64,000 nucleotides of DNA from the NCBI RefSeq assembly GCF_004341885.1, contig NZ_SLVX01000015.1:62001-126000 (forward strand), given 5' to 3'. Each line of letters opens with the position of its first letter. The first letter of the stretch is position 1. The notes below the pieces were generated by a model that did not search any database, was not told where the DNA came from, and was given only the letters and a program-made list of their open reading frames with translations. Origin of the DNA: Shinella granuli (GTDB lineage Bacteria; Pseudomonadota; Alphaproteobacteria; Rhizobiales; Rhizobiaceae). Made by a program: the position numbers and the translations under genes. Below are positions 1-64,000 of this stretch, in pieces.

Positions 1-1114
<1,114 letters not shown>

Positions 1115-1196
1115 CTTCGTCTCCCTATGCGGATTCTGTGTCGGGCCGACCATTGCAGAGCAGGTCCGGCCTCTCAAGTGCGGTTTCCGGAAAAAA

Positions 1197-1601
1197 TCAG
1201 CCCTGATCTTTTTTGATCAATTTTGCGACCTCGGCTTCGAGCAAGGCGATCGCCTTGCCGGTCTGGTCGTGCAACTTATGGATTTCCTGCAACTGGCGCA
1301 TGAGCGGATGCAGGTGCTCCTCGCCGGAGGGGTCCGACGGCGCCTCGCCGATGCCGGCGATCAGCCAGGAGGGGGAGACCGAGAGAACGCCGGCCAGCAT
1401 GAACAGCGCCTTCGTCTCCGGCTCGGCATGGTCGCGCTCCCAGCCGCTCACCGTGCCCTCGGGCAGGCCGAGACGGGCGGCGAGGTCTTCCAGGCCGAGC
1501 CCCAGCGCATCGCGCGCGCGCCAGATGCGCCCGCCGAGCGTGTCGCCGTCGGCGCGGCCCGAAGGGAAGGGGATGGTGTTGCTCTCGCCGGGAAAGGTCA
1601 T
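1197..1601 (-). CDS. XRE-family helix-turn-helix transcriptional regulator
   Basis: 134-residue cytoplasmic DNA-binding protein. An HTH_3 domain occupies about residues 20-75, with the recognition region [18 protein letters not shown]. It is followed by a short hydrophobic segment ([11 protein letters not shown]) and a predicted coiled coil of about 35 residues that may mediate dimerisation and ends in KKDQG. I chose the ATG at 1601 (MTFPGESN) because GGAGG lies five bases upstream; an upstream ATG at 1613 has a poorly spaced site. Its target is unknown. It lies on the same strand as frmA and upstream of it, so frmA could be a target or co-transcribed, but no operator was identified. Confidence 0.82.
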
Positions 1602-1744
1602 CGCGGCCTCCATTGTCCTTGCCGCAAGTCTACAGGCAAGGCGCAAGGCCGGGCTACCTCAAATGCGCCGCCCCGATGACGCGATTTCCGGCATTGCCAG
1701 TGTGCGGAAAAGGACTATGCAGAGGCGAACGAAGGAGTCGCAGC

Positions 1745-2695
1745 ATGAACACCACGGCCAGCACCACCGATCCGTCGGGCGCCGGCACGATGCAGGGCGT
1801 GGCGCTGATGGCGGTCGCCATGCTGCTCCTGCCCTGCATGGACGCCATCGCCAAATACATGGCGACCTTCGCAGACATGTCGCCGGGCCAGGTGACGTTC
1901 TACCGCTTCTTCTTCCAGGTGGTCTGCACGATCCCGCTGATCTTCACGGCGGCCGGCAGCGCCATGCTGCGGCCGAAGCGGCCGTGGCTCAACCTGTTGC
2001 GCGGCGCGATCCACGGGGCGGCGAGCCTTCTCTTCTTCGCAGCGGTGAAATACATGCCGCTTGCCGACGTCTTCGCGATCTATTTCGTCGAACCCTTCAT
2101 CCTGACCGCCATGTCCGCGGCCTTCCTCGGCGACAGGGTCGGCTGGCGGCGCTGGCTCGCCATCGTCGTCGGCTTCGGCGGGGCGCTGATCGTCATCCAG
2201 CCGAGTTTCGTGCTGTTCGGCTGGACGGCGCTGCTGCCGGTCGCCTGCGCCTTCCTCTATTCCATCTATCTCTTCATGAACCGCGCGATCGGCAATGCCG
2301 ATTCGCCGCTGACCATGCAGACCATCGCGGGCTTCGGCGGCACGATCTTCATGGGCGCGGCGCTCTTCCTCGGCTCCTCCGCCGGCATCGCCGATTTCGA
2401 ACCCTCGCTGCCGGGCTCGCTCTTCGGCCTCGTCCTGCTCGTCATCCTCGGCGCGCTCTCCGGCTATGCCCACATGCTCGTGGTTCGCGCCTTCCGCATG
2501 GCGCCGCTCTCGCTGCTCGCCCCGTTCCAGTATTTCGAGATCATCTCGGCGACCGTGCTCGGCTATGCCATCTTCGGCGACTTCCCGACGCCCTCGAAAT
2601 GGCTGGGCATCGCCATCATCGTCGCCTCGGGCCTCTTCATCATCTGGCGCGAGCACAGGAGCCGCAAGCTCAGGGCCGACATCGCCTTGGACTGA
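1745..2695 (+). CDS. DMT-superfamily (EamA) membrane transporter
   Basis: 316-residue inner-membrane protein with about ten hydrophobic helices arranged as two EamA repeats, the usual size for the drug/metabolite transporter family. It begins with MNTTASTTDPSG and helix 1 follows immediately. The start is the ATG at 1745 with AAGGAG eight bases upstream; the open frame extends further upstream but without a ribosome site. Members export amino acids, metabolites or drugs; the substrate cannot be read from the sequence. The gene stands alone between the divergent XRE regulator and the protease-fusion gene. Confidence 0.85.
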   Translation: MNTTASTTDPSGAGTMQGVALMAVAMLLLPCMDAIAKYMATFADMSPGQVTFYRFFFQVVCTIPLIFTAAGSAMLRPKRPWLNLLRGAIHGAASLLFFAAVKYMPLADVFAIYFVEPFILTAMSAAFLGDRVGWRRWLAIVVGFGGALIVIQPSFVLFGWTALLPVACAFLYSIYLFMNRAIGNADSPLTMQTIAGFGGTIFMGAALFLGSSAGIADFEPSLPGSLFGLVLLVILGALSGYAHMLVVRAFRMAPLSLLAPFQYFEIISATVLGYAIFGDFPTPSKWLGIAIIVASGLFIIWREHRSRKLRADIALD

Positions 2696-2784
2696 CAGGT
2701 TTTTCAGGCCGGGGAACCTTAACATTTGTTAGGAGATTGCCGTTAGCCTCGATGCCACCTGCCATGACGGCCGGGGAGGACGGC

Positions 2785-4029
2785 ATGTCGACATCGGTTT
2801 CGGTGATCCTGCTTCTGGCGATCAATCTCGGCCTGATCTGGCTGCTGATCGCCGCACCGGTCGGTCGCCGGACATTGCAGATAACCCGCATCTTCAAGGC
2901 CCCGCCACCGCGAATCGCCGCCCTCGTCAGCCCGTTCGGCAGGCAGGCAGACTGGCATCCCTCGGTCATCTCCAGCGAAAGGCTGTCGGCCGACCGCGTC
3001 CGGCAGACCTTTTCCCATCCCGACCGGCGCGGAAACCCGATCATCCGCACGCTGGCGGTCAACGAGGCGGCGGAGGCGGACAACATCGCCTGCGAAACGC
3101 GGGTGATCGAGGACAGCGCGCTCGATGCCGCCTTCTGGAAAAACTATGTGGAGCGGCGCACGCTGCGCCCGGTGCCGGGCGGCACGGCCCTGACCGTCGA
3201 GCAGACCGACCGCTACCGCGGCGTCGCCTTCCTCCTCTTCCGCTACATCCAGCTCCGCCGGGAGATGAAGGCGCTCGAACAATGGCTGGAGACCGGGAGC
3301 GGCGAGGTGCGGGGCGTGCTGGAGCGCCCGGCGACGCAGGCGGGGCTTGCGGTGCTCTCCACCCTGCTGCTCTGGCCGTTCTTCGGGCTGAATGCGCGGG
3401 GCCTGCTGCTGTCGACCCTGCTGACGGTGGTGATCGTCCTCCACGAGCTCGGCCACATGGCCGCCTACCGCACCTTCGGGCACCGGCGGGTGCGCATGAT
3501 CTTCGTGCCGCTGCTCGGCGGCATCGCCGTCGGCGGGCGGCCGTACAATTCGCGATTCGAGGTGGCGGTCTGCGCCCTGATGGGCGCCGGCATGCCGGCT
3601 TTCCTCGTGCCGCCGCTCATCGCGCTGCACGATGCGGCGGGCCATCCGTCGGATACCGTATTGCTGATCTTCCTGCTGATTCTCGGCGCCTTCAATCTCC
3701 TGAACCTCCTGCCCATGCACCGGTTCGACGGCGGGCAGGTGCTGCGGCAGGTCTTTTCGAGCAGGCTCGGTCTTCTGGCGGCCAGTTTTCTCGTGACGCT
3801 CGCGATCCTTTGGGTGGGCTGGCGGATCGGCTTGCCGGTCGGCCTGCTGATCGCCGGCCTTGCGGTCTTCACCGTGCTGAGCCTCATCGGCGCGGGCGGC
3901 GTGAAGCCGCGGATGGCGCTCGACCCGATGACGGCGCCGCAGCGCCTACTCGCCGGCTTCGGCCTCTACGCCGCCATCGTCCTGCACGGTTATGCGATCA
4001 TCTACGCCTGCGACAGGCTGACGGGCTGA
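2785..4029 (+). CDS. Membrane protein with N-terminal SRPBCC-like domain fused to an M50 (site-2 protease-like) metallopeptidase
   Basis: 414 residues. Residues 4-24 form a transmembrane helix. Residues about 35-165 resemble a SRPBCC/polyketide-cyclase ligand-binding domain. Then several membrane helices carry a zinc-peptidase motif HELGH at 220-224 and the second M50 motif [14 protein letters not shown] ending near 317, whose Asp315 would be the third zinc ligand. This is the full catalytic signature of intramembrane site-2 proteases, so it is probably active. I chose ATG 2785 because GGAGG precedes it by six bases; ATGs at 2752 and 2764 are alternatives. Its 3' end overlaps the convergent lipB by 28 bases. 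Substrate and physiological role are unknown. Confidence 0.8.
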
Positions 4030-4748
4030 CAGTCGGCCTCCGAAACAGTGGGGCCGAAGACGCGCTCGAACGAATCGCGGATGCGCATGTCCACATCGCT
4101 CATCATGACGGGCAGGCCGAGGTCGACGAGGCTCGTCACCCCGTAGCCGCGGATGCCGCAGGGCACGATGCCGGAGAAATGGTCGAGATCCGGATCGACA
4201 TTAAGCGAGAAGCCGTGAAAGCTCACCCACCGCCGCAGGCGGATGCCGATGGCCGCAACCTTGTCCTCCGCCGGCGAACCGTCCGGCAGCGGCGGACGCT
4301 CCGGCCGGCGCACCCAGACGCCGACGCGGTCCTCGCGCCGCTCGCCACGGACATTCATCGCGGACAGCGCGTCGATGACGACCTCCTCCAGTGCCGCCAC
4401 GAAAGCGCGCACGTCCTGCCGTCGCCGCTTGAGGTCCAGCATGACATAGACGACCCGCTGGCCGGGGCCGTGATAGGTGTATTCACCGCCGCGGCCCGTG
4501 GAAAATACCGGGAAGCGATCGGGCGCCACGAGGTCGGCCGCGTCGGCGCTGGTGCCGGCCGTATAGAGCGGGGGATGTTCGACCAGCCAGACGAGCTCGT
4601 CGGCCTCGCCGTTCGCGATCGCCGCCGCCTCCCTTTCCATGGTTTCGACCGCCTCGTCATAGGCGACGAGGTCCTGCGCGACGCGCCAGCGCACCGGCGG
4701 CGAGCCCGGAATGGCGAGAAGGGAGGCGGAAATGTCCTGACGCTGCAT
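4002..4748 (-). CDS. lipB: Octanoyltransferase (lipoate-protein ligase B)
   Basis: Cytoplasmic enzyme that moves octanoyl groups from acyl-ACP to the E2 and GcvH lipoyl domains, the first step of lipoate synthesis. 248 residues. It shows the LipB landmarks: [12 protein letters not shown], the catalytic Lys in EDKVAAIGI, the HGFSLNV segment, and the active-site Cys in [12 protein letters not shown]. The start ATG at 4748 (MQRQDISA) has AAGGA eight bases upstream; an in-frame ATG at 4799 lacks one. Its tail overlaps the convergent protease-fusion gene by 28 bases. Confidence 0.95.
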
Positions 4749-4878
4749 GAGGGCCGTCCTTTTCGTTCCTTTGTGCCAGATATAGGCGCGATCCTGCAAG
4801 GATTTCAGGGGTTTCAGGGTGTTTGCACAGGCTCTGTTGAAATTGTTCGCTTTTCGTCATTTTTCTTTCGCGACGGCC

Positions 4879-4906
4879 TTGTGCACCCCAAATGCTTTTG
4901 CTACAT
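4879..4906 (+). promoter_or_regulatory. Possible promoter of tRNA-Leu
   Basis: TTGTGC (4879-4884) and CTACAT (4901-4906) are separated by 16 bases and end 36 bases before the tRNA. This resembles alphaproteobacterial housekeeping promoters, but the match is short and no start site is known. Confidence 0.35.
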
Positions 4907-4942
4907 GCACCCCCGTCGCCGCAAGACGACGCCTACCACGAT

Positions 4943-5027
4943 GCGGTCGTGGCGGAATTGGTAGACGCGCAGCGTTGAGGTCGCTGTGGGGCAACCCGTG
5001 GAAGTTCGAGTCTTCTCGACCGCACCA
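4943..5027 (+). tRNA. tRNA-Leu (anticodon GAG)
   Basis: 85-nucleotide class II tRNA. The acceptor stem GCGGTCG (4943-4949) pairs with CGACCGC (5017-5023), followed by discriminator A and an encoded CCA at 5025-5027. The anticodon stem CAGCG/CGCTG encloses the loop TTGAGGT with GAG at 4977-4979, and a long variable arm follows, as expected for leucine. The T-loop GTTCGAGTC is present. It reads CUC and CUU codons. A strong terminator follows at once. No integrase or duplicated tRNA end is nearby, so it is not an obvious attachment site. Confidence 0.96.
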
Positions 5028-5029
5028 AA

Positions 5030-5060
5030 AAAACCCGGCTGAAAAGCCGGGTTTTTTGTT
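5030..5060 (+). terminator. Rho-independent terminator of tRNA-Leu
   Basis: Stem AACCCGGCT (5032-5040) pairs with AGCCGGGTT (5044-5052) around a three-base loop, followed by a T-run. It begins five bases after the tRNA CCA. The core resembles the terminators after glnA and hspQ. Confidence 0.9.
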
Positions 5061-5118
5061 TTCGTTTCGTGTTTCGATTTGCGCGTGGTCCAACGGCACC
5101 GAAACGCTGGACCGTTTC

Positions 5119-5367
5119 TCAGGAAACGATCTGCACGCGGGCTTCCCGTGCTGCGGCAATGAAGGCGAGGCGGGCGCGGACGGCACTGCCGCGGCCCTCC
5201 AGCGCGCGGGCGCAGAAGGCGAGCGCCCGCTGGTAGGCCTTGCCGTAGGTTACCGGCCAGAGTTCGGCCAGGACGTACATCGCGTTCCCGATATCCTCGA
5301 TGAAACGCGGGCGCAGGGCGCCCGGCAGCAGGATGCCCAGTTTTCGGTTCCAGTGGGTGGTCGGCAT
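5119..5367 (-). CDS. DUF982 family small protein
   Basis: 82-residue soluble protein of the rhizobial DUF982 family, whose function is unknown. The typical WPVTYGKAYQRALAFCARAL segment is present in the middle. The preferred start is the ATG at 5367 (MPTTHWNRK), with AAGGGA eight bases upstream; upstream Mets at 5385 and 5424 are possible. No membrane segment or signal peptide is visible. It is in line with, and about 100 bases downstream of, the deformylase-like gene, so the two could share a transcript. Confidence 0.72.
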   Translation of the reverse strand: MPTTHWNRKLGILLPGALRPRFIEDIGNAMYVLAELWPVTYGKAYQRALAFCARALEGRGSAVRARLAFIAAAREARVQIVS

Positions 5368-5470
5368 TGGTCTCGTCCCTTGCATTCGCGCGTTAGAATG
5401 CGGGGCGGGACCGATGGTTCCCAAAAAAAATGCGAGGCGTTTCCGCTTCGTGCGGGAGGGTTTGCGCGGC

Positions 5471-5965
5471 TCAGGCCTTGCCCTTGCTGTACTTCCTGAC
5501 GATGCGCTCGCGCTTCAGCCGCGACAGGCGGTCGATCCAGAAGATGCCGTCGAGCTGGTCGATTTCGTGCTGCAGGCAGACCGCGAGCAGGCCGTCGGCC
5601 TCCTCCGTCTGCGGGGCACCGGAAAGATCCTGGTAGGCAAGGCGGATGCGGGCAGGGCGCTCCACCTCGTCTGTCACGCCGGGCATGGAGACGCTGCCTT
5701 CCGTATGGCGCTGTTTTTCCGGCGAGAACCATTCGATATGCGGGTTCACATAGGCCTTGAGCGAACCCGGTCCGTCGAGCTCGATCACCGTCAGCCGTTC
5801 GAGAATGCCGACATGGGCCGCGGTGATGCCGATGCCGGGGGCGGCCCGCATCGTGGCGGCGAGATCGTCGGCAAGCCTCGCCAGCCGTGCATCGAAGGTT
5901 TCGACCGCCTGGCAGGGAAGGCGGAGGCGCGAATCGGGGTAACGCAGGATGGGAAGGATCGCCAT
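5471..5965 (-). CDS. Peptide deformylase-like protein lacking two metal ligands
   Basis: 164 residues, the normal length of peptide deformylase, and alignable throughout. All three catalytic motifs have changed: GxGxAAxQ is GIGITAAH (44-51), EGCLS is EGSVS so the metal-binding Cys becomes Ser91, and HExDH is HEIDQ so the second metal-binding His becomes Gln137. His133 and Glu134 remain. By family knowledge, loss of the Cys and one His should abolish normal Fe/Zn binding, so deformylation is doubtful and a binding or regulatory role is possible. Start ATG 5965 follows GGAGAAACC. A canonical deformylase gene is expected elsewhere in the genome. Confidence 0.8.
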   Translation of the reverse strand: MAILPILRYPDSRLRLPCQAVETFDARLARLADDLAATMRAAPGIGITAAHVGILERLTVIELDGPGSLKAYVNPHIEWFSPEKQRHTEGSVSMPGVTDEVERPARIRLAYQDLSGAPQTEEADGLLAVCLQHEIDQLDGIFWIDRLSRLKRERIVRKYSKGKA

Positions 5966-6269
5966 GGTTTCTCCGGATGCCGGTTGAGCCGCTTTCCTAG
6001 CCTGTTTGCGGCAAGGGGAAAACGCTGCACCGGCGCGAGGCGTCGCGATTCGTGTGATTTTCGTGAAATTGCAACAGCTTGCGAAAATTTTGCATCCGGC
6101 CGGCTTTTGCCGCTTTCGGCGATGGACCGGCCGCGTTCTTTGCTTTAGCACGAGCAAAGCAGTGCATCCGCTTGGGCGGCGCGCTGCACCCGAACCCTCT
6201 ACGCAATCCCTGTCGTCCCAGCGCCGCCGACATGCCGGGCGGGACGAGCCCGATACAAGGAGCGGCCCG
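5966..6269. other. Intergenic region between the deformylase-like gene and mgtE
   Basis: 304 bases between divergent genes. A 7-bp stem CTTTGCT/AGCAAAG lies at 6138-6159, and an inverted CCGGCCG/CGGCCGG pair is nearby. I see no recognisable magnesium riboswitch and no convincing sigma70-like promoter. The promoters of both genes must lie here. Confidence 0.5.
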
Positions 6270-7700
6270 ATGGACGACACCGGCGACGACGACCGTATCC
6301 ATCGGGGACAGGCAGGGCACAGTACCTTTGACGGCGAGGACATCTATGCCGAGGACGGTTCGATCCGCTCGGACTTCCTCATGCATGTCGGCGCGGCGAT
6401 CGCCGACCGCGACCTCCTGTTCCTGCGCCGGCACGTCGCGCGGCTGCACGAATCGGAAATGGGCGACCTGCTGGAAGCGATCCAGCCGGAGCAGCGCCGC
6501 CAACTCGTCTCCCTGCTCGGCGACGACTTCGACCTTGCCGCGCTGACCGAGGTCGACGAGGCGATCCGCCTCGACATCGTCGAGCACATGCCGAACGAGC
6601 AGATCGCCGCCGCGCTCGGCGAGATGGATTCGGACGACGCCGTCTACATCCTGGAAGACCTCGACCAGGAGGACCAGGAGGAGATCCTCTCCAAGCTGCC
6701 GTTCACCGAGCGCATCCGCCTGCGCCGCTCGCTGGACTATCCCGAAAGCACGGCCGGGCGCCGCATGCAGACCGAATTCGTCGCCGTGCCGCCGTTCTGG
6801 ACGGTCGGCCAGACGATCGATTACCTGCGCGAGGACGCCGACCTGCCGGAAAGCTTCTCGCAGATCTTCGTCATCGACCCGACCTTTCGCCTGCTCGGCG
6901 CCATCGATCTCGACCGCGTGCTGCGCACCAAGCGCGGCACGAAGATCGAGGCGATCATGCGCGAGACGAACCATCCGATCCCGGCCGAGATGGACCAGGA
7001 AGAGGCCGCCCAGCTCTTCGAGCAGTACGACCTTCTTTCCGCCGCGGTCGTTGACGAAAACGGCCGCCTTGTCGGCGTCCTGACCATCGACGACGTGGTC
7101 GACGTCATCCAGGAAGAGGCCGAGGAAGACCTGATGCGCCTCGGCGGCGTTGGTGACGAGGAGCTGTCCGACACCACCATCGAGACCGTGCGCTCGCGCG
7201 CACCCTGGCTGCTCGTCAATCTCCTGACAGCCTTCATCGCCGCCTCGGTGATCTCGCTCTTCGAGGCGACGATCGAGGAGATCGTGGCGCTCGCCGTGCT
7301 GATGCCCATCGTCGCCGGCATGGGCGGCAATGCGGGCTCGCAGACGATGACCGTCACCGTGCGGGCGCTGGCGACCCGCAATCTCGACATCCACAATGCC
7401 TGGCGCGTCGTGCGGCGCGAGGCGGGCGTCGGCCTGCTGCACGGCGTCGCCTTCGGCTTGATGATCGGCCTTGTGGCGGGCATCTGGTTCCATGACGCCA
7501 ATATCGGCGGCGTCATCGCGGCGGCCATGCTGATCAACATGAGTGCGGCGGCGCTCGCCGGCATCGCCATTCCACTCTTCCTCGACAAGGCGGGGGCGGA
7601 CCCGGCCGTCTCCTCCGCGGTCTTCGTGACGGCCGTCACCGATATCGTCGGGTTCTTCGCCTTCCTCGGGATCGCGACCTGGTGGTTTGCCATCCGCTGA
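6270..7700 (+). CDS. mgtE: Magnesium transporter MgtE
   Basis: 476-residue inner-membrane Mg2+ channel. In order it has an acidic N-terminal MgtE_N superhelical domain (about 40-150), a pair of CBS domains (about 155-280; VFVIDPTFRLLGAID and AAVVDENGRLVGVLT mark the repeats), a plug-helix region, and five membrane helices. The pore signature VAGMGGNAGSQTM is intact. In this family the N and CBS domains sense cytosolic Mg2+ and close the pore. The start ATG 6270 (MDDTGDDD) has AAGGAG seven bases upstream. Confidence 0.95.
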   Translation: MDDTGDDDRIHRGQAGHSTFDGEDIYAEDGSIRSDFLMHVGAAIADRDLLFLRRHVARLHESEMGDLLEAIQPEQRRQLVSLLGDDFDLAALTEVDEAIRLDIVEHMPNEQIAAALGEMDSDDAVYILEDLDQEDQEEILSKLPFTERIRLRRSLDYPESTAGRRMQTEFVAVPPFWTVGQTIDYLREDADLPESFSQIFVIDPTFRLLGAIDLDRVLRTKRGTKIEAIMRETNHPIPAEMDQEEAAQLFEQYDLLSAAVVDENGRLVGVLTIDDVVDVIQEEAEEDLMRLGGVGDEELSDTTIETVRSRAPWLLVNLLTAFIAASVISLFEATIEEIVALAVLMPIVAGMGGNAGSQTMTVTVRALATRNLDIHNAWRVVRREAGVGLLHGVAFGLMIGLVAGIWFHDANIGGVIAAAMLINMSAAALAGIAIPLFLDKAGADPAVSSAVFVTAVTDIVGFFAFLGIATWWFAIR

Positions 7701-7760
7701 GGCTTTTCCGGGAACGCACGGCGCGATTTCGCGTTCGGATAGACGTCGAAAAGAGCGAAA

Positions 7761-7784
7761 ATTGACTTATACGTAAAAGTCAAT
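7761..7784. promoter_or_regulatory. 24-bp palindrome, probable MerR-family operator over the promoter
   Basis: Perfect outer half-sites ATTGACTT and AAGTCAAT flank the near-symmetric centre ATACGTAA. The left arm contains TTGACT (7762-7767) and TAAAAT follows 16 bases later (7784-7789), so the palindrome fills the -35 to -10 spacer. This is the arrangement expected for autoregulation by the MerR-type protein encoded 33 bases downstream; the match to LiuR-type sites is by memory of that family. Confidence 0.55.
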
Positions 7785-7816
7785 AAAATGTCCGCCCAGA
7801 CGAGATCGGAGCAGGC

Positions 7817-8203
7817 GTGGACAAGTTTTATACCATAACCGAGCTGACGCGCGAATTCGGGGTTTCCACCCGCACGCTGCGCTTCTACGAGGACGAGGGG
7901 CTGATCAACCCCGAGCGCCGCGGCCGCACGCGTCTCTTCCGCCCGGCCGACCGCCGCCTCATCCAGGAAATCCTGCGTGGCCGGCGCATCGGCTTCACCA
8001 TAGCCGAGATCCGCGACATCATCCGCGTTTACAAGGATCCGCCGGGCGAGGTCGGGCAATTGGAATTGCTGATGGCGAAGGTCAGCGAAAAGCGTGACGA
8101 ATTGCGCCAGAAGCGGCGCGATATCGAGGAGACGCTGGCCGAGCTCGACAATGTCGAAGAGGCCTGCCTCACCCGCCTCGCCGAAATCGGCGTCGGCACC
8201 TGA
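7817..8203 (+). CDS. MerR-family transcriptional regulator (LiuR-like)
   Basis: 128 residues. The N-terminal winged HTH (YTITELTREFGVSTRTLRFYEDEGL) is canonical for MerR. It is followed by the helical linker and a C-terminal coiled coil (about 80-118) for dimerisation. There is no cluster of Cys typical of metal sensors; the only Cys is near the C terminus, which points to an organic effector, as in LiuR-type regulators of branched-chain amino acid or fatty acid breakdown. The start is GTG at 7817, preceded by GGAGCAGG. The upstream palindrome suggests autoregulation. No catabolic gene is adjacent, so the regulon is not visible here. Confidence 0.83.
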   Translation: MDKFYTITELTREFGVSTRTLRFYEDEGLINPERRGRTRLFRPADRRLIQEILRGRRIGFTIAEIRDIIRVYKDPPGEVGQLELLMAKVSEKRDELRQKRRDIEETLAELDNVEEACLTRLAEIGVGT

Positions 8204-8210
8204 ACCCTCG

Positions 8211-8684
8211 TCAGATCCAGCGCGTCGTCCCGTTGCAATAACGTTCGAAATCGATGCCGAAGCGTGAGAGCAGGTGCAGCTCCTCGCGCTTGATGGCGAC
8301 GATGCTCGTCAGCACGGCGGCGATCATTGCCGTCACGATGCACCAGGGATTGAGCACCGCAAGGCCGATGCCGGCGGTCGCCAGCGTATAGCCGAGATAG
8401 ATCGGGTTGCGGGTGAAGCGGTAGGGGCCGGACGTCACGAGATGGGTCGAGCAGCGGTTCGGCAGGATCGTCGTATGGCAGTCGAGCAGCGTGCGCATCG
8501 CCCAGACATCCAGCACGATGGCCATGAAGATCAGGAGACCGCCGGCCGTGCGGGCGATCCAGATGTTCGTCTCGGCCGCCGCGAGCGGAAAATACGCCTG
8601 GAGCAGGAAGGCCGCCGCGAGCGCCGCGCCGTAGATCAGCGGGGGCCAGGGAAAGGCGAGTGGCTTCATGCGATAGGCATTCAT
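8211..8684 (-). CDS. Isoprenylcysteine carboxyl methyltransferase-like (ICMT/PEMT) membrane protein
   Basis: 157-residue integral membrane protein with four to five helices. The C-terminal part has the phospholipid/isoprenylcysteine methyltransferase signature: LVTSGPYRFTRNPIYLGY followed by a hydrophobic pair and an E-E-x-L cap (KREELHLL). In the family this binds S-adenosylmethionine at the membrane. The substrate in bacteria is generally unknown. It is four bases downstream of the DUF1624 gene on the same strand, so co-transcription is likely. It ends eight bases from the convergent MerR gene. Confidence 0.8.
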   Translation of the reverse strand: MNAYRMKPLAFPWPPLIYGAALAAAFLLQAYFPLAAAETNIWIARTAGGLLIFMAIVLDVWAMRTLLDCHTTILPNRCSTHLVTSGPYRFTRNPIYLGYTLATAGIGLAVLNPWCIVTAMIAAVLTSIVAIKREELHLLSRFGIDFERYCNGTTRWI

Positions 8685-8688
8685 GATC

Positions 8689-9708
8689 CTACTCCTTCAG
8701 GTCGGTCTTCGTTTCCGCATCCATCGTGCATTGCGACGAGATCGCGGCGATGCGCTCGTCCTTCGTCACATCGATCGCACCGCGCGCAAGGTCGGTGAAT
8801 AGGTTCTCTTCCGTCAGCCGGTCCAGCGTACAGCCGCAGAAGCTCCGGCAGAACCCGTCGCCGCGCTCGCTTTCGCAGGCGCGCATGCAGCTCTTCGTAT
8901 AACCGACGACGGGATCGGCTGCAGGCGCGGGCACCACGAGGGAGAAGCCGTAGACCAGTGCGATCAGCATGGGCTGATGGATAAGGTAGATGGCGAGACT
9001 GTGGCGGCCGGCCTTTTCCAGAAGGCTTTTCCACCAGACTTTCGTCTGACCTCCGAAGCCCGCGAGCCGCTCGGGAAGCGGGCTTGAAATGAAGAGCCTG
9101 CCGAGCACGATGCCGATGAGGACCGGCGCCAGCCAGGGCAGCAGCGGCACATAGTCGTTCGAACGCGGGATGTCGACCGAAAGCCCGACCCACCAGAGCG
9201 CCGGGTGATCGAAGAGCGGGGCGCGCAGATAGAAGGGCGCTGCGACGGCGGCGGCGGCAGCAAGCAGCGTCACGACGAGCGGCAGGCGCAGGAAGAAGAG
9301 GCCGACGAGGCTCGCCGCGGCGATGGCATGCAGGATGCCGAAGAAGATGAAGGTCTCCGGGAAGGCGAACCAGGTGGCAAGTGTGATCGCCGCCGCCGCC
9401 AGCCCGATCTTGCCGAGGCGGATGAGGAAGGGCCTTGCGCGCAAACCCTGGACATGGCCGAGCACCAGGCTGAAGCCGACGAGGAACAGGAAGGAGCCGG
9501 CGATCAGCCGCGCGAAGATCTTCCAGCCGCCGGTCGTCGCCGTGTCCGGTTCGATATAGCCGAAGAAGCCGAGGTCCCAGGTGAAGTGGTAGACCGCCAT
9601 GGCGACCAGCGCGAGGGCACGGAGCTGGTCGATCAGCGGGATGCGCGGAAGGCGGCGCGGTGCCGCACCTTCTCCTGCCACATTGCCGTCAATCACCGTC
9701 GTCGTCAT
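8689..9708 (-). CDS. DUF1624 (heparan-alpha-glucosaminide N-acetyltransferase-like) membrane protein with Cys-rich C-terminal tail
   Basis: 339 residues. About eight membrane helices carry the DUF1624 core: RIPLIDQLRALALVAMAVYHFTWD near the N terminus and GRHSLAIYLIHQP before the last helix. The family moves acyl groups across membranes onto sugars. The last 65 residues are hydrophilic and contain six Cys in a pattern C-x3-C-x8-C-x3-C-x-C, with one more near the end; this tail is not part of the transporter core. The start is ATG 9708 (MTTTVIDG), with 9726 as an alternative; neither has a strong ribosome site. It lies just upstream of the ICMT-like gene. Confidence 0.8.
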   Translation of the reverse strand: MTTTVIDGNVAGEGAAPRRLPRIPLIDQLRALALVAMAVYHFTWDLGFFGYIEPDTATTGGWKIFARLIAGSFLFLVGFSLVLGHVQGLRARPFLIRLGKIGLAAAAITLATWFAFPETFIFFGILHAIAAASLVGLFFLRLPLVVTLLAAAAAVAAPFYLRAPLFDHPALWWVGLSVDIPRSNDYVPLLPWLAPVLIGIVLGRLFISSPLPERLAGFGGQTKVWWKSLLEKAGRHSLAIYLIHQPMLIALVYGFSLVVPAPAADPVVGYTKSCMRACESERGDGFCRSFCGCTLDRLTEENLFTDLARGAIDVTKDERIAAISSQCTMDAETKTDLKE

Positions 9709-9803
9709 GGGTCGGGGTCGCCGCATTGCTTTGGTCCATGGGAGAATGTCACGCCAAGCTTGCGCCGGGCGGATGGCCGAAAGGTGGCCGTCGGGAGGGG
9801 ATG

Positions 9804-10493
9804 TCAGTCGATCCGTTCGAGAACGGCGAGCCGCGCTTCGGAATAGAACTGCCGGCGCACGAGCACGATGATGATGCCGACGGTCGTCGCGATGAAGAGA
9901 TAGGGGCTGACGAACCAGCCGAGATAGCCGATCGACAGGAAGATGGCGCGCAGCCCCATGTTGAAGTGTTTCGCGGCGAGGATGTTCATGCGGATGACCT
10001 TGTCGGCGGCAAGGTCGGCGCCGGCCGGGTCCTTGTGGATGTCGCCGCTCATCGGGATCGCGCCGAGCAGGATCGTGCAGTAGTTGAAGAGGCGGTAGGA
10101 CCAGCCGAACTTGAAGAAGGCATAGCCGAAGATGCCCGCGAGCCCGCCGACCTTCAGCTCGAAGCCGGCGCGGCTGCCCTGGAAGACCAGCGGCAGGTCG
10201 CTGAAGATGGCGAAGACCTGTTCCGTGGCGCCGAGCAGTGCGAAACAGCCGCCGAGCGCCAGGATCGAGGTGGAGGCGAAGAAGGCCGTGCCGTTCTGCA
10301 GGCCGGCCATGATCTGCGTGTCGATCATGCGCAGGTCGCGGTGCATCGCGTTGCGGATCCAGACGGCGCGCTGCGAGCTCATCGCCCGGGTGAGGCTGAC
10401 ACGGTCGAAGAATTTCGCCCGCTCCGTGATCCAGGAATATCCCGTCCACAGCAGGAGGAAGATGGCAAGGGCGACAAGATCCGATGTGCTCAT
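9804..10493 (-). CDS. DUF599 family membrane protein
   Basis: 229 residues with about four to five membrane helices: one at the N terminus (LVALAIFLLLWTGYSWI), two in the middle and one or two at the C terminus. The MHRDLRMIDTQIMAGLQNGTAFFASTS segment is typical of DUF599. Function is unknown. The start is ATG 10493 (MSTSDLVA) because the hydrophobic helix begins there, but no clear ribosome-binding site precedes it; an upstream start at 10628 would add a 45-residue polar leader. It is 95 bases upstream of the DUF1624 gene on the same strand. Confidence 0.8.
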   Translation of the reverse strand: MSTSDLVALAIFLLLWTGYSWITERAKFFDRVSLTRAMSSQRAVWIRNAMHRDLRMIDTQIMAGLQNGTAFFASTSILALGGCFALLGATEQVFAIFSDLPLVFQGSRAGFELKVGGLAGIFGYAFFKFGWSYRLFNYCTILLGAIPMSGDIHKDPAGADLAADKVIRMNILAAKHFNMGLRAIFLSIGYLGWFVSPYLFIATTVGIIIVLVRRQFYSEARLAVLERID

Positions 10494-10775
10494 GGCAAGC
10501 GTTGTGCCACGGATTCGGCATTTTGCAAGCGTCGTCGGGGCGGCCGCACGGGCCTGTTCAGACCTTGGGCGAAAAGGCGGCAATCCGCCGCCGCGGCCGT
10601 GCCGTCCAACCGTCTGATTTTGCGACATGTCATGCGTCTGGCGCGGGGCTCCTATGATCAGGACGCCTTGGTTTCGCCATCTTTCGCGATTGCGGTTTCA
10701 TGAATTCTTCATTAAACAGGGCGCCGTGCAGGGCCGTCGCGGCCGTTGCAACGACATCTTCCAATCGGGGAAATC

Positions 10776-10877
10776 ATGGAAAGTACCGTTCAGAAATCCT
10801 GCTGGGGCGTCACCGCCCGCGCAGTCCTCGGTTTTTGCGCAGTTCTGGTCATCGCCTATCTTTTCGGCGGCATCTGA
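10776..10877 (+). CDS. Putative 33-residue single-pass membrane protein
   Basis: Small ORF beginning MESTVQKSCWG and continuing as one hydrophobic helix (ARAVLGFCAVLVIAYLFGGI). A good ribosome site, GGGGAAATC, directly precedes the ATG, and a 13-bp-stem terminator begins 26 bases after the stop, so it forms a self-contained transcription unit. TTGCGG (10690) and ATTAAA (10711) are a weak possible promoter. It has no recognised family. It could instead be the leader of a small RNA. Confidence 0.5.
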   Translation: MESTVQKSCWGVTARAVLGFCAVLVIAYLFGGI

Positions 10878-10903
10878 AAACACCGGTCTGGCATCCTTAC
10901 ATG

Positions 10904-10938
10904 AACAGCGTGCTTCCTCGCGAAGCACGCTGTTTTTG
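10904..10938 (+). terminator. Rho-independent terminator after the 33-residue ORF
   Basis: Perfect 13-bp stem AACAGCGTGCTTC (10904-10916) with GAAGCACGCTGTT (10922-10934), a five-base loop and a T-rich tail. Confidence 0.88.
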
Positions 10939-11069
10939 TTTCGTGGCCTGTTGGAAGGGACATGTCGCGCAGGTAAAACCCGATGTCGGGAGATCGCCTT
11001 AAGTGCGCCGCATGATGACGTAGCTTCAGGGATCAGTGCGCCTGCCAAGGCAAGGGAGAAGTTCGGGAC

Positions 11070-12470
11070 ATGTTTCTTTCGGTATTCGATGTTTTCAAGA
11101 TCGGGATCGGGCCGTCGAGCTCCCACACGATGGGACCGATGTCGGCCGCCAACCGCTTTCTCGATCTGATCCTTTCCGCCGACTGGCCGCGCCCGTCGGG
11201 CGCGCAGGTCACGGCGATCCGCATGAGCCTGCACGGTTCGCTCGCCTATACCGGCGTCGGCCACGGTTCCGACCGCGCCGTCATCCTCGGCCTGATGGGC
11301 GAGCGGCCCGATTCGGTCGATCCGGACCGCATGGACGCGATCGTCGCCGAGGTGGAGCGCGCCGGCCGCATCACCCCGCCGGGCCATCCCGGCTATGCCT
11401 TCCGGCCGAAGGACGACCTGATCTTCGACAAGAAGAACCCGCTGCCCGGCCATGCCAACGGCATGACCTTCTCGGCCTATGACCGCGACGACCGGCTGCT
11501 CCTCAAGCGCATCTACTATTCCGTCGGCGGTGGCTTCGTCGTTACCGACACCGAACTGGAACAGATGCGCGCCAGCAAGGCGCGTTCCAGCGACAAGAAG
11601 GTGCCGTTCCCCTTCGCCTCGGCCAGGCAGATGCTGGAGATGGCGGAACGCTCCGGCATGACGATCGCCCAGATGAAGCGCGCCAACGAGGAAGCCACCA
11701 TGTCGCGCGAAGAGCTGGATGCTGGTCTCGACCGCATCTGGGGCGCGATGAAGAGCTGCATCGACCGCGGCCTCAAGAACGAGGGCATCATGCCGGGCGG
11801 GCTGAAGGTGCGCCGCCGCGCCCGCTCGATCCATGACAAGCTGCAGGAGGAATGGCGCTCCAACAAGGCGAACCCGCTGCTCGCCAACGACTGGCTCTCC
11901 GTCTATGCCATGGCGGTCAACGAGGAGAATGCGGCGGGCGGGCGCGTCGTGACCTCGCCGACCAACGGCGCGGCCGGCGTCGTGCCCGCGACGATCCGCT
12001 ACTACCTGCATTTCCATGAGGATGCCGACCAGGACGGCATCCGCGACTACCTGCTGACGGCGGCCGCCGTCGGCGGCATCATCAAGCACAATGCCTCGAT
12101 CTCGGGCGCGGAAGTCGGCTGTCAGGGGGAGGTGGGCTCCGCCTCCGCCATGGCCGCCGCCGGCCTTGCCGCCGTGATGGGCGGCACGCCGGAGCAGGTG
12201 GAGAACGCCGCGGAAATCGCGCTGGAACACCATCTCGGCATGACCTGCGATCCCATTGCCGGCCTCGTGCAGGTGCCCTGCATCGAGCGCAACGCGCTCG
12301 GCGCGGTGAAGGCCGTGACGGCCGCCTCGCTCGCGCTCAAGGGCGACGGCGTGCATTTCGTGCCGCTCGACGCCTGCATCGAGACGATGCGCCAGACGGG
12401 CGTCGACATGAACGAGAAGTACAAGGAAACCTCCACCGGCGGCCTTGCCGTCAATGTGGTGGAGTGCTGA
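11070..12470 (+). CDS. sdaA: L-serine ammonia-lyase (L-serine dehydratase), single-chain
   Basis: 466-residue cytoplasmic [4Fe-4S] enzyme that converts L-serine to pyruvate and ammonia. The N-terminal beta domain begins with the diagnostic [19 protein letters not shown]. The alpha domain carries [17 protein letters not shown] and the cluster cysteines in [24 protein letters not shown] and VPCIERN. This is the one-polypeptide proteobacterial form. Start ATG 11070 has AAGGGAGAAG upstream. It stands as a single gene; the 190 bases before it hold the terminator of the small ORF and little else. Confidence 0.96.
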
Positions 12471-12546
12471 GGCTTTCGCCGCGAACGCTGTGGAGTGCGA
12501 CACGGCGGCCCCTTGACCGGGCCGCCGCAAGAGCGTTCAAAGGGGC

Positions 12547-12984
12547 ATGGCCCTGCATCTCATCAAACTCTGTGTCGGCGCGGACTCGATCGAGGACCTG
12601 CGCGAATGGGTGTCCGAACGCTCGCTGATCGCGATCGCGGCGGGCATGGAACCGCATTCGAGCCACATCACCCGCATGGTGCCCAAGCGCGAGCAGGACC
12701 TGCTCGACGGCGGCTCGCTCTATTGGGTGATCAAGGGCCAGGTGCAGGCGCGCCAGCGCCTGCTCGACATCAAGACCTTCACGGATGCCGACGGCATTTC
12801 GCGCTGCGAGCTGGTGCTCGGGCCGGAGGTCGTCGAGACCGAGCTGCAGCCGCGCCGCGCCTTCCAGGGCTGGCGCTACCTGACGGACGACGACGCGCCG
12901 CGCGACCTGAAGAACATGGGTGACGGGACGGCCGACCTGCCGCTGGAATTGCGGCGGGAACTCGCCGAACTCGGCCTGCTCTGA
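12547..12984 (+). CDS. DUF1489 family protein
   Basis: 145-residue soluble protein of the alphaproteobacterial DUF1489 family; function unknown. It begins MALHLIKLCVGADSIEDLREW, contains the typical THITRMVPKR-like segment (SHITRMVPKREQDLLDGGS) and the AFQGWRYL motif, and matches the usual family length. It follows sdaA by 76 bases on the same strand but with its own start region. Whether it is co-transcribed is unclear. Confidence 0.85.
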   Translation: MALHLIKLCVGADSIEDLREWVSERSLIAIAAGMEPHSSHITRMVPKREQDLLDGGSLYWVIKGQVQARQRLLDIKTFTDADGISRCELVLGPEVVETELQPRRAFQGWRYLTDDDAPRDLKNMGDGTADLPLELRRELAELGLL

Positions 12985-12996
12985 AGAATCCCGCGC

Positions 12997-13269
12997 TCAG
13001 CGCAGGCGCAGGCGAACCGGATGGCGGCGTTCGCTGACACCGACATGGAGATGGATCCCGGCGGCCGGCTGGCCCGAGCGCCAGGCCCTGGCGCCATGGG
13101 CGAGCAGCATGCCGACGAGATCCTTCGTCCTGTTGCGCGAACGGCCGAGCCCGATATCCGCGATCCGCATCGCTGCCTCGTGCAGCGGATGGAGCGTGCC
13201 CTTCAGCGACCTGCGCTTTTCCGCGCTGGCCGCGGGAGGGACATCGAACAGGTTCTCGTTCATCGCCAT
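12997..13269 (-). CDS. Hypothetical protein, 90 residues
   Basis: Soluble, basic, Arg-rich protein with no family I recognise. It reads MAMNENLFDVPP at the start and ends HPVRLRLR. I chose the ATG at 13269 because GAGG lies six bases upstream; an in-frame Met at 13386 would add a 39-residue leader. It converges on DUF1489 with a 12-base gap. Codon use is like its neighbours (third-position G/C), which supports a real gene, but no motif does. Confidence 0.5.
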   Translation of the reverse strand: MAMNENLFDVPPAASAEKRRSLKGTLHPLHEAAMRIADIGLGRSRNRTKDLVGMLLAHGARAWRSGQPAAGIHLHVGVSERRHPVRLRLR

Positions 13270-13434
13270 GATCTGCCTCGTACGCATTACCCAATCGAGG
13301 ATGGCAGAGCCGCTTTCGCGGCATTCCGCCTGCCTTGCTCCGCAGTCCCGGGACGCACTACCTGTCCGGTGACGTTGCTGGGGCAAGGCGGTAGTTGAGG
13401 GAGCGCGCCGAACCGCCGGCGCGTCCGGTCGTTC

Positions 13435-14883
13435 TTACTGCTGGCTGGCCCAGCAGGCGAAACCCTTGCGCTTCAGCGCGTTGCAGGCTGCCGTTGCGCC
13501 GTTCTGGTTGTCGAAGCCGCCGAAGCGGGCGCGGAAAAGCTGCTGGCTGCCGCTGTTGACGGCGACGGTGAAAGGCTGTGCGCTGGAAAGCGCCTTGCCA
13601 CCCTGGCTCTTCGCCTTGGCAAGCAGGTCCTGTGCCTGGCCCTTGTCGGGCGTCGCGCCGATCTGGATGACCCAGCCGGAGGGCACGGCATTCGAGACGA
13701 CGGTGGAGGAGGTGGTCAGCTCGTCGAGCGAGCCGCCCGTATCGCCCTGTTCCGTCAGGTCCGCCGGCGGCACGGCGGCGTCGCGCTGGATCTTCAGCGT
13801 TGCGGCGAGCGCACGCTTGCCGACAACTTCCGAGCTCGACGTTGCGGCATAGGCCGTCTCGATGCGGGCCTCGTTGTAGCGATAGGTCGGGATCGGGCCG
13901 TTCTCCGGCAGGTCGAGGCCACCGGAAACCGATGCGGTCGTCGCCTTGCTGGCGACTTCGGCGGTCAGCGTCGGCGCATCCTTGGTTTCGGCGATCAGGT
14001 CGCCGCTGCCGCGGCGCGAGGCCTTCGGCATGTAGGTGGCGATCAGCTTGCGCATCTGCTGGTCGCGGGCGGCGCCCGAGCGGCCGCCGATGACGACGCC
14101 GACGACGCTGCGCCCGTCGGCCACGGCCGAGGTCACGAGGTTGTAGCCGGAAGCGCGGGTATAGCCGGTCTTGATGCCGTCGACGCCGCGCACGGTGCCG
14201 AGCAGCCGGTTGTGGCCGTTGATGGTCTGCTTGCCGAAGCGGAAGCTGCGGACCGAGAAATAATCGTAATATTGCGGGAAATGCTGGCGCAGCGCGATGC
14301 CGAGGCGGGCCTGGTCACGGGCGGTGGTCACCTGCGCCGTATTGGGAAGGCCGTTGGCGTTGCGGTAGACGGTGCGCGTCATGCCGAGCGCGCGCGCCTT
14401 CTGCGTCATCATGCGGGCGAAGCGCTCTTCCGAACCGCCGAGGAATTCGGCGAGCGCCGTGGAGGCGTCGTTCGCCGAGCGGGTGATGAGGCCGAGCATC
14501 GCCTGTTCGACGGTGATCGAATTGCCGGCGCCGACACCGAGCTTCGTCGGCGGCTCGCTCGCGGCGTTCTTGGAGAAGGGGACGCGGGTGTCGAGGCGGA
14601 TCTTCCCGGCCTCCAGCGCCTCGAAGGTGAGGTACAGCGTCATCATCTTGGTGAGCGATGCGGGATAACGCAGCGCGTCCGCATCCTCGCTGTAGAGCAC
14701 CTTGCCCGTCTTGGCGTCGATGACGATGCCGGAATATTTCGGATTGGCTTCTGCCGGTGTGGCGACGGCGACGGTGGCGACCATTCCAATCATCACCAGA
14801 CCTTTCGCCGCAATGGCAAATGCCTGGCAGGAGCGGGGGAGGAAATCGAGGAATACGGAACGGGACACTACGTTACTCTTCAT
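13435..14883 (-). CDS. D-alanyl-D-alanine carboxypeptidase with SPOR domain
   Basis: 482-residue exported penicillin-binding protein that trims peptidoglycan stem peptides. A long N-terminal signal/anchor spans about 20-42. The S11 peptidase domain follows with all three motifs: SLTK (Ser76, Lys79), SAN (136-138) and KTG (238-240). A low-complexity linker leads to a C-terminal SPOR domain (about 405-482, GWVIQIGATPDKGQA onward), which in this family targets denuded septal glycan. The start is ATG 14883 (MKSNVVSR); 14898 is an alternative and neither has a clear ribosome site. It is the intact counterpart of the altered protein at 17513. Confidence 0.92.
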   Translation of the reverse strand: MKSNVVSRSVFLDFLPRSCQAFAIAAKGLVMIGMVATVAVATPAEANPKYSGIVIDAKTGKVLYSEDADALRYPASLTKMMTLYLTFEALEAGKIRLDTRVPFSKNAASEPPTKLGVGAGNSITVEQAMLGLITRSANDASTALAEFLGGSEERFARMMTQKARALGMTRTVYRNANGLPNTAQVTTARDQARLGIALRQHFPQYYDYFSVRSFRFGKQTINGHNRLLGTVRGVDGIKTGYTRASGYNLVTSAVADGRSVVGVVIGGRSGAARDQQMRKLIATYMPKASRRGSGDLIAETKDAPTLTAEVASKATTASVSGGLDLPENGPIPTYRYNEARIETAYAATSSSEVVGKRALAATLKIQRDAAVPPADLTEQGDTGGSLDELTTSSTVVSNAVPSGWVIQIGATPDKGQAQDLLAKAKSQGGKALSSAQPFTVAVNSGSQQLFRARFGGFDNQNGATAACNALKRKGFACWASQQ

Positions 14884-15003
14884 TCTCGGATTGCACATGT
14901 TGTCCGGGCGTGACCTGCCGGATCGACCATTTCCGGCACAGTAGCGGGATAGCGTTACCAATCGGTTTATGATGAATCATTGGTTTCTGAGATTGGCGGT
15001 GTT

Positions 15004-15765
15004 TTATCGGCCGGGGCCGGTGAACGAGGGGCGGCCGTTGCGGATCAGCGACCGGCCGAGATAGTCGCGAATGCGCGCCTCCATGGCCTGCCACTGCGGC
15101 AAAAGTCTGCTCGAAAAACGATAAAGCACGGAAAGGTCCTCACCGATGTGGATATCGCGCTGGCAATCGGCGCTGGTCGACTGCGCTTCCTCGGCCGGGA
15201 TCATGCAGCGCACCGCATAGTCGGAACCGTCGGGCAGGCGGCCCGTGAAGAACACCTCGTCGCCATAACCGGAGTTCTCCTTCAGGCGCCGCAGGACGAG
15301 GCCGGCCGGGCCGGGCTCGAACGTGCCGGCGAAGAGATGGCCGTAGATCGGCTCCAGCCGGCCGGACATGTCCTTCGACATCGTGCTTTGCGAAAGATTG
15401 AGGAAGACCAGGCTTTCCGGGCGGCTGGCATCGTTGAAACGGCTGCGCTGGGCATTCGAATAGCCCCGCATTTCCGGCCAGGTGAGATAGAGGTCGACCC
15501 GGTCCGCGCGGCCCGTCTGGCGCTGCTCCTCGAAGCGGATCGTGTTGGCGGGAAGGCGGATCTGGTCCTGGCCGATGACGATGTCGACGAGCGCGGCATT
15601 CTCCGTGTGCCCCGCCAGCGCGATGCGTTCACCGAGAACGCGGCCGGCGACGCTGATCGCGACCGTCAGGCTCGCCAGCACGGCGACGCCGATCGTCAGG
15701 CGCGTCAGAAGGCGATGGGAGATGAGGGGGGCATGTTCGTCATTGCCGGTCGCTGCCGCTGTCAT
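15004..15765 (-). CDS. Hypothetical exported or single-pass membrane protein
   Basis: 253 residues. One membrane helix lies at about 20-42 (TRLTIGVAVLASLTVAISVAG); the remainder appears extracytoplasmic and contains two Cys (RCMIP and ADCQRD), which could form a disulfide. I recognise no catalytic motif. Its position between two cell-wall genes hints at an envelope role, but that is inference. Its start overlaps the end of a smaller upstream ORF by 26 bases, suggesting translational coupling. Confidence 0.68.
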   Translation of the reverse strand: MTAAATGNDEHAPLISHRLLTRLTIGVAVLASLTVAISVAGRVLGERIALAGHTENAALVDIVIGQDQIRLPANTIRFEEQRQTGRADRVDLYLTWPEMRGYSNAQRSRFNDASRPESLVFLNLSQSTMSKDMSGRLEPIYGHLFAGTFEPGPAGLVLRRLKENSGYGDEVFFTGRLPDGSDYAVRCMIPAEEAQSTSADCQRDIHIGEDLSVLYRFSSRLLPQWQAMEARIRDYLGRSLIRNGRPSFTGPGR

Positions 15766-15877
15766 CTCTTCCGCCTTCGATGGTCTGGCCGGAATCGGCT
15801 TCTTCCGCCGCCTCGACCCTGTGCGGAGCCTCTGTGAGCAGGGTTAATTTTTGGTTGAGATCGGCGATCCGGTGCAT
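15740..15877 (-). CDS. Putative small protein (about 45 residues) upstream of the membrane protein gene
   Basis: Acidic short ORF reading MHRIADLNQKLTLLTEAPHR and ending GSDRQ, with a possible N-terminal coiled coil. It overlaps the start of the 15004-15765 gene by 26 bases. No strong ribosome site is visible, and the open frame continues upstream to 16042. It may be a real coupled leader protein or just a chance frame. Confidence 0.35.
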   Translation of the reverse strand: MHRIADLNQKLTLLTEAPHRVEAAEEADSGQTIEGGRDDSGSDRQ

Positions 15878-16007
15878 CAGATCCGTCCGGCGCCGGGGCG
15901 TGATCCTGCAAGATTTCCCGACTTGTTGCTGACGCATTCTGCACCTAGACTTCCCGGCGCATCCGACAGAAATCCTGCCGGCTGGATGCGGAACAGGGGA
16001 GGCAGCC

Positions 16008-16223
16008 ATGGACGTGCTTCGAGACCCCACGCATATCGGCATGTTCGAGCCTCAGGACCTTGTCGTCCTGCAAGGCGTCTTCACCCGATTGGCGGCGGCA
16101 AAAACCCCCAGTCTCGATGAAGACCGCGCCCGGTCGCTGGCCCGGTCGATCATCACCCTCTATAGACACGGCGTGCGCGACCCCGAGCAACTCTTCGACG
16201 TGCTGCAGGTCCAGGCCTCCTGA
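16008..16223 (+). CDS. Hypothetical protein, 71 residues
   Basis: Small soluble, helix-rich protein starting MDVLRDPTHIGMFEPQDLVV with a ribosome site GGGGAGG well placed before the ATG. It contains an ARSLARSIITLYRHGVRDPEQL segment that looks like a helix-turn-helix pair but is not a known DNA-binding fold. It has no family I can name. It is divergent from the 15.0-15.9 kb genes and upstream of rlpA. Confidence 0.6.
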   Translation: MDVLRDPTHIGMFEPQDLVVLQGVFTRLAAAKTPSLDEDRARSLARSIITLYRHGVRDPEQLFDVLQVQAS

Positions 16224-16336
16224 GACCGAAGTCGATGGGCGGGTCGGCCCCGGATTAACCGGACATAAACCATGAATCATGGAAGCTTGCGGCGGGGTTC
16301 CCATCCATTCGCAATTTTGCCATCTTATTGGCATGA

Positions 16337-16351
16337 TTAACGGACTGTTAT
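16337..16351 (+). promoter_or_regulatory. Near-match to a CtrA box upstream of rlpA
   Basis: TTAA-N7-TTAT lies 75 bases before the rlpA start; the CtrA consensus is TTAA-N7-TTAA. One mismatch. Because rlpA acts at the septum, cell-cycle control is plausible, but the evidence is a single imperfect site. Confidence 0.25.
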
Positions 16352-16425
16352 TTACTGAGTGGCATTGACGGCCGACTTGCAGGGGCAAGGCAGTTGGCTG
16401 GCGCACCGTCGGGGACAATAGCGGC

Positions 16426-17442
16426 GTGGGACATAAAAAATCGAAGATCATTGCGACCCGGTTCGGCACGAGCCTGCGGTTGTTGACTATTCCGCTGGTC
16501 TGCGCGGGTCTTGCCGCCTGTGCGACGACCACGCCGGCGCCCAAGAAGAAGGTGCGCAGCAAGGAATATTTCTCCGAGGCCGAATACGGCGTGAAGGCCA
16601 GCCCGCGCGTCGTCGAGGAAGGCCAGCCCGTGCCCAAGGGCGGCGGCCGCTACCAGGTCGGCAAGGCCTACCAGGTTCGCGGCAAGTGGTATCAGCCGAA
16701 GGAAGAGCCGGGCTACAACAAGACCGGCCTTGCCTCCTGGTACGGTTCCGCCTTCCATGGCCGCAAGACGGCGAATGGCGAGGTCTACGACAAGTATCAT
16801 CTCTCCGCCGCGCATCCGACCTTCCCTCTGCCGAGCTACGCGCGCGTCACCAATCTGGAGAACGGCACCTCCGTCGTGGTGCGCGTCAACGATCGCGGCC
16901 CCTATCATGAGGGCCGGGTGATCGACGTTTCCTCCAAGACGGCCGACCTGCTCGACATGAAGCGTACCGGGACGGCCAAGGTGCGCGTGCAATATGTCGG
17001 CAAGGCGCCGCTCGAGGGCAACGACATGCCCTATCTCATGGCGTCCTACGTCACCAAGGGCTCGCGCGTTCCGGCGGTCGATCCGGGCGGCCAGATCGCC
17101 ACGGGCGTCATGGTGGCCTCGGCCGACAACAGCATGCTGCCGGGCGTCGGCCAGGGCGAGGGCATCCTCAGGGTTCCCGCCGAAAGCACGATGACGGCCC
17201 TTGCCAAGACAGCGCCGGCAAGCGACGCCTTCCAGGTCATGGAGCAGTTCGTCATGCTGCCTGACATCGGCCCGCTGCCCATCGAGCGGCCGAATTTCGT
17301 GCCGCAGCTTTCCGCCGATCCGAGCTATGCCGCAGCCTATGCGGACGAGCGCGTGCGGGATGCCGCCGGTGCCTTCGATGCCATCCTGACGATCGACGGC
17401 AAGCTGACGCCGCTCTCGGCGCTTGCCGACAACGCGGGCTGA
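16426..17442 (+). CDS. rlpA: Septal ring lytic transglycosylase RlpA family lipoprotein
   Basis: 338-residue outer-membrane lipoprotein that cleaves stem-less peptidoglycan at the division site in well-studied relatives. The signal peptide ends in a lipobox LAAC with Cys32. The double-psi beta-barrel domain spans about 98-195, with GLASWYGSAFHGRKTANGE and VRVNDRGPYHEGRVIDVS. No C-terminal SPOR domain is visible, unlike E. coli RlpA; the last 130 residues are unassigned. The start is GTG at 16426. It lies 70 bases upstream of the PBP5-like gene on the same strand. Confidence 0.9.
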   Translation: MGHKKSKIIATRFGTSLRLLTIPLVCAGLAACATTTPAPKKKVRSKEYFSEAEYGVKASPRVVEEGQPVPKGGGRYQVGKAYQVRGKWYQPKEEPGYNKTGLASWYGSAFHGRKTANGEVYDKYHLSAAHPTFPLPSYARVTNLENGTSVVVRVNDRGPYHEGRVIDVSSKTADLLDMKRTGTAKVRVQYVGKAPLEGNDMPYLMASYVTKGSRVPAVDPGGQIATGVMVASADNSMLPGVGQGEGILRVPAESTMTALAKTAPASDAFQVMEQFVMLPDIGPLPIERPNFVPQLSADPSYAAAYADERVRDAAGAFDAILTIDGKLTPLSALADNAG

Positions 17443-17512
17443 TCGCCCGCGTTCCCGAAGCCGTTTGCGCTCGGCAGGCGGCTGTGGGAGTGTGACGACA
17501 TCCGGAGTCGCC

Positions 17513-18676
17513 ATGCATCGCCGCCTTTTCGCCGCCCTTGTTCTCCTCCTGTCCGTCGCGAGCCTTGCGTTTGCCCAGTCGGCCGCGCCGCAGGCCGGTT
17601 TCGACGTCAAGGCGAAGCAGGTCTACCTCATCGAGGCGGAAACCGGCACGGTGCTGTTCGCACGCGCCGAAGACGAGGCGGTGCCGGCCGCTTCGCTCGC
17701 CAAGCTGATGACCATGGCGAGCGTCTTCAAGGCGCTCGCGGCCGGCGAGACGACGCTCGACACGACCTATCCCGTCACCGAACATGCCTGGCGCACGGGC
17801 GGCGCGCCGTCGCGCACCTCCACCATGTTCGCCGCCCTGAAGTCGACGCCGCGCGTGGAAGACCTCATCCGCGGCGTCACGGTGCAGTTCGCCAACGATG
17901 CCTGCATCATCCTCGCCGAAGGCCTTGCCGGCTCGGAGACGGCCTTTGCCGAGCGGATGACAACGGAGGCGCGGGCGCTCGGCCTCGAAAACGCGACCTT
18001 CGCCAACGCGACCGGCCTGCCCAACCCCGGCAACACGGTGACGATGCGCGAGATGGTGGCGCTCGCCCGGCACCTCCAGACGACCTATCCCCAGCACATG
18101 GGCTACTATCTCGAGCCGGAATTCGAGTGGAACAAGATCAAGCAGCGCAACCGCAATCCGCTGCTGGCGCTCAATATCGGCGTCACCGGCTTCGTCACCG
18201 GGTTTTCGGAGGAGGGCGGCTACTCCATCGTCGCCGCCGTGAACCGGGACGGCAAGCATCTCGTGCTCGCCATGGGCGGGATGGAAAACGACAAGACGCG
18301 TATCGACGAATCCCGCCGCATCATCGAATGGGCGCTCTCCTCCTTCGAACGCCGCACGCTGTTCAAGGAGGGCGAAGCGATCGCCGATGCCAGCGTCTAT
18401 GGCGGCGATGCCTCGACGGTGCCGCTGGTCGCCGGCGAGCAGGTCGACGTCTTCCTGCCGAAGGACAATTCGCAGCGCCTCGTCGCGCGCGTCGTCTACA
18501 ACTGGCCGGTGCGCGCGCCGGTGACGCCGGGGCAGGCGGTCGGCACGCTGAAGATCTGGAACGACAAGCAGCTCCTGCGCGAGGTGCCGGTGGAGACGGC
18601 GGGCACCGTCGGCGTCGGCACGCTGCGCGCCCGCGCGCTCGATGCGCTGATCGAACTGTTCTTCTTCTGGATCTGA
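17513..18676 (+). CDS. PBP5-like D-alanyl-D-alanine carboxypeptidase family protein with altered active-site motifs
   Basis: 387 residues with an N-terminal signal peptide (cleaved near AFAQS), an S11 peptidase domain and a PBP5 C-terminal beta domain, ending in a hydrophobic helix ALIELFFFWI like the membrane anchor of PBP5. The nucleophile motif SLAK (Ser61, Lys64) is intact. The SxN motif is Phe126-Ala-Asn128 (VQFAND) and the KTG motif is Val228-Thr-Gly230 (GFVTGF). Both changes remove residues needed for efficient catalysis, so it may be a low-activity or structural paralogue of the enzyme at 13435. Start ATG 17513. It precedes tmk by 108 bases. Confidence 0.85.
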   Translation: MHRRLFAALVLLLSVASLAFAQSAAPQAGFDVKAKQVYLIEAETGTVLFARAEDEAVPAASLAKLMTMASVFKALAAGETTLDTTYPVTEHAWRTGGAPSRTSTMFAALKSTPRVEDLIRGVTVQFANDACIILAEGLAGSETAFAERMTTEARALGLENATFANATGLPNPGNTVTMREMVALARHLQTTYPQHMGYYLEPEFEWNKIKQRNRNPLLALNIGVTGFVTGFSEEGGYSIVAAVNRDGKHLVLAMGGMENDKTRIDESRRIIEWALSSFERRTLFKEGEAIADASVYGGDASTVPLVAGEQVDVFLPKDNSQRLVARVVYNWPVRAPVTPGQAVGTLKIWNDKQLLREVPVETAGTVGVGTLRARALDALIELFFFWI

Positions 18677-18784
18677 CGGGGTGGAGCGGGGCGAAAAGCG
18701 TTTCGCCGGCCGGAAACATGGGTTAGTAGTGTCCCGAGTCATCCCGGCCCTGCCGGATATCGCGCGTAAAAACGGAAACAGGAT

Positions 18785-19468
18785 TTGTCGGCCGCACCGG
18801 GTTTGTTTGTCACGTTCGAGGGCGGCGAGGGCGCCGGAAAGTCGACGCAGATCCGACTTCTGGCCGATTCGTTGCGCGCGCGCGGCCTCACCGTGCTGAT
18901 GACGCGCGAGCCGGGCGGCTCCAGGGGCGCGGAGGCAGTGCGCCACGTCCTGCTTTCAGGCGCCGCGGAACCCTATGGCATCCGCATGGAGGCGGTGCTG
19001 TTCGCCGCCGCGCGCAGCGACCATGTCGAAGAGGTGATCCGCCCGGCGCTTGCCGCCGGCACGGTGGTGCTGTGCGATCGCTTCATGGATTCCTCGCGCG
19101 TCTACCAGGGCATTACCGGCAACCTGGAACAGCCCTTCATCGAGGCGCTGGAGCGCGTCGCCATCAACGGCGTCGTGCCCGATTGCACGATCGTCTTCGA
19201 CCTGCCCGCCGCCATCGGCCTGGAGCGCGCTCGCAAGCGCGGCGCCGGCGAGAGCGCGGCGCCCGACCGCTTCGAGAAGGAAGAGCTGGAAACCCACGAA
19301 AAGCGCCGCGAGGCCTTTCTCGACATTGCCGAGCGCGAGCCGCTGCGCTGCCGCGTCGTGGATGCGACGCAGGCCCCGGAGGCGATCGCCGCCCAGGTGC
19401 TCGCCCTCGTCGAGCCGCTGCTGCCCATCACCGCCCATGGCCGGCAGGATCCGGAGCACGTCTCGTGA
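18785..19468 (+). CDS. tmk: Thymidylate kinase
   Basis: 227-residue cytoplasmic kinase that phosphorylates dTMP to dTDP. The P-loop [11 protein letters not shown] is at the N terminus, REPGGS and [13 protein letters not shown] mark the nucleotide and DRX sites, and the lid [15 protein letters not shown] follows. The best start is TTG at 18785 ([10 protein letters not shown]), since no ATG precedes the P-loop in frame; GGAAACAGGA lies upstream. It overlaps holB by four bases (GTGA), the first gene of a tight five-gene operon. Confidence 0.95.
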
Positions 19469-20496
19469 GCGAGGAGCGGCCCGGCATTCTCGACGGCGCG
19501 GTGCATCCCGCCGAACAGACGAAACTCTTCGGCCATGCCGAGGCGGAGGCTTTCCTTGCACGCTCCTATCGCTCCGGCAAGGGGCACCATGCCATCCTGA
19601 TCGAGGGGCCGAACGGCATCGGCAAGGCGACGCTCGCCTTCCGCTTCGCCAACCACGTTCTTCACCACCCGGAACCCGCCGAGGCGCCGGAGACGATCGC
19701 CGACCCGTCGCCCGCCTCGCCGGTCACCCGGCAGCTTGCCGCCGGCGCCTCGCACAATCTCCTGCATCTCACCCGTCCGGTCGACGAGAAGACCGGCAAG
19801 GTGAAGGCCTTCATCACGGTCGACGAGGTGCGCAGGGCCGGAAAGTTCCTGGCGCAGACATCGGGCACCGGCAACTGGCGCATCGTCATCATCGACCCCG
19901 CCGACGACCTCAACCGCAACGCCGCCAACGCCATCCTGAAGATCCTGGAAGAACCGCCGAAGCGCTCGCTCTTCCTCGTGCTGACCCACGCCCCCGGAAA
20001 GCTCCTGCCGACCATCCGCTCGCGCTGCCTGCCGCTGGCGCTGTCGCCGTTGTCGCAGGACGATCTCGCCGCCGCCCTCGACAGCCTCGGCGCATCGCCG
20101 TCCGGCCCGCGGGCAGGGGAGGTGCTTGCCGCCGCCCATGGCAGCGTCTCCGAAGCGCTGAAGCTCACCCATTATGGCGGCTTCGACATCGTGGAGGCCT
20201 TCCGCGCCATCGTCGCCGCCCCGGCCGAGCCGCCGCGCCGCGACGTGCACAAGCTCGCCGACGTGCTTTCGGCGAAGGACAGCGACACGGTCTTCTCCTT
20301 CTTCTGCCAGCACGCCACCGATTTCGTCACCGACGCCGCGCGTTCCGCAGCGCTGTCCGGCGACCTGGCCCGCGCCGACCGCCTCGCCCAGCTCTCCTCG
20401 CAGCTCGGCGAGCGCATCGCCGTCGCGCAAGGCTACAATCTCGATCGCAAACAGACGATCATCACCGTGCTCGACGACATTCGCGCCTCGCTTTAA
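19465..20496 (+). CDS. holB: DNA polymerase III subunit delta'
   Basis: 343-residue clamp-loader subunit. It has a RecA-like AAA+ fold with a degenerate P-loop ([16 protein letters not shown]), as is usual for delta', and the region [14 protein letters not shown] with SRC-like sensor [11 protein letters not shown]. It starts at GTG 19465, overlapping the tmk stop, so it is translationally coupled. The C-terminal helical collar domain ends at IRASL. Its position between tmk and metG is conserved in many alphaproteobacteria. Confidence 0.93.
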
Positions 20497-20573
20497 GTGA
20501 ACTTGCTGTTTCCCTTGCCGCCCGCATGGTCTAATACCTTGCGGCATTGCACAACCGAAGACAGAACGCTCCC

Positions 20574-22124
20574 ATGACCGACACGTCCCGCTTCTACATC
20601 ACGACCGCCATTTCCTATCCGAACGGCAAGCCGCATATCGGCCATGCCTACGAGCTGATCGCGACGGATGCCATGGCGCGCTACCAGCGGCTGGACGGGC
20701 GCGACGTGTTCTTCCTGACCGGCACGGACGAGCATGGCCAGAAGATGCAGCAGACGGCACGCAAGGAAGGCATTTCTCCACGCGAGCTTGCCGATCGGAA
20801 TTCGAAAGAATTCAAGGATATGGCTGTTCTTCTTAATGCGTCGAACGATGATTTCATCCGCACGACGGAAGAGCGCCATTACGAGGCCTGCGCCGAGATC
20901 TGGCGCCGCATGGCCGCCAATGGCGACATCTACAAGGGCGGCTATGCCGGCTGGTATTCCGTGCGCGACGAGGCCTATTACCAGGAGAACGAGACGGAGA
21001 TGCGCGACGACGGCGTGCGCTACGGCCCGCAGGGCACGCCCGTCGAATGGGTGGAGGAGGAGAGCTACTTCTTCCGCCTCTCCGCCTACCAGGACAGGCT
21101 GCTGAAGCATTACGAGGACAATCCGGACTTCATCGGTCCGGCCGAGCGCCGCAACGAGGTGATCTCCTTCGTCAAGTCGGGCCTCAAGGACCTATCGGTC
21201 TCGCGCACCACCTTCGACTGGGGCATCCCGGTTCCGGACGACCCTGATCATGTCATGTATGTCTGGGTCGACGCGCTGACCAACTACATCACCGCGACCG
21301 GCTACCTCACCGATCCCGAGGGACCGCGCGCCAAATACTGGCCGGCGAACATCCACATCATCGGCAAGGACATCATCCGCTTCCACGCCGTCTACTGGCC
21401 GGCCTTCCTGATGTCGGCGGGCCTGCCGCTGCCGGGCCGCGTCTTCGCCCATGGCTTCCTGCTCAACAAGGGCGAGAAGATGTCGAAGTCGCTCGGCAAC
21501 GTGGTCGACCCGGTCAACCTCGTCAATCATTTCGGCCTCGACCCGATCCGCTACTTCTTCCTGCGCGAAGTCTCCTTCGGCCAGGACGGCAGCTACAGCG
21601 AGGAAGGCATCGCGACCCGCATCAACTCGGACCTCGCCAACGGCATCGGCAACCTCGCCAGCCGCTCGCTGTCGATGATCGTCAAGAACTGCGACGGCAA
21701 GGTGCCGGAGTGCGGCGACCTCTCCGACGCCGACCGCGCCATGCTCGCCTCCGTCGATGCGCTGCACGCCATCACCCGCGAGGAGATGGGCAGGCAGCAG
21801 ATCCACAAGGCGCTGGCCGCGATCATCGCCGTCGTCTCGGAGGCAGACCGCTATTTCGCCGGCGAAGCGCCCTGGGCGCTGAAGAAGACCGATCCCGTCC
21901 GCATGGGCACCGTGCTTTATGTCACGGCGGAGGTCGTGCGGCAGATCGCGATCCTGCTGCAGCCCTTCATGCCGAAATCCGGCCGCAAGCTGCTCGATCT
22001 CGTTGCCGCGCCCGTCGAAAAACGCGATTTCGCGGCGCTCGGCGAGGCCGGTCGCCTCGTCAGCGGCACGCCGCTGGAAGCGCCAACCCCGGTCTTCCCG
22101 CGTTACGTCGCGCCCGAGGCGTAA
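20574..22124 (+). CDS. metG: Methionine-tRNA ligase
   Basis: 516-residue class I aminoacyl-tRNA synthetase. The HIGH motif appears as [11 protein letters not shown] and the KMSKS loop as [13 protein letters not shown]. The zinc knuckle is reduced and there is no C-terminal tRNA-binding (EMAP) domain, which fits the shorter alphaproteobacterial form. The start is ATG 20574 ([12 protein letters not shown]); an in-frame Met at 20547 is less likely. The next gene's ATG abuts its TAA. Confidence 0.97.
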
Positions 22125-22904
22125 ATGCTGATCGATACCCATTGCCATCTGGATTTCCCCGACTTCGAAGCGGAGCGCGACGCTATCGTCGCACGGGCGC
22201 ACGCGGCCGGGGTGACGCAGATGATCACCATCTCGACGCGGGTGAAGAAATTCCCCGCGATCCTGGCGATCGCGGAAAAATACCCGTCCGTCTTCTGCTC
22301 GGTCGGCACCCATCCGCACAATGCGGACGAGGAGCTCGACATTCCGGTCTCGGAACTGGTCGAACTCTCGAAGCACCCGCGGGTCGTGGCGATCGGCGAG
22401 GCGGGGCTCGACTATTTCTACGACAATGCACCGCGCGATGCGCAGGCCATCGGCCTTCGCAACCACATCGCCGCCGCGCGGGAAACCGGCCTGCCGCTGG
22501 TCATCCACAGCCGCTCGGCGGACGAGGACATGGCGGCGATCCTGACCGAGGAAACGGGGAAGGGGGCCTTTCCCTTCCTGCTGCACTGCTTTTCCTCCGG
22601 GCCGGAGCTTGCCCGCACCGGCGTGGCGCTCGGCGGCTACGTCTCCTTCTCCGGCATCCTGACCTTCCCGAAATCGGAAGAGCTGCGGGAGATCGCGAAA
22701 ACCGTGCCGCTGGAGCGCATGCTGGTCGAGACCGACGCACCCTACCTTGCGCCGAAACCCTATCGGGGAAAACGCAACGAGCCGGCCTATGTGGCGCACA
22801 CCGCGGCCGTGCTGGCGGAGACCGTCGGCGTCAGCGAGGACGAGATCGCCCGCATCACCACCGAGAACGCCTTCCGCATCTTCTCGAAGATGCCGCGGGT
22901 GTAG
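22125..22904 (+). CDS. TatD-family metal-dependent hydrolase
   Basis: 259-residue TIM-barrel hydrolase related to TatD/YcfH deoxyribonucleases. It carries DTHCHLDF at the N terminus, IGEAGLDYFY, LVIHSRSADED, LHCFSS and VETDAPYLAPKP, which provide the two-metal site. Start ATG 22125 begins one base after the metG stop, so the two are coupled. The in vivo substrate (DNA repair or D-aminoacyl-tRNA editing in relatives) is not settled. Confidence 0.93.
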   Translation: MLIDTHCHLDFPDFEAERDAIVARAHAAGVTQMITISTRVKKFPAILAIAEKYPSVFCSVGTHPHNADEELDIPVSELVELSKHPRVVAIGEAGLDYFYDNAPRDAQAIGLRNHIAAARETGLPLVIHSRSADEDMAAILTEETGKGAFPFLLHCFSSGPELARTGVALGGYVSFSGILTFPKSEELREIAKTVPLERMLVETDAPYLAPKPYRGKRNEPAYVAHTAAVLAETVGVSEDEIARITTENAFRIFSKMPRV

Positions 22905-22906
22905 CC

Positions 22907-23734
22907 GTGGCCACGACGCGGCGCTTCACCATTCTCGGCTGCGGTTCGTCGCCCGGCGTGCCGCGCATCACCGGCGACTGGGGCGCCTGCGATCCCGCCA
23001 ACCCGAAGAACCGTCGCACCCGCGCCGCCTTCCTCGTCGAGCAGATCGGCCCGGAGGGCAGGACGACCGTCGTCATCGACACGGGGCCGGATTTCCGCAT
23101 GCAGATGATCGCCGCGGGCGTGGAAGGCATCGACGCGGTGCTCTACACCCACGCCCATGCCGACCATATCCACGGCATCGACGACATCAGGGGCTTCGTG
23201 CTGCAGAACCACAAACAGGTGCCGATCTGGGCCGATCCGGTGACGATGGAGCGCATCCGCGAGGGGTTCGGCTACTGCCTGAAGACGCCGCCGGGCAGCA
23301 TGTATCCGCCCATCGTGACGGAAAACCTGATCGAGCCGATGGATGCGCCGGTGAAGATCGACGGGCGAGGGGGCGCGATCACCTTCCAGCCCCTCCTCCA
23401 GGTGCACGGCTCCATCCATTCCCTCGGCTTCCGCATCGGCGACGTCGCCTATTGCAGCGATATCAGCGACTTCCCGGACGAGACGATCCCGCGGCTCGAA
23501 AACCTCGACATGCTGATCGTCGACGCCCTGCAATACCGCTTCCATTCCAGCCACCTGTCGCTCAGCCAGGCGCTCGAATGGATCGAGCGGCTGAAGCCGG
23601 CGCGCGCCATCCTGACCCATATGCATGTGCCGCTCGATTACGACACGGTGCAAAGGGAAACGCCGGCCCATGTGGAACCGGCGTTTGACGGGCTCAGCTT
23701 CGAGATCGAACTTCCGGACGATCAGGCGAAATAG
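22907..23734 (+). CDS. MBL-fold metallo-hydrolase (PhnP-like)
   Basis: 275-residue binuclear-metal hydrolase. The N terminus has the [20 protein letters not shown] segment of the PhnP/lactamase_B_2 group, then [13 protein letters not shown] (HxHxDH), a further Asp in YCSDISD, and THMHVPLDY near the end. PhnP relatives hydrolyse cyclic phosphodiesters. It starts at GTG 22907, two bases after tatD, and its 3' end overlaps purC by 13 bases. It is the last gene of the tmk operon. Confidence 0.92.
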
Positions 23735-24675
23735 GGCTTCAGGTTCTGGCGGATCCGTTCCAGCACCGTCGCGCCCGAAAGGTCGGGCACGAAGGTCTTG
23801 CCGGTGATCTGCTCATAGGCCTGGATATAGACCTTCGAGGTCTGCTCGACGAGTTCGCGCGGGATTTCCGGGATCGGGTCCTTGTAGGGATCGCAGCGCT
23901 CGGTGACCCAGGCACGCACGAAATCCTTGTCGAAGCTCGCCGGGCGGCCGCCCGTGGCGAAACTCTGCTCGTAGCTGTCGGCGATCCAGTAGCGGCTCGA
24001 ATCCGGCGTGTGGATCTCGTCGGCCAGCACGATGCGGCCATCCTTGTCCGTGCCGAACTCGTATTTGGTGTCGACGAGGATCAGCCCGCGTTCGGCCGCA
24101 CGGGCCTGTCCGCGCGCAAAGAGCTCCAGCGCATAGCGCGACACCGTTTCCCATTGCTCGGGCGTCAGCAGGCCTTGCTCAAGGATTTCTGCGCCGGAGA
24201 GCGGTTCGTCGTGACCGCCGTCGAAGGCCTTGCTCGTCGGCGTGATGATCGGCTCGGGCAGCTTCTCGTTGTCCTTCAGGCCATCCGGCAGCGTGATGCC
24301 GTACATTTCGCGCTCGCCCTTGCGGTATTTCGTCAGGATCGAGGTGCTGGTCGTGCCGGCGAGATAGCCGCGCACGACGATCTCGACCGGCAGGATGTCG
24401 AGCCGCGTGCCGATGACGACGTTCGGGTCCGGATAGGAAATGACGTGGTTCGGGCAGATGTCGGCGGTTTCCTCGAACCAGTAGCGCGCCGTCTGGGTGA
24501 GAACCTGGCCCTTGAAGGGAATGGCGGTGAGGATGACGTCGAAGGCGCTGAGCCGATCCGTCGCGATGATGATGCGGCTGCCGTCCGCAAGGTCGTAGTT
24601 CTCGCGGACCTTGCCGTTGTAGCGGTTCGGCAGTTCCGGGATATGGGCGTCGGAGAGAATGCGCAAATCGCTCAT
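23722..24675 (-). CDS. purC: Phosphoribosylaminoimidazole-succinocarboxamide synthase
   Basis: 317-residue cytoplasmic purine enzyme that joins CAIR and aspartate using ATP. It shows the expected [17 protein letters not shown] start, [30 protein letters not shown], and [12 protein letters not shown]. It is of the longer PurC form. Start ATG 24675. It is convergent with the MBL gene, overlapping by 13 bases. Rhizobia may carry a second, shorter PurC elsewhere. Confidence 0.96.
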
Positions 24676-25052
24676 CGTGGCGGGCTTTCGCTGTTGGTTT
24701 CGTCTGCCGTTTCGCTTAAGGCCACGGGTGGTGAAGGGTCAAGGCGGAAACCGGATTTCCAGAGGGTTTGGGACGTTTGCGAGCATCGTATAGTTCCATA
24801 ATCTATCTTATGTGACATTTGGATATGGTTGAATATGCCCTCCTTCCGGCTGCTACACCCGCATGAATTGGACGGCGTCGTGCTGGAACCACAACGCCAT
24901 TTGCATCCCGCCCGCGCGGATAGCCGCCCCTTTCGCTGACGCGATATCGACGGTCCCGATCAATTCGTAGTAGAATGCCACGAATCCCGGCCTTCGGCGT
25001 CAAGGCGAACACCCGCTCCAGCTCGCCATGTCGTCCAACCCCGCACGATCCC
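24676..25052. other. Intergenic region between purC and the GNAT gene
   Basis: 377 bases between divergent genes. It includes an AT-richer stretch around 24790-24840 (for example TATAGTTCCATAATC) that could hold promoters. I see no hairpin terminator, repeat or RNA gene. A weak minus-strand frame at 24803-25144 lacks a ribosome site and motif. Confidence 0.4.
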
Positions 25053-25580
25053 ATGCCCGATATCCCTGTGCTTGAAACCGACCGTCTCGTCCTGCGCGGC
25101 TTTCGCCCGGACGATCTCGATGCCATGACCGCGATGTGGGCCATGCCCGAGGTTGTGCGTTATATCGGCGGCGTGCCGCTGTCCCGCGAACAGTCGTGGA
25201 CCCGCCTGCTGCGCCAGATCGGCATGTGGAGCGTCATGAACTTCGGCTTCTGGGCGGTCACCGAAAAGACCTCCGGCCGGCTCATCGGCGAAGCCGGGTT
25301 CCATGAGATGCGCCGCGAGATGTCGCCCAGCATCGAGAACACGCTGGAAGCCGGCTGGGGCCTGCTCCCGGATTTCCGCGGCCGCGGCTATGCCAGCGAG
25401 GCGCTGGATGTGATGCTGCCCTGGGCGGCGGCGAACCACGGCGACCTGCCGGTGACCTGCATCATCGACCCGGAAAACACGGCCTCCATCCGGCTTGCCG
25501 AGCGGCACGGCTTCCGCGAATTCGCCCGGTCGACCTATCAGGGAACCGAGATCGTCGTCTTCCGGAAGGTCCCGGCATAG
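25053..25580 (+). CDS. GNAT-family N-acetyltransferase (RimJ/RimL-like)
   Basis: 175-residue acetyl-CoA-dependent acetyltransferase. The N-terminal LETDRLVLRGFRPDDLDAM and the acetyl-CoA pocket WGLLPDFRGRGYASEAL, then NTASIRLAERHGF, are typical of RimJ/RimL and of spermidine or ribosomal-protein acetyltransferases. Substrate is unknown. The start is ATG 25053 (MPDIPVLE); the upstream in-frame ATG at 24975 would add 26 basic residues. Confidence 0.88.
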   Translation: MPDIPVLETDRLVLRGFRPDDLDAMTAMWAMPEVVRYIGGVPLSREQSWTRLLRQIGMWSVMNFGFWAVTEKTSGRLIGEAGFHEMRREMSPSIENTLEAGWGLLPDFRGRGYASEALDVMLPWAAANHGDLPVTCIIDPENTASIRLAERHGFREFARSTYQGTEIVVFRKVPA

Positions 25581-25785
25581 GTGTTTGCGCGCCACCCACT
25601 GCTGCCTATTGCGAGTATATCACAAATAAGTGATACTAAACTGAACTATTAGGTTTTCACGACAGGTCACTGCTTCCAAAAGACATTTCTGCCATGAATC
25701 TCCGGCGATCGGCACATATGGCCGCGTGGCAGTTCTTTTCCGACGTCCATGCTATTCTAGTTTCGTCCGAAAAGGAGAGTGCGCC

Positions 25786-26202
25786 ATGAAAATGCTTGCC
25801 GCCGTGTTCCTTTGCGTTTCGCTGTTCCCGCTTTCCAATGCCCGGGCGGACGAACCCGTCGATACGGTTCAGGGCATCATCCAGGGCCAGATAACCGCCT
25901 TCCTCAACGACGACGCGAAGACCGCCTATTCCTTCGCCTCGCCGACCATCCGCGGAAAGTTCCCGACCGAGGACGCCTTCTTCGACATGGTGAAGAAGGG
26001 TTACGCGCCGGTCTACCGCCCGGGCAATTTCGCCTTCGGCCGCTTCAAGGTCGCGGACGACACGGTGGTGCAGGAGGTGCTGATCTCGGGGCCTGATGGC
26101 AAGGACTGGACGGCGCTCTACCAGGTCGTGAAGCAGCCGGACGGCAGCTACAAGATCAACGGCGTGCACATGGTGCGCACCGCGCCGGGGCCGGAGATCT
26201 GA
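25786..26202 (+). CDS. DUF4864 family exported protein
   Basis: 138 residues with a clear signal peptide (MKMLAAVFLCVSLFPL, cleaved near ARADEP). The mature part is an NTF2-like DUF4864 domain, with VQGIIQGQITAFLNDDAKTA and FPTEDAFFDMVKKGY. Role unknown. Start ATG 25786 follows AAGGAGAG. The stop is inside a 14-15 bp tandem duplication (26192-26220). Confidence 0.86.
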   Translation: MKMLAAVFLCVSLFPLSNARADEPVDTVQGIIQGQITAFLNDDAKTAYSFASPTIRGKFPTEDAFFDMVKKGYAPVYRPGNFAFGRFKVADDTVVQEVLISGPDGKDWTALYQVVKQPDGSYKINGVHMVRTAPGPEI

Positions 26203-26220
26203 CCAACGGAGATCTGACCA
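26192..26220 (+). repeat. Tandem duplication of about 14 bp across the DUF4864 stop codon
   Basis: CGGAGATCTGACCA occurs twice with one extra base between. The first copy holds the TGA stop, so the duplication does not alter the protein. Confidence 0.8.
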
Positions 26221-26241
26221 GGGAGGCGCGGCGGAGCGCCC

Positions 26242-27372
26242 TCAGAGGGGGGCGAGATCGCCCCTCGCCCAGTTCTCCTGCGTCTCCGCCATGAAATCGG
26301 CGAAACGCCCCTCCTCGATCGCCGTGCGGATGCCGGCCATCAGGTCCTGGTAGTAGGAGAGATTGTTCCAGGTCAGAAGCATGCCGCCGAGCGATTCGTT
26401 GGCGCGGATGAGGTGGTGCAGGTAGGCGCGCGAATAGTCGCGCGCCGCCGGGCAGGTCGATTCCTCGTCGAGCGGGCGCATGTCCTCGGCGTGGCGCGCA
26501 TTGCGCAGGTTGATGCGGCCGCGGCGGGTGAAGGCGAGGCCATGGCGGCCAGAGCGGGTCGGCATCACGCAGTCGAACATGTCGATGCCGCGGGCGACGG
26601 ATTTCAGCATGTCGTCGGGCGTGCCGACGCCCATCAGGTAGCGCGGCTTTTCGGTCGGCATGTGCGGCACGGTCGTGTCGATCATGTCGAGCATGACCTC
26701 CTGCGGCTCACCGACGGCAAGGCCGCCGATGGCGTAGCCCTTAAGGTTCAATTCGGCGAGCGCCTGCGCGGAGCGCACGCGCAGATGCGGGATGTCGCCG
26801 CCCTGCACGATGCCGAACATCGCCTTGCCCGGCTGGTCGCCGAAGGCGGTCTTGCAGCGCTCGGCCCAGCGCAGCGACATTTCCATGGCGCGCTCGATTT
26901 CCTTCGGCGAGGCCGGCAGCGCCACGCATTCGTCGAGCTGCATCTGGATGTCGCTGTCGAGCAGGCCCTGGATTTCGATCGAGCGCTCCGGCGACATATG
27001 GTGCAGCGCGCCGTCGACATGGCTCTTGAAGGTGACGCCCTTCTCGTCGAGCTTGCGCAGGCCCGCGAGCGACATGACCTGGAAGCCGCCCGAATCGGTG
27101 AGGATCGGGTGCGGCCAGCGGATGAGCTCGTGCAGGCCGCCGAGGCGCGCGACGCGCTCCGGGCCGGGGCGCAGCATCAGGTGATAGGTGTTGCCGAGGA
27201 TGATGTCGGCGCCGAGGTCGCGCACCTGGTCGAGATACATCGCCTTGACGGTGCCCACCGTACCGACCGGCATGAAAGCCGGCGTGCGGATCGTGCCGCG
27301 CGGCATGGAGACCTCGCCGCGGCGCGCCTTGCCATCGGTTGCAAGCAGTTTGAACTGGAAGGTTTCGGTCAT
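26242..27372 (-). CDS. tgt: Queuine tRNA-ribosyltransferase (tRNA-guanine transglycosylase)
   Basis: 376-residue enzyme that swaps guanine-34 for preQ1 in tRNAs with GUN anticodons. Nucleophile Asp is in [13 protein letters not shown] and general-base region [12 protein letters not shown] is present. The structural zinc motif is degenerate in the pasted reading: [17 protein letters not shown] retains the region, with Cys from the preceding STCPA. It overlaps the queA stop by four bases (ATGA), the standard coupled pair. Confidence 0.95.
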
Positions 27373-28436
27373 CGGTCGTTCCGGAAAAGCAGGCTGGAGT
27401 CGCCGTAGGAATAGAAGCGGTAGCCGGTGGCGATCGCATGGGCATAGGCGCCGCGCATCGTCTCCAAGCCTGAAAAGGCGGAGACGAGCATGAAGAGCGT
27501 CGATTTCGGCAGGTGGAAATTGGTCATCAGCATGTCGGCCGTGCGGAAGCGGTAGCCGGGCGTGATGAAGATGCCCGTCGCGCCGGACCAGGGCCGGATC
27601 GTGCCGTCTTCGTCCGCGGCGCTTTCGAGGAGGCGCAGCGAGGTGGTGCCGACGGAAACGATGCGCCCGCCCCTCGCCCTGACGGCGTTGAGCGCGGCGG
27701 CCGTCGCCTCGCAGACATGGCCGATCTCCTCGTGCATGACATGGTCCGTCGTGTCGTCGGCCTTCACGGGCAGGAAGGTGCCGGCGCCGACATGCAGCGT
27801 CACGAAATGCCGTTCGACGCCGAGCGCGTCGAGTTTTTCGAAGAGGGCGTCGGTGAAATGCAGGCCGGCCGTCGGCGCCGCGACGGCACCTTCCTCGCGG
27901 GCGTAGATCGTCTGGTAGTCGCGGCGGTCCGCCTCGTCGTCCTCGCGCTTGGAGGCGATGTAGGGCGGCAGCGGGATATGGCCGACGGAGGCGATGGCGC
28001 GGTCGAGATCGGGACCGGAGATGTCGAAATGCAGGGTGACCTCCCCGCCCTCGCCTTTCTGCTCGACGATCGCCGAAAGCGCCTCCGCCGCGCCGAAGGC
28101 GATGCGGTCGCCGCGCTTGATGCGCTTGCCGGGCCTGGCAAAGGCCTTCCAGCGGTCGCCCGCGATGCGCATGTGCAGCGTCGCGGACACCTTCTGGCCA
28201 CCGGCGCCCTCGCGATGGCGGATGCCTTCGAGCTGGGCGGGGATGACGCGCGTGTCGTTGAAGACCAGCGCATCGCCGGGCCGGAGCAGCGAGGGCAGGT
28301 CGCCGACGGTGCGGTCCGCGTAGGGCGTCTCCTGCCCCGGGCGCACGACGAGCAGCCTTGCCGCCTCGCGTGGCGTCACCGGACGAAGCGCGATATTGTC
28401 TTCCGGAAGATCGAAATCGAAGAGATCGACGCGCAT
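27369..28436 (-). CDS. queA: S-adenosylmethionine:tRNA ribosyltransferase-isomerase
   Basis: 355-residue enzyme that transfers and isomerises the ribosyl of SAM to preQ1-tRNA, giving epoxyqueuosine. It begins [19 protein letters not shown], includes [13 protein letters not shown] and [12 protein letters not shown], and ends with SLLFRNDR. Start ATG 28436; the stop overlaps the tgt start. This is the second queuosine gene of the pair. Confidence 0.95.
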
Positions 28437-28444
28437 GCCCGGCC

Positions 28445-28894
28445 TCAATACAAGCGGATCAGCAGCGCACCGACGACGAGCAGCATGGCCCCCGCGATGC
28501 GGCCGAGGGAGATTTCGCGCACGGCCATGCCGAGAAAGCCGATGCGGTCGAGCAGGATGCCGGCCATGAGCTGGCCGGAAACGGCGAAGGCCATGACGGC
28601 GGCCGCGCCGATGCGCGGCGTCAGGAAGATGGCGGTCGTCACATAGACCGTGCCGAGCGCGCCGCCGGCAAAATAGAGCCAGGCATCCGGCCCGCGCCAG
28701 TCCGGCGCCCGGCCCTCGAAGGCGGCGGTGGCGAAGACGACGAGGGCGAGGACGAGCGCGCCCGAGAAGAACGAGACGCAGGCGGCGGCGACCGGCATGC
28801 CGAGCCCGCGGCCAAGCAGCGCATTGATGGGGGCCTGGATGGCGATGCACGCGCCCGCCGCAATGCCGAGCAGCGCCCAGAGGAAAGCAGCCAT
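28445..28894 (-). CDS. DMT_YdcZ (DUF606) family membrane transporter
   Basis: 149-residue membrane protein with five helices, the half-size YdcZ form of the DMT superfamily. It begins [28 protein letters not shown] and ends [11 protein letters not shown]. Such half-transporters often form dimers; substrate unknown. It lies eight bases upstream of queA on the same strand, so it is probably co-transcribed. Confidence 0.82.
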
Positions 28895-28921
28895 ATCGAC
28901 TTGTCTCTTGAAAAGCGCACA

Positions 28922-28954
28922 AAGAAAAACCGCGCCCGCCGGGGCGAGCGCGGT
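28922..28954 (-). terminator. Rho-independent terminator after the cytoplasmic cyclophilin gene
   Basis: Reading the minus strand, an 11-bp GC-rich stem (CCGCGCTCGCC with GGCGGGCGCGG, one mismatch) is followed by TTTTTCTTTG. It separates the cyclophilin gene from the downstream YdcZ-queA-tgt group. Confidence 0.75.
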
Positions 28955-28974
28955 CGAAAACGAAAGGTTCTCTA

Positions 28975-29490
28975 TCAGGCCGCCACGTCGGCGGCAACCT
29001 TCATCGAGACGATGGTGTCGGGATCGCGCACCGGCTCGCCGCGCTTGATCTTGTCGATGTTTTCCATGCCTTCGACGACCTGGCCCCAGACGGAATACTG
29101 CTTGTTGAGCCAGGGGGCATCGGTGAAGCAGATGAAGAACTGCGAGTTGGCCGAGTTCGGCATCTGGCTGCGGGCCATGGAGCAGGTGCCGCGCACATGG
29201 CTCATGTTGGAGAACTCGGCCTTGAGGTCCGGCTTTTCCGAGCCGCCCATGCCGGCGCGGGCCGGGTTGAAGTCCTTGCCGCCGGTCTTGCCGTACTGCA
29301 CGTCGCCGGTCTGGGCCATGAAGTCCTCGATGACGCGGTGGAACACGACGCCGTCATAGGCGCCTTCGCGCGTCAGCTCCTTGATGCGCGCGACGTGGCC
29401 CGGTGCGAGATCCGGAAGCAGTTGGATGACCACCTTGCCCTTCGTGGTCTCCATGATGATGGTGTTTTCCGGATCCTTGATCTCGGCCAT
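28975..29490 (-). CDS. Peptidyl-prolyl cis-trans isomerase, cyclophilin type, cytoplasmic
   Basis: 171-residue cyclophilin without a signal peptide. It shows [52 protein letters not shown] and [14 protein letters not shown]. It accelerates prolyl isomerisation in folding. It sits 82 bases downstream of the exported paralogue; the two share about two thirds of the core motifs and probably arose by duplication. Confidence 0.94.
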
Positions 29491-29572
29491 GGTCTTTCTC
29501 CTTCAAAGGCATGTTGCGCAAAAGGTGTGTCGCCGTTCTGCGATTGCAACGGGCGACACAGCAAAAAGTGGA

Positions 29573-30142
29573 TTACTTGCCGACGGTGACCTTGATCATC
29601 CGGTCGGGATCGGTGACCGCGCCGTTGTTGGCCTCGTCGCCGCGCTTGATCTTGTCGACGTTCTCCATGCCGGAAACGACCTTGCCGACGACCGTGTACT
29701 GGCCGTTCAGGAAGTCGCCCGGGGCGAACATGATGAAGAACTGCGAATTGGCGGAGTTCGGGTCCTGCGAACGGGCCATGCCGACCGTGCCGCGCTCGAA
29801 GGGCACGTCGGAGAATTCCTGCGGCAGGTCCGGCTGGCTGGAACCGCCCGTGCCGGCCGCGCCCGGCTGGAAGCCGTCTTCCATGTCGCCGAACTGCACG
29901 TCGCCGGTCTGTGCCATGAAGCCTTCGATCACGCGGTGGAAGGCGACATTGTCGTATTCGCCGGCGGCGGCGAGCGCCTTGATGCGCTCGACATGCTTGG
30001 GCGCGACCTTATCGTTCAGCTCGACGACGACGGGGCCGTCCTTGAGCTGGATCGTGATGAACTCGGCGGCCTGGGCAACGACGGCGCTCGTCGTGGTCGC
30101 AAGGAAGAGGGCTCCTGCAAAGGCAAAACGGAGGATGGTCAT
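29573..30142 (-). CDS. Peptidyl-prolyl cis-trans isomerase, cyclophilin type, exported
   Basis: 189-residue cyclophilin with an N-terminal signal peptide (MTILRFAFAGALFLATTTSA, cleaved near AQAAEF), so it acts in the periplasm. Core motifs [37 protein letters not shown] and VVGKVVSGMENVDKI are intact. It follows coaD by 33 bases and precedes the cytoplasmic paralogue, likely one transcript. Confidence 0.94.
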   Translation of the reverse strand: MTILRFAFAGALFLATTTSAVVAQAAEFITIQLKDGPVVVELNDKVAPKHVERIKALAAAGEYDNVAFHRVIEGFMAQTGDVQFGDMEDGFQPGAAGTGGSSQPDLPQEFSDVPFERGTVGMARSQDPNSANSQFFIMFAPGDFLNGQYTVVGKVVSGMENVDKIKRGDEANNGAVTDPDRMIKVTVGK

Positions 30143-30175
30143 GATAGCTCCCTTGAGGGGTTCAGGATGATGGGC

Positions 30176-30670
30176 TCAGCCCGTCTTGCGGGCTTTCAGC
30201 GCCGTGAAGACGGGCGCCGGAACGAAGGCACTGACATCGCCGCCCATGGCCGCGATCTGGCGGACCAATGTGGCGGTAATGGGCCGCGAGGCGACGCCCG
30301 CCGGCAGGAAGACGGTCTGCACATCAGGCGCCATCTGGCGGTTCATGCCGGCCATCTGCATTTCATAGTCGAGATCCGTGCCGTCGCGCAGGCCCCGGAT
30401 CAAGAGGCGCGCACCGTGCTCGCGCGCGGCATCGACGACCAGATTGGAAAAGGAGACGACGCTGACATCCCCTGCCCGCGCCGGCAACGCCTCGGCGATC
30501 GACCGGCGGATGAGGTCCGCGCGCTCCTCGAAGGAGAAGAGCGGTGTCTTGCCGGGATGGATGCCGATCGCGACGATGACCTCGGGCGCCACGTTCAGCG
30601 CCTGCACGAGCACGTCGATATGGCCGTTGGTGATCGGATCGAAAGAGCCAGGGTAGAAGGCGACTGTCAT
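30176..30670 (-). CDS. coaD: Phosphopantetheine adenylyltransferase
   Basis: 164-residue enzyme of the penultimate coenzyme A step, joining phosphopantetheine and ATP. It has [17 protein letters not shown] with the TxGH motif at 14-17, [22 protein letters not shown], and the C-terminal [16 protein letters not shown]. The start is ATG 30670. It is first in the coaD-cyclophilin-cyclophilin run. Confidence 0.95.
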
Positions 30671-30919
30671 CGGCGGGGTCCCGTTTGCCGCCTTTTGTCA
30701 CGGACGGCCCCTTTCCGCAAGGGCGCGGCCCGTCGCAGCCCACACTGTCCCCTGCCAAGAACATGAACGCGGCATGAACGGGCCGTTCAAGACCATTTCA
30801 GGCAGGCCATGTCTAAATAGCAGCATCGGAGCCGGGAACAAAGGTCGCCCTCGCGCATTCTCCCGGCTGAATACAGTGAAACAAGTAATGCGTTTCCTTA
30901 GGCTTGAAGGAACACGAAA

Positions 30920-31045
30920 ATGGCCCTCGCTCTACTCTGCATGACCATGTTCATCGCCCTTACCGCCGCGACCATCCATGCGCTGCGGGAAGAGGATCGC
31001 CCGGCAACGCCGAAAATCGCCGCCCGCGGCAAGTGGCTGCGTTGA
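30920..31045 (+). CDS. Putative small membrane protein, 41 residues
   Basis: Reads MALALLCMTMFIALTAATIH, one hydrophobic helix, then a basic tail ending GKWLR. GAAGGAA lies about nine bases before the ATG. It is followed 13 bases later by a second small membrane ORF, so the two form a mini-operon upstream of tandem hairpins. No family is recognised. Confidence 0.5.
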   Translation: MALALLCMTMFIALTAATIHALREEDRPATPKIAARGKWLR

Positions 31046-31058
31046 GCGGAACAGCACC

Positions 31059-31205
31059 ATGGCCGCGCTCACCATCTTCTTCACGATCTTCATCAGCACC
31101 GTCTTCACCTTCGACTTCGTGCGCACGATCCTTGAACTGAAACGGGACCGCGCAGCCCTGAAGGCGGCCAGGCTGAAAACCCAAGCAGGCGGCTTCGGCG
31201 TCTGA
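31059..31205 (+). CDS. Putative small membrane protein, 48 residues
   Basis: Starts MAALTIFFTIFISTVFTFDF, a single helix, then a charged region RTILELKRDRAALKAARLK and a short tail. The start is 13 bases after the stop of the 41-residue ORF. A GCGGA site precedes it at a slightly long spacing. Function unknown. It is followed by the hairpin cluster that also ends gyrA. Confidence 0.5.
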   Translation: MAALTIFFTIFISTVFTFDFVRTILELKRDRAALKAARLKTQAGGFGV

Positions 31206-31271
31206 GAACGTCTCCCTGCGGCGCGCCGCCCCCGGCGTCGGACCTGCCGCAGCACGTATGCCGCCGTCAGA

Positions 31272-31300
31272 GCGGGCAGCCTTTCCTCCGGGCTGCCCGC
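31272..31300. repeat. Stem-loop A in the gyrA 3' hairpin cluster
   Basis: Perfect 9-bp stem GCGGGCAGC (31272-31280) with GCTGCCCGC (31292-31300). Neither side has a T-run, so it is a structure rather than a classical terminator. Confidence 0.7.
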
Positions 31301-31307
31301 AAAATTG

Positions 31308-31343
31308 AAAAGCCGGACGGTCGTTCCCTGCCGTCCGGCTTTT
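31308..31343. terminator. Bidirectional terminator B between the small ORFs and gyrA
   Basis: Perfect 13-bp stem AAAAGCCGGACGG (31308-31320) with CCGTCCGGCTTTT (31331-31343) around a ten-base loop, giving T-runs on both strands. It can end the small-ORF transcript and gyrA. Confidence 0.85.
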
Positions 31344-31353
31344 CCGTTTCAAG

Positions 31354-31395
31354 AAAACAGGGCCTTTCCGGCGCGTGCCGGAAAGGCCCTGTTTT
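31354..31395. terminator. Bidirectional terminator C next to gyrA
   Basis: Perfect 18-bp stem beginning AAAACAGGGCCTTTCCGG (31354-31371) and its complement (31378-31395) with a six-base loop. It ends 33 bases from the gyrA stop and has T-runs on both strands. Confidence 0.88.
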
Positions 31396-31427
31396 GTTTC
31401 GATTGCGAAGGCCGGACCGTTTCCGGC

Positions 31428-34208
31428 CTATTCCTCGGCCGGCGGCGTCGCATCCCCGGCGTCGACATCGCCTTCGATGCCGTTGCCGTCCGCATCGTCC
31501 TCGCCTTCCGGCTCGCTGATGCGCTCGACCGAGACGACCTTCTCGTCCTTGGCGGTGGAGAAGATGGTGACGCCCTTCGTCGCGCGGCTGGCGATGCGGA
31601 TGCCGTCGACCGGCACGCGGATCAACTGTCCGCCGTCGGAGACGAGCATGAGCTGGTCCTTCTCCTCGACCGGGAAGGCGGCGACGAGTTCGCCGATCTC
31701 GTTGGTCTTCGAGGTGTCGGTGGCGCGGATGCCCTTGCCGCCGCGGCCGGAGGTGCGGAAGTCGTAGGAGGACGATCGCTTGCCGAAACCCTTCTGTGAC
31801 ACCGTCAGCACGAACTGCTCGCGGGACCTCAGGTCCTGGTAGCGCTCTTCGGAGAGATCGCCGACTTCGCCGACCTCCTCGCCGACCAGCGCGATATCCT
31901 CCTCGTCGACGCCGCTGGCGCGGCGTTCCGCGGCGGAGCGCTTCAGGTAGGCGGCGCGCTCCCACGGTTCGGCATCGACATGGCTGACGATCGTCATCGA
32001 GATGATGCGGTCGCCGGCGCCCAGCGTGATGCCGCGCACGCCGACCGAGTTGCGGCCGGCGAAGACGCGCACGTCGTCGACCGGGAAGCGGATGCACTGG
32101 CCGAGCGCCGTCGTCAGCAGCACGTCGTCGTTCTCCGTGCAGGTCTCGACATTGAGGATCTCGTCGCCCTCTTCCTCCAGCTTCATCGCGATCTTGCCGT
32201 TGCGGTTGACCTGGACGAAATCGCTGAGCTTGTTGCGGCGCACCGTGCCGCGGGTCGTCGAGAACATGACGTCGAGGTTTTCCCAGGTCGTCTCGTCCTC
32301 GGGCAGCGGCATGATGGTGGTGATGCGCTCGCCGGGCTCCAGCGGCAGCATGTTGATCAGCGCCTTGCCCTTGGATTGCGGCGTGCCGATCGGCAGGCGC
32401 CAGACCTTCTCCTTGTAGACGATGCCGCGCGAGGAGAAGAACAGGACCGGCGTGTGCGTGTTGGCGACGAAGAGGCGGGTCGCGAAATCCTCGTCCTTCA
32501 TGGCCATGCCGGAGCGGCCCTTGCCGCCGCGGCGCTGCGCGCGGTAGGTGGCGAGCGGCACGCGCTTGACGTAGCCGGCATGCGACACGGTGACGACCAT
32601 GTCCTCGCGGGCAATCAGGTCCTCGTCGTCCATGTCCGGGCCGCCCTCGGCGATCTCGGTGCGGCGCGGCGTGCCGAATTCATCGCGGATCGCGCCGAGC
32701 TCGTCCTTGACGATGGTCATGATGCGCAGGCGCGAGGACAGGATGTCGAGGTAGTCCTTGATCTCCTCGCCGATCTTGTTCAGCTCCTCGTCGATTTCGT
32801 CGCGGCCGAGGGCCGTGAGACGGGCGAGGCGCAGCTCGAGGATGGCGCGGGCCTGCTCTTCGGAGAGATTGTAGGTCAGGTCCTCGTTGATGCGGTGGCG
32901 CGGGTCGTCGATGAGGCGGATCAGCGCATCGACGTCCTTGGCCGGCCAGCGGCGCTCCATCAACTGCTCGCGCGCCGTCTGCGGATCGGGCGCGCGGCGG
33001 ATGAGGCTGATCACCTCGTCGATATTGGCGACGGCAATCGCAAGGCCGACCAGGACGTGGGCGCGGTCGCGCGCCTTGCGCAAGAGGTATTTCGTGCGGC
33101 GGCTGACGACCTCCTCGCGGAAGGCGACGAAGGCGCGCAGCATGTCGAGCAGCGTCATCTGCTCCGGCTTGCCGCCGTTCAGCGCCACCATGTTGCAGCC
33201 GAAGGAGGTCTGCAGCGGGGTATAGCGGTAGAGCTGGTTCAGGATGACGTCGGCATTGGCGTCGCGCTTCAACTCGATGACGACGCGGTAACCGTCGCGG
33301 TCGGACTCGTCGCGCAGGTCGGAAATGCCCTCGATGCGCTTGTCGCGCACGAGTTCCGCCATCTTCTCGATCATCGTCGCCTTGTTCACCTGGAACGGGA
33401 TCTCGTTGATGATGATCTGCTCGCGGTCGCCGCGCATCGGCTCGATGCGGGCGCGGCCGCGCATGATGACGGAGCCGCGGCCGGTCTCGTAGGCCTGGCG
33501 GATGCCGGCACGGCCGAGGATCAGCGCGCCGGTCGGGAAATCCGGGCCGGGGATGATCTGCATCAGGTCGAGCAGTTCGATCGCCGGATTGTCGATCAGC
33601 GCGATACAGCCGTTGATGACCTCGGCGAGATTGTGCGGCGGGATGTTCGTCGCCATGCCGACGGCGATGCCGCCCGCGCCGTTGACGAGCAGGTTGGGGA
33701 ATTTCGCGGGAACGACGACGGGCTCGCTCATCGTGCCGTCATAGTTGTCGCGGAAGTTCACCGTTTCCTTGTCGAGGTCGTCGAGCAGGGAATGGGCGGC
33801 CTTCTCAAGGCGGCATTCCGTATAACGCTGGGCCGCCGGCGGGTCGCCGTCGACGGAGCCGAAATTGCCCTGGCCGTCGATCAGCGGCAGGCGGAGCGAC
33901 CAGTCCTGCGCCATGCGCGCCAGCGCGTCGTAGATCGCCGCATCGCCGTGCGGATGGTATTTACCCATCACGTCACCGGTGACGCGCGCCGACTTCACGT
34001 ATTTCTTGTTCCAGTCGACGCCCATCTCGCTCATCGAGTAGAGGATGCGCCGGTGCACGGGCTTGAGGCCGTCGCGCACATCGGGCAGCGCGCGGGACAC
34101 GATCACGCTCATGGCGTAGTCGAGATAGGACCGCTGCATTTCCTCGATGATGGAAATAGGCTCAATGCCGGGAGGGTTTTTTCCGCCGGGTGTCGATTGC
34201 TCTGTCAA
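31428..34208 (-). CDS. gyrA: DNA gyrase subunit A
   Basis: 926-residue subunit of the type II topoisomerase that introduces negative supercoils. The breakage-reunion domain holds the catalytic Tyr in AAQRYTECR; the C-terminal beta-pinwheel includes the gyrase box [10 protein letters not shown]. In the quinolone-determining region the sequence is [10 protein letters not shown], so Ala90 stands where E. coli has Ser83 and Asp94 matches Asp87. The C-terminal tail is acidic. Start ATG 34208 (MTEQSTPGG). Confidence 0.97.
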
Positions 34209-34450
34209 TTTCGGTCACGATCGTTGTTCAGAATCAGAAGGGAATTTTATAGCCTACCGGCGCTGGGAGCGCCAATTTTGCCGGGGGTTTTGAACAGGCT
34301 TTTCCAAGTAAAATCCGCCAATTTGCGCATTTTCATGGCCGTGGCGCCGCATTGGTCCGACCGCCCTTCCCTTGCGCGGCGCCCTCCCCTAACAATAGCC
34401 GGACAAGGCCGGGAAAAATCGGCCGCGCAACGGCGAGGGGAACGCCAGAC

Positions 34451-35080
34451 ATGCTCAATATCGATCTTCTGATCAATGCGATCACGACCCTGCTCGTGAC
34501 CATCGATCCGCCGGGCCTCGCCCCGATCTTCCTGGGGCTCACCGTCGGCATGACGCGCCCGCAGCGCACGCAGGTGGCGCTGCGCGGCTGCATCATCGCC
34601 TTCTGCATTCTCGCCGTCTTCGCGCTGACGGGCGCCGGCGTGCTCTCGCTGCTCGGCATCTCCATCGGCGCCTTCCGCATCGCCGGCGGCCTGCTCCTGT
34701 TCTGGATCGCCTTCGAGATGATCTTCGAGCGCCGCAACGAGCGGAAGGAAAAGACCAGCGAGGTGGCGATCACCCGCGACCACATCCACAACATCGCCGT
34801 CTTCCCGCTCGCCCTGCCGCTGATCGCCGGCCCCGGCGCGATCTCCGCGACGATCCTCACCTCGGGCTCCTTCCCCTCGGCGCTCGAACGCGGCGCCCTG
34901 ATTGGCGTCATCGCGCTCTGCATCGCCATCCTGTTCCTGTCGCTGGTCATCGCCGAGCGCATCGACCGCTTCCTCGGCAAGACCGGCCGCGCCATCCTGA
35001 CACGCCTGCTGGGCGTCATCCTCGCCGCGCTCGCCGTGCAGTTCGTGGTGGACGGCGTGAAGTCGGTGTTCATCGGCTGA
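34451..35080 (+). CDS. MarC family (UPF0056) integral membrane protein
   Basis: 209-residue inner-membrane protein with six helices, the usual MarC length. It has the MarC traits TTLLVTIDPPGLAPIFLGLT at the N terminus and FPLALPLIAGPGAISATI in helix 4. The function of MarC proteins is not established despite the historic link to multiple antibiotic resistance. Start ATG 34451 is chosen because the hydrophobic protein begins there; an upstream in-frame start at 34352 is less likely. It is divergent from gyrA. Confidence 0.9.
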   Translation: MLNIDLLINAITTLLVTIDPPGLAPIFLGLTVGMTRPQRTQVALRGCIIAFCILAVFALTGAGVLSLLGISIGAFRIAGGLLLFWIAFEMIFERRNERKEKTSEVAITRDHIHNIAVFPLALPLIAGPGAISATILTSGSFPSALERGALIGVIALCIAILFLSLVIAERIDRFLGKTGRAILTRLLGVILAALAVQFVVDGVKSVFIG

Positions 35081-35136
35081 TGGATGCCCCGCTCCCCGCG
35101 GAGCGATCGCACGGGGAAGGAAACCGCCGCCACATC

Positions 35137-35268
35137 CACCTTCTCCCCGCTTGCGGGGAGAAGGTGCCGGCAGGCGGATGAGGGGGATGCCGAAGGCAAG
35201 AAAAGCCAAGGATTTCACCCGCCCCTCATCCGACCCTTCGGGCCACCTTCTCTCCCAGGGGAGAAGGG
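35137..35268. repeat. RIME-like rhizobial palindromic repeat
   Basis: An outer palindrome pairs GGCGGATGAGGGG (35173-35185) with CCCCTCATCCG (35222-35232). Inside its flanks lie a 14-bp hairpin CACCTTCTCCCCGC/GCGGGGAGAAGGTG (35137-35166) and a related arm CCACCTTCTCTCCC with GGGGAGAAGG (35243-35267). This nested-palindrome layout matches the rhizobial intergenic mosaic element family. It fills most of the 313-base gap between marC and the cupin gene; the last 125 bases of the gap hold nothing I recognise. Confidence 0.65.
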
Positions 35269-35393
35269 AAGATCAGCGATGTCGGATTCCATAAGCTCAC
35301 CTAGGAGAAGCCTGGGAGGCACCCGCAGGGAGAGAGGCGTGGTGCCGTCATTCCACAGGCTATAGTCCGGCGCCTCGTGCGGGTGTCCGCCGG

Positions 35394-35801
35394 TTAGGGA
35401 TTTTCGGCGAACCATTTTGCGATGGCCGGCATGTTCTCCTCGAAACCGCCGGGAAGGAACACGTTGAGCAGCCCGACGCGCTCGTCCGTGCGGTTCTCGA
35501 AGTCATGCAGCACGGTCGCCGGAATGCGCACGAAACTGCCCGCCGGCGCCTCCAGCCACTCCTCGCCGGCCAGGATGCTGGCGACACCGGCGATCACGTA
35601 GAAAAGCTCGACATTGTCCGCATGGGAATGGGCGCCCGGCCCGGCCGCACCGGGCTCCAGCCACCATTCGGAGACGCTGTAGGCATTGCGGGTCTCGCCA
35701 TGGTCCGCCTTGAAGACCGCGCTCATGCGGCCGAGCGGATAGCTGCGTCCCTCGCCCGGCCGCAGGAACAACACGTCTGCGGCCGTCTTTTCAAAGTCCA
35801 T
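35394..35801 (-). CDS. Cupin-domain protein
   Basis: 135-residue single-domain cupin. The first metal-binding motif is PGAHSHADNVELFYVIAG and the second is IPATVLHDFENRT. Small cupins of this type serve as enzymes or sugar-/ligand-binding proteins; the sequence does not tell which. Start ATG 35801. It sits 77 bases downstream of ssb on the same strand. Confidence 0.82.
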   Translation of the reverse strand: MDFEKTAADVLFLRPGEGRSYPLGRMSAVFKADHGETRNAYSVSEWWLEPGAAGPGAHSHADNVELFYVIAGVASILAGEEWLEAPAGSFVRIPATVLHDFENRTDERVGLLNVFLPGGFEENMPAIAKWFAENP

Positions 35802-35878
35802 GACGCTTCCTTTCCTGGCGTGCCTGCCCGTCGAAAGCGCCCGGGAAGGCCGGCGACAGCCGGCCTCGCTCCCTATCC

Positions 35879-36385
35879 TCAGAACGGGATGTCGTCGTCC
35901 ATGTCGCGCGAGAGCGAGCCGCTCGAACGGCTGCTGCTGCTGCCGCCGCCCGAAGCCGGACGCGAGCCGTAGTCGTCGTAGTTCGGCGCCGCGCCGAAGT
36001 CGCCGCCGCCCCGGCGCTCGCCGCCGCCTTCGCCGCGGCCGTCCAGCATGGTCAGGGTCGAGTTGAAGCCCTGCAGCACGACTTCCGTCGAATAGCGGTC
36101 GTTACCGGTCTGGTCCTGCCACTTGCGGGTCTGCAGCGCGCCCTCGATATAGAGTTTCGCGCCCTTCTTCACATATTGCTCGACGACCTTGCACAGACCC
36201 TCGTTGAAGACCACGACATTGTGCCATTCGGTCTTCTCGCGGCGCTCGCCGCTGTTGCGGTCGCGCCAGGTTTCCGAGGTGGCGATGCGCAGGTTGGCGA
36301 TCGGCCGACCGTCCTGCGTGCGCCGGATTTCCGGGTCCGCCCCGACATTGCCGATCAAGATCACCTTGTTGACGCTTCCAGCCAT
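35879..36385 (-). CDS. ssb: Single-stranded DNA-binding protein
   Basis: 168-residue SSB. The OB-fold covers about 1-110 ([37 protein letters not shown]). A Gly/Ser/Arg-rich linker follows, and the acidic tip DMDDDIPF, which recruits repair proteins, is intact. Start ATG 36385 (MAGSVNKV). It is divergent from uvrA across an SOS box. Confidence 0.97.
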
Positions 36386-36522
36386 ACCCGTAACTTCCCG
36401 TTATCGCGCCGGGCACATGGCGCCCGACATCATTTCACTACACGAATGCGGCATCTTATCGGCTGCCGATCGCCGGCGCCGCCCCGCACGAGTGGTAATC
36501 CACAGATCAATTGCAAAAATTC

Positions 36523-36537
36523 GTTCTTTTTTTGTTC
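36523..36537 (+). promoter_or_regulatory. LexA (SOS) box, alphaproteobacterial type
   Basis: GTTC-N7-GTTC is present exactly, with an all-T spacer. It lies between ssb and uvrA, about 140 bases from each start, as in other alphaproteobacteria in which uvrA is in the SOS regulon. Confidence 0.8.
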
Positions 36538-36677
36538 TAATAATTCCCTACACTCTTGTCAACCGAATCGGAAACGGGCACGGAATTCTCAAGACCGCGC
36601 ATGGACACGCCCCAACCCATCCCTACATAGGGGCCAGATCCGAAATTGATGCGCAACGACCCCTGACGCTGGATACC

Positions 36678-39596
<2,919 letters not shown>

Positions 39597-39599
39597 CCC

Positions 39600-40223
39600 A
39601 TGATCCTGATCGGCCAGTACGATTCGTCCTTTGTGCGCCGTGTGGGCATTGCGCTGCGGCTCTATGGCCTCCCCTTCGAGCACCGGCCCTGGTCGGTGTT
39701 CGGCGAGGGCGACAAGGTGCAGGCGGTCAACCCGCTGATGCGGGTGCCGACGCTGGTGCTGGACGATGGCGACGTGGTGGCCGACAGCTCCTCGATCCTC
39801 GATCATCTCGACGGCCTCGTGCCGCCGGAAAAGCGCCTCCTGCCGCAGGCCGAGCCCGCACGGCGGCAGGCGCTGAAGGTGATGGCCTTCGCGACCGGTC
39901 TTGCGGACAAGGGCGTCGGCCTGTTCTACGAGCTGCACCTGCACGAAACGCCTTCGGCCTTTTTCGTCGAGCGCTGCCGCTTGCAGATTTCAACCGTCCT
40001 TGCCGCGCTGGAGGCCGAGCGGGCCGCGCGGCCCGGAACATATTGGTTCGGCGGCATCACCCATGCCGATATCGCGGTCGCCTGCGCCTGGCGCCATGTC
40101 GGCGAGGCCCATCCCGGTCTCATCGACCCCGTCGCCTATCCCGCGCTTGCGGCCCATTGCGCCGGCATGGAGGCGCTGCCGGTGTTTCAGGACATTTCCC
40201 AGCCCTTCATCGCGCCCGCCTGA
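39600..40223 (+). CDS. Glutathione S-transferase family protein
   Basis: 207 residues with an N-terminal thioredoxin-like domain (MILIGQYDSSFVRRVGIALR, then VPTLVLDDGDVVADSSSIL) and a C-terminal helical domain (THADIAVACAWRHV). It starts three bases after the uvrA stop, so it may be read through from it. Substrate unknown. Confidence 0.88.
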   Translation: MILIGQYDSSFVRRVGIALRLYGLPFEHRPWSVFGEGDKVQAVNPLMRVPTLVLDDGDVVADSSSILDHLDGLVPPEKRLLPQAEPARRQALKVMAFATGLADKGVGLFYELHLHETPSAFFVERCRLQISTVLAALEAERAARPGTYWFGGITHADIAVACAWRHVGEAHPGLIDPVAYPALAAHCAGMEALPVFQDISQPFIAPA

Positions 40224-40258
40224 GAGGCGCCGCCATCTGTCTGTCGAGGAGAACTGAC

Positions 40259-41062
40259 ATGAGCACATCCGGCACCATCAGAACCGGCATCGGCGGCTGG
40301 ACCTTCGATCCCTGGGAAGGAACCTTCTATCCGGAAAAGCTGGCGAAGAAACGCCAGCTCGAATTCGCCAGCCGCGAACTGACGGCGATCGAGGTCAACG
40401 GCACCTATTACGGCTCGCAGAAGCCGGAAACCTTCGCCAAATGGGCCTCCGAAGTGCCGGACGGCTTCATCTTCTCGCTGAAGGCCAGCCGCTTCACGAC
40501 GAACCGCAAGGTCCTGGCCGATGGCGGCGAATCCGTCGAAAAGTTCCTGACGCAGGGGCTGACCGAACTCGGCGACCATCTCGGCCCGATCCTCTGGCAG
40601 TTCCCGCCGACGAAGAAGTTCGAGCCGGACGATTTCGAGGGTTTCCTGAAGCTGCTGCCGGAAAAGCTGGACGGCCTCGCGCTGAAACATGCGCTGGAAG
40701 TGCGCAACGATACGTTCCTCGTGCCGGAATTCGCGGCGCTCGCCCGCAAGTACAAGGCGGCGGTCGTCTACGCCCAGCATGCCGACTACCCCGAGATCGC
40801 CGACGTGACGGCGGATTTCGTCTATGCCCGCCTGCAGAAGGGCTCCGACGACATCAAGACCTGCTACCCGCCCGAAGCGCTCGATGAATGGGCGGAGCGG
40901 CTCAAGGCCTGGTCCGGTGGCGGCGAACCGGCCGATTTGCCGAAGATCGACCCGGCGACCAAGCCGGCGCAGAAACCGCGCGACGTTTTTGCCTTCTTCA
41001 TCACGTCGGGCAAGGTGAACGCGCCGAACGGCGCGCGCGAGCTGCAGCGGCGCACCGGCTGA
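40259..41062 (+). CDS. DUF72 domain-containing protein
   Basis: 267-residue TIM-barrel-like DUF72 protein. It has IRTGIGGWTFDPWEGTFYP at the N terminus, LTAIEVNGTYYGSQKPETFAKW and LWQFPPTKKF. Function unknown; family members are sometimes placed near DNA-repair genes. Start ATG 40259 follows GAGGAGAACTGAC. It is 35 bases downstream of the GST gene. Confidence 0.88.
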   Translation: MSTSGTIRTGIGGWTFDPWEGTFYPEKLAKKRQLEFASRELTAIEVNGTYYGSQKPETFAKWASEVPDGFIFSLKASRFTTNRKVLADGGESVEKFLTQGLTELGDHLGPILWQFPPTKKFEPDDFEGFLKLLPEKLDGLALKHALEVRNDTFLVPEFAALARKYKAAVVYAQHADYPEIADVTADFVYARLQKGSDDIKTCYPPEALDEWAERLKAWSGGGEPADLPKIDPATKPAQKPRDVFAFFITSGKVNAPNGARELQRRTG

Positions 41063-41114
41063 TGCCGCCGGCTGCCTGGCCCCTCGCCTTCGCCCATGTC
41101 TTTCGGCGCGGGCG

Positions 41115-41843
41115 TCAGCCCGGGGCCGCGGAGCGGAAGAGCCCGGTGGCATCCCGTACGATGTCGGCATTGTCTGCCGCTGTCTCGCCATTGAGGCGCA
41201 GGCAATCGTCCTCCAGTCCGACACGGGTGGACCAGCGCTGCCGGTGGGCGCGCCGGACGAAATGCCAGACGGTCGCATCGGCCCCATGCAGCAGGATCGG
41301 CCGGCGGACATTCGCCCTTGCGAGAACTTCTGCGATCCCGTCGGCGGTGGCGTCCGCTTCGCCAAAATCCTGTTCGTGATCGATCTCGATGAGGACGCGC
41401 AGCGCCCGTCGGCAATCCGGCAGGGCGACGAACCGTTCGGCATCCGCCACGCTGGCCAGCCCCGCCTCGACGCCGACGCCCATGTGGTGCAACAGGGCCA
41501 TGACGGCAGGCGCATCGGGTTCGCAGAGGTTGACGGAGGCATAGTCGGGGAGTTCTCGCCATGCCGCGATGCGATCGCGCGTCCGCTCCTCGTCGCCTTC
41601 GATCCACGCGCCCGTCGACACGCCGATGAACGTGCCGGGGCATGTCTCGCGCACGGCGCGCACCGTCTCGTCGACGGCCGCCAGGCTCTCGCGCCCGTCC
41701 GGCCCGCGCGGATGGATATGGAGCTCCGCCGCGCCGGCGGAAATGCAGGCCGCGGCGTCGATCGCCATCGCCTGTGCCGTCAGGGGCAGGCGCGGATGGT
41801 AGTCGGCGGGGCGCGCGCCGTTGATGCAGGCTTGAACGATCAT
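41115..41843 (-). CDS. BKACE (DUF849) family beta-keto acid cleavage enzyme
   Basis: 242-residue TIM barrel of the family that cleaves beta-keto acids using acetyl-CoA. The metal-binding HIHPRG (ELHIHPRGPDG) and the EIDHEQDF segment are seen. This member is shorter than the characterised 3-keto-5-aminohexanoate enzymes (about 275 residues), so the substrate is uncertain. Start ATG 41843 (MIVQACING); an upstream Met at 41879 adds 12 residues. Confidence 0.82.
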   Translation of the reverse strand: MIVQACINGARPADYHPRLPLTAQAMAIDAAACISAGAAELHIHPRGPDGRESLAAVDETVRAVRETCPGTFIGVSTGAWIEGDEERTRDRIAAWRELPDYASVNLCEPDAPAVMALLHHMGVGVEAGLASVADAERFVALPDCRRALRVLIEIDHEQDFGEADATADGIAEVLARANVRRPILLHGADATVWHFVRRAHRQRWSTRVGLEDDCLRLNGETAADNADIVRDATGLFRSAAPG

Positions 41844-41899
41844 GCCGGTCTCCCCGGGTCTGGTTGCGTTTGATCCCATGCAGGGATGCGGTGCCTGTC

Positions 41900-43384
41900 C
41901 TATTCGGGCCAGGGCGGAATGGCGTCCGGCAGATCCTCCGCCGTCAGCCCCTCGCCTGCGATCCGGCCCGCCTCGCCATGGCGCCAGACGGCGCTGGCGG
42001 CCGCTTCGAAGGCCGGCATGCCCTGCGCAAGATGCGCGCCGACGATGCCGGCGAGCACGTCGCCGGAGCCGGCCGTGGCAAGCCAGGGCGGCGCGTTCCC
42101 GTTGACGAGGACCCGGCCGTCCGGCGCGGCGATCACGGTGTCGGCGCCCTTGAGGATCAGGATGCCGTTGCTGCGCGCGGCCGCCTTCCGGGCGCGATCG
42201 ATCTTCGACAGGGCGCCGTCTTGCGCAAGATCCGGAAAGAGGCGGGCGAACTCGCCGTCATGCGGCGTCAGCACCAGCCGCGGGCTTTCGCCGGAAAAGA
42301 GCGCGAAGAGCGCCGCCGGATCGTCGCGGAAGGCGCTGATGCCGTCTGCATCGAGCACCAGGCGACGGCCGCCTTCGGCAAGCAGGCGGACGTGGCCCCG
42401 TGCCCGCGCGCCGTCGCCGAAGCCGGGGCCGAGCACGAAGGTCTGCAACCGCGCATCGTCGAGCAGGGCCGAAAGGTCATCGTCGCCGTCGACGGGTTTC
42501 AGCATCGCCGCGGTCAGGTGCGCGGCGTTGACGGAAAGCGCCTCCCGCGGCGAGAGCAGCGTGACGAGACCGGCGCCGGCGCGAAGGCCGGCCGCGGCGG
42601 AGAGGCGCGCGGCGCCCGTGGCCGTCGCCGGGCCGGAGAAGACGGCAAGATGGCCGCGCCCGTATTTGTGGATCGCCCCCTCCTGTTCAGGCAGCGCGAG
42701 ACGCCAGATCGCCGGCACATTCACGCGCATGTGGTCCGCATGCCGGGCCAGCAGGCGTGCGGGGATGCCGATGTCGAAGACCTCCAGGTCGCCCGCGAGG
42801 CTGCGGCCGGGCAGCAGCAGGTGGCCGGGCTTGCGGCACATGAAGGTGACGGTCGCGCTGGCCTCGAAGGCCGCGCCGCGCACCTGCCCGGTCCGGCCGT
42901 CGACGCCGGAGGGCAGGTCCACCGCCAGCACGGGCAGCGCCGCCTTGCGGCACACGGCCTCGATGATATCGGCGACCGCCTGCGGCACGTCGCGCGACAG
43001 GCCCGCGCCGAACAGCGCATCGATGACCACGTCGCCGGCGGCGGGCACATAGGCGGAAAGCGGCGCGACGGAACCGGAAAAACAGGCGAAGGCGCTCGCC
43101 GCGTCTCCCGTCAGCGCCGCGGTCTCCCCGAGCGCATGGACGGCGACCGCGGCCCCCGCCTCCTGCAAGGCGCGGGCGGCAACATAGCCGTCGCCGCCGT
43201 TGTTGCCCGGCCCGCACAGGACGGCAAAGCGCAGGGCGCCGGGAAAGCGGCGCAGCGCCGCGGCGGCAACCGCCTGTCCCGCCCGCTCCATCAGGCCGTA
43301 GCTCGAAAGATCGAGGGCGGCGGCGCGGTCGATCCGGCCCATGTCCTCGGGCGTGACGATGAGTGTGTCTATATCCTTGTGCAT
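41900..43384 (-). CDS. nnrD: Bifunctional NAD(P)H-hydrate epimerase / ADP-dependent NAD(P)H-hydrate dehydratase
   Basis: 494-residue metabolite-repair enzyme that fixes hydrated NADH and NADPH. The N-terminal YjeF_N epimerase (about 1-215) includes LCGPGNNGGDGYVAAR and DALFGAGLSRDVP. The C-terminal ribokinase-like dehydratase (about 225-494) includes VLTPHDGEFARLF, ILKGADTVIA and ATAGSGDVLAGIVGAHLAQG. The start is ATG 43384 (MHKDIDTLIV); an upstream Met at 43474 is unlikely. It is divergent from glnB across a 364-base gap. Confidence 0.94.
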   Translation of the reverse strand: MHKDIDTLIVTPEDMGRIDRAAALDLSSYGLMERAGQAVAAAALRRFPGALRFAVLCGPGNNGGDGYVAARALQEAGAAVAVHALGETAALTGDAASAFACFSGSVAPLSAYVPAAGDVVIDALFGAGLSRDVPQAVADIIEAVCRKAALPVLAVDLPSGVDGRTGQVRGAAFEASATVTFMCRKPGHLLLPGRSLAGDLEVFDIGIPARLLARHADHMRVNVPAIWRLALPEQEGAIHKYGRGHLAVFSGPATATGAARLSAAAGLRAGAGLVTLLSPREALSVNAAHLTAAMLKPVDGDDDLSALLDDARLQTFVLGPGFGDGARARGHVRLLAEGGRRLVLDADGISAFRDDPAALFALFSGESPRLVLTPHDGEFARLFPDLAQDGALSKIDRARKAAARSNGILILKGADTVIAAPDGRVLVNGNAPPWLATAGSGDVLAGIVGAHLAQGMPAFEAAASAVWRHGEAGRIAGEGLTAEDLPDAIPPWPE

Positions 43385-43454
43385 GCCGCCACCATGCGCG
43401 CAAAGCCGGGGTGGAGACAAGCCCACGGATCGATCCGGCGTAACGACCGTTTTT

Positions 43455-43468
43455 TGTGCATTTGCACA
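43455..43468. promoter_or_regulatory. Palindrome TGTGCA-TT-TGCACA in the nnrD-glnB gap
   Basis: A perfect 14-base inverted repeat between the divergent genes. Its core GTGCATTTG recurs at 43684-43692. It could bind a regulator, but the half-site order is the reverse of the classical NtrC site, so the protein is unknown. Confidence 0.35.
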
Positions 43469-43550
43469 TTCCATGCGCTCAACATTGCAGCTTTACGCGG
43501 CAGGTCCGCCGGCCCGGCCCTCCAGAGGCATCGGCCCGGGTGGAAAGTGA

Positions 43551-44087
<537 letters not shown>

Positions 44088-44147
44088 TCCCGCCCGGCCG
44101 TCCGGCCGAGGCTTCCACCTCGTCATCTCACACAGGGACTCCATAAA

Positions 44148-45557
44148 ATGACGACTGCCAATGAAATCCTCAAGCAAATCAAGGAAAACGACGTCAAGTT
44201 CGTCGACCTGCGCTTCACCGACCCGCGCGGCAAGATGCACCATGTGACGATGGACGTCGGCGTCGTCGACGAAGACATGTTCGCCGATGGCGTCATGTTC
44301 GACGGCTCCTCGATCGGCGGCTGGAAGGCGATCAACGAGTCCGACATGGTGCTGATGCCCGACCCGGCGACCGTCCACATGGACCCGTTCTTCGCGCAGT
44401 CCACCATGGTCGTCATGTGCGACATCCTCGACCCGGTCTCGGGCGAGAGCTACAACCGCGATCCGCGCGGCACGGCCAAGAAGGCCGAAGCCTACCTGAA
44501 GGCCTCGGGCATCGGCGACACGATCTATGCCGGCCCGGAACCGGAATTCTTCGTCTTCGACGACGTCAAGTACAAGGCCGACCCGTACAATACCGGCTTC
44601 AAGCTGGATTCCTCGGAACTGCCGTCCAACGACGACACCGACTACGAGACCGGCAATCTCGGCCATCGCCCGCGCGTCAAGGGCGGCTACTTCCCGGTTC
44701 CCCCGGTCGACAGCTGCCAGGACATGCGCTCGGAGATGCTGACCGTGCTCACCGAGATGGGCGTCACCGTCGAGAAGCAGCACCATGAGGTGGCGGCCGC
44801 CCAGCACGAGCTCGGCGTCAAGTTCGACACGCTGGTGCGCAGCGCCGACAAGGTGCAGATCTACAAGTACGTCGTGCACCAGGTCGCCAATGCCTATGGC
44901 AAGACGGCGACCTTCATGCCGAAGCCGGTCTTCGGCGACAACGGCTCGGGCATGCACGTGCACCTGTCGATCTGGAAGGATTCCAAGCCGCAGTTCGCCG
45001 GCGACGAATATGCCGGCCTGTCGGAAACCTGCCTCTACTTCATCGGCGGCATCATCAAGCATGCCAAGGCGATCAACGCCTTCACCAACCCGACGACGAA
45101 CTCCTACAAGCGTCTCGTCCCGGGCTACGAGGCGCCGGTCCTGCTCGCCTACTCGGCCCGCAACCGCTCGGCCTCGTGCCGCATTCCGTTCGGCACGGGT
45201 CCGAAGTCCAAGCGCGTCGAGATCCGCTTCCCCGACCCGCTCGGCAACCCCTATCTCGGCTTCGCCGCCATGCTGATGGCCGGCCTCGACGGCATCAAGA
45301 ACAAGATCCATCCCGGCAAGGCCATGGATAAGGACCTCTACGACCTGCCGCCGAAGGAGCTGAAGAAGATCCCGACCGTCTGCGGCAGCCTGCGCGAAGC
45401 GCTGGAAAGCCTCGACAAGGACCGCAAGTTCCTGACGGCCGGCGGCGTGTTCGACGACGACCAGATCGATTCCTACATCGAGCTGAAGATGGTGGAGGTC
45501 ATGCGCTACGAAATGACCCCGCACCCGGTCGAGTTCGACATGTACTACTCCGCCTGA
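44148..45557 (+). CDS. glnA: Glutamine synthetase type I
   Basis: 469-residue dodecameric enzyme joining ammonia and glutamate with ATP. It has the type I traits [33 protein letters not shown], and the adenylylation site DLYDLPP with Tyr398. Start ATG 44148. It lies downstream of glnB, probably one transcript controlled by nitrogen status. A strong terminator follows. Confidence 0.98.
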
Positions 45558-45577
45558 TCGGCAGCGTTTTTCGACGA

Positions 45578-45606
45578 AAAACCCGGCTTCTGGCCGGGTT
45601 TTTTGT
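45578..45606 (+). terminator. Rho-independent terminator of glnBA
   Basis: AACCCGGC (45580-45587) pairs with GCCGGGTT (45593-45600), then a T-run. Confidence 0.9.
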
Positions 45607-45631
45607 TTGTCGGGGAGCGTCGTGGGCGGCG

Positions 45632-45663
45632 CTTGGATCCTCGGGTCGAGCCCGAGGATGACG
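45632..45663 (-). repeat. Rhizobial palindromic intergenic repeat, copy 1
   Basis: 32-bp unit with a 9-bp hairpin (ATCCTCGGG/CCCGAGGAT). It is the exact reverse complement of copy 2 at 45741-45772. Confidence 0.8.
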
Positions 45664-45740
45664 CAAGAAGGGATGTCTGGCAAAACAGGCGGACATGCCC
45701 TATGCCGCACCGTTCGATAGGCGGCCAGCCTCTCCTCATC

Positions 45741-45772
45741 CGTCATCCTCGGGCTCGACCCGAGGATCCAAG
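45741..45772 (+). repeat. Rhizobial palindromic intergenic repeat, copy 2
   Basis: Exact inverted copy of the 45632 element, 77 bases away. The pair fills most of the gap between glnA and the TAXI gene. Confidence 0.8.
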
Positions 45773-45805
45773 CCGCATGGGATGCCGGAAGCGAAGAACA
45801 TTCGT

Positions 45806-46840
45806 CTACGGCTGGAGCCGCTGCTTGAGCAGGTTGAGATATTCCTCGTTGCTGTCGTCCGTGGCGCTCGTGGCGGCAGCGGCGGCGGGTTTGCAGGCGG
45901 GCTTGTAATCGAGCGCCATGCCGGCCTTCACGCAGACGCCGACCTGCCAGCCGGGCGGCAGCGCGGTGAGGTCCACCGTCTTCCATTTCGGATGGCCTGT
46001 CGTCTTCAGCTTGTCGAGGCCGGTGACGATGAGGTTGGAGAAGTCCGCCACCGTCTTGCAACTGTCCCGGTGATAGGCGTTGCGCTTGGTGTCGTAATCG
46101 TAGGTCATCATCACGGCCTTGACGGCGATGAGGTCGACCGGCGTGTCCTGGAAGGAATAGGTGCCGGCCTCGATGCGCGAGGGCGTGTAGGTGGCGAGCA
46201 GCGGCGCCTCGGTGATCGGCACGAGATGGAACTTCGCCCTGTCGATGGTGTTGCCGGTAAAGAGCGAGGCCGGCGCGCCGGCGACGTAGAAGAAGGCGTC
46301 GATCTCGCCGGAGAGGAGTTTCGGCAGCGCCTCGTCCGGGTTGATGTCCATGCGCTCGCCGGCCTTGACCTGCAGGATGTCCATGATGAGCGTGGCGGTG
46401 AGGAAGGTGCCCGAATCCTTCTTGCCGACGGCGACCTTCTTGCCCGCGAGGTCCTTGAGGCCCGCAATGTCGGTGCGGGCGAGGACGTGGATCTCCTCGT
46501 TGTAGAGCGGGAACATGATGCGCACGCCCTTGACCGCCTTCTGCACTTCGGGATCGTTCTTCTCGAAGGTCTTCAGGTATTCGAGCACGTCGCTCTGCAC
46601 GATGCCGAACTGGGTGTTGCGGCGGTTGCGCACACCGACGAAGTTCTCCAGCGATCCCGCGCTTTCGAGGACATTGAGCGTCTGGCCGCATTCGGCGCCG
46701 AGCGCGGCGATGTCGCGGCCGATCTTGATATAGGTGCCCTGCGGGCCGCCGGTCATGATGTTGCGCTCGAAATCCGCGGCAAGAACGCCTGCGGTGGAAA
46801 GCGCCAGCCCGAGCGCGGCCAAAAGAACAGATCGCTTCAT
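45806..46840 (-). CDS. TAXI-family TRAP transporter solute-binding protein
   Basis: 344-residue exported binding protein with a signal peptide (MKRSVLLAALGLALSTAGVL, then AADFER). The mature part shows the TAXI family features IMTGGPQGTYIKIGRDIA and IVQSDVLEYL, and LARTDIAGLKDLAGKKVAVGK. The last 35 residues are an Ala/Thr-rich linker plus a charged end, not typical of a binding protein. No TRAP membrane subunit is nearby. Start ATG 46840. It is 37 bases downstream of the coiled-coil gene. Confidence 0.87.
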   Translation of the reverse strand: MKRSVLLAALGLALSTAGVLAADFERNIMTGGPQGTYIKIGRDIAALGAECGQTLNVLESAGSLENFVGVRNRRNTQFGIVQSDVLEYLKTFEKNDPEVQKAVKGVRIMFPLYNEEIHVLARTDIAGLKDLAGKKVAVGKKDSGTFLTATLIMDILQVKAGERMDINPDEALPKLLSGEIDAFFYVAGAPASLFTGNTIDRAKFHLVPITEAPLLATYTPSRIEAGTYSFQDTPVDLIAVKAVMMTYDYDTKRNAYHRDSCKTVADFSNLIVTGLDKLKTTGHPKWKTVDLTALPPGWQVGVCVKAGMALDYKPACKPAAAAATSATDDSNEEYLNLLKQRLQP

Positions 46841-46877
46841 TCCTTTTCTCCCATCCAAGGCAGGTTCAGTGAGGGGT

Positions 46878-47921
46878 TCAGCAGTCGGCATCGAGGTCGC
46901 GCATGAGATTTCTGAGGGCAAGCACCGGAATGCGCCGGAAGACGCCGCCGAGCGCCCTGGTCACGCATTCGCCGGCGGCAAGCGAACGTTCGAGCTGTTC
47001 GCGCTGCACGCTGGTGAGGGAATCAAGGCCGGGCGTTTCGCGCATCGCCTCGGCCACACGCGCGCCGTTGCGCGGGTTGAGGGCCTGGATGGTGATGTCC
47101 CGGGCAGCATCGTCGGTCGCCTGCTTGTCCGGCACCGCCTTCCTGCCATTGTCGTTCGGCTCCTTCGGCAGCGGCATGCAGTTGGCCGCCTCGAGCGCCT
47201 CGACCTGCCCCGTCAGCGCCTTGGTGCGCTCGCCGAGGGCGGCGATCTCCTTGTCCTTGCGGTCGATCTCGTCCTGAAGCGCCGGCAGGTTTTTCGTGCG
47301 CAGCGCCTCTTCGGCCGTGCGGGCCTTGTCCAGTTCCGCGCGCAGGCCGGCGGTCTGCGTCTTCAGGTCCTCGGCCTCCGCGCCGCGTGCGGCGGCCTCT
47401 TGCGTGCAGGACTTTTCAAGGCCGGCGATCTTGTCGGTCTGGAGCGAAAGCCGGCGCTCGCGGTCCTTGACGGCCTCCTCGGCCTTCTTCTGCTGCGCTT
47501 CGGCATCCGCGACGCGCTGGCCGAGCAGCTGGAGCTTTTCTTCGAGCGCGGGCACAACCTCCTGCGCAAGCCTGGTGCGTTCGGCGGCGATCGCCGCCAC
47601 ATCCGCGCCCGACGTATTCGCATCCTTGCGCAGGGTCTCGAGCTGGCGCTTGAGCGTGCCGTTCTCCTGCGTCAGCGCCTGCGCCTTCCGGGTGCTTTCC
47701 TCGACCTCGGCGGTGCGGGCGTCGAGGTCGCGCTGAAGGTCGGCGATACGCGTGTCGCGCGCTTCGAGCTCGCTGTGCGGAACCGTGTCGTCCATCATGC
47801 GGAAGGCGCCGTAGCCGCCGGCCGCGCCGAGCGCCAGGCACACCACGGAGGCGAACAGGATGCCTCCGATGCCGCCGCCTGCTGCCGGTCCGTTACCGCT
47901 CCTGCCCCACTGATTGTTCAT
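46878..47921 (-). CDS. Single-pass membrane protein with long coiled coil
   Basis: 347 residues: a short cytoplasmic N terminus, one helix at about 18-42 (GGIGGILFASVVCLALGAAGGYG), a periplasmic coiled coil of about 190 residues rich in E/K/A/R, then a compact C-terminal region of about 90 residues (TIQALNPRNGARVAEAMRET through the terminal ADC). Three or four Cys lie in the exported part. It precedes the TAXI gene by 37 bases on the same strand. Function unknown. Confidence 0.75.
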   Translation of the reverse strand: MNNQWGRSGNGPAAGGGIGGILFASVVCLALGAAGGYGAFRMMDDTVPHSELEARDTRIADLQRDLDARTAEVEESTRKAQALTQENGTLKRQLETLRKDANTSGADVAAIAAERTRLAQEVVPALEEKLQLLGQRVADAEAQQKKAEEAVKDRERRLSLQTDKIAGLEKSCTQEAAARGAEAEDLKTQTAGLRAELDKARTAEEALRTKNLPALQDEIDRKDKEIAALGERTKALTGQVEALEAANCMPLPKEPNDNGRKAVPDKQATDDAARDITIQALNPRNGARVAEAMRETPGLDSLTSVQREQLERSLAAGECVTRALGGVFRRIPVLALRNLMRDLDADC

Positions 47922-48074
47922 GCCACCCGACCCACATGAGACGCCCCCTTTGGGGTACGCCGAAACCATCGGTGGCGCAAGCGCCCCGCTCCCTTGGATA
48001 AAGACGTGCGAGATGGCCGAACTATTGATGTTTCGGCGTATTTACCCAAATATAGGAGGAAAGGTAGGTACGAC

Positions 48075-48407
48075 ATGAAGATGCGTAACGCAAAATTTGC
48101 CATTGGCGACATCGTCCGCCACCGGGTTTTCCCCTTTCGTGGCGTGGTCTTCGATGTCGATCCGGAATTCGCCAACACGGAGGAATGGTGGAACGCCATT
48201 CCCGCCGAAATCCGGCCGTCCAAGGACCAGCCGTTCTATCATCTCTTCGCGGAGAACGAGGATACGGAATATGTCGCCTATGTCTCGGAGCAGAACCTCG
48301 TTCCCGACGACAGCGGCAAGCCGATCCGCCATCCGCAGGTCCGCGCCCTGATGGATGTGGAGAAGGGGCATTATCGCTGGAAGGAGCAGAGCGGCATTTT
48401 CCACTGA
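48075..48407 (+). CDS. hspQ: Heat shock protein HspQ / hemimethylated DNA-binding family
   Basis: 110-residue HspQ. It has the domain KFAIGDIVRHRVFPFRGVVFDVDPEF and HLFAENEDTEYVAYVSEQNLVPD. In E. coli it affects DnaA stability and acts as a Lon specificity factor. Start ATG 48075 (MKMRNAKF) follows AGGAGG; a Met at 47994 is unlikely. A bidirectional terminator follows. Confidence 0.93.
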   Translation: MKMRNAKFAIGDIVRHRVFPFRGVVFDVDPEFANTEEWWNAIPAEIRPSKDQPFYHLFAENEDTEYVAYVSEQNLVPDDSGKPIRHPQVRALMDVEKGHYRWKEQSGIFH

Positions 48408-48443
48408 AGCGCGCCCGTCGCCGCGCTTCCGCTTCGCCCAACA

Positions 48444-48470
48444 AAAAACCCGGCCTTTGGCCGGGTTTTT
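48444..48470. terminator. Bidirectional terminator between hspQ and ialB
   Basis: AAAAACCCGGCC (48444-48455) pairs perfectly with GGCCGGGTTTTT (48459-48470). It can stop both convergent genes. Confidence 0.9.
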
Positions 48471-48493
48471 CGTGATCGCATCAAGCGGGACGC

Positions 48494-49120
48494 TTACTGG
48501 CTCTTGGCGGCCTTCTGGGCCTCTTCGAGCTTCTTGCGGGCTTCTTCCGCCTTCTTCTGCATTTCTTCCTGCAGCAGGCGCTGGCGCTCTTCGAGCTGCG
48601 ACTGTTCGATCGGCTCGCCGTCGAAGACGCCGGTGAAGCCTTCGAGCGAGATCTTGATCGGGTTCGGCGCGCGCTGGAAGTTGACCGAGGTCAGGACAAG
48701 CTCGCCGCCCTTCTTGAGGCTGGAGATCATCTGGTCGGTCAGCGGCACTTCGGCGACGCACTTGTCGGGCATGCAGATGGCGTAGTCGAGCTTCTGGGCC
48801 TTGCCGCCGTCGATCTGCATCTGGACGCCCGGCGGGATCAGGCGGGCGCTCGGCACAGAAACCTGCATGATCTTGCGGTTGGCCTTGCCGGCAACGGTGA
48901 TGAGGCCGACCGCGGTGATGAGCTGGCCGCTGTTGGCCGTCAGCAGGTTCTGCACGATGCAGACGTCGTTGTCTTCCTGCTTGGTGCAGACCTTGAACCA
49001 GCCCTTCGGCGGCGCAGCCTGCTGCTGTGCCAGCGAAGCGGAAGGAGCAGCCGCCAGGGCAACGGAAGCAGCAAAGGCGGAAAGCACGGTCCGCTTGATG
49101 AGGTGCGATGTGAAGATCAT
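48494..49120 (-). CDS. Invasion-associated locus B (IalB) family protein
   Basis: 208-residue exported protein with a signal peptide (residues 1-31, ending LAQQQ) and the IalB beta-sandwich, with four Cys (KVCTKQ, DVCIVQ, AICMPDKC) that can form two disulfides. The C terminus is a 40-residue charged helix QLEERQRLLQEEMQKKAEEA. In Bartonella the family aids erythrocyte invasion; rhizobial copies have unknown roles. Start ATG 49120. Confidence 0.9.
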   Translation of the reverse strand: MIFTSHLIKRTVLSAFAASVALAAAPSASLAQQQAAPPKGWFKVCTKQEDNDVCIVQNLLTANSGQLITAVGLITVAGKANRKIMQVSVPSARLIPPGVQMQIDGGKAQKLDYAICMPDKCVAEVPLTDQMISSLKKGGELVLTSVNFQRAPNPIKISLEGFTGVFDGEPIEQSQLEERQRLLQEEMQKKAEEARKKLEEAQKAAKSQ

Positions 49121-49396
49121 AACGAGTTCGGTCTCCTGAAAATCCGGTGCCGGAGCGACAGCGCCCCCTTGGGGCCCTTTCGGGCGATTTGGTCAGCCGT
49201 GCGCTCTCCTGTCGGCGAAATGAGGCATTTGCATGACCCGCTTCGGGGAACCCTGTTACAATGGGCCGCGCCGGATATCCAGCCTTTCTTGATGAAATTC
49301 CCGCGTGCATCGGATTTCCCGCACCTGCCACGCTGCCGTCCCGTTTCGAGCGCGTATAATGGACGAGAATCATCCGGACCCCACGAGGAGACACAA

Positions 49397-51208
49397 TTGC
49401 GCCCCTTCCTGACGGCCTTTGCCGCCTGCCTTCTCGGCCTGCCCGCCCCCCTCGCCCATGCCGCCCCGGTGCACGGCATCGCCATGCACGGCGAGCCGGC
49501 CCTGCCGGCGGACTACAAGCATTTCAGCTACGTCAATCCGGACGTGAAGAAGGGCGGGCGCATCTCCTACGGTGTCGTCGGCACCTTCGACAGCCTCAAC
49601 CCCTTCATCCTGAAAAGCATGCGCACCACGGCGCGCGGCATGTGGGACCCGGAATTCGGCAACCTCGTCTACGAATCGCTGATGGTGCGCTCGCGCGACG
49701 AGGCCTTCACCATGTACGGCCTGCTCGCCGAAAGCGTGGAATGGGACGACGACCGCAGCTTCGTCGAGTTCCACCTCAACCCGAAGGCGCGCTGGGCGGA
49801 CGGCAAGCCGGTGACGCCCGAGGACATCATCTTCACCTTCGAGCTGATGCGGGACAAGGGCCGCGCCCCCTTCAGCATTCGCCTGAACGGCGTGGAGAAA
49901 CTCGAAAAGACCGGTGAAAACAGCGTCCGCTTCACCTTCAACGAGAAGGGCGACCGCGAAGCGCCGCTCCTGATCGCGCTGTCGCCGATCCTGCCGAAGC
50001 ACGCCACCGAAGTGGAGACCTTCGACCGGTCGTCGCTCACCTTCCCGCTCGGCTCCGGTCCCTACAAGGTCAAGGCCGTGAAGCCCGGCGAGCGCATCGT
50101 CTACGAGCGCGATCCGAACTATTGGGGCAAGGACATTCCCTCGAAGATCGGCTTCGACAATTACGACGAAATCTCCGTGGAATATTTCCTGCAGGACAAT
50201 TCGCTGTTCGAGGCCTTCAAGAAGGGCGCCGTCGACGTCTACCAGGAAGGCAATCCGACGAAATGGGCACGCGGCTACGATTTTCCCGCGGTCCAGTCCG
50301 GCACGGTCATCAAGGATGCGGTGAAGTCGAAGCTGCCGCCGGTCATGTTCGGCTTCGTCTTCAACACGCGCCGCCCGGTCTTCCAGAACGCGGAGCTGCG
50401 CAAGGCGCTGCTCTATGCCTTCGATTTCGAATGGGTCAACCGCAGCCTGTTCGAAAACGCCTATACGCGCACGGAAAGCTTCTGGCAGAACACCGAACTG
50501 TCCTCGATGAACGCGCCGATCGATGCGCGTGAGCGCGAGATCCTCGGCGAGGCGGTAAACCGGATCGATCCCGCCATCCTCGACGGCACCTATCGCCTGC
50601 CGGTGACCGACGGTTCGGGCCGCGACCGCAAGGTGCTGCGCGAGGCGATGAACCACTTCAAGAATGCCGGCTATTCCATCAAGGACGGCCGCATGGTCGA
50701 TGCGTCGGGCACGCCGCTCGCCTTCGAGATCATGACGCAGAACGCCGACCAGGAAAAGCTCGCCCTCGCCTACCAGCGCTTCCTCGGCGCGCTCGGCATC
50801 CACATCACCCTCAGGACCGTCGACGATTCGCAGTACCAGAGCCGCAGCCAGACCTTCGACTACGACGTCATCATGAAGGCCTTCCTTTCGTCCCTGTCGC
50901 CGGGGCTCGAACAGGTGCGGCGCTGGGGATCGCAGGCGCGCGACACCGAGGGCAGCGAAAGCTTTGCCGGCGTTGCCGATCCCGACCTCGACCGCGTCAT
51001 GGCGGCCATTCTCTCCGCGCGCACGGCAGAGGATTTCCGCTCGGCCGTTCGGGCCCAGGACAGGATGCTGCTCTCCGGCAACTATGTCGTCCCGCTCTAT
51101 CACCTCGGCGAGCAATGGATCGCGCGCAACAAGACCATCGGCCGTCCGGAGGTGACGCCGCTCTGGGGCTTCCAGCTCCCCGTCTGGTGGGATGAACGGG
51201 TGCAATGA
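49397..51208 (+). CDS. Extracellular solute-binding protein family 5 (YejA-like peptide-binding protein)
   Basis: 603-residue periplasmic binding protein of an ABC importer. A signal peptide (LRPFLTAFAACLLGLPAPLAHAA) precedes a large SBP_bac_5 domain: KGGRISYGVVGTFDSLNPF, DPEFGNLVYESLM, RWADGKPVTPEDIIFTFEL, PLGSGPYKV. It resembles YejA. The start is TTG at 49397 with GAGGAG upstream. No permease or ATPase gene follows, so it is orphaned here. Confidence 0.88.
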   Translation: MRPFLTAFAACLLGLPAPLAHAAPVHGIAMHGEPALPADYKHFSYVNPDVKKGGRISYGVVGTFDSLNPFILKSMRTTARGMWDPEFGNLVYESLMVRSRDEAFTMYGLLAESVEWDDDRSFVEFHLNPKARWADGKPVTPEDIIFTFELMRDKGRAPFSIRLNGVEKLEKTGENSVRFTFNEKGDREAPLLIALSPILPKHATEVETFDRSSLTFPLGSGPYKVKAVKPGERIVYERDPNYWGKDIPSKIGFDNYDEISVEYFLQDNSLFEAFKKGAVDVYQEGNPTKWARGYDFPAVQSGTVIKDAVKSKLPPVMFGFVFNTRRPVFQNAELRKALLYAFDFEWVNRSLFENAYTRTESFWQNTELSSMNAPIDAREREILGEAVNRIDPAILDGTYRLPVTDGSGRDRKVLREAMNHFKNAGYSIKDGRMVDASGTPLAFEIMTQNADQEKLALAYQRFLGALGIHITLRTVDDSQYQSRSQTFDYDVIMKAFLSSLSPGLEQVRRWGSQARDTEGSESFAGVADPDLDRVMAAILSARTAEDFRSAVRAQDRMLLSGNYVVPLYHLGEQWIARNKTIGRPEVTPLWGFQLPVWWDERVQ

Positions 51209-51231
51209 AAAGGGGCTATCCCCAGAATTGG

Positions 51232-51249
51232 GGTTACCGCAAGGTAACC
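51232..51249 (+). other. Stem-loop with GCAA tetraloop downstream of the binding-protein gene
   Basis: GGTTACC pairs with GGTAACC around a GCAA loop, a stable GNRA form. Upstream GGGG/CCCC/GGGG blocks (51212, 51220, 51230) allow an alternative fold. No T-run follows. Confidence 0.5.
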
Positions 51250-51395
51250 TGTTGAAAGCCGTCGCAAGCCGGCCTATCTCGGCGGTGAGAGCGGCACGCC
51301 GAGCCGCCGCCGCAGATGTCAGACACTGCCACGCAGCCCGCAGGACGCGGCTGCGCGGCGGCCGGGATTGTCCGGCGCCTTGAAAGGAAACGCAG

Positions 51396-52067
51396 ATGGA
51401 AGCCATTACGATCGATGTCGTCTCCGACGTCGTCTGCCCATGGTGCTATCTCGGCAAGAAGCGGCTCGACAAGGCGATCGAGGCCGTCGGCGACGATCTC
51501 GCCGTCGCCGTGACGTTCCGCCCCTACCAGCTCAATCCCGACATGCCGGCCGAAGGCGTCGACCACAAGACGCACCTTGCCGAAAAGCTCGGCGGCGACG
51601 AGGCCGTGACGCGCGCCCACGAGATGCTGGCGGGCCTCGGCCAGGAAGCCGGCATCGCTTTCGACTTTCCCGCGGTGAAGATCAGCCCGAACACGCTCGA
51701 CGCCCACCGGCTGCTGCGCTGGGCGATGATCGAAGGTCCCGAGGTGCAGAACCGGGTCGCGCTCGCCCTCTTCAAGGCCTATTTCGAGGAAGGCCGCAAT
51801 GTCGGCGACCGCACCGTCCTGCTCGACATCGCCGAAGCCTGCGGCATGGACCGGGCCGTCGTCACCGCCCTCTTCTCGGCCGGCGCGGATGTCGATTCGG
51901 TCAAGGAAGAGATCGGCATGGCCCGCGACATGGGCGTGACGGGCGTGCCCTGCTTCATCATCGACAACAAATATGCCGTGATGGGCGCGCAGTCGGTGGA
52001 CGTGCTGACCAATGCCTTCCGCGAGATCGCGGCCCTGAAGGCGCAGGAGCGCATCGGGAAGAACTGA
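51396..52067 (+). CDS. DsbA-family oxidoreductase (FrnE-like)
   Basis: 223-residue thioredoxin-fold protein without signal peptide, so cytoplasmic. The active-site Cys pair is CPWC (residues 14-17) in SDVVCPWCYLGKK, and the cis-Pro loop is TGVPCFIID. The family includes FrnE and 2-hydroxychromene-2-carboxylate isomerase-like proteins. Start ATG 51396 follows AAAGGAAA. Confidence 0.92.
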   Translation: MEAITIDVVSDVVCPWCYLGKKRLDKAIEAVGDDLAVAVTFRPYQLNPDMPAEGVDHKTHLAEKLGGDEAVTRAHEMLAGLGQEAGIAFDFPAVKISPNTLDAHRLLRWAMIEGPEVQNRVALALFKAYFEEGRNVGDRTVLLDIAEACGMDRAVVTALFSAGADVDSVKEEIGMARDMGVTGVPCFIIDNKYAVMGAQSVDVLTNAFREIAALKAQERIGKN

Positions 52068-52073
52068 CCGGCT

Positions 52074-52706
52074 TCACGCCCCGGCGGCGATGACGGAGGG
52101 GCGGGCCTTGACCCGCTCCCACCAGGCGTGGATTTCCGGAAAATCCGCAAGCAGCGTCGCGCCTTCCGGCGCCTGACCGAACAGGGCGAACATCGGCGCG
52201 GCGTGAAAATCGGCAAGCGACGCGTCCGGCCCGGCCAGCCAATGCCCCTTGCCGCAGAGGCCCGAAAGCGCCGCAAGGACGGTGCGCGCCTTTTCCAGCC
52301 CGGCGGCGATGCGCGCCTCGTCCGCAGGCGCCGTTTCCACGCGCTGGACATAGACGTCCCACACCATCGGCCGATAGGCGTAGTTGTCCAGCATGGCGAT
52401 GATCTGGTTCATCCGTGCCCGCTCGCGCAGGCCACGCGGCTGGAGCGGCGGGCCGGGAAAGGCCTCGTCCACATAGCGGGTGATGGCGCTCGCCTCGTAG
52501 AGGCCGAAACCGTCATGCTCGAAGGCGGGGATGCGGCCGAACGGATGGCGCGCCCGATAGTCCGCCGGCAATCCGCCCTCGGCGAACACGTCGATCGGTA
52601 CGAGATCGTAGGGCACGCCCTTCTCGTGGAGGGCAATCCGCACGATGCGGACATAGACGCTGTAGGTGGCGCCGTAGACGGTGACGGATACATCGGCGGC
52701 AGACAT
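52074..52706 (-). CDS. Glutathione S-transferase family protein
   Basis: 210 residues. N-terminal thioredoxin-like domain (SVTVYGATYSVYVRIVRIALHE, GRIPAFEHDGFGLYEASAI) and C-terminal helical domain (WLAGPDASLADFHAAPMF). The start is ATG 52706 (MSAADVSV) with GGAGG six bases upstream; a Met at 52712 is an alternative. It converges on the DsbA-like gene with a six-base gap. Confidence 0.89.
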   Translation of the reverse strand: MSAADVSVTVYGATYSVYVRIVRIALHEKGVPYDLVPIDVFAEGGLPADYRARHPFGRIPAFEHDGFGLYEASAITRYVDEAFPGPPLQPRGLRERARMNQIIAMLDNYAYRPMVWDVYVQRVETAPADEARIAAGLEKARTVLAALSGLCGKGHWLAGPDASLADFHAAPMFALFGQAPEGATLLADFPEIHAWWERVKARPSVIAAGA

Positions 52707-52772
52707 CTTCATCCTCCATCCCGGCGCAGCGCACCGGAGCATGTGCGCTTTTCTCCGAACCGCGAAAACGCC

Positions 52773-55700
52773 CTATTGCTTCGCCAGTCCCGCAAGCTGC
52801 GTCATCACCTGCGCCGCACCGGTCAGCCGCTTTTCCGGCGTCGGGTAGTCCCGGGCGAGGAACAGGCTCTGGTCGGGCCGGATCTTGGCCAGCGTGCCCT
52901 GCTTGGCGATATAGCCGACCAGCGCCGCCGGGTTCGGGAACTCCTTGTGGCGGAACTGCACGACGACGCCCTTCGGGCCGGCATCCAGCTTCTCGACATT
53001 GGCCACGCGGCAGAGCGACTTGATGTAGACGATCTTCAGCAGATGCTGCACCTCGACCGGCAGCGGCCCGAAGCGGTCGATGAGCTCGGCGCCGAAGGCG
53101 TCGATGTCGCCGAGCTCGGTGATCTCGCCGAGGCGGCGGTAGAGGCCGAGGCGCAGGTGCAGGTCCGGCACGTAGTCGTCGGGGATCATCACCGGCGTGC
53201 CGACGGAGATCTGCGGCGACCAGCCGCTGTCGGCAACCTCCTCGTCGCCCTTGATCTCCGCGACCGCCTCTTCGAGCATCTGCTGGTAAAGCTCGAAGCC
53301 GACTTCCTTGATATGGCCGGACTGTTCCTCGCCGAGCAGGTTGCCGGCGCCGCGGATATCGAGGTCGTGGCTGGCGAGCTGGAAGCCCGCGCCGAGCGTA
53401 TCGAGCGATTGCAGCACCTTGAGGCGGCGCTCCGCCGTACCCGTCAGCGTGCGGTTGACCGGGAGCGTCAGCAGCGCGAAGGCGCGCACCTTCGACCGGC
53501 CGACACGGCCGCGCAACTGGTAGAGCTGGGCAAGGCCGAACATGTCGGCGCGGTGGATGATCATCGTGTTCGCCGTCGGCACGTCGAGGCCGGATTCGAC
53601 GATGGTCGTCGAGAGCAGCACGTCGTAGCGGCCCTCGTAGAAGGCGTTCATGATGTCTTCGAGTTCGGTGGCCGGCATCTGGCCGTGCGCGACCGCGACC
53701 TTCAATTCGGGAACATCCTGGCGCAGGAAGTCTTGGATTTCCGAGAGGTCACTGAGGCGCGGGCAGACGTAAAAACTCTGGCCGCCGCGATAGTGCTCGC
53801 GCATCAGCGTTTCGCGGATGACGAGCGGATCGAAGGGCGAGATGAAGGTGCGCACGGCCATGCGGTCGACCGGCGGCGTGGTGATCAGCGAGAGTTCGCG
53901 CACGCCCGTCATGGCAAGCTGCAGGGTGCGCGGGATCGGCGTCGCCGAGAGCGTGAGCACATGCACGTCGCTCTTCAGCTCCTTCAGCCGCTCCTTGTGC
54001 TTGACGCCGAAATGCTGCTCCTCGTCGATGATCAGGAGGCCGAGATTGGCGAACTTGATCGACGAGCCGAGCAGCGCATGCGTTCCGACGACGATATCCG
54101 TCTTGCCTTCCGCCAGTTCCTTCTTGGTGAGCGCGAGTTCCTTCGAGCCGACCAGGCGGGAGGCCTGCTGGACACGGATGGGAAGCCCCCGGAACCGGTC
54201 GGAAAAGGTCTTGAAATGCTGGCGGGCGAGCAGCGTCGTCGGCACGACGACGGCGACCTGCACGCCGTTCATCGCCGCGATGAAGGCGGCGCGCAGCGCC
54301 ACTTCCGTCTTGCCGAAGCCGACGTCGCCGCAGACGAGCCGGTCCATCGGCCGGCCGGCCCCGAGATCCTCGCGCACGGCATCGATGGCGTTCGCCTGGT
54401 CGTCGGTCTCGTCATAGGGGAAGCGGGCGGCGAATTCGTCGTAGACGCCCTCCGTCGAGACGAGCACCGGCGCATGGCGCACGAGGCGCGCGGCGGCGAT
54501 CTGGATGAGTCCGCCGGCCATGTCGAGCAGGCGCTTCTTCAGCTTGGCCTTGCGCGCCTGCCAGGCGACGCCGCCGAGCTTGTCGAGCAGCGCGTCCGTG
54601 CCCTCGCCGCCGTAGCGCGACAGGAGGTCGATGTTCTCGACGGGCAGGAAGAGTTTCGCCTCGTCCGCATAGACGAGTTCGAGGCAGGCATGCGGCGCGC
54701 CCGCGGCCTCGATGGTTCTGAGGCCGACGAAGCGGCCGATGCCGTGCTCGGCATGGACGACGATCGAGCCCTCGTCGAGCCCGGCGACCTCGGTGATGAA
54801 ATCCGCCCCGCGCTTGCGCCGTTTCGAGCGCCGCACCATGCGGTCGCCCAGAATATCCTGCTCGCCGATGACGACGATATCGCCGGCCTCGAAGCCGCTT
54901 TCGAGGCTGAGCACGGCCGAGCCCGCCTCGCCGGGCTTCAGCTTGCGGAGATCGGAGAACCTCTCGACCGGCACGACATTGCCGAGGCCGTGTTCGGCAA
55001 GCACCTGCAAGAGGCGGTCGAGCGAGCCTTCCGACCAGCCGGTGACCAGCACCTTGGCACCGGAGGCCCGTTTGTCGGCGATATGTTTCACTGCCTGGTC
55101 GAAGACATTGACCCGGGCGCTGTCCGCATCCTCGCTGCCGGCCGGCCGTGCCCAGCGCATGCCGGGCCGCGCCGCGATGGTCTCGACATGCCGCGCCTCG
55201 CCCTCGTGCTCGTTGAAGGGCGAGAGACGGATGGCGTCGCGTTCGTCGAGTTCGCGGGCGAACCGCTCGGCATCGAGATAGAGAAGGCCCGGCGGCACCG
55301 GCTTGTAGGGCGTCGCCTGCGCCACCTGGCCCTTGCCGGGCGTCGCGGACGCCACGCGGGCCTCGTAGTAGTCGCGCACGAGACGGGAGCGCTCGACGGC
55401 CGCCTCACGCACCGTATGGTCCGTGACGATACGGAAGCCGGCAAGATAGTCGAAGGCGGTTTCGAGGCCGTCGTAGAACAGCGGCAGCCAATGCTCCATG
55501 CCGGCGTAGCGCCGGCCTTCGGAAACGGCCAGGTAGAGCGCGTCGTCGCGCGTCGCGGCGCCGAAGGAGGAGAGGTAGTGCTTGCGGAAATGCGAGATCG
55601 TCTCCGGCGTCAGCGTCACCTCGCTCATCGGGTTGAGGTCGAGGGAGCGCGCCTGGCCGGTCGTGCGCTGGCTGGCGGGATCGAAGGAGCGGATGCTCTC

Positions 55701-56279
55701 CAGCGTATCGCCGAAGAAATCCAGGCGCACCGGCTCGCCGCTGCCGGGCACGAAGACATCGAGGATGCCGCCGCGCACCGCATATTCGCCGACCTCGCGC
55801 ACGGTCGCGACGCGCTCGAAGCCGTTGCGCTCCAGCCGGGCGGCGATGTCGTCCATGCGCACCTGGTTGCCGGGGCGGGCGGAAAAGGCAAGGCTCTCGA
55901 TGATCGCGCGCGGCGCCGTCTTCTGCAGCATGGCGTTGACGGTGACGAGCACGATGGCCGCATGCGGCTTCTTCTGGTGGGCGATCAGCGCCGAGAGGGC
56001 GGAAAGGCGGCGCGCGGACACTTCCGCGCTCGGCGAGACGCGGTCATAGGGCAGACAGTCCCAGCCCGGCAGCGTCAGCACCGGAATATCAGGCGCGACG
56101 AAGCCGAGCATCTGTTCGAGATCGGAGATGCGCTGGCCGTCCGACAGCACATAGGCGAGCGGGCCGGAGCTGCGGGCGAGTTCGGCAAGGATCAGCGGCT
56201 CGACGCCGGACGGCACGGCGCCGATGGTCATCGGCCGGCCGGCGGCCGCAATGCGTTCGGGGGAAAATCCGGGGATCAT
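52773..56279 (-). CDS. mfd: Transcription-repair coupling factor
   Basis: 1168-residue translocase that removes stalled RNA polymerase and recruits UvrA. The UvrB-like N-terminal domains are followed by the RNA-polymerase interaction domain, then helicase motifs: Walker A CGDVGFGKTEVALRAAF, DEEQHFGVKHKERLK, and LSATPIPRTLQLAMTG, and the C-terminal TRCF domain. Start ATG 56279 overlaps the sdhE stop by four bases. Confidence 0.97.
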   Translation of the reverse strand: MIPGFSPERIAAAGRPMTIGAVPSGVEPLILAELARSSGPLAYVLSDGQRISDLEQMLGFVAPDIPVLTLPGWDCLPYDRVSPSAEVSARRLSALSALIAHQKKPHAAIVLVTVNAMLQKTAPRAIIESLAFSARPGNQVRMDDIAARLERNGFERVATVREVGEYAVRGGILDVFVPGSGEPVRLDFFGDTLESIRSFDPASQRTTGQARSLDLNPMSEVTLTPETISHFRKHYLSSFGAATRDDALYLAVSEGRRYAGMEHWLPLFYDGLETAFDYLAGFRIVTDHTVREAAVERSRLVRDYYEARVASATPGKGQVAQATPYKPVPPGLLYLDAERFARELDERDAIRLSPFNEHEGEARHVETIAARPGMRWARPAGSEDADSARVNVFDQAVKHIADKRASGAKVLVTGWSEGSLDRLLQVLAEHGLGNVVPVERFSDLRKLKPGEAGSAVLSLESGFEAGDIVVIGEQDILGDRMVRRSKRRKRGADFITEVAGLDEGSIVVHAEHGIGRFVGLRTIEAAGAPHACLELVYADEAKLFLPVENIDLLSRYGGEGTDALLDKLGGVAWQARKAKLKKRLLDMAGGLIQIAAARLVRHAPVLVSTEGVYDEFAARFPYDETDDQANAIDAVREDLGAGRPMDRLVCGDVGFGKTEVALRAAFIAAMNGVQVAVVVPTTLLARQHFKTFSDRFRGLPIRVQQASRLVGSKELALTKKELAEGKTDIVVGTHALLGSSIKFANLGLLIIDEEQHFGVKHKERLKELKSDVHVLTLSATPIPRTLQLAMTGVRELSLITTPPVDRMAVRTFISPFDPLVIRETLMREHYRGGQSFYVCPRLSDLSEIQDFLRQDVPELKVAVAHGQMPATELEDIMNAFYEGRYDVLLSTTIVESGLDVPTANTMIIHRADMFGLAQLYQLRGRVGRSKVRAFALLTLPVNRTLTGTAERRLKVLQSLDTLGAGFQLASHDLDIRGAGNLLGEEQSGHIKEVGFELYQQMLEEAVAEIKGDEEVADSGWSPQISVGTPVMIPDDYVPDLHLRLGLYRRLGEITELGDIDAFGAELIDRFGPLPVEVQHLLKIVYIKSLCRVANVEKLDAGPKGVVVQFRHKEFPNPAALVGYIAKQGTLAKIRPDQSLFLARDYPTPEKRLTGAAQVMTQLAGLAKQ

Positions 56280-56584
56280 GCGCTGATGTCTTTGAAGAGC
56301 GGCGAGAAATCGGGGCGGTAGGCGGCGATGCGCGGGAAGAGGCCGTCGCGGAACGCCTCCGGCACCGGCTTTTCCCCCGTCACCCACTTGATGAGGTCGT
56401 TGTCCTCCTCGGCCATGATGCGCTCCAGCTCGTCGAGCTCGGCCTCGGAAAGCGTCTCGATCTCCGCATCGGCGAACGCGCCGAGCACCAGGTCCATCTC
56501 GCGGATGCCGCGGTGCCAGCAGCGGAAGAGGATGCGCTTGCGGCGCGGGTCGATCTCGGCGCTGGAGCGTGTCGTGCCCGTCAT
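56276..56584 (-). CDS. sdhE: Succinate dehydrogenase assembly factor 2 (SdhE)
   Basis: 102-residue flavinylation factor for SdhA. The RGxxE motif is HRGIREMD. It starts MTGTTRSSAEIDPRRKRILF. It overlaps mfd by ATGA, so the pair is coupled. It is divergent from recG, a conserved layout in rhizobia. Confidence 0.94.
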   Translation of the reverse strand: MTGTTRSSAEIDPRRKRILFRCWHRGIREMDLVLGAFADAEIETLSEAELDELERIMAEEDNDLIKWVTGEKPVPEAFRDGLFPRIAAYRPDFSPLFKDISA

Positions 56585-56693
56585 GATCGTGCTCGCTTTT
56601 CTTTCACTCAGGTATAATTCCGCGTTTCTATAGACCGGCAAAAGCCGCTTGTCAGCCTTGCCAAAGCGTCCCGGTCCGGCGATTTTGGCCGCC

Positions 56694-58799
56694 ATGAGAC
56701 CCGCATTGCTCGATCCGCTCTTCGCTCCCCTCTCCTCGCTCCCGGGCATCGGCCCGAAGCTCGGCGATCTCTTCGCGCGCCTGCTCGGCCAGGAGAGCAT
56801 CGAGGACTGCCGGGTCATCGACCTCGTCTTCCATTTCCCGCACTCGATCGTCGACCGGCGCAACCAGCCGGGTATCGCCCATGCGCCGCAGGGCGTCATC
56901 GTCACCATCACCGGCCGCGTCGACCGCCACCAGCCGCCACCACCGGGCAAATCGAGCCAGCCCTACCGCGTCTTCCTGCACGACGAGACCGGGGAGCTGG
57001 CGCTCACCTTCTTCCGCGTCAAGGGCAACTGGCTGGAAAAGGCCCTGCCGATCGACGAGACGGTGGTGGTGAGCGGCAAGGTCGACTGGTTCAACGGCCG
57101 TCCCTCCATGGTGCATCCGGACTATATGGCCCGGCTCGGCGAGGCGGACACGGTGCCGCTGGTCGAGCCCGTGCACGGCCTTACCGCCGGCCTCACCGCG
57201 CGCGTGCTGCGCAAGTCGGTGGAGGCGGCCGTCGCGCGCGTGCCGCACCTGCCGGAATGGATCGAGCCGACATTGCTGCAGCGGCAGGGTTTCTCCTCTG
57301 CCTTCGACGCCATCCACCGCCTGCACGATCCGCGCGACGAGACGGATCTCGACCCGCAGGCCCCCGCCCGCCGCCGGCTCGCCTATGACGAATTCCTGGC
57401 GGGCCAGATCTCGCTCGCTCTGGTGCGCCAGCGCCTGCGCAAGGTCGCCGGGCGGCCGGTGATCGCAACCGGCGAACTGAGCCGCCCGGTGATCGATGCC
57501 CTGCCCTTCTCGCTGACCGGCAGCCAGCAGGCGGCGATCGCCGAGGTGCTGAAGGACATGGCGGGCGAGCAGCGCATGCTGCGGCTCTTGCAGGGCGATG
57601 TCGGCGCGGGCAAGACGGCGGTGGCGCTGATGGCGATGCTGGCGGCCGTCGAATCGGGCGGACAGGCCGTGCTGATGGCGCCGACGGAAATCCTGGCGCG
57701 CCAGCATTTCGCCACGCTCTCGCGCATGGCGGCGCCATCGGGCGTCACCATCGACGTCCTGACCGGGCGCACCAAGGGCCGCGAGCGCGACGCCATCCTC
57801 GACCGCATCGCCTCGGGCGAAACGCAGATCGTCATCGGCACGCACGCGCTCTTCCAGGACAATGTCGCCTACAGGGACCTCGTGCTCGCCGTGGTGGACG
57901 AGCAGCATCGTTTCGGCGTGCACCAGCGCCTGCGGCTGACGGCCAAGGGCATCTCGCCGCACATGCTCGTCATGACCGCGACGCCCATTCCCCGCACGCT
58001 GGTGCTCGCCGCCTTCGGCGACATGGACGTGTCGAAGCTCACGGAGAAGCCCGCCGGCCGCAAGCCGATCCAGACGGTCGTCATGCCCCAGGAGCGCATC
58101 GGCGACATCGTCGACCGGCTGCGCACGGCGCTTGCCGAGGGCAAGAAGGCCTACTGGATCTGCCCGCTGGTGGAGGAGACGGAAGAGAGCGAGCTGATGT
58201 CCGTCGAGGAACGGCATGCAACGCTCGCCAGCGTCTTCGGTGAGGCCGCCGGGCTCGTGCACGGGCGGATGAGCGGGCCGGAGAAGGATGCCGCCATGCT
58301 CGCCTTCAAGAACGGCGAGACGCGGCTGCTCGTCGCGACGACCGTGGTGGAGGTCGGCGTCGACGTGCCGGATGCCTCCATCATGGTGATCGAACATGCG
58401 GAGCGCTTCGGGCTTGCTCAGCTCCACCAGTTGCGCGGCCGCGTCGGGCGCGGCGCGGAGGCGTCGAGCTGCATCCTCATCTACAAGGGGCCGCTCAGCG
58501 AGAACGGCCGGGCGCGGCTTTCCATCCTGCGCGAGACGGAGGACGGTTTCCGCATCGCCGAGGAGGACCTGAAGCTGCGCGGCGAAGGCGAGCTTCTGGG
58601 CACCCGCCAGTCCGGCACGCCCGGCTTCCTGGTGGCCAGCCTCGAAGCCCATGGCGACCTTCTCGAAATCGCCCGCAAGGACGCCGCCTATGTGCTGGAA
58701 CGCGATGCGGACCTGACCAGCGAACGGGGCGAGGCGATCCGCACGCTGCTCTATCTCTACCGCCGCGACGAGGCGATCCGCTTCCTGCGCGCCGGCTAG
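56694..58799 (+). CDS. recG: ATP-dependent DNA helicase RecG
   Basis: 701-residue branch-migration helicase. It has the wedge OB domain (VIVTITGRVDRHQ), the SF2 motor with Walker A LLQGDVGAGKTAVALMAM, DEQHRFGV and TATPIPRTL, and the TRG region QLHQLRGRVGRG. Start ATG 56694 (MRPALLDPL); an in-frame TTG at 56649 would add 15 residues. Confidence 0.97.
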   Translation: MRPALLDPLFAPLSSLPGIGPKLGDLFARLLGQESIEDCRVIDLVFHFPHSIVDRRNQPGIAHAPQGVIVTITGRVDRHQPPPPGKSSQPYRVFLHDETGELALTFFRVKGNWLEKALPIDETVVVSGKVDWFNGRPSMVHPDYMARLGEADTVPLVEPVHGLTAGLTARVLRKSVEAAVARVPHLPEWIEPTLLQRQGFSSAFDAIHRLHDPRDETDLDPQAPARRRLAYDEFLAGQISLALVRQRLRKVAGRPVIATGELSRPVIDALPFSLTGSQQAAIAEVLKDMAGEQRMLRLLQGDVGAGKTAVALMAMLAAVESGGQAVLMAPTEILARQHFATLSRMAAPSGVTIDVLTGRTKGRERDAILDRIASGETQIVIGTHALFQDNVAYRDLVLAVVDEQHRFGVHQRLRLTAKGISPHMLVMTATPIPRTLVLAAFGDMDVSKLTEKPAGRKPIQTVVMPQERIGDIVDRLRTALAEGKKAYWICPLVEETEESELMSVEERHATLASVFGEAAGLVHGRMSGPEKDAAMLAFKNGETRLLVATTVVEVGVDVPDASIMVIEHAERFGLAQLHQLRGRVGRGAEASSCILIYKGPLSENGRARLSILRETEDGFRIAEEDLKLRGEGELLGTRQSGTPGFLVASLEAHGDLLEIARKDAAYVLERDADLTSERGEAIRTLLYLYRRDEAIRFLRAG

Positions 58800-58897
58800 G
58801 GTCCAGCCGCAAACGCTCCGGCCACAAAAACGTGATTTCGCCGATATCCGTCGTGAAGGCATACTTCCTCCTGCCTCAGCGAAGAAGGAGAAATGCC

Positions 58898-59113
58898 ATG
58901 AAGACAGTTCTCGCAGTCGCAGCAACGCTCGGCCTTTCGGCGTCCGCCGCCTTTGCGGATTGCGCCTGGCACAACAAGGTCAATGCGGAGGTCAAGGTCG
59001 ACAAGACGATCACCACCGCAAGCGTTACCACCACCCAGAAACAGTCCCGCCTGCCGGCGGAGGAAAGCAAGATCATTCTGGAAGACCAGACGGACGCCGC
59101 CGTCACTGAATAG
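58898..59113 (+). CDS. Small exported hypothetical protein
   Basis: 71 residues with a clear signal peptide (MKTVLAVAATLGLSASAAFA, cleaved before DCAWH). The mature 50 residues are polar and Thr/Lys-rich and contain one Cys. GAAGGAG lies before the ATG at 58898. Unknown function. Confidence 0.75.
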   Translation: MKTVLAVAATLGLSASAAFADCAWHNKVNAEVKVDKTITTASVTTTQKQSRLPAEESKIILEDQTDAAVTE

Positions 59114-59183
59114 GCTTTTCCGGCCGCCCCTTCGCGGGGCGGCTCGAAGGCTGACCGCCGACATCATGCGCAAACCTGCCCTC

Positions 59184-59215
59184 CGTCATCCTCGGGCTTG
59201 ACCCGACGATTCATG
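59184..59215 (+). repeat. Rhizobial palindromic intergenic repeat, copy 3 (degenerate)
   Basis: Matches the 45741 element with a few changes. It is paired with an inverted copy at 59243-59271. Confidence 0.65.
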
Positions 59216-59242
59216 CCGCAAGGTGGGGCGTGCCTTGACGCG

Positions 59243-59271
59243 TGGACCTCGGCTCAAGCCCGAGGATGACG
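59243..59271 (-). repeat. Rhizobial palindromic intergenic repeat, copy 4 (degenerate)
   Basis: Inverted relative of copy 3, 28 bases away, with the shared CCCGAGGATGACG end. The pair fills the gap between the small exported protein and the DUF502 gene. Confidence 0.65.
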
Positions 59272-59314
59272 TCGAGGGCGGGGCTGGCTCGCGGCAAACG
59301 AACCTCTTTGTCCC

Positions 59315-60019
59315 TCAGCCCTTCTTCTTGCCCTTCGCCTTGATTTTCTGTTCCTCGCTCTCGACGAGCTGGAGCGGCTTTTCCGGCGGCGTGACGAGGC
59401 CGACGGAGATGATGAGCTTTGCGGCGTCCTCCGCGCTCATGTCGAGCGGCACGATCTTCTCCCGCGGCACATAGACAAGCCACCCGGCCGTCGGGAACGG
59501 CGTCGGCGGCAGGAAGCAGGCGACCATGTCCTTGCCCATCGCCTTGAATTTCGTCGCGATCTCGCCGCGCGCATCCGTCGCCACGAAGACGATCGCCCAC
59601 AGGCCCGGGCTCGGATATTCGATCATCGCCGCCTTGTTGAACGAGGTGCCTTTGTCCTTCAGCACCGTCTCGAAGATCTGCTTCAGGCTCTTGTGCACCG
59701 TGCGCACCAGCGGTGTGCGGTTGAACAGCCCGTCGCCGAACTCGACGATGGTGCGGCCGATGAGGTTCTTGCCGAGGAAGCCGACGAGCGTGATCAGCAC
59801 CAGCGCCGTCAAGAGGCCGAAGCCGGGGATGGCGAACTGGAGATAGTTTTCCGGGTTGTACTGCGCCGGAATATAGGGCTTCACCCAGCTGTCGGCCCAG
59901 CGGATGAAGGTCCAGGTCAACCATATGGTGATGGCGATCGGCGCGCAGATGACGAGGCCGGTCAGGAAATTGTTGCGCAGCCGCATGGCAAGCGACTGCC
60001 TCGGGACAAGGTCGGTCAT
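59315..60019 (-). CDS. DUF502 family membrane protein
   Basis: 234 residues with two N-terminal membrane helices (about 15-40 and 65-90) and a soluble C-terminal domain. The family traits NNFLTGLVICAPIAITIWLTW and VRTVHKSLKQIFETVL are seen. Function unknown. Start ATG 60019. Confidence 0.89.
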   Translation of the reverse strand: MTDLVPRQSLAMRLRNNFLTGLVICAPIAITIWLTWTFIRWADSWVKPYIPAQYNPENYLQFAIPGFGLLTALVLITLVGFLGKNLIGRTIVEFGDGLFNRTPLVRTVHKSLKQIFETVLKDKGTSFNKAAMIEYPSPGLWAIVFVATDARGEIATKFKAMGKDMVACFLPPTPFPTAGWLVYVPREKIVPLDMSAEDAAKLIISVGLVTPPEKPLQLVESEEQKIKAKGKKKG

Positions 60020-60054
60020 CGGATATCCAGCATCTGGCGAGCGTGGGAGGGCAC

Positions 60055-60552
60055 TCAGCCGTAGAAACCCGGATGATAGGAAACGGTTCCTCCGCCGTAA
60101 ACCGGTGAAAACGCCACACGCATGAAATAGTCCGGCGGCACGCCGTCGAGCGTCAGCTTCGGATCGGCCGCAAAGCCGAACCGGCCGTAATAGGCGGGAT
60201 CGCCGAGCAGCACGCAGCCCGCCGCTCCCAGCGCCTTCAGCCGCTCCAGCCCGTCCTTGACGAGCCTGCCGCCGATGCCCTCGCCCTGGCGGGCCGGATC
60301 GACGGAAATCGGGCCGAGGCCGTACCAGCCCACGCTGCCGTCGGAAACCGTGACCGGCGAGAAGGCGACATGGCCGACGATCACGCCGTCCGATTCCACC
60401 ACCAGCGAAAGCGTCAGGGCGCCCGCGGCGCGCAGGCGGTCGATGATGAGGTGTTCGGTGCCGTCGGCATGCGGCGCCGTCCTGAAGGCCGTCTCCGTCA
60501 GCGTGCGGATGGCGTCCACGTCGTCGGGTCGTTCCGGGCGCAGAAAGATCAT
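60055..60552 (-). CDS. GNAT-family N-acetyltransferase
   Basis: 165-residue acetyltransferase. It begins MIFLRPERPDDVDAIRTL and has the acetyl-CoA loop VDPARQGEGIGGRLVKDGL and the GDPAYYGRFGF end motif typical of the YhbS subgroup. Its start overlaps the glmS stop by ATGA, so it is co-translated with glmS. Substrate unknown. Confidence 0.9.
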   Translation of the reverse strand: MIFLRPERPDDVDAIRTLTETAFRTAPHADGTEHLIIDRLRAAGALTLSLVVESDGVIVGHVAFSPVTVSDGSVGWYGLGPISVDPARQGEGIGGRLVKDGLERLKALGAAGCVLLGDPAYYGRFGFAADPKLTLDGVPPDYFMRVAFSPVYGGGTVSYHPGFYG

Positions 60553-62375
60553 TCGACGGTCACGGATTTGGCGAGGTTGCGCGGCTGGTCGACGTCCGTG
60601 CCCATGAAGACGGCGGTGTGGTAGGCGAGAAGCTGGATGGGCAGCGAATAGATCATCGGCGCGATGATCTCGTCGACGTTGGGCAGCACGATCGTCGCCA
60701 TGGTTTCGAGTTTCGAGGCGGCCGCGCCCTTCTCGTCGGTGATAAAGATGATCCGCCCGCCGCGCGCGGCCACTTCCTGCATGTTCGAGACGGTCTTCTC
60801 GAAGAAGCGGTCATGCGGGGCGATGACGATGACCGGCATGTTCTCGTCGATCAGCGCGATCGGTCCGTGCTTCAGTTCACCGGCGGCATAGCCCTCTGCG
60901 TGGATATAGGAGATTTCCTTGAGCTTCAGCGCGCCTTCCATGGCCAGCGGATAGCTGGTGCCGCGGCCGAGATAGAGCACATCCTTGCATTTGGAGAGTT
61001 CGCGCGACAGTTGCTCGATCGACGGCTGGATGGTGTTGAGCACGCCCGCCATGATGCGCGGCATTTCCGCGAGATTGCGCACCAGCGCCTTCTCCTCGGC
61101 TTCGCTGATCGTGCCGCGCGCCCGCCCCGCGCCGACCGCGAGCGCGGCCAGCACGGCGAGCTGGCAGGTGAAGGCCTTCGTCGAGGCGACGCCGATTTCC
61201 GGGCCGGCGAGGATCGGGAAGACGGCATCCGATTCGCGGGCGATCGTCGATTCGCGCGTGTTGACGACCGCGCCGATCTTCAGGCCGTTTTCCTTGCAGT
61301 AGCGCAGCGAGGCGAGCGTATCGGCCGTCTCGCCGGACTGCGAGATGAAGAGGGCGGCCGAGGCCGGGTTCAGCGGGATCTCGCGGTATCGGAATTCCGA
61401 TGCGACATCGATCTCCACCGGCAGGCGGGCATAGCGCTCGAACCAGTATTTGCCGACGAGGCCGGCGAGATAGGCCGTGCCGCAGGCGGAAATGGCAAGG
61501 CTCGGCACCGTGGAGAAATCGATTTCCGAGGCGATCGGCCGTACCGTATGGGCGAGGAAATCGACATAGTGGCTGAGCGCGTGCGAGATCGCTTCCGGCT
61601 GCTCATGGATTTCCTTTTCCATGAAGTGCCGATGATTGCCCTTGTCGATGAGATAGGCGGCGGCGGACGAGACCTGGCGCGGCCGCTCGACGCGGTTGCC
61701 GTCGATATCGAAGAGGAAGGCGCCGTCGCGGCCGATCACCGCCCAGTCGCCGTCGACGAGATAGGTGATCTCGTTGGTGAAGGGGGCAAGCGCGATGGCG
61801 TCGGAGCCGAGGAACATCTCGCCGCGGCCGTGGCCGATGGCGAGCGGCGGACCGCTGCGGGCCGCCATGATGGTCGACGGGTCGTCCTCGAAGATCACGG
61901 CGAGCGCATAGGCGCCGGTGACGCGGCGCAGCATGGCATGCATCGCCTCGCGCCGGCCAAGGCCGTCGCGGCGGTACTTCGCCACGAGCTGGGCGACGAC
62001 TTCCGTGTCGGTCTGCGTGGCGAAGGTCGCGCCGCCGGCGATCAGCTCGTCCTTCAGCTCGGAAAAATTCTCGATGATGCCGTTGTGCACGACGGCGACG
62101 CCCTCGACGAAATGCGGATGGGCATTGGCCTCCGTCGGCGCGCCATGCGTCGCCCAGCGGGTATGGGCGATGCCGACCGTGCCCGACAGGGGCTCCTCGG
62201 CGAGGCGCTTTTCGAGGTTGAAGAGCTTGCCCTCGGCGCGGCGGCGCACCAGCTTGCCCTCGACGATGGTGGCGACGCCGGCGGAATCATAGCCGCGATA
62301 TTCAAGGCGCTTCAGGGCATCGACGAGACGGCCGGCGACAGGCTGGATTCCGACGATACCGACAATTCCGCACAT
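60549..62375 (-). CDS. glmS: Glutamine-fructose-6-phosphate aminotransferase
   Basis: 608-residue enzyme that makes glucosamine-6-phosphate from fructose-6-phosphate and glutamine. Cys2 after the initiator Met (MCGIVGIVG) is the N-terminal nucleophile. The two SIS domains carry SACGTAYLAGLVGKYWFE, SQSGETADTLASL, and LGRGTSYPLAMEGALKLKE. It ends LAKSVTVE. Start ATG 62375. No riboswitch is visible. Confidence 0.97.
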   Translation of the reverse strand: MCGIVGIVGIQPVAGRLVDALKRLEYRGYDSAGVATIVEGKLVRRRAEGKLFNLEKRLAEEPLSGTVGIAHTRWATHGAPTEANAHPHFVEGVAVVHNGIIENFSELKDELIAGGATFATQTDTEVVAQLVAKYRRDGLGRREAMHAMLRRVTGAYALAVIFEDDPSTIMAARSGPPLAIGHGRGEMFLGSDAIALAPFTNEITYLVDGDWAVIGRDGAFLFDIDGNRVERPRQVSSAAAYLIDKGNHRHFMEKEIHEQPEAISHALSHYVDFLAHTVRPIASEIDFSTVPSLAISACGTAYLAGLVGKYWFERYARLPVEIDVASEFRYREIPLNPASAALFISQSGETADTLASLRYCKENGLKIGAVVNTRESTIARESDAVFPILAGPEIGVASTKAFTCQLAVLAALAVGAGRARGTISEAEEKALVRNLAEMPRIMAGVLNTIQPSIEQLSRELSKCKDVLYLGRGTSYPLAMEGALKLKEISYIHAEGYAAGELKHGPIALIDENMPVIVIAPHDRFFEKTVSNMQEVAARGGRIIFITDEKGAAASKLETMATIVLPNVDEIIAPMIYSLPIQLLAYHTAVFMGTDVDQPRNLAKSVTVE

Positions 62376-62489
62376 GGAGCGCTCCGCAGGTTCAATTCGT
62401 TCTACTGCATTCGTTTCGTAGTGGTTTTTCGCGGCGGTGCAACACGACCGTACTCACTTTCGATTGCAAGCGTTAACGCGGGCAGTGGT

Positions 62490-63863
62490 CTATTCTGCGG
62501 CCTTCTTCCGTTCGGCCTTGATCGCCTGGTTTCGCTCGCGCACGAGGACGGCCCTGCCCGCCTTGTTCTCCTGCCGGGCCCGGCCGAAGGCGACGGCATC
62601 GTCGGGCACGTCGGCGGTGATGACGCTGCCCGAGGCGATATAGGCGCCATCGCCGATCGAAACGGGGGCGACGAGCGACGTATTGGAGCCGATGAAGGCA
62701 TGCGCGCCGATGCGGGTCAGGTGCTTGTTGATGCCGTCATAGTTACACGTGATGGTGCCTGCACCGATATTCGTCTTTTCGCCGATGATGGCGTCGCCGA
62801 TATAGGTAAGGTGGTTGACCTTGGCGCCCGCGCCGATCTCCGCCTTCTTCACCTCGCAGAAATTGCCGACCTTGGAGTGCGGGCCGAGATTGGCGCCCGG
62901 CCGCAGGCGTGCATAGGGGCCGATCTCGGCATCGGCGGAAATATGCGCCCCTTCGATATGCGAGAAGGAATGGATGAGCGCGCCGCTTTCCACGGTGACG
63001 CCGGGGCCGAAGAAGACGTTCGGTTCGATGGTGACGTCCGGTGCGATTTCCGTGTCGTAGGAGAGGAAGACGGTCTCCGGCGCGATCATCGAGACGCCGT
63101 CCAGCATCATCTGCTGGCGACGGCGCTGCTGCCAGAGCCGTTCGATGACGGCAAGCTCTGCGCGGGTGTTGCAGCCGGTCAGCTCCTCCTCCGGGGCCTT
63201 GACGGCGACCGCACGGCCGCCCGAAGCGCGCACCACCTCGACGATGTCGGTGAGGTAGTATTCGCCCTTGGCATTGGCGTTGCCGATGCGGCCGATCAGG
63301 TCGAGCGCCTTGCGCCCGTCGATCGCCATCAGGCCGCCATTGCAATAGGTGATGGCCCGTTCGGCCTCGCTGGCGTCCTTCTCCTCGCGGATCGCCAGAA
63401 GCGCGCCGTTCTCGACGATCAGCCGGCCGTAGCCGGTCGGGTCCGCCGTCTCGAAACCGATGACGACGACATCCGCCCCCCCGGCCAGGCCCGCGCGCGC
63501 ATCCGCCAGCGGCGCCTCGGTGATGAGCGGCGTATCGCCGAAGATGACCAGCACGTCGTCAAACCCCTTGGCGATGGCCTCGCGTGCGGCAAGCACGGCA
63601 TGGGCGGTGCCGAGGCGCTCCGTCTGGACATGCACCGAGCTTGTCACCGCGGGATTGTGCGCCGCCGCCTCGACCTTGTCCGCATCGCGGCCGAGCACCA
63701 GCGCGATGTCGCAAATGCCGGCGCCGGCCAGCGCATCGACCACATGGGCGATCATCGGCCGGCCGGCCACGGGATGCAGCACTTTCGAGCGGGAGGATTT
63801 CATCCGCGTGCTTTCGCCGGCAGCCAGGATGACGGCCAGGCAGGTGCGCTTCGTTGCAGTCAT
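62490..63863 (-). CDS. glmU: Bifunctional UDP-N-acetylglucosamine pyrophosphorylase / glucosamine-1-phosphate acetyltransferase
   Basis: 457-residue enzyme completing UDP-GlcNAc. The N-terminal uridyltransferase has [19 protein letters not shown]; the C-terminal left-handed beta-helix contains hexapeptide repeats (for example [25 protein letters not shown]). Start ATG 63863. It lies 114 bases upstream of glmS, so the two could form one operon for peptidoglycan and LPS precursors. Confidence 0.97.
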
Positions 63864-64000
63864 GGGAATCCTCGTTCACCCGAAATAGACGCCGTTCCTT
63901 AGCAAAAACGGAACGCAGGAGACAAAGGGATTTCTCAGGCGGGCCGGCAAAGGCCGCCCGACCCCGCCCCTGGACCGAGGCCGTTTCAGCCGGCGCTGCT

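Follow-up and report, generated by a model that had tools for sequence, protein, structure and literature searches.

The window analysed here, 64,000 nucleotides of Shinella granuli DNA at positions 62001-126000 of contig C15, carries a paralogue of peptide deformylase (PDF) on its minus strand. The open reading frame runs from an ATG at 5965 to a TGA at 5473-5471 (164 codons), and a GGAG stands 5 bases upstream of the ATG. The features of the locus are as follows.

5471..5965, minus strand: PDF paralogue of 164 aa, the His-Ser-His-Glu-Gln variant (NF009484 family); from the open reading frame, profiles, alignment and model
5813..5836, minus strand: motif I, GIGITAAH, residues 44-51, in which His51 replaces Gln; from translation and alignment
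5687..5701, minus strand: motif II, EGSVS, residues 89-93, in which Ser91 replaces the metal Cys; from translation and alignment
5555..5569, minus strand: motif III, HEIDQ, residues 133-137, in which Gln137 replaces the second metal His; from translation and alignment
5474..5521, minus strand: basic C-terminal helix region, residues 149-164; from the AlphaFold2 model and net charge
6237..7700, plus strand: mgtE, the divergent neighbour of the paralogue; from Pfam and context

Just downstream of the paralogue lies the gene for a small DUF982 protein (PF06169; 5119-5367, minus strand), and a tRNA-Leu (gag; 4943-5027, plus strand) sits between this gene and one with a lipoyl-ligase domain. Apart from a tRNA, no RNA family reaches threshold between window positions 4700 and 6600.

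Canonical PDFs carry three motifs, G-phi-G-phi-A-A-x-Q, EGCxS and HExxH, as set out in passages of PMC12690207 and PMC5591237. The paralogue has neither the motif I Gln, nor EGCxS, nor HExxH: its translation reads GIGITAAH, EGSVS and HEIDQ, the three changes that a preliminary description of this DNA had claimed. What it retains is the first metal His (His133) and the catalytic Glu (Glu134). It is a full-length PDF-fold protein whose fold is predicted to be intact, which bears out the same description on that point as well. The PF01327 profile scores 144.6 bits (cut-off 22.8), placing the protein in the fold family, and an AlphaFold2 model built on an 81-row alignment has a mean pLDDT of 95.5 and a pTM of 0.90, with an alpha-helix at residues 149-163, the C-terminal element by which type 1B PDFs are recognised. 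The best solved match by Z is 1n5n_A (Z 27.3, rmsd 1.4, 164 aligned residues, 42% identity; VIA-align), and only PDFs appear among the matches listed, 50 from Foldseek and 50 from VIA-align.

The genome from which the window comes (a 6.59-Mb draft in 97 contigs) has two PF01327 matches, the paralogue and a canonical PDF with GIGLAAIQ, EGCLS and HEIDH on contig C4 (L001 1492-2016), where the list of open reading frames, read by eye, has fmt following it. The preliminary description had proposed a search for a canonical def elsewhere in the genome, whose absence would speak against it; the gene is there, so this objection falls away. The two proteins (42% identity over 164 aligned positions) share fold, length, peptide-cleft residues, His133, Glu134 and a basic C-terminal stretch, and the paralogue differs from its canonical type 1 sister by the changes of Gln to His, Cys to Ser and the second His to Gln, and in that fmt is not adjacent to it. 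The stretch after motif III is shorter in variants (median 25 residues, n = 126) than in canonical proteins (median 30, 58 rows), and its net charge has a median of +7 in both groups (6 to 10 in variants, -4 to 8 in canonical proteins). A canonical PDF is also present in all 29 carrier genomes checked, a set from which five genomes with chance matches to the search pattern described below were left out, and in each of the 29 the best PF01327 match is this canonical protein, with the motif I Gln, EGCLS and HExDH.

This bears on whether the paralogue could be a canonical PDF in function, its substitutions tolerated and its role that of extra deformylase capacity. The NCBIfam model NF009484 types it in just this way, as a peptide deformylase equivalog, but two of the three metal ligands and the motif I Gln have been replaced, a canonical PDF already serves every carrier checked, and a section of PMC7683392 reports that Cys90 is required for the activity of Salmonella PDF. 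We regard canonical function as improbable. Since the metal Cys and one metal His are gone, iron-dependent deformylation of the usual kind is, judging from the sequence, unlikely for the paralogue.

A scan of a public genome set found 469 relatives of the paralogue, of which the best 80 were kept; among these 80, the closest named relative is from Shinella yambaruensis (92%). His51, Ser91, His133, Glu134 and Gln137 are invariant in the 81-row alignment of the window protein with this set. We widened the alignment with further PDFs, taken from Rhizobiaceae, from other Alphaproteobacteria and from the carrier genomes, extracting 206 proteins and aligning the 203 of at least 120 aa. Insertions had split the three dropped extracts; when the full frames are read, L122 belongs to the variant type and L186/L211, which are one gene, to the canonical type. 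At positions 51, 91, 133, 134 and 137, 134 of the aligned proteins read HSHEQ, 69 read QCHEH and none is intermediate, a zero that speaks for this sample only, since most rows were found through similarity to the window protein or its motif. Some loci share the same gene or protein, and the distinct sequences number 126 variant and 68 canonical.

Across the 126 distinct variants, 20 columns are invariant despite pairwise identity down to 43%, and these include Gly46, His51, Glu89, Gly90, Ser91, Cys130, His133, Glu134 and Gln137. Every one of the 126 distinct clade members has the same three switched and two kept letters, so the pattern is not a matter of chance. The switched pattern is conserved in Rhizobiaceae, where the preliminary description had suggested a comparison, and beyond. 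When the 126 variants are set against 58 canonical rows, ten divergent canonical-type loci being left out, there are ten columns in which each group is at least 90% fixed, but on a different letter; six of these columns are in the motifs (47, 48, 51, 91, 92 and 137), two lie just after motif III (142 and 143) and two before motif I (35 and 40). The peptide cleft can be followed in the same way. A portion of PMC5071857 describes Val71 (motif I), Glu129 and Gly130 (motif II), Val171 and His174 of the S. agalactiae PDF as the residues that hold the backbone of the peptide and the side chain of its methionine (S1'), and by motif alignment they map to paralogue positions 45, 89, 90, 130 and 133. 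Positions 89, 90, 130 and 133 do not vary among the variants, and at position 45 most of them have, by eye, Ile or Val.

Two kinds of outlier were seen in these alignments. The variants L122 and L123 (from genomes G380 and G153) carry, in a loop near residue 66, an acidic insert made up of repeated GDAEA units, and L181 and L182 are divergent third PDFs that have DDCFS/DDCLS for EGCLS and keep the Gln, the Cys and both His.

A maximum-likelihood tree with columns 51, 91 and 137 masked places all variants in one clade with support of 100/100. It has 106 rows, 69 variant and 37 canonical-type, close relatives having been dropped by identity. The split between the groups is kept in 100% of 200 bootstrap trees, in a bootstrap that is not fully settled and a tree in which some canonical-type branches are long. 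The stem branch of the variants is long (0.85) and adjoins ordinary alphaproteobacterial PDFs. By this phylogeny, the three-residue switch has a single origin.

At the level of the family, a PDF match was found in 119 of 121 genomes, 41 of which have two or more by table count. Second copies were classified in 31 of these 41 genomes and are of the variant type in 29 and of the canonical type in two (G050 and G085), so that variant carriers make up at least 29 of the 121 family-level genomes, ten multi-copy genomes lying outside the classified set. The second PDF of G085 (L211) is intact, with EGCLS, HECDH and some 20 extra residues inserted ahead of motif II. The two family-level genomes without a PDF match, G087 and G089, are fragmented (300 and 770 contigs), and the missing matches are perhaps assembly gaps.

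A search of DNA with the pattern HExDQLDG gave raw matches in 14 of the 385 genomes sampled from the class and in 24 of the 398 of the phylum sample, two samples that overlap. On reading, one class match (L114) and four phylum-sample matches (L139, L145, L146 and L147) proved to be chance and were removed; 13 of 385 and 20 of 398 remain, every one in the class of the window. The pattern is strict and misses DQLNG variants (L191 and L192), so these counts are lower bounds. By the same pattern, no variant outside Alphaproteobacteria was picked up in the 398 phylum-sample genomes, and a longer pattern matched no viral contigs. Members of the Rhizobiaceae type are scattered in the clade tree, with seven label changes when three unlabelled rows are left out. 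For the 24-row group, the test does not reject a single Rhizobiaceae clade (p-AU 0.083); for a 5-row subset that represents an incompletely labelled group, it does (p 0.024). We do not claim lateral transfer. The gene occurs patchily, so many species can do without the paralogue, a point that weighs against the reading preferred below.

Where the gene is present, it appears to be maintained. Nei-Gojobori dN/dS between the window gene and three Shinella relatives is 0.18-0.21, and two further Shinella pairs give 0.21-0.24, low values that point to purifying selection. Medians over all pairs are 0.36 for variants and 0.35 for canonical proteins, with single pairs up to 0.84 and 1.10, but these all-pairs values are unreliable owing to dS saturation and codon bias (high GC3, in our judgement).

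A decaying duplicate without function would be expected to look otherwise on several counts. The paralogue is full-length in divergent genera, 20 of its columns do not vary over 126 distinct sequences, dN/dS in Shinella pairs is about 0.2, and its relatives form one clade on a long stem. What speaks for decay is that the gene is absent from many genomes, and that the plasmid records H12, H13, H14 and H23 from Mesorhizobium have partial or split matches that look like broken copies. We give this explanation very little credence; decay or sequencing error was rejected on the strength of the conservation and of the dN/dS of 0.18-0.24 in five Shinella pairs.

A divergent mgtE lies within 700 bases in 42 of the 80 loci (the best 80 of 469 relatives), and all 42 are titled as Rhizobiaceae genera or unclassified Rhizobiales. 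On S. meliloti pSymB the order is DUF1624, isoprenylcysteine methyltransferase, MerR, mgtE and PDF, and the window has the same order by eye, with mgtE identified by Pfam. For loci without the mgtE arrangement, 20 upstream or nearest neighbours and 10 downstream neighbours were scanned, these being the picks of an ORF heuristic and a subset of all neighbours. The result was mixed, with families such as 3HCDH, MerR, AMNp, HTS, MFS, amidohydrolase, methyltransferase and glyoxalase, among others; 3HCDH, methyltransferase, glyoxalase and MFS occur twice each among the 20 neighbours and the others once, and BON occurs twice among the ten downstream neighbours, both times in Rhizobiaceae (L070 and L031), with the others again once. 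We rejected a conserved operon partner, the neighbours being so mixed outside the mgtE arrangement, and outside Rhizobiaceae the context gives no partner. Nor do we claim that mgtE and the paralogue are linked in function.

The paralogue might act as a regulator or decoy that modulates deformylation by binding canonical PDF, the ribosomal site or an inhibitor (actinonin, for instance), with no action on peptides of its own. Its fold and cleft are those of canonical PDF and its basic C-terminal stretch has the same median charge, which would suit such a role, but with no conserved partner gene seen outside Rhizobiaceae among the neighbours scanned, we consider it quite improbable.

The variants are gathered under one annotation model. 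NF009484 (PRK12846.1-5) is the best NCBIfam match of the paralogue (263.7 bits, cut-off 190), and ten of ten further variant members score 250-281 bits, so that all 11 switched-site members tested are matched; the canonical PDF of the same genome, at 172 bits, falls below the cut-off. The model is typed as an equivalog and named 'peptide deformylase', and its description carries no flag for the switched site. Systematic misannotation of the switched-site family as active peptide deformylase is likely. Some rhizobial members are, we presume, labelled 'peptide deformylase-like' in Swiss-Prot.

Accessory PDFs with substitutions in the catalytic motifs are grouped as type 3, and parts of PMC12690207 and PMC5591237 describe them as weakly active or inactive; the examples are the accessory PDFs of S. 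aureus and S. pneumoniae (inactive) and PDFs of trypanosomatids and archaea. A passage of PMC12690207 reports activity for T. brucei type 3 PDFs whose motifs carry substitutions, so the loss of motifs is no proof of inactivity. The paralogue has substitutions in the conserved motifs in common with type 3 PDFs, all three motifs being changed, but differs from them in its uniform three-residue switch and in forming one alphaproteobacterial clade beside canonical PDFs, in a tree of variant and canonical-type rows. Accessory PDFs with changed motifs are thus known, and this uniform switched-site clade is probably a new addition to them. Literature searches of partial coverage returned no paper describing the switched site and none with 'EGSVS', 'HEIDQ', 'HEVDQ' or 'HExxQ' as words, and neither 'Rhizobi' nor 'PRK12846' occurs in the main text of PMC12690207. 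COG0242 peptide deformylase is listed among competition and nodule co-infection functions, with the copy not specified, in a portion of PMC8407117, and a passage of PMC12628762 concerns another deformylase.

The preliminary description spoke of a paralogue that has lost two metal ligands. Both are gone, but the phrase undersells the change, since they were replaced once, along with the motif I Gln, by the fixed residues His51, Ser91 and Gln137. With these replacements fixed, and with His133, Glu134 and the cleft residues invariant, the site looks rebuilt rather than merely lost.

A rebuilt site may also be a catalytic one, and this is a serious rival, as Glu134, His133 and the new residues are all strictly conserved. 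The paralogue would then be an active hydrolase of formyl-peptides or another N-acyl substrate. It would bind a metal at a remodelled site, with His51, His133 and either Gln137 or an acidic residue as conceivable ligands, or work by a metal-free mechanism around Ser91 and His51. Glu134, which is catalytic in canonical PDF, His133 and the replacements do not vary in 126 of 126 sequences, at a site where one would expect drift if the protein were a purely structural relic, and parts of an MBE 2025 paper speculate about other cofactors for type 3 PDFs. Such a ligand set has, on the other side, no precedent that we found among PDFs in the literature searched, and we hold an active hydrolase to be possible but doubtful.

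Our preferred reading, put forward tentatively, is that the paralogue is a functional, selectively maintained accessory PDF-fold protein, either a binder of N-termini near the ribosome or a slow or special-purpose enzyme, which does not perform canonical Fe-dependent deformylation. The active site would have been rebuilt once, early in the alphaproteobacterial branch that carries the paralogue. The basic C-terminal helix may dock the protein close to the exit of the ribosome, as the net charge and the position of the helix suggest; for E. coli PDF, a section of PMC12690207 attributes ribosome contact to the C-terminal region. The (formyl-)methionine end of a peptide might, with lower certainty, enter the old cleft, where His51, Ser91 and Gln137, beside His133 and Glu134, would most likely hold a ligand or a different metal. 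Deformylation of the canonical, Fe-dependent kind would not follow, and the outcome would be binding of N-termini, or slow or special-purpose catalysis on them.

The enzymatic side of this can be taken further. One old switch may have produced a neofunctionalised PDF-fold enzyme, its His51/Ser91/His133/Glu134/Gln137 site using a different metal or none for a different reaction on the N-termini of proteins or small molecules, in many alphaproteobacterial genera and hidden under a canonical name. We think this conceivable, though on balance unlikely.

PDF is a long-standing antibiotic target, and counts of deformylase genes are taken from annotation. The clade described here goes by the name 'peptide deformylase', under a model that names an active enzyme, yet its metal site is switched uniformly throughout, and it forms a testable subfamily that is probably widely misannotated. 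If the paralogue is inert as an enzyme, it would be a clearly delimited natural pseudoenzyme that could be compared directly with an active sister from the same cell. If instead N-termini are bound or modified differently, it would add a second layer of nascent-chain processing in Alphaproteobacteria, nitrogen-fixing symbionts included.
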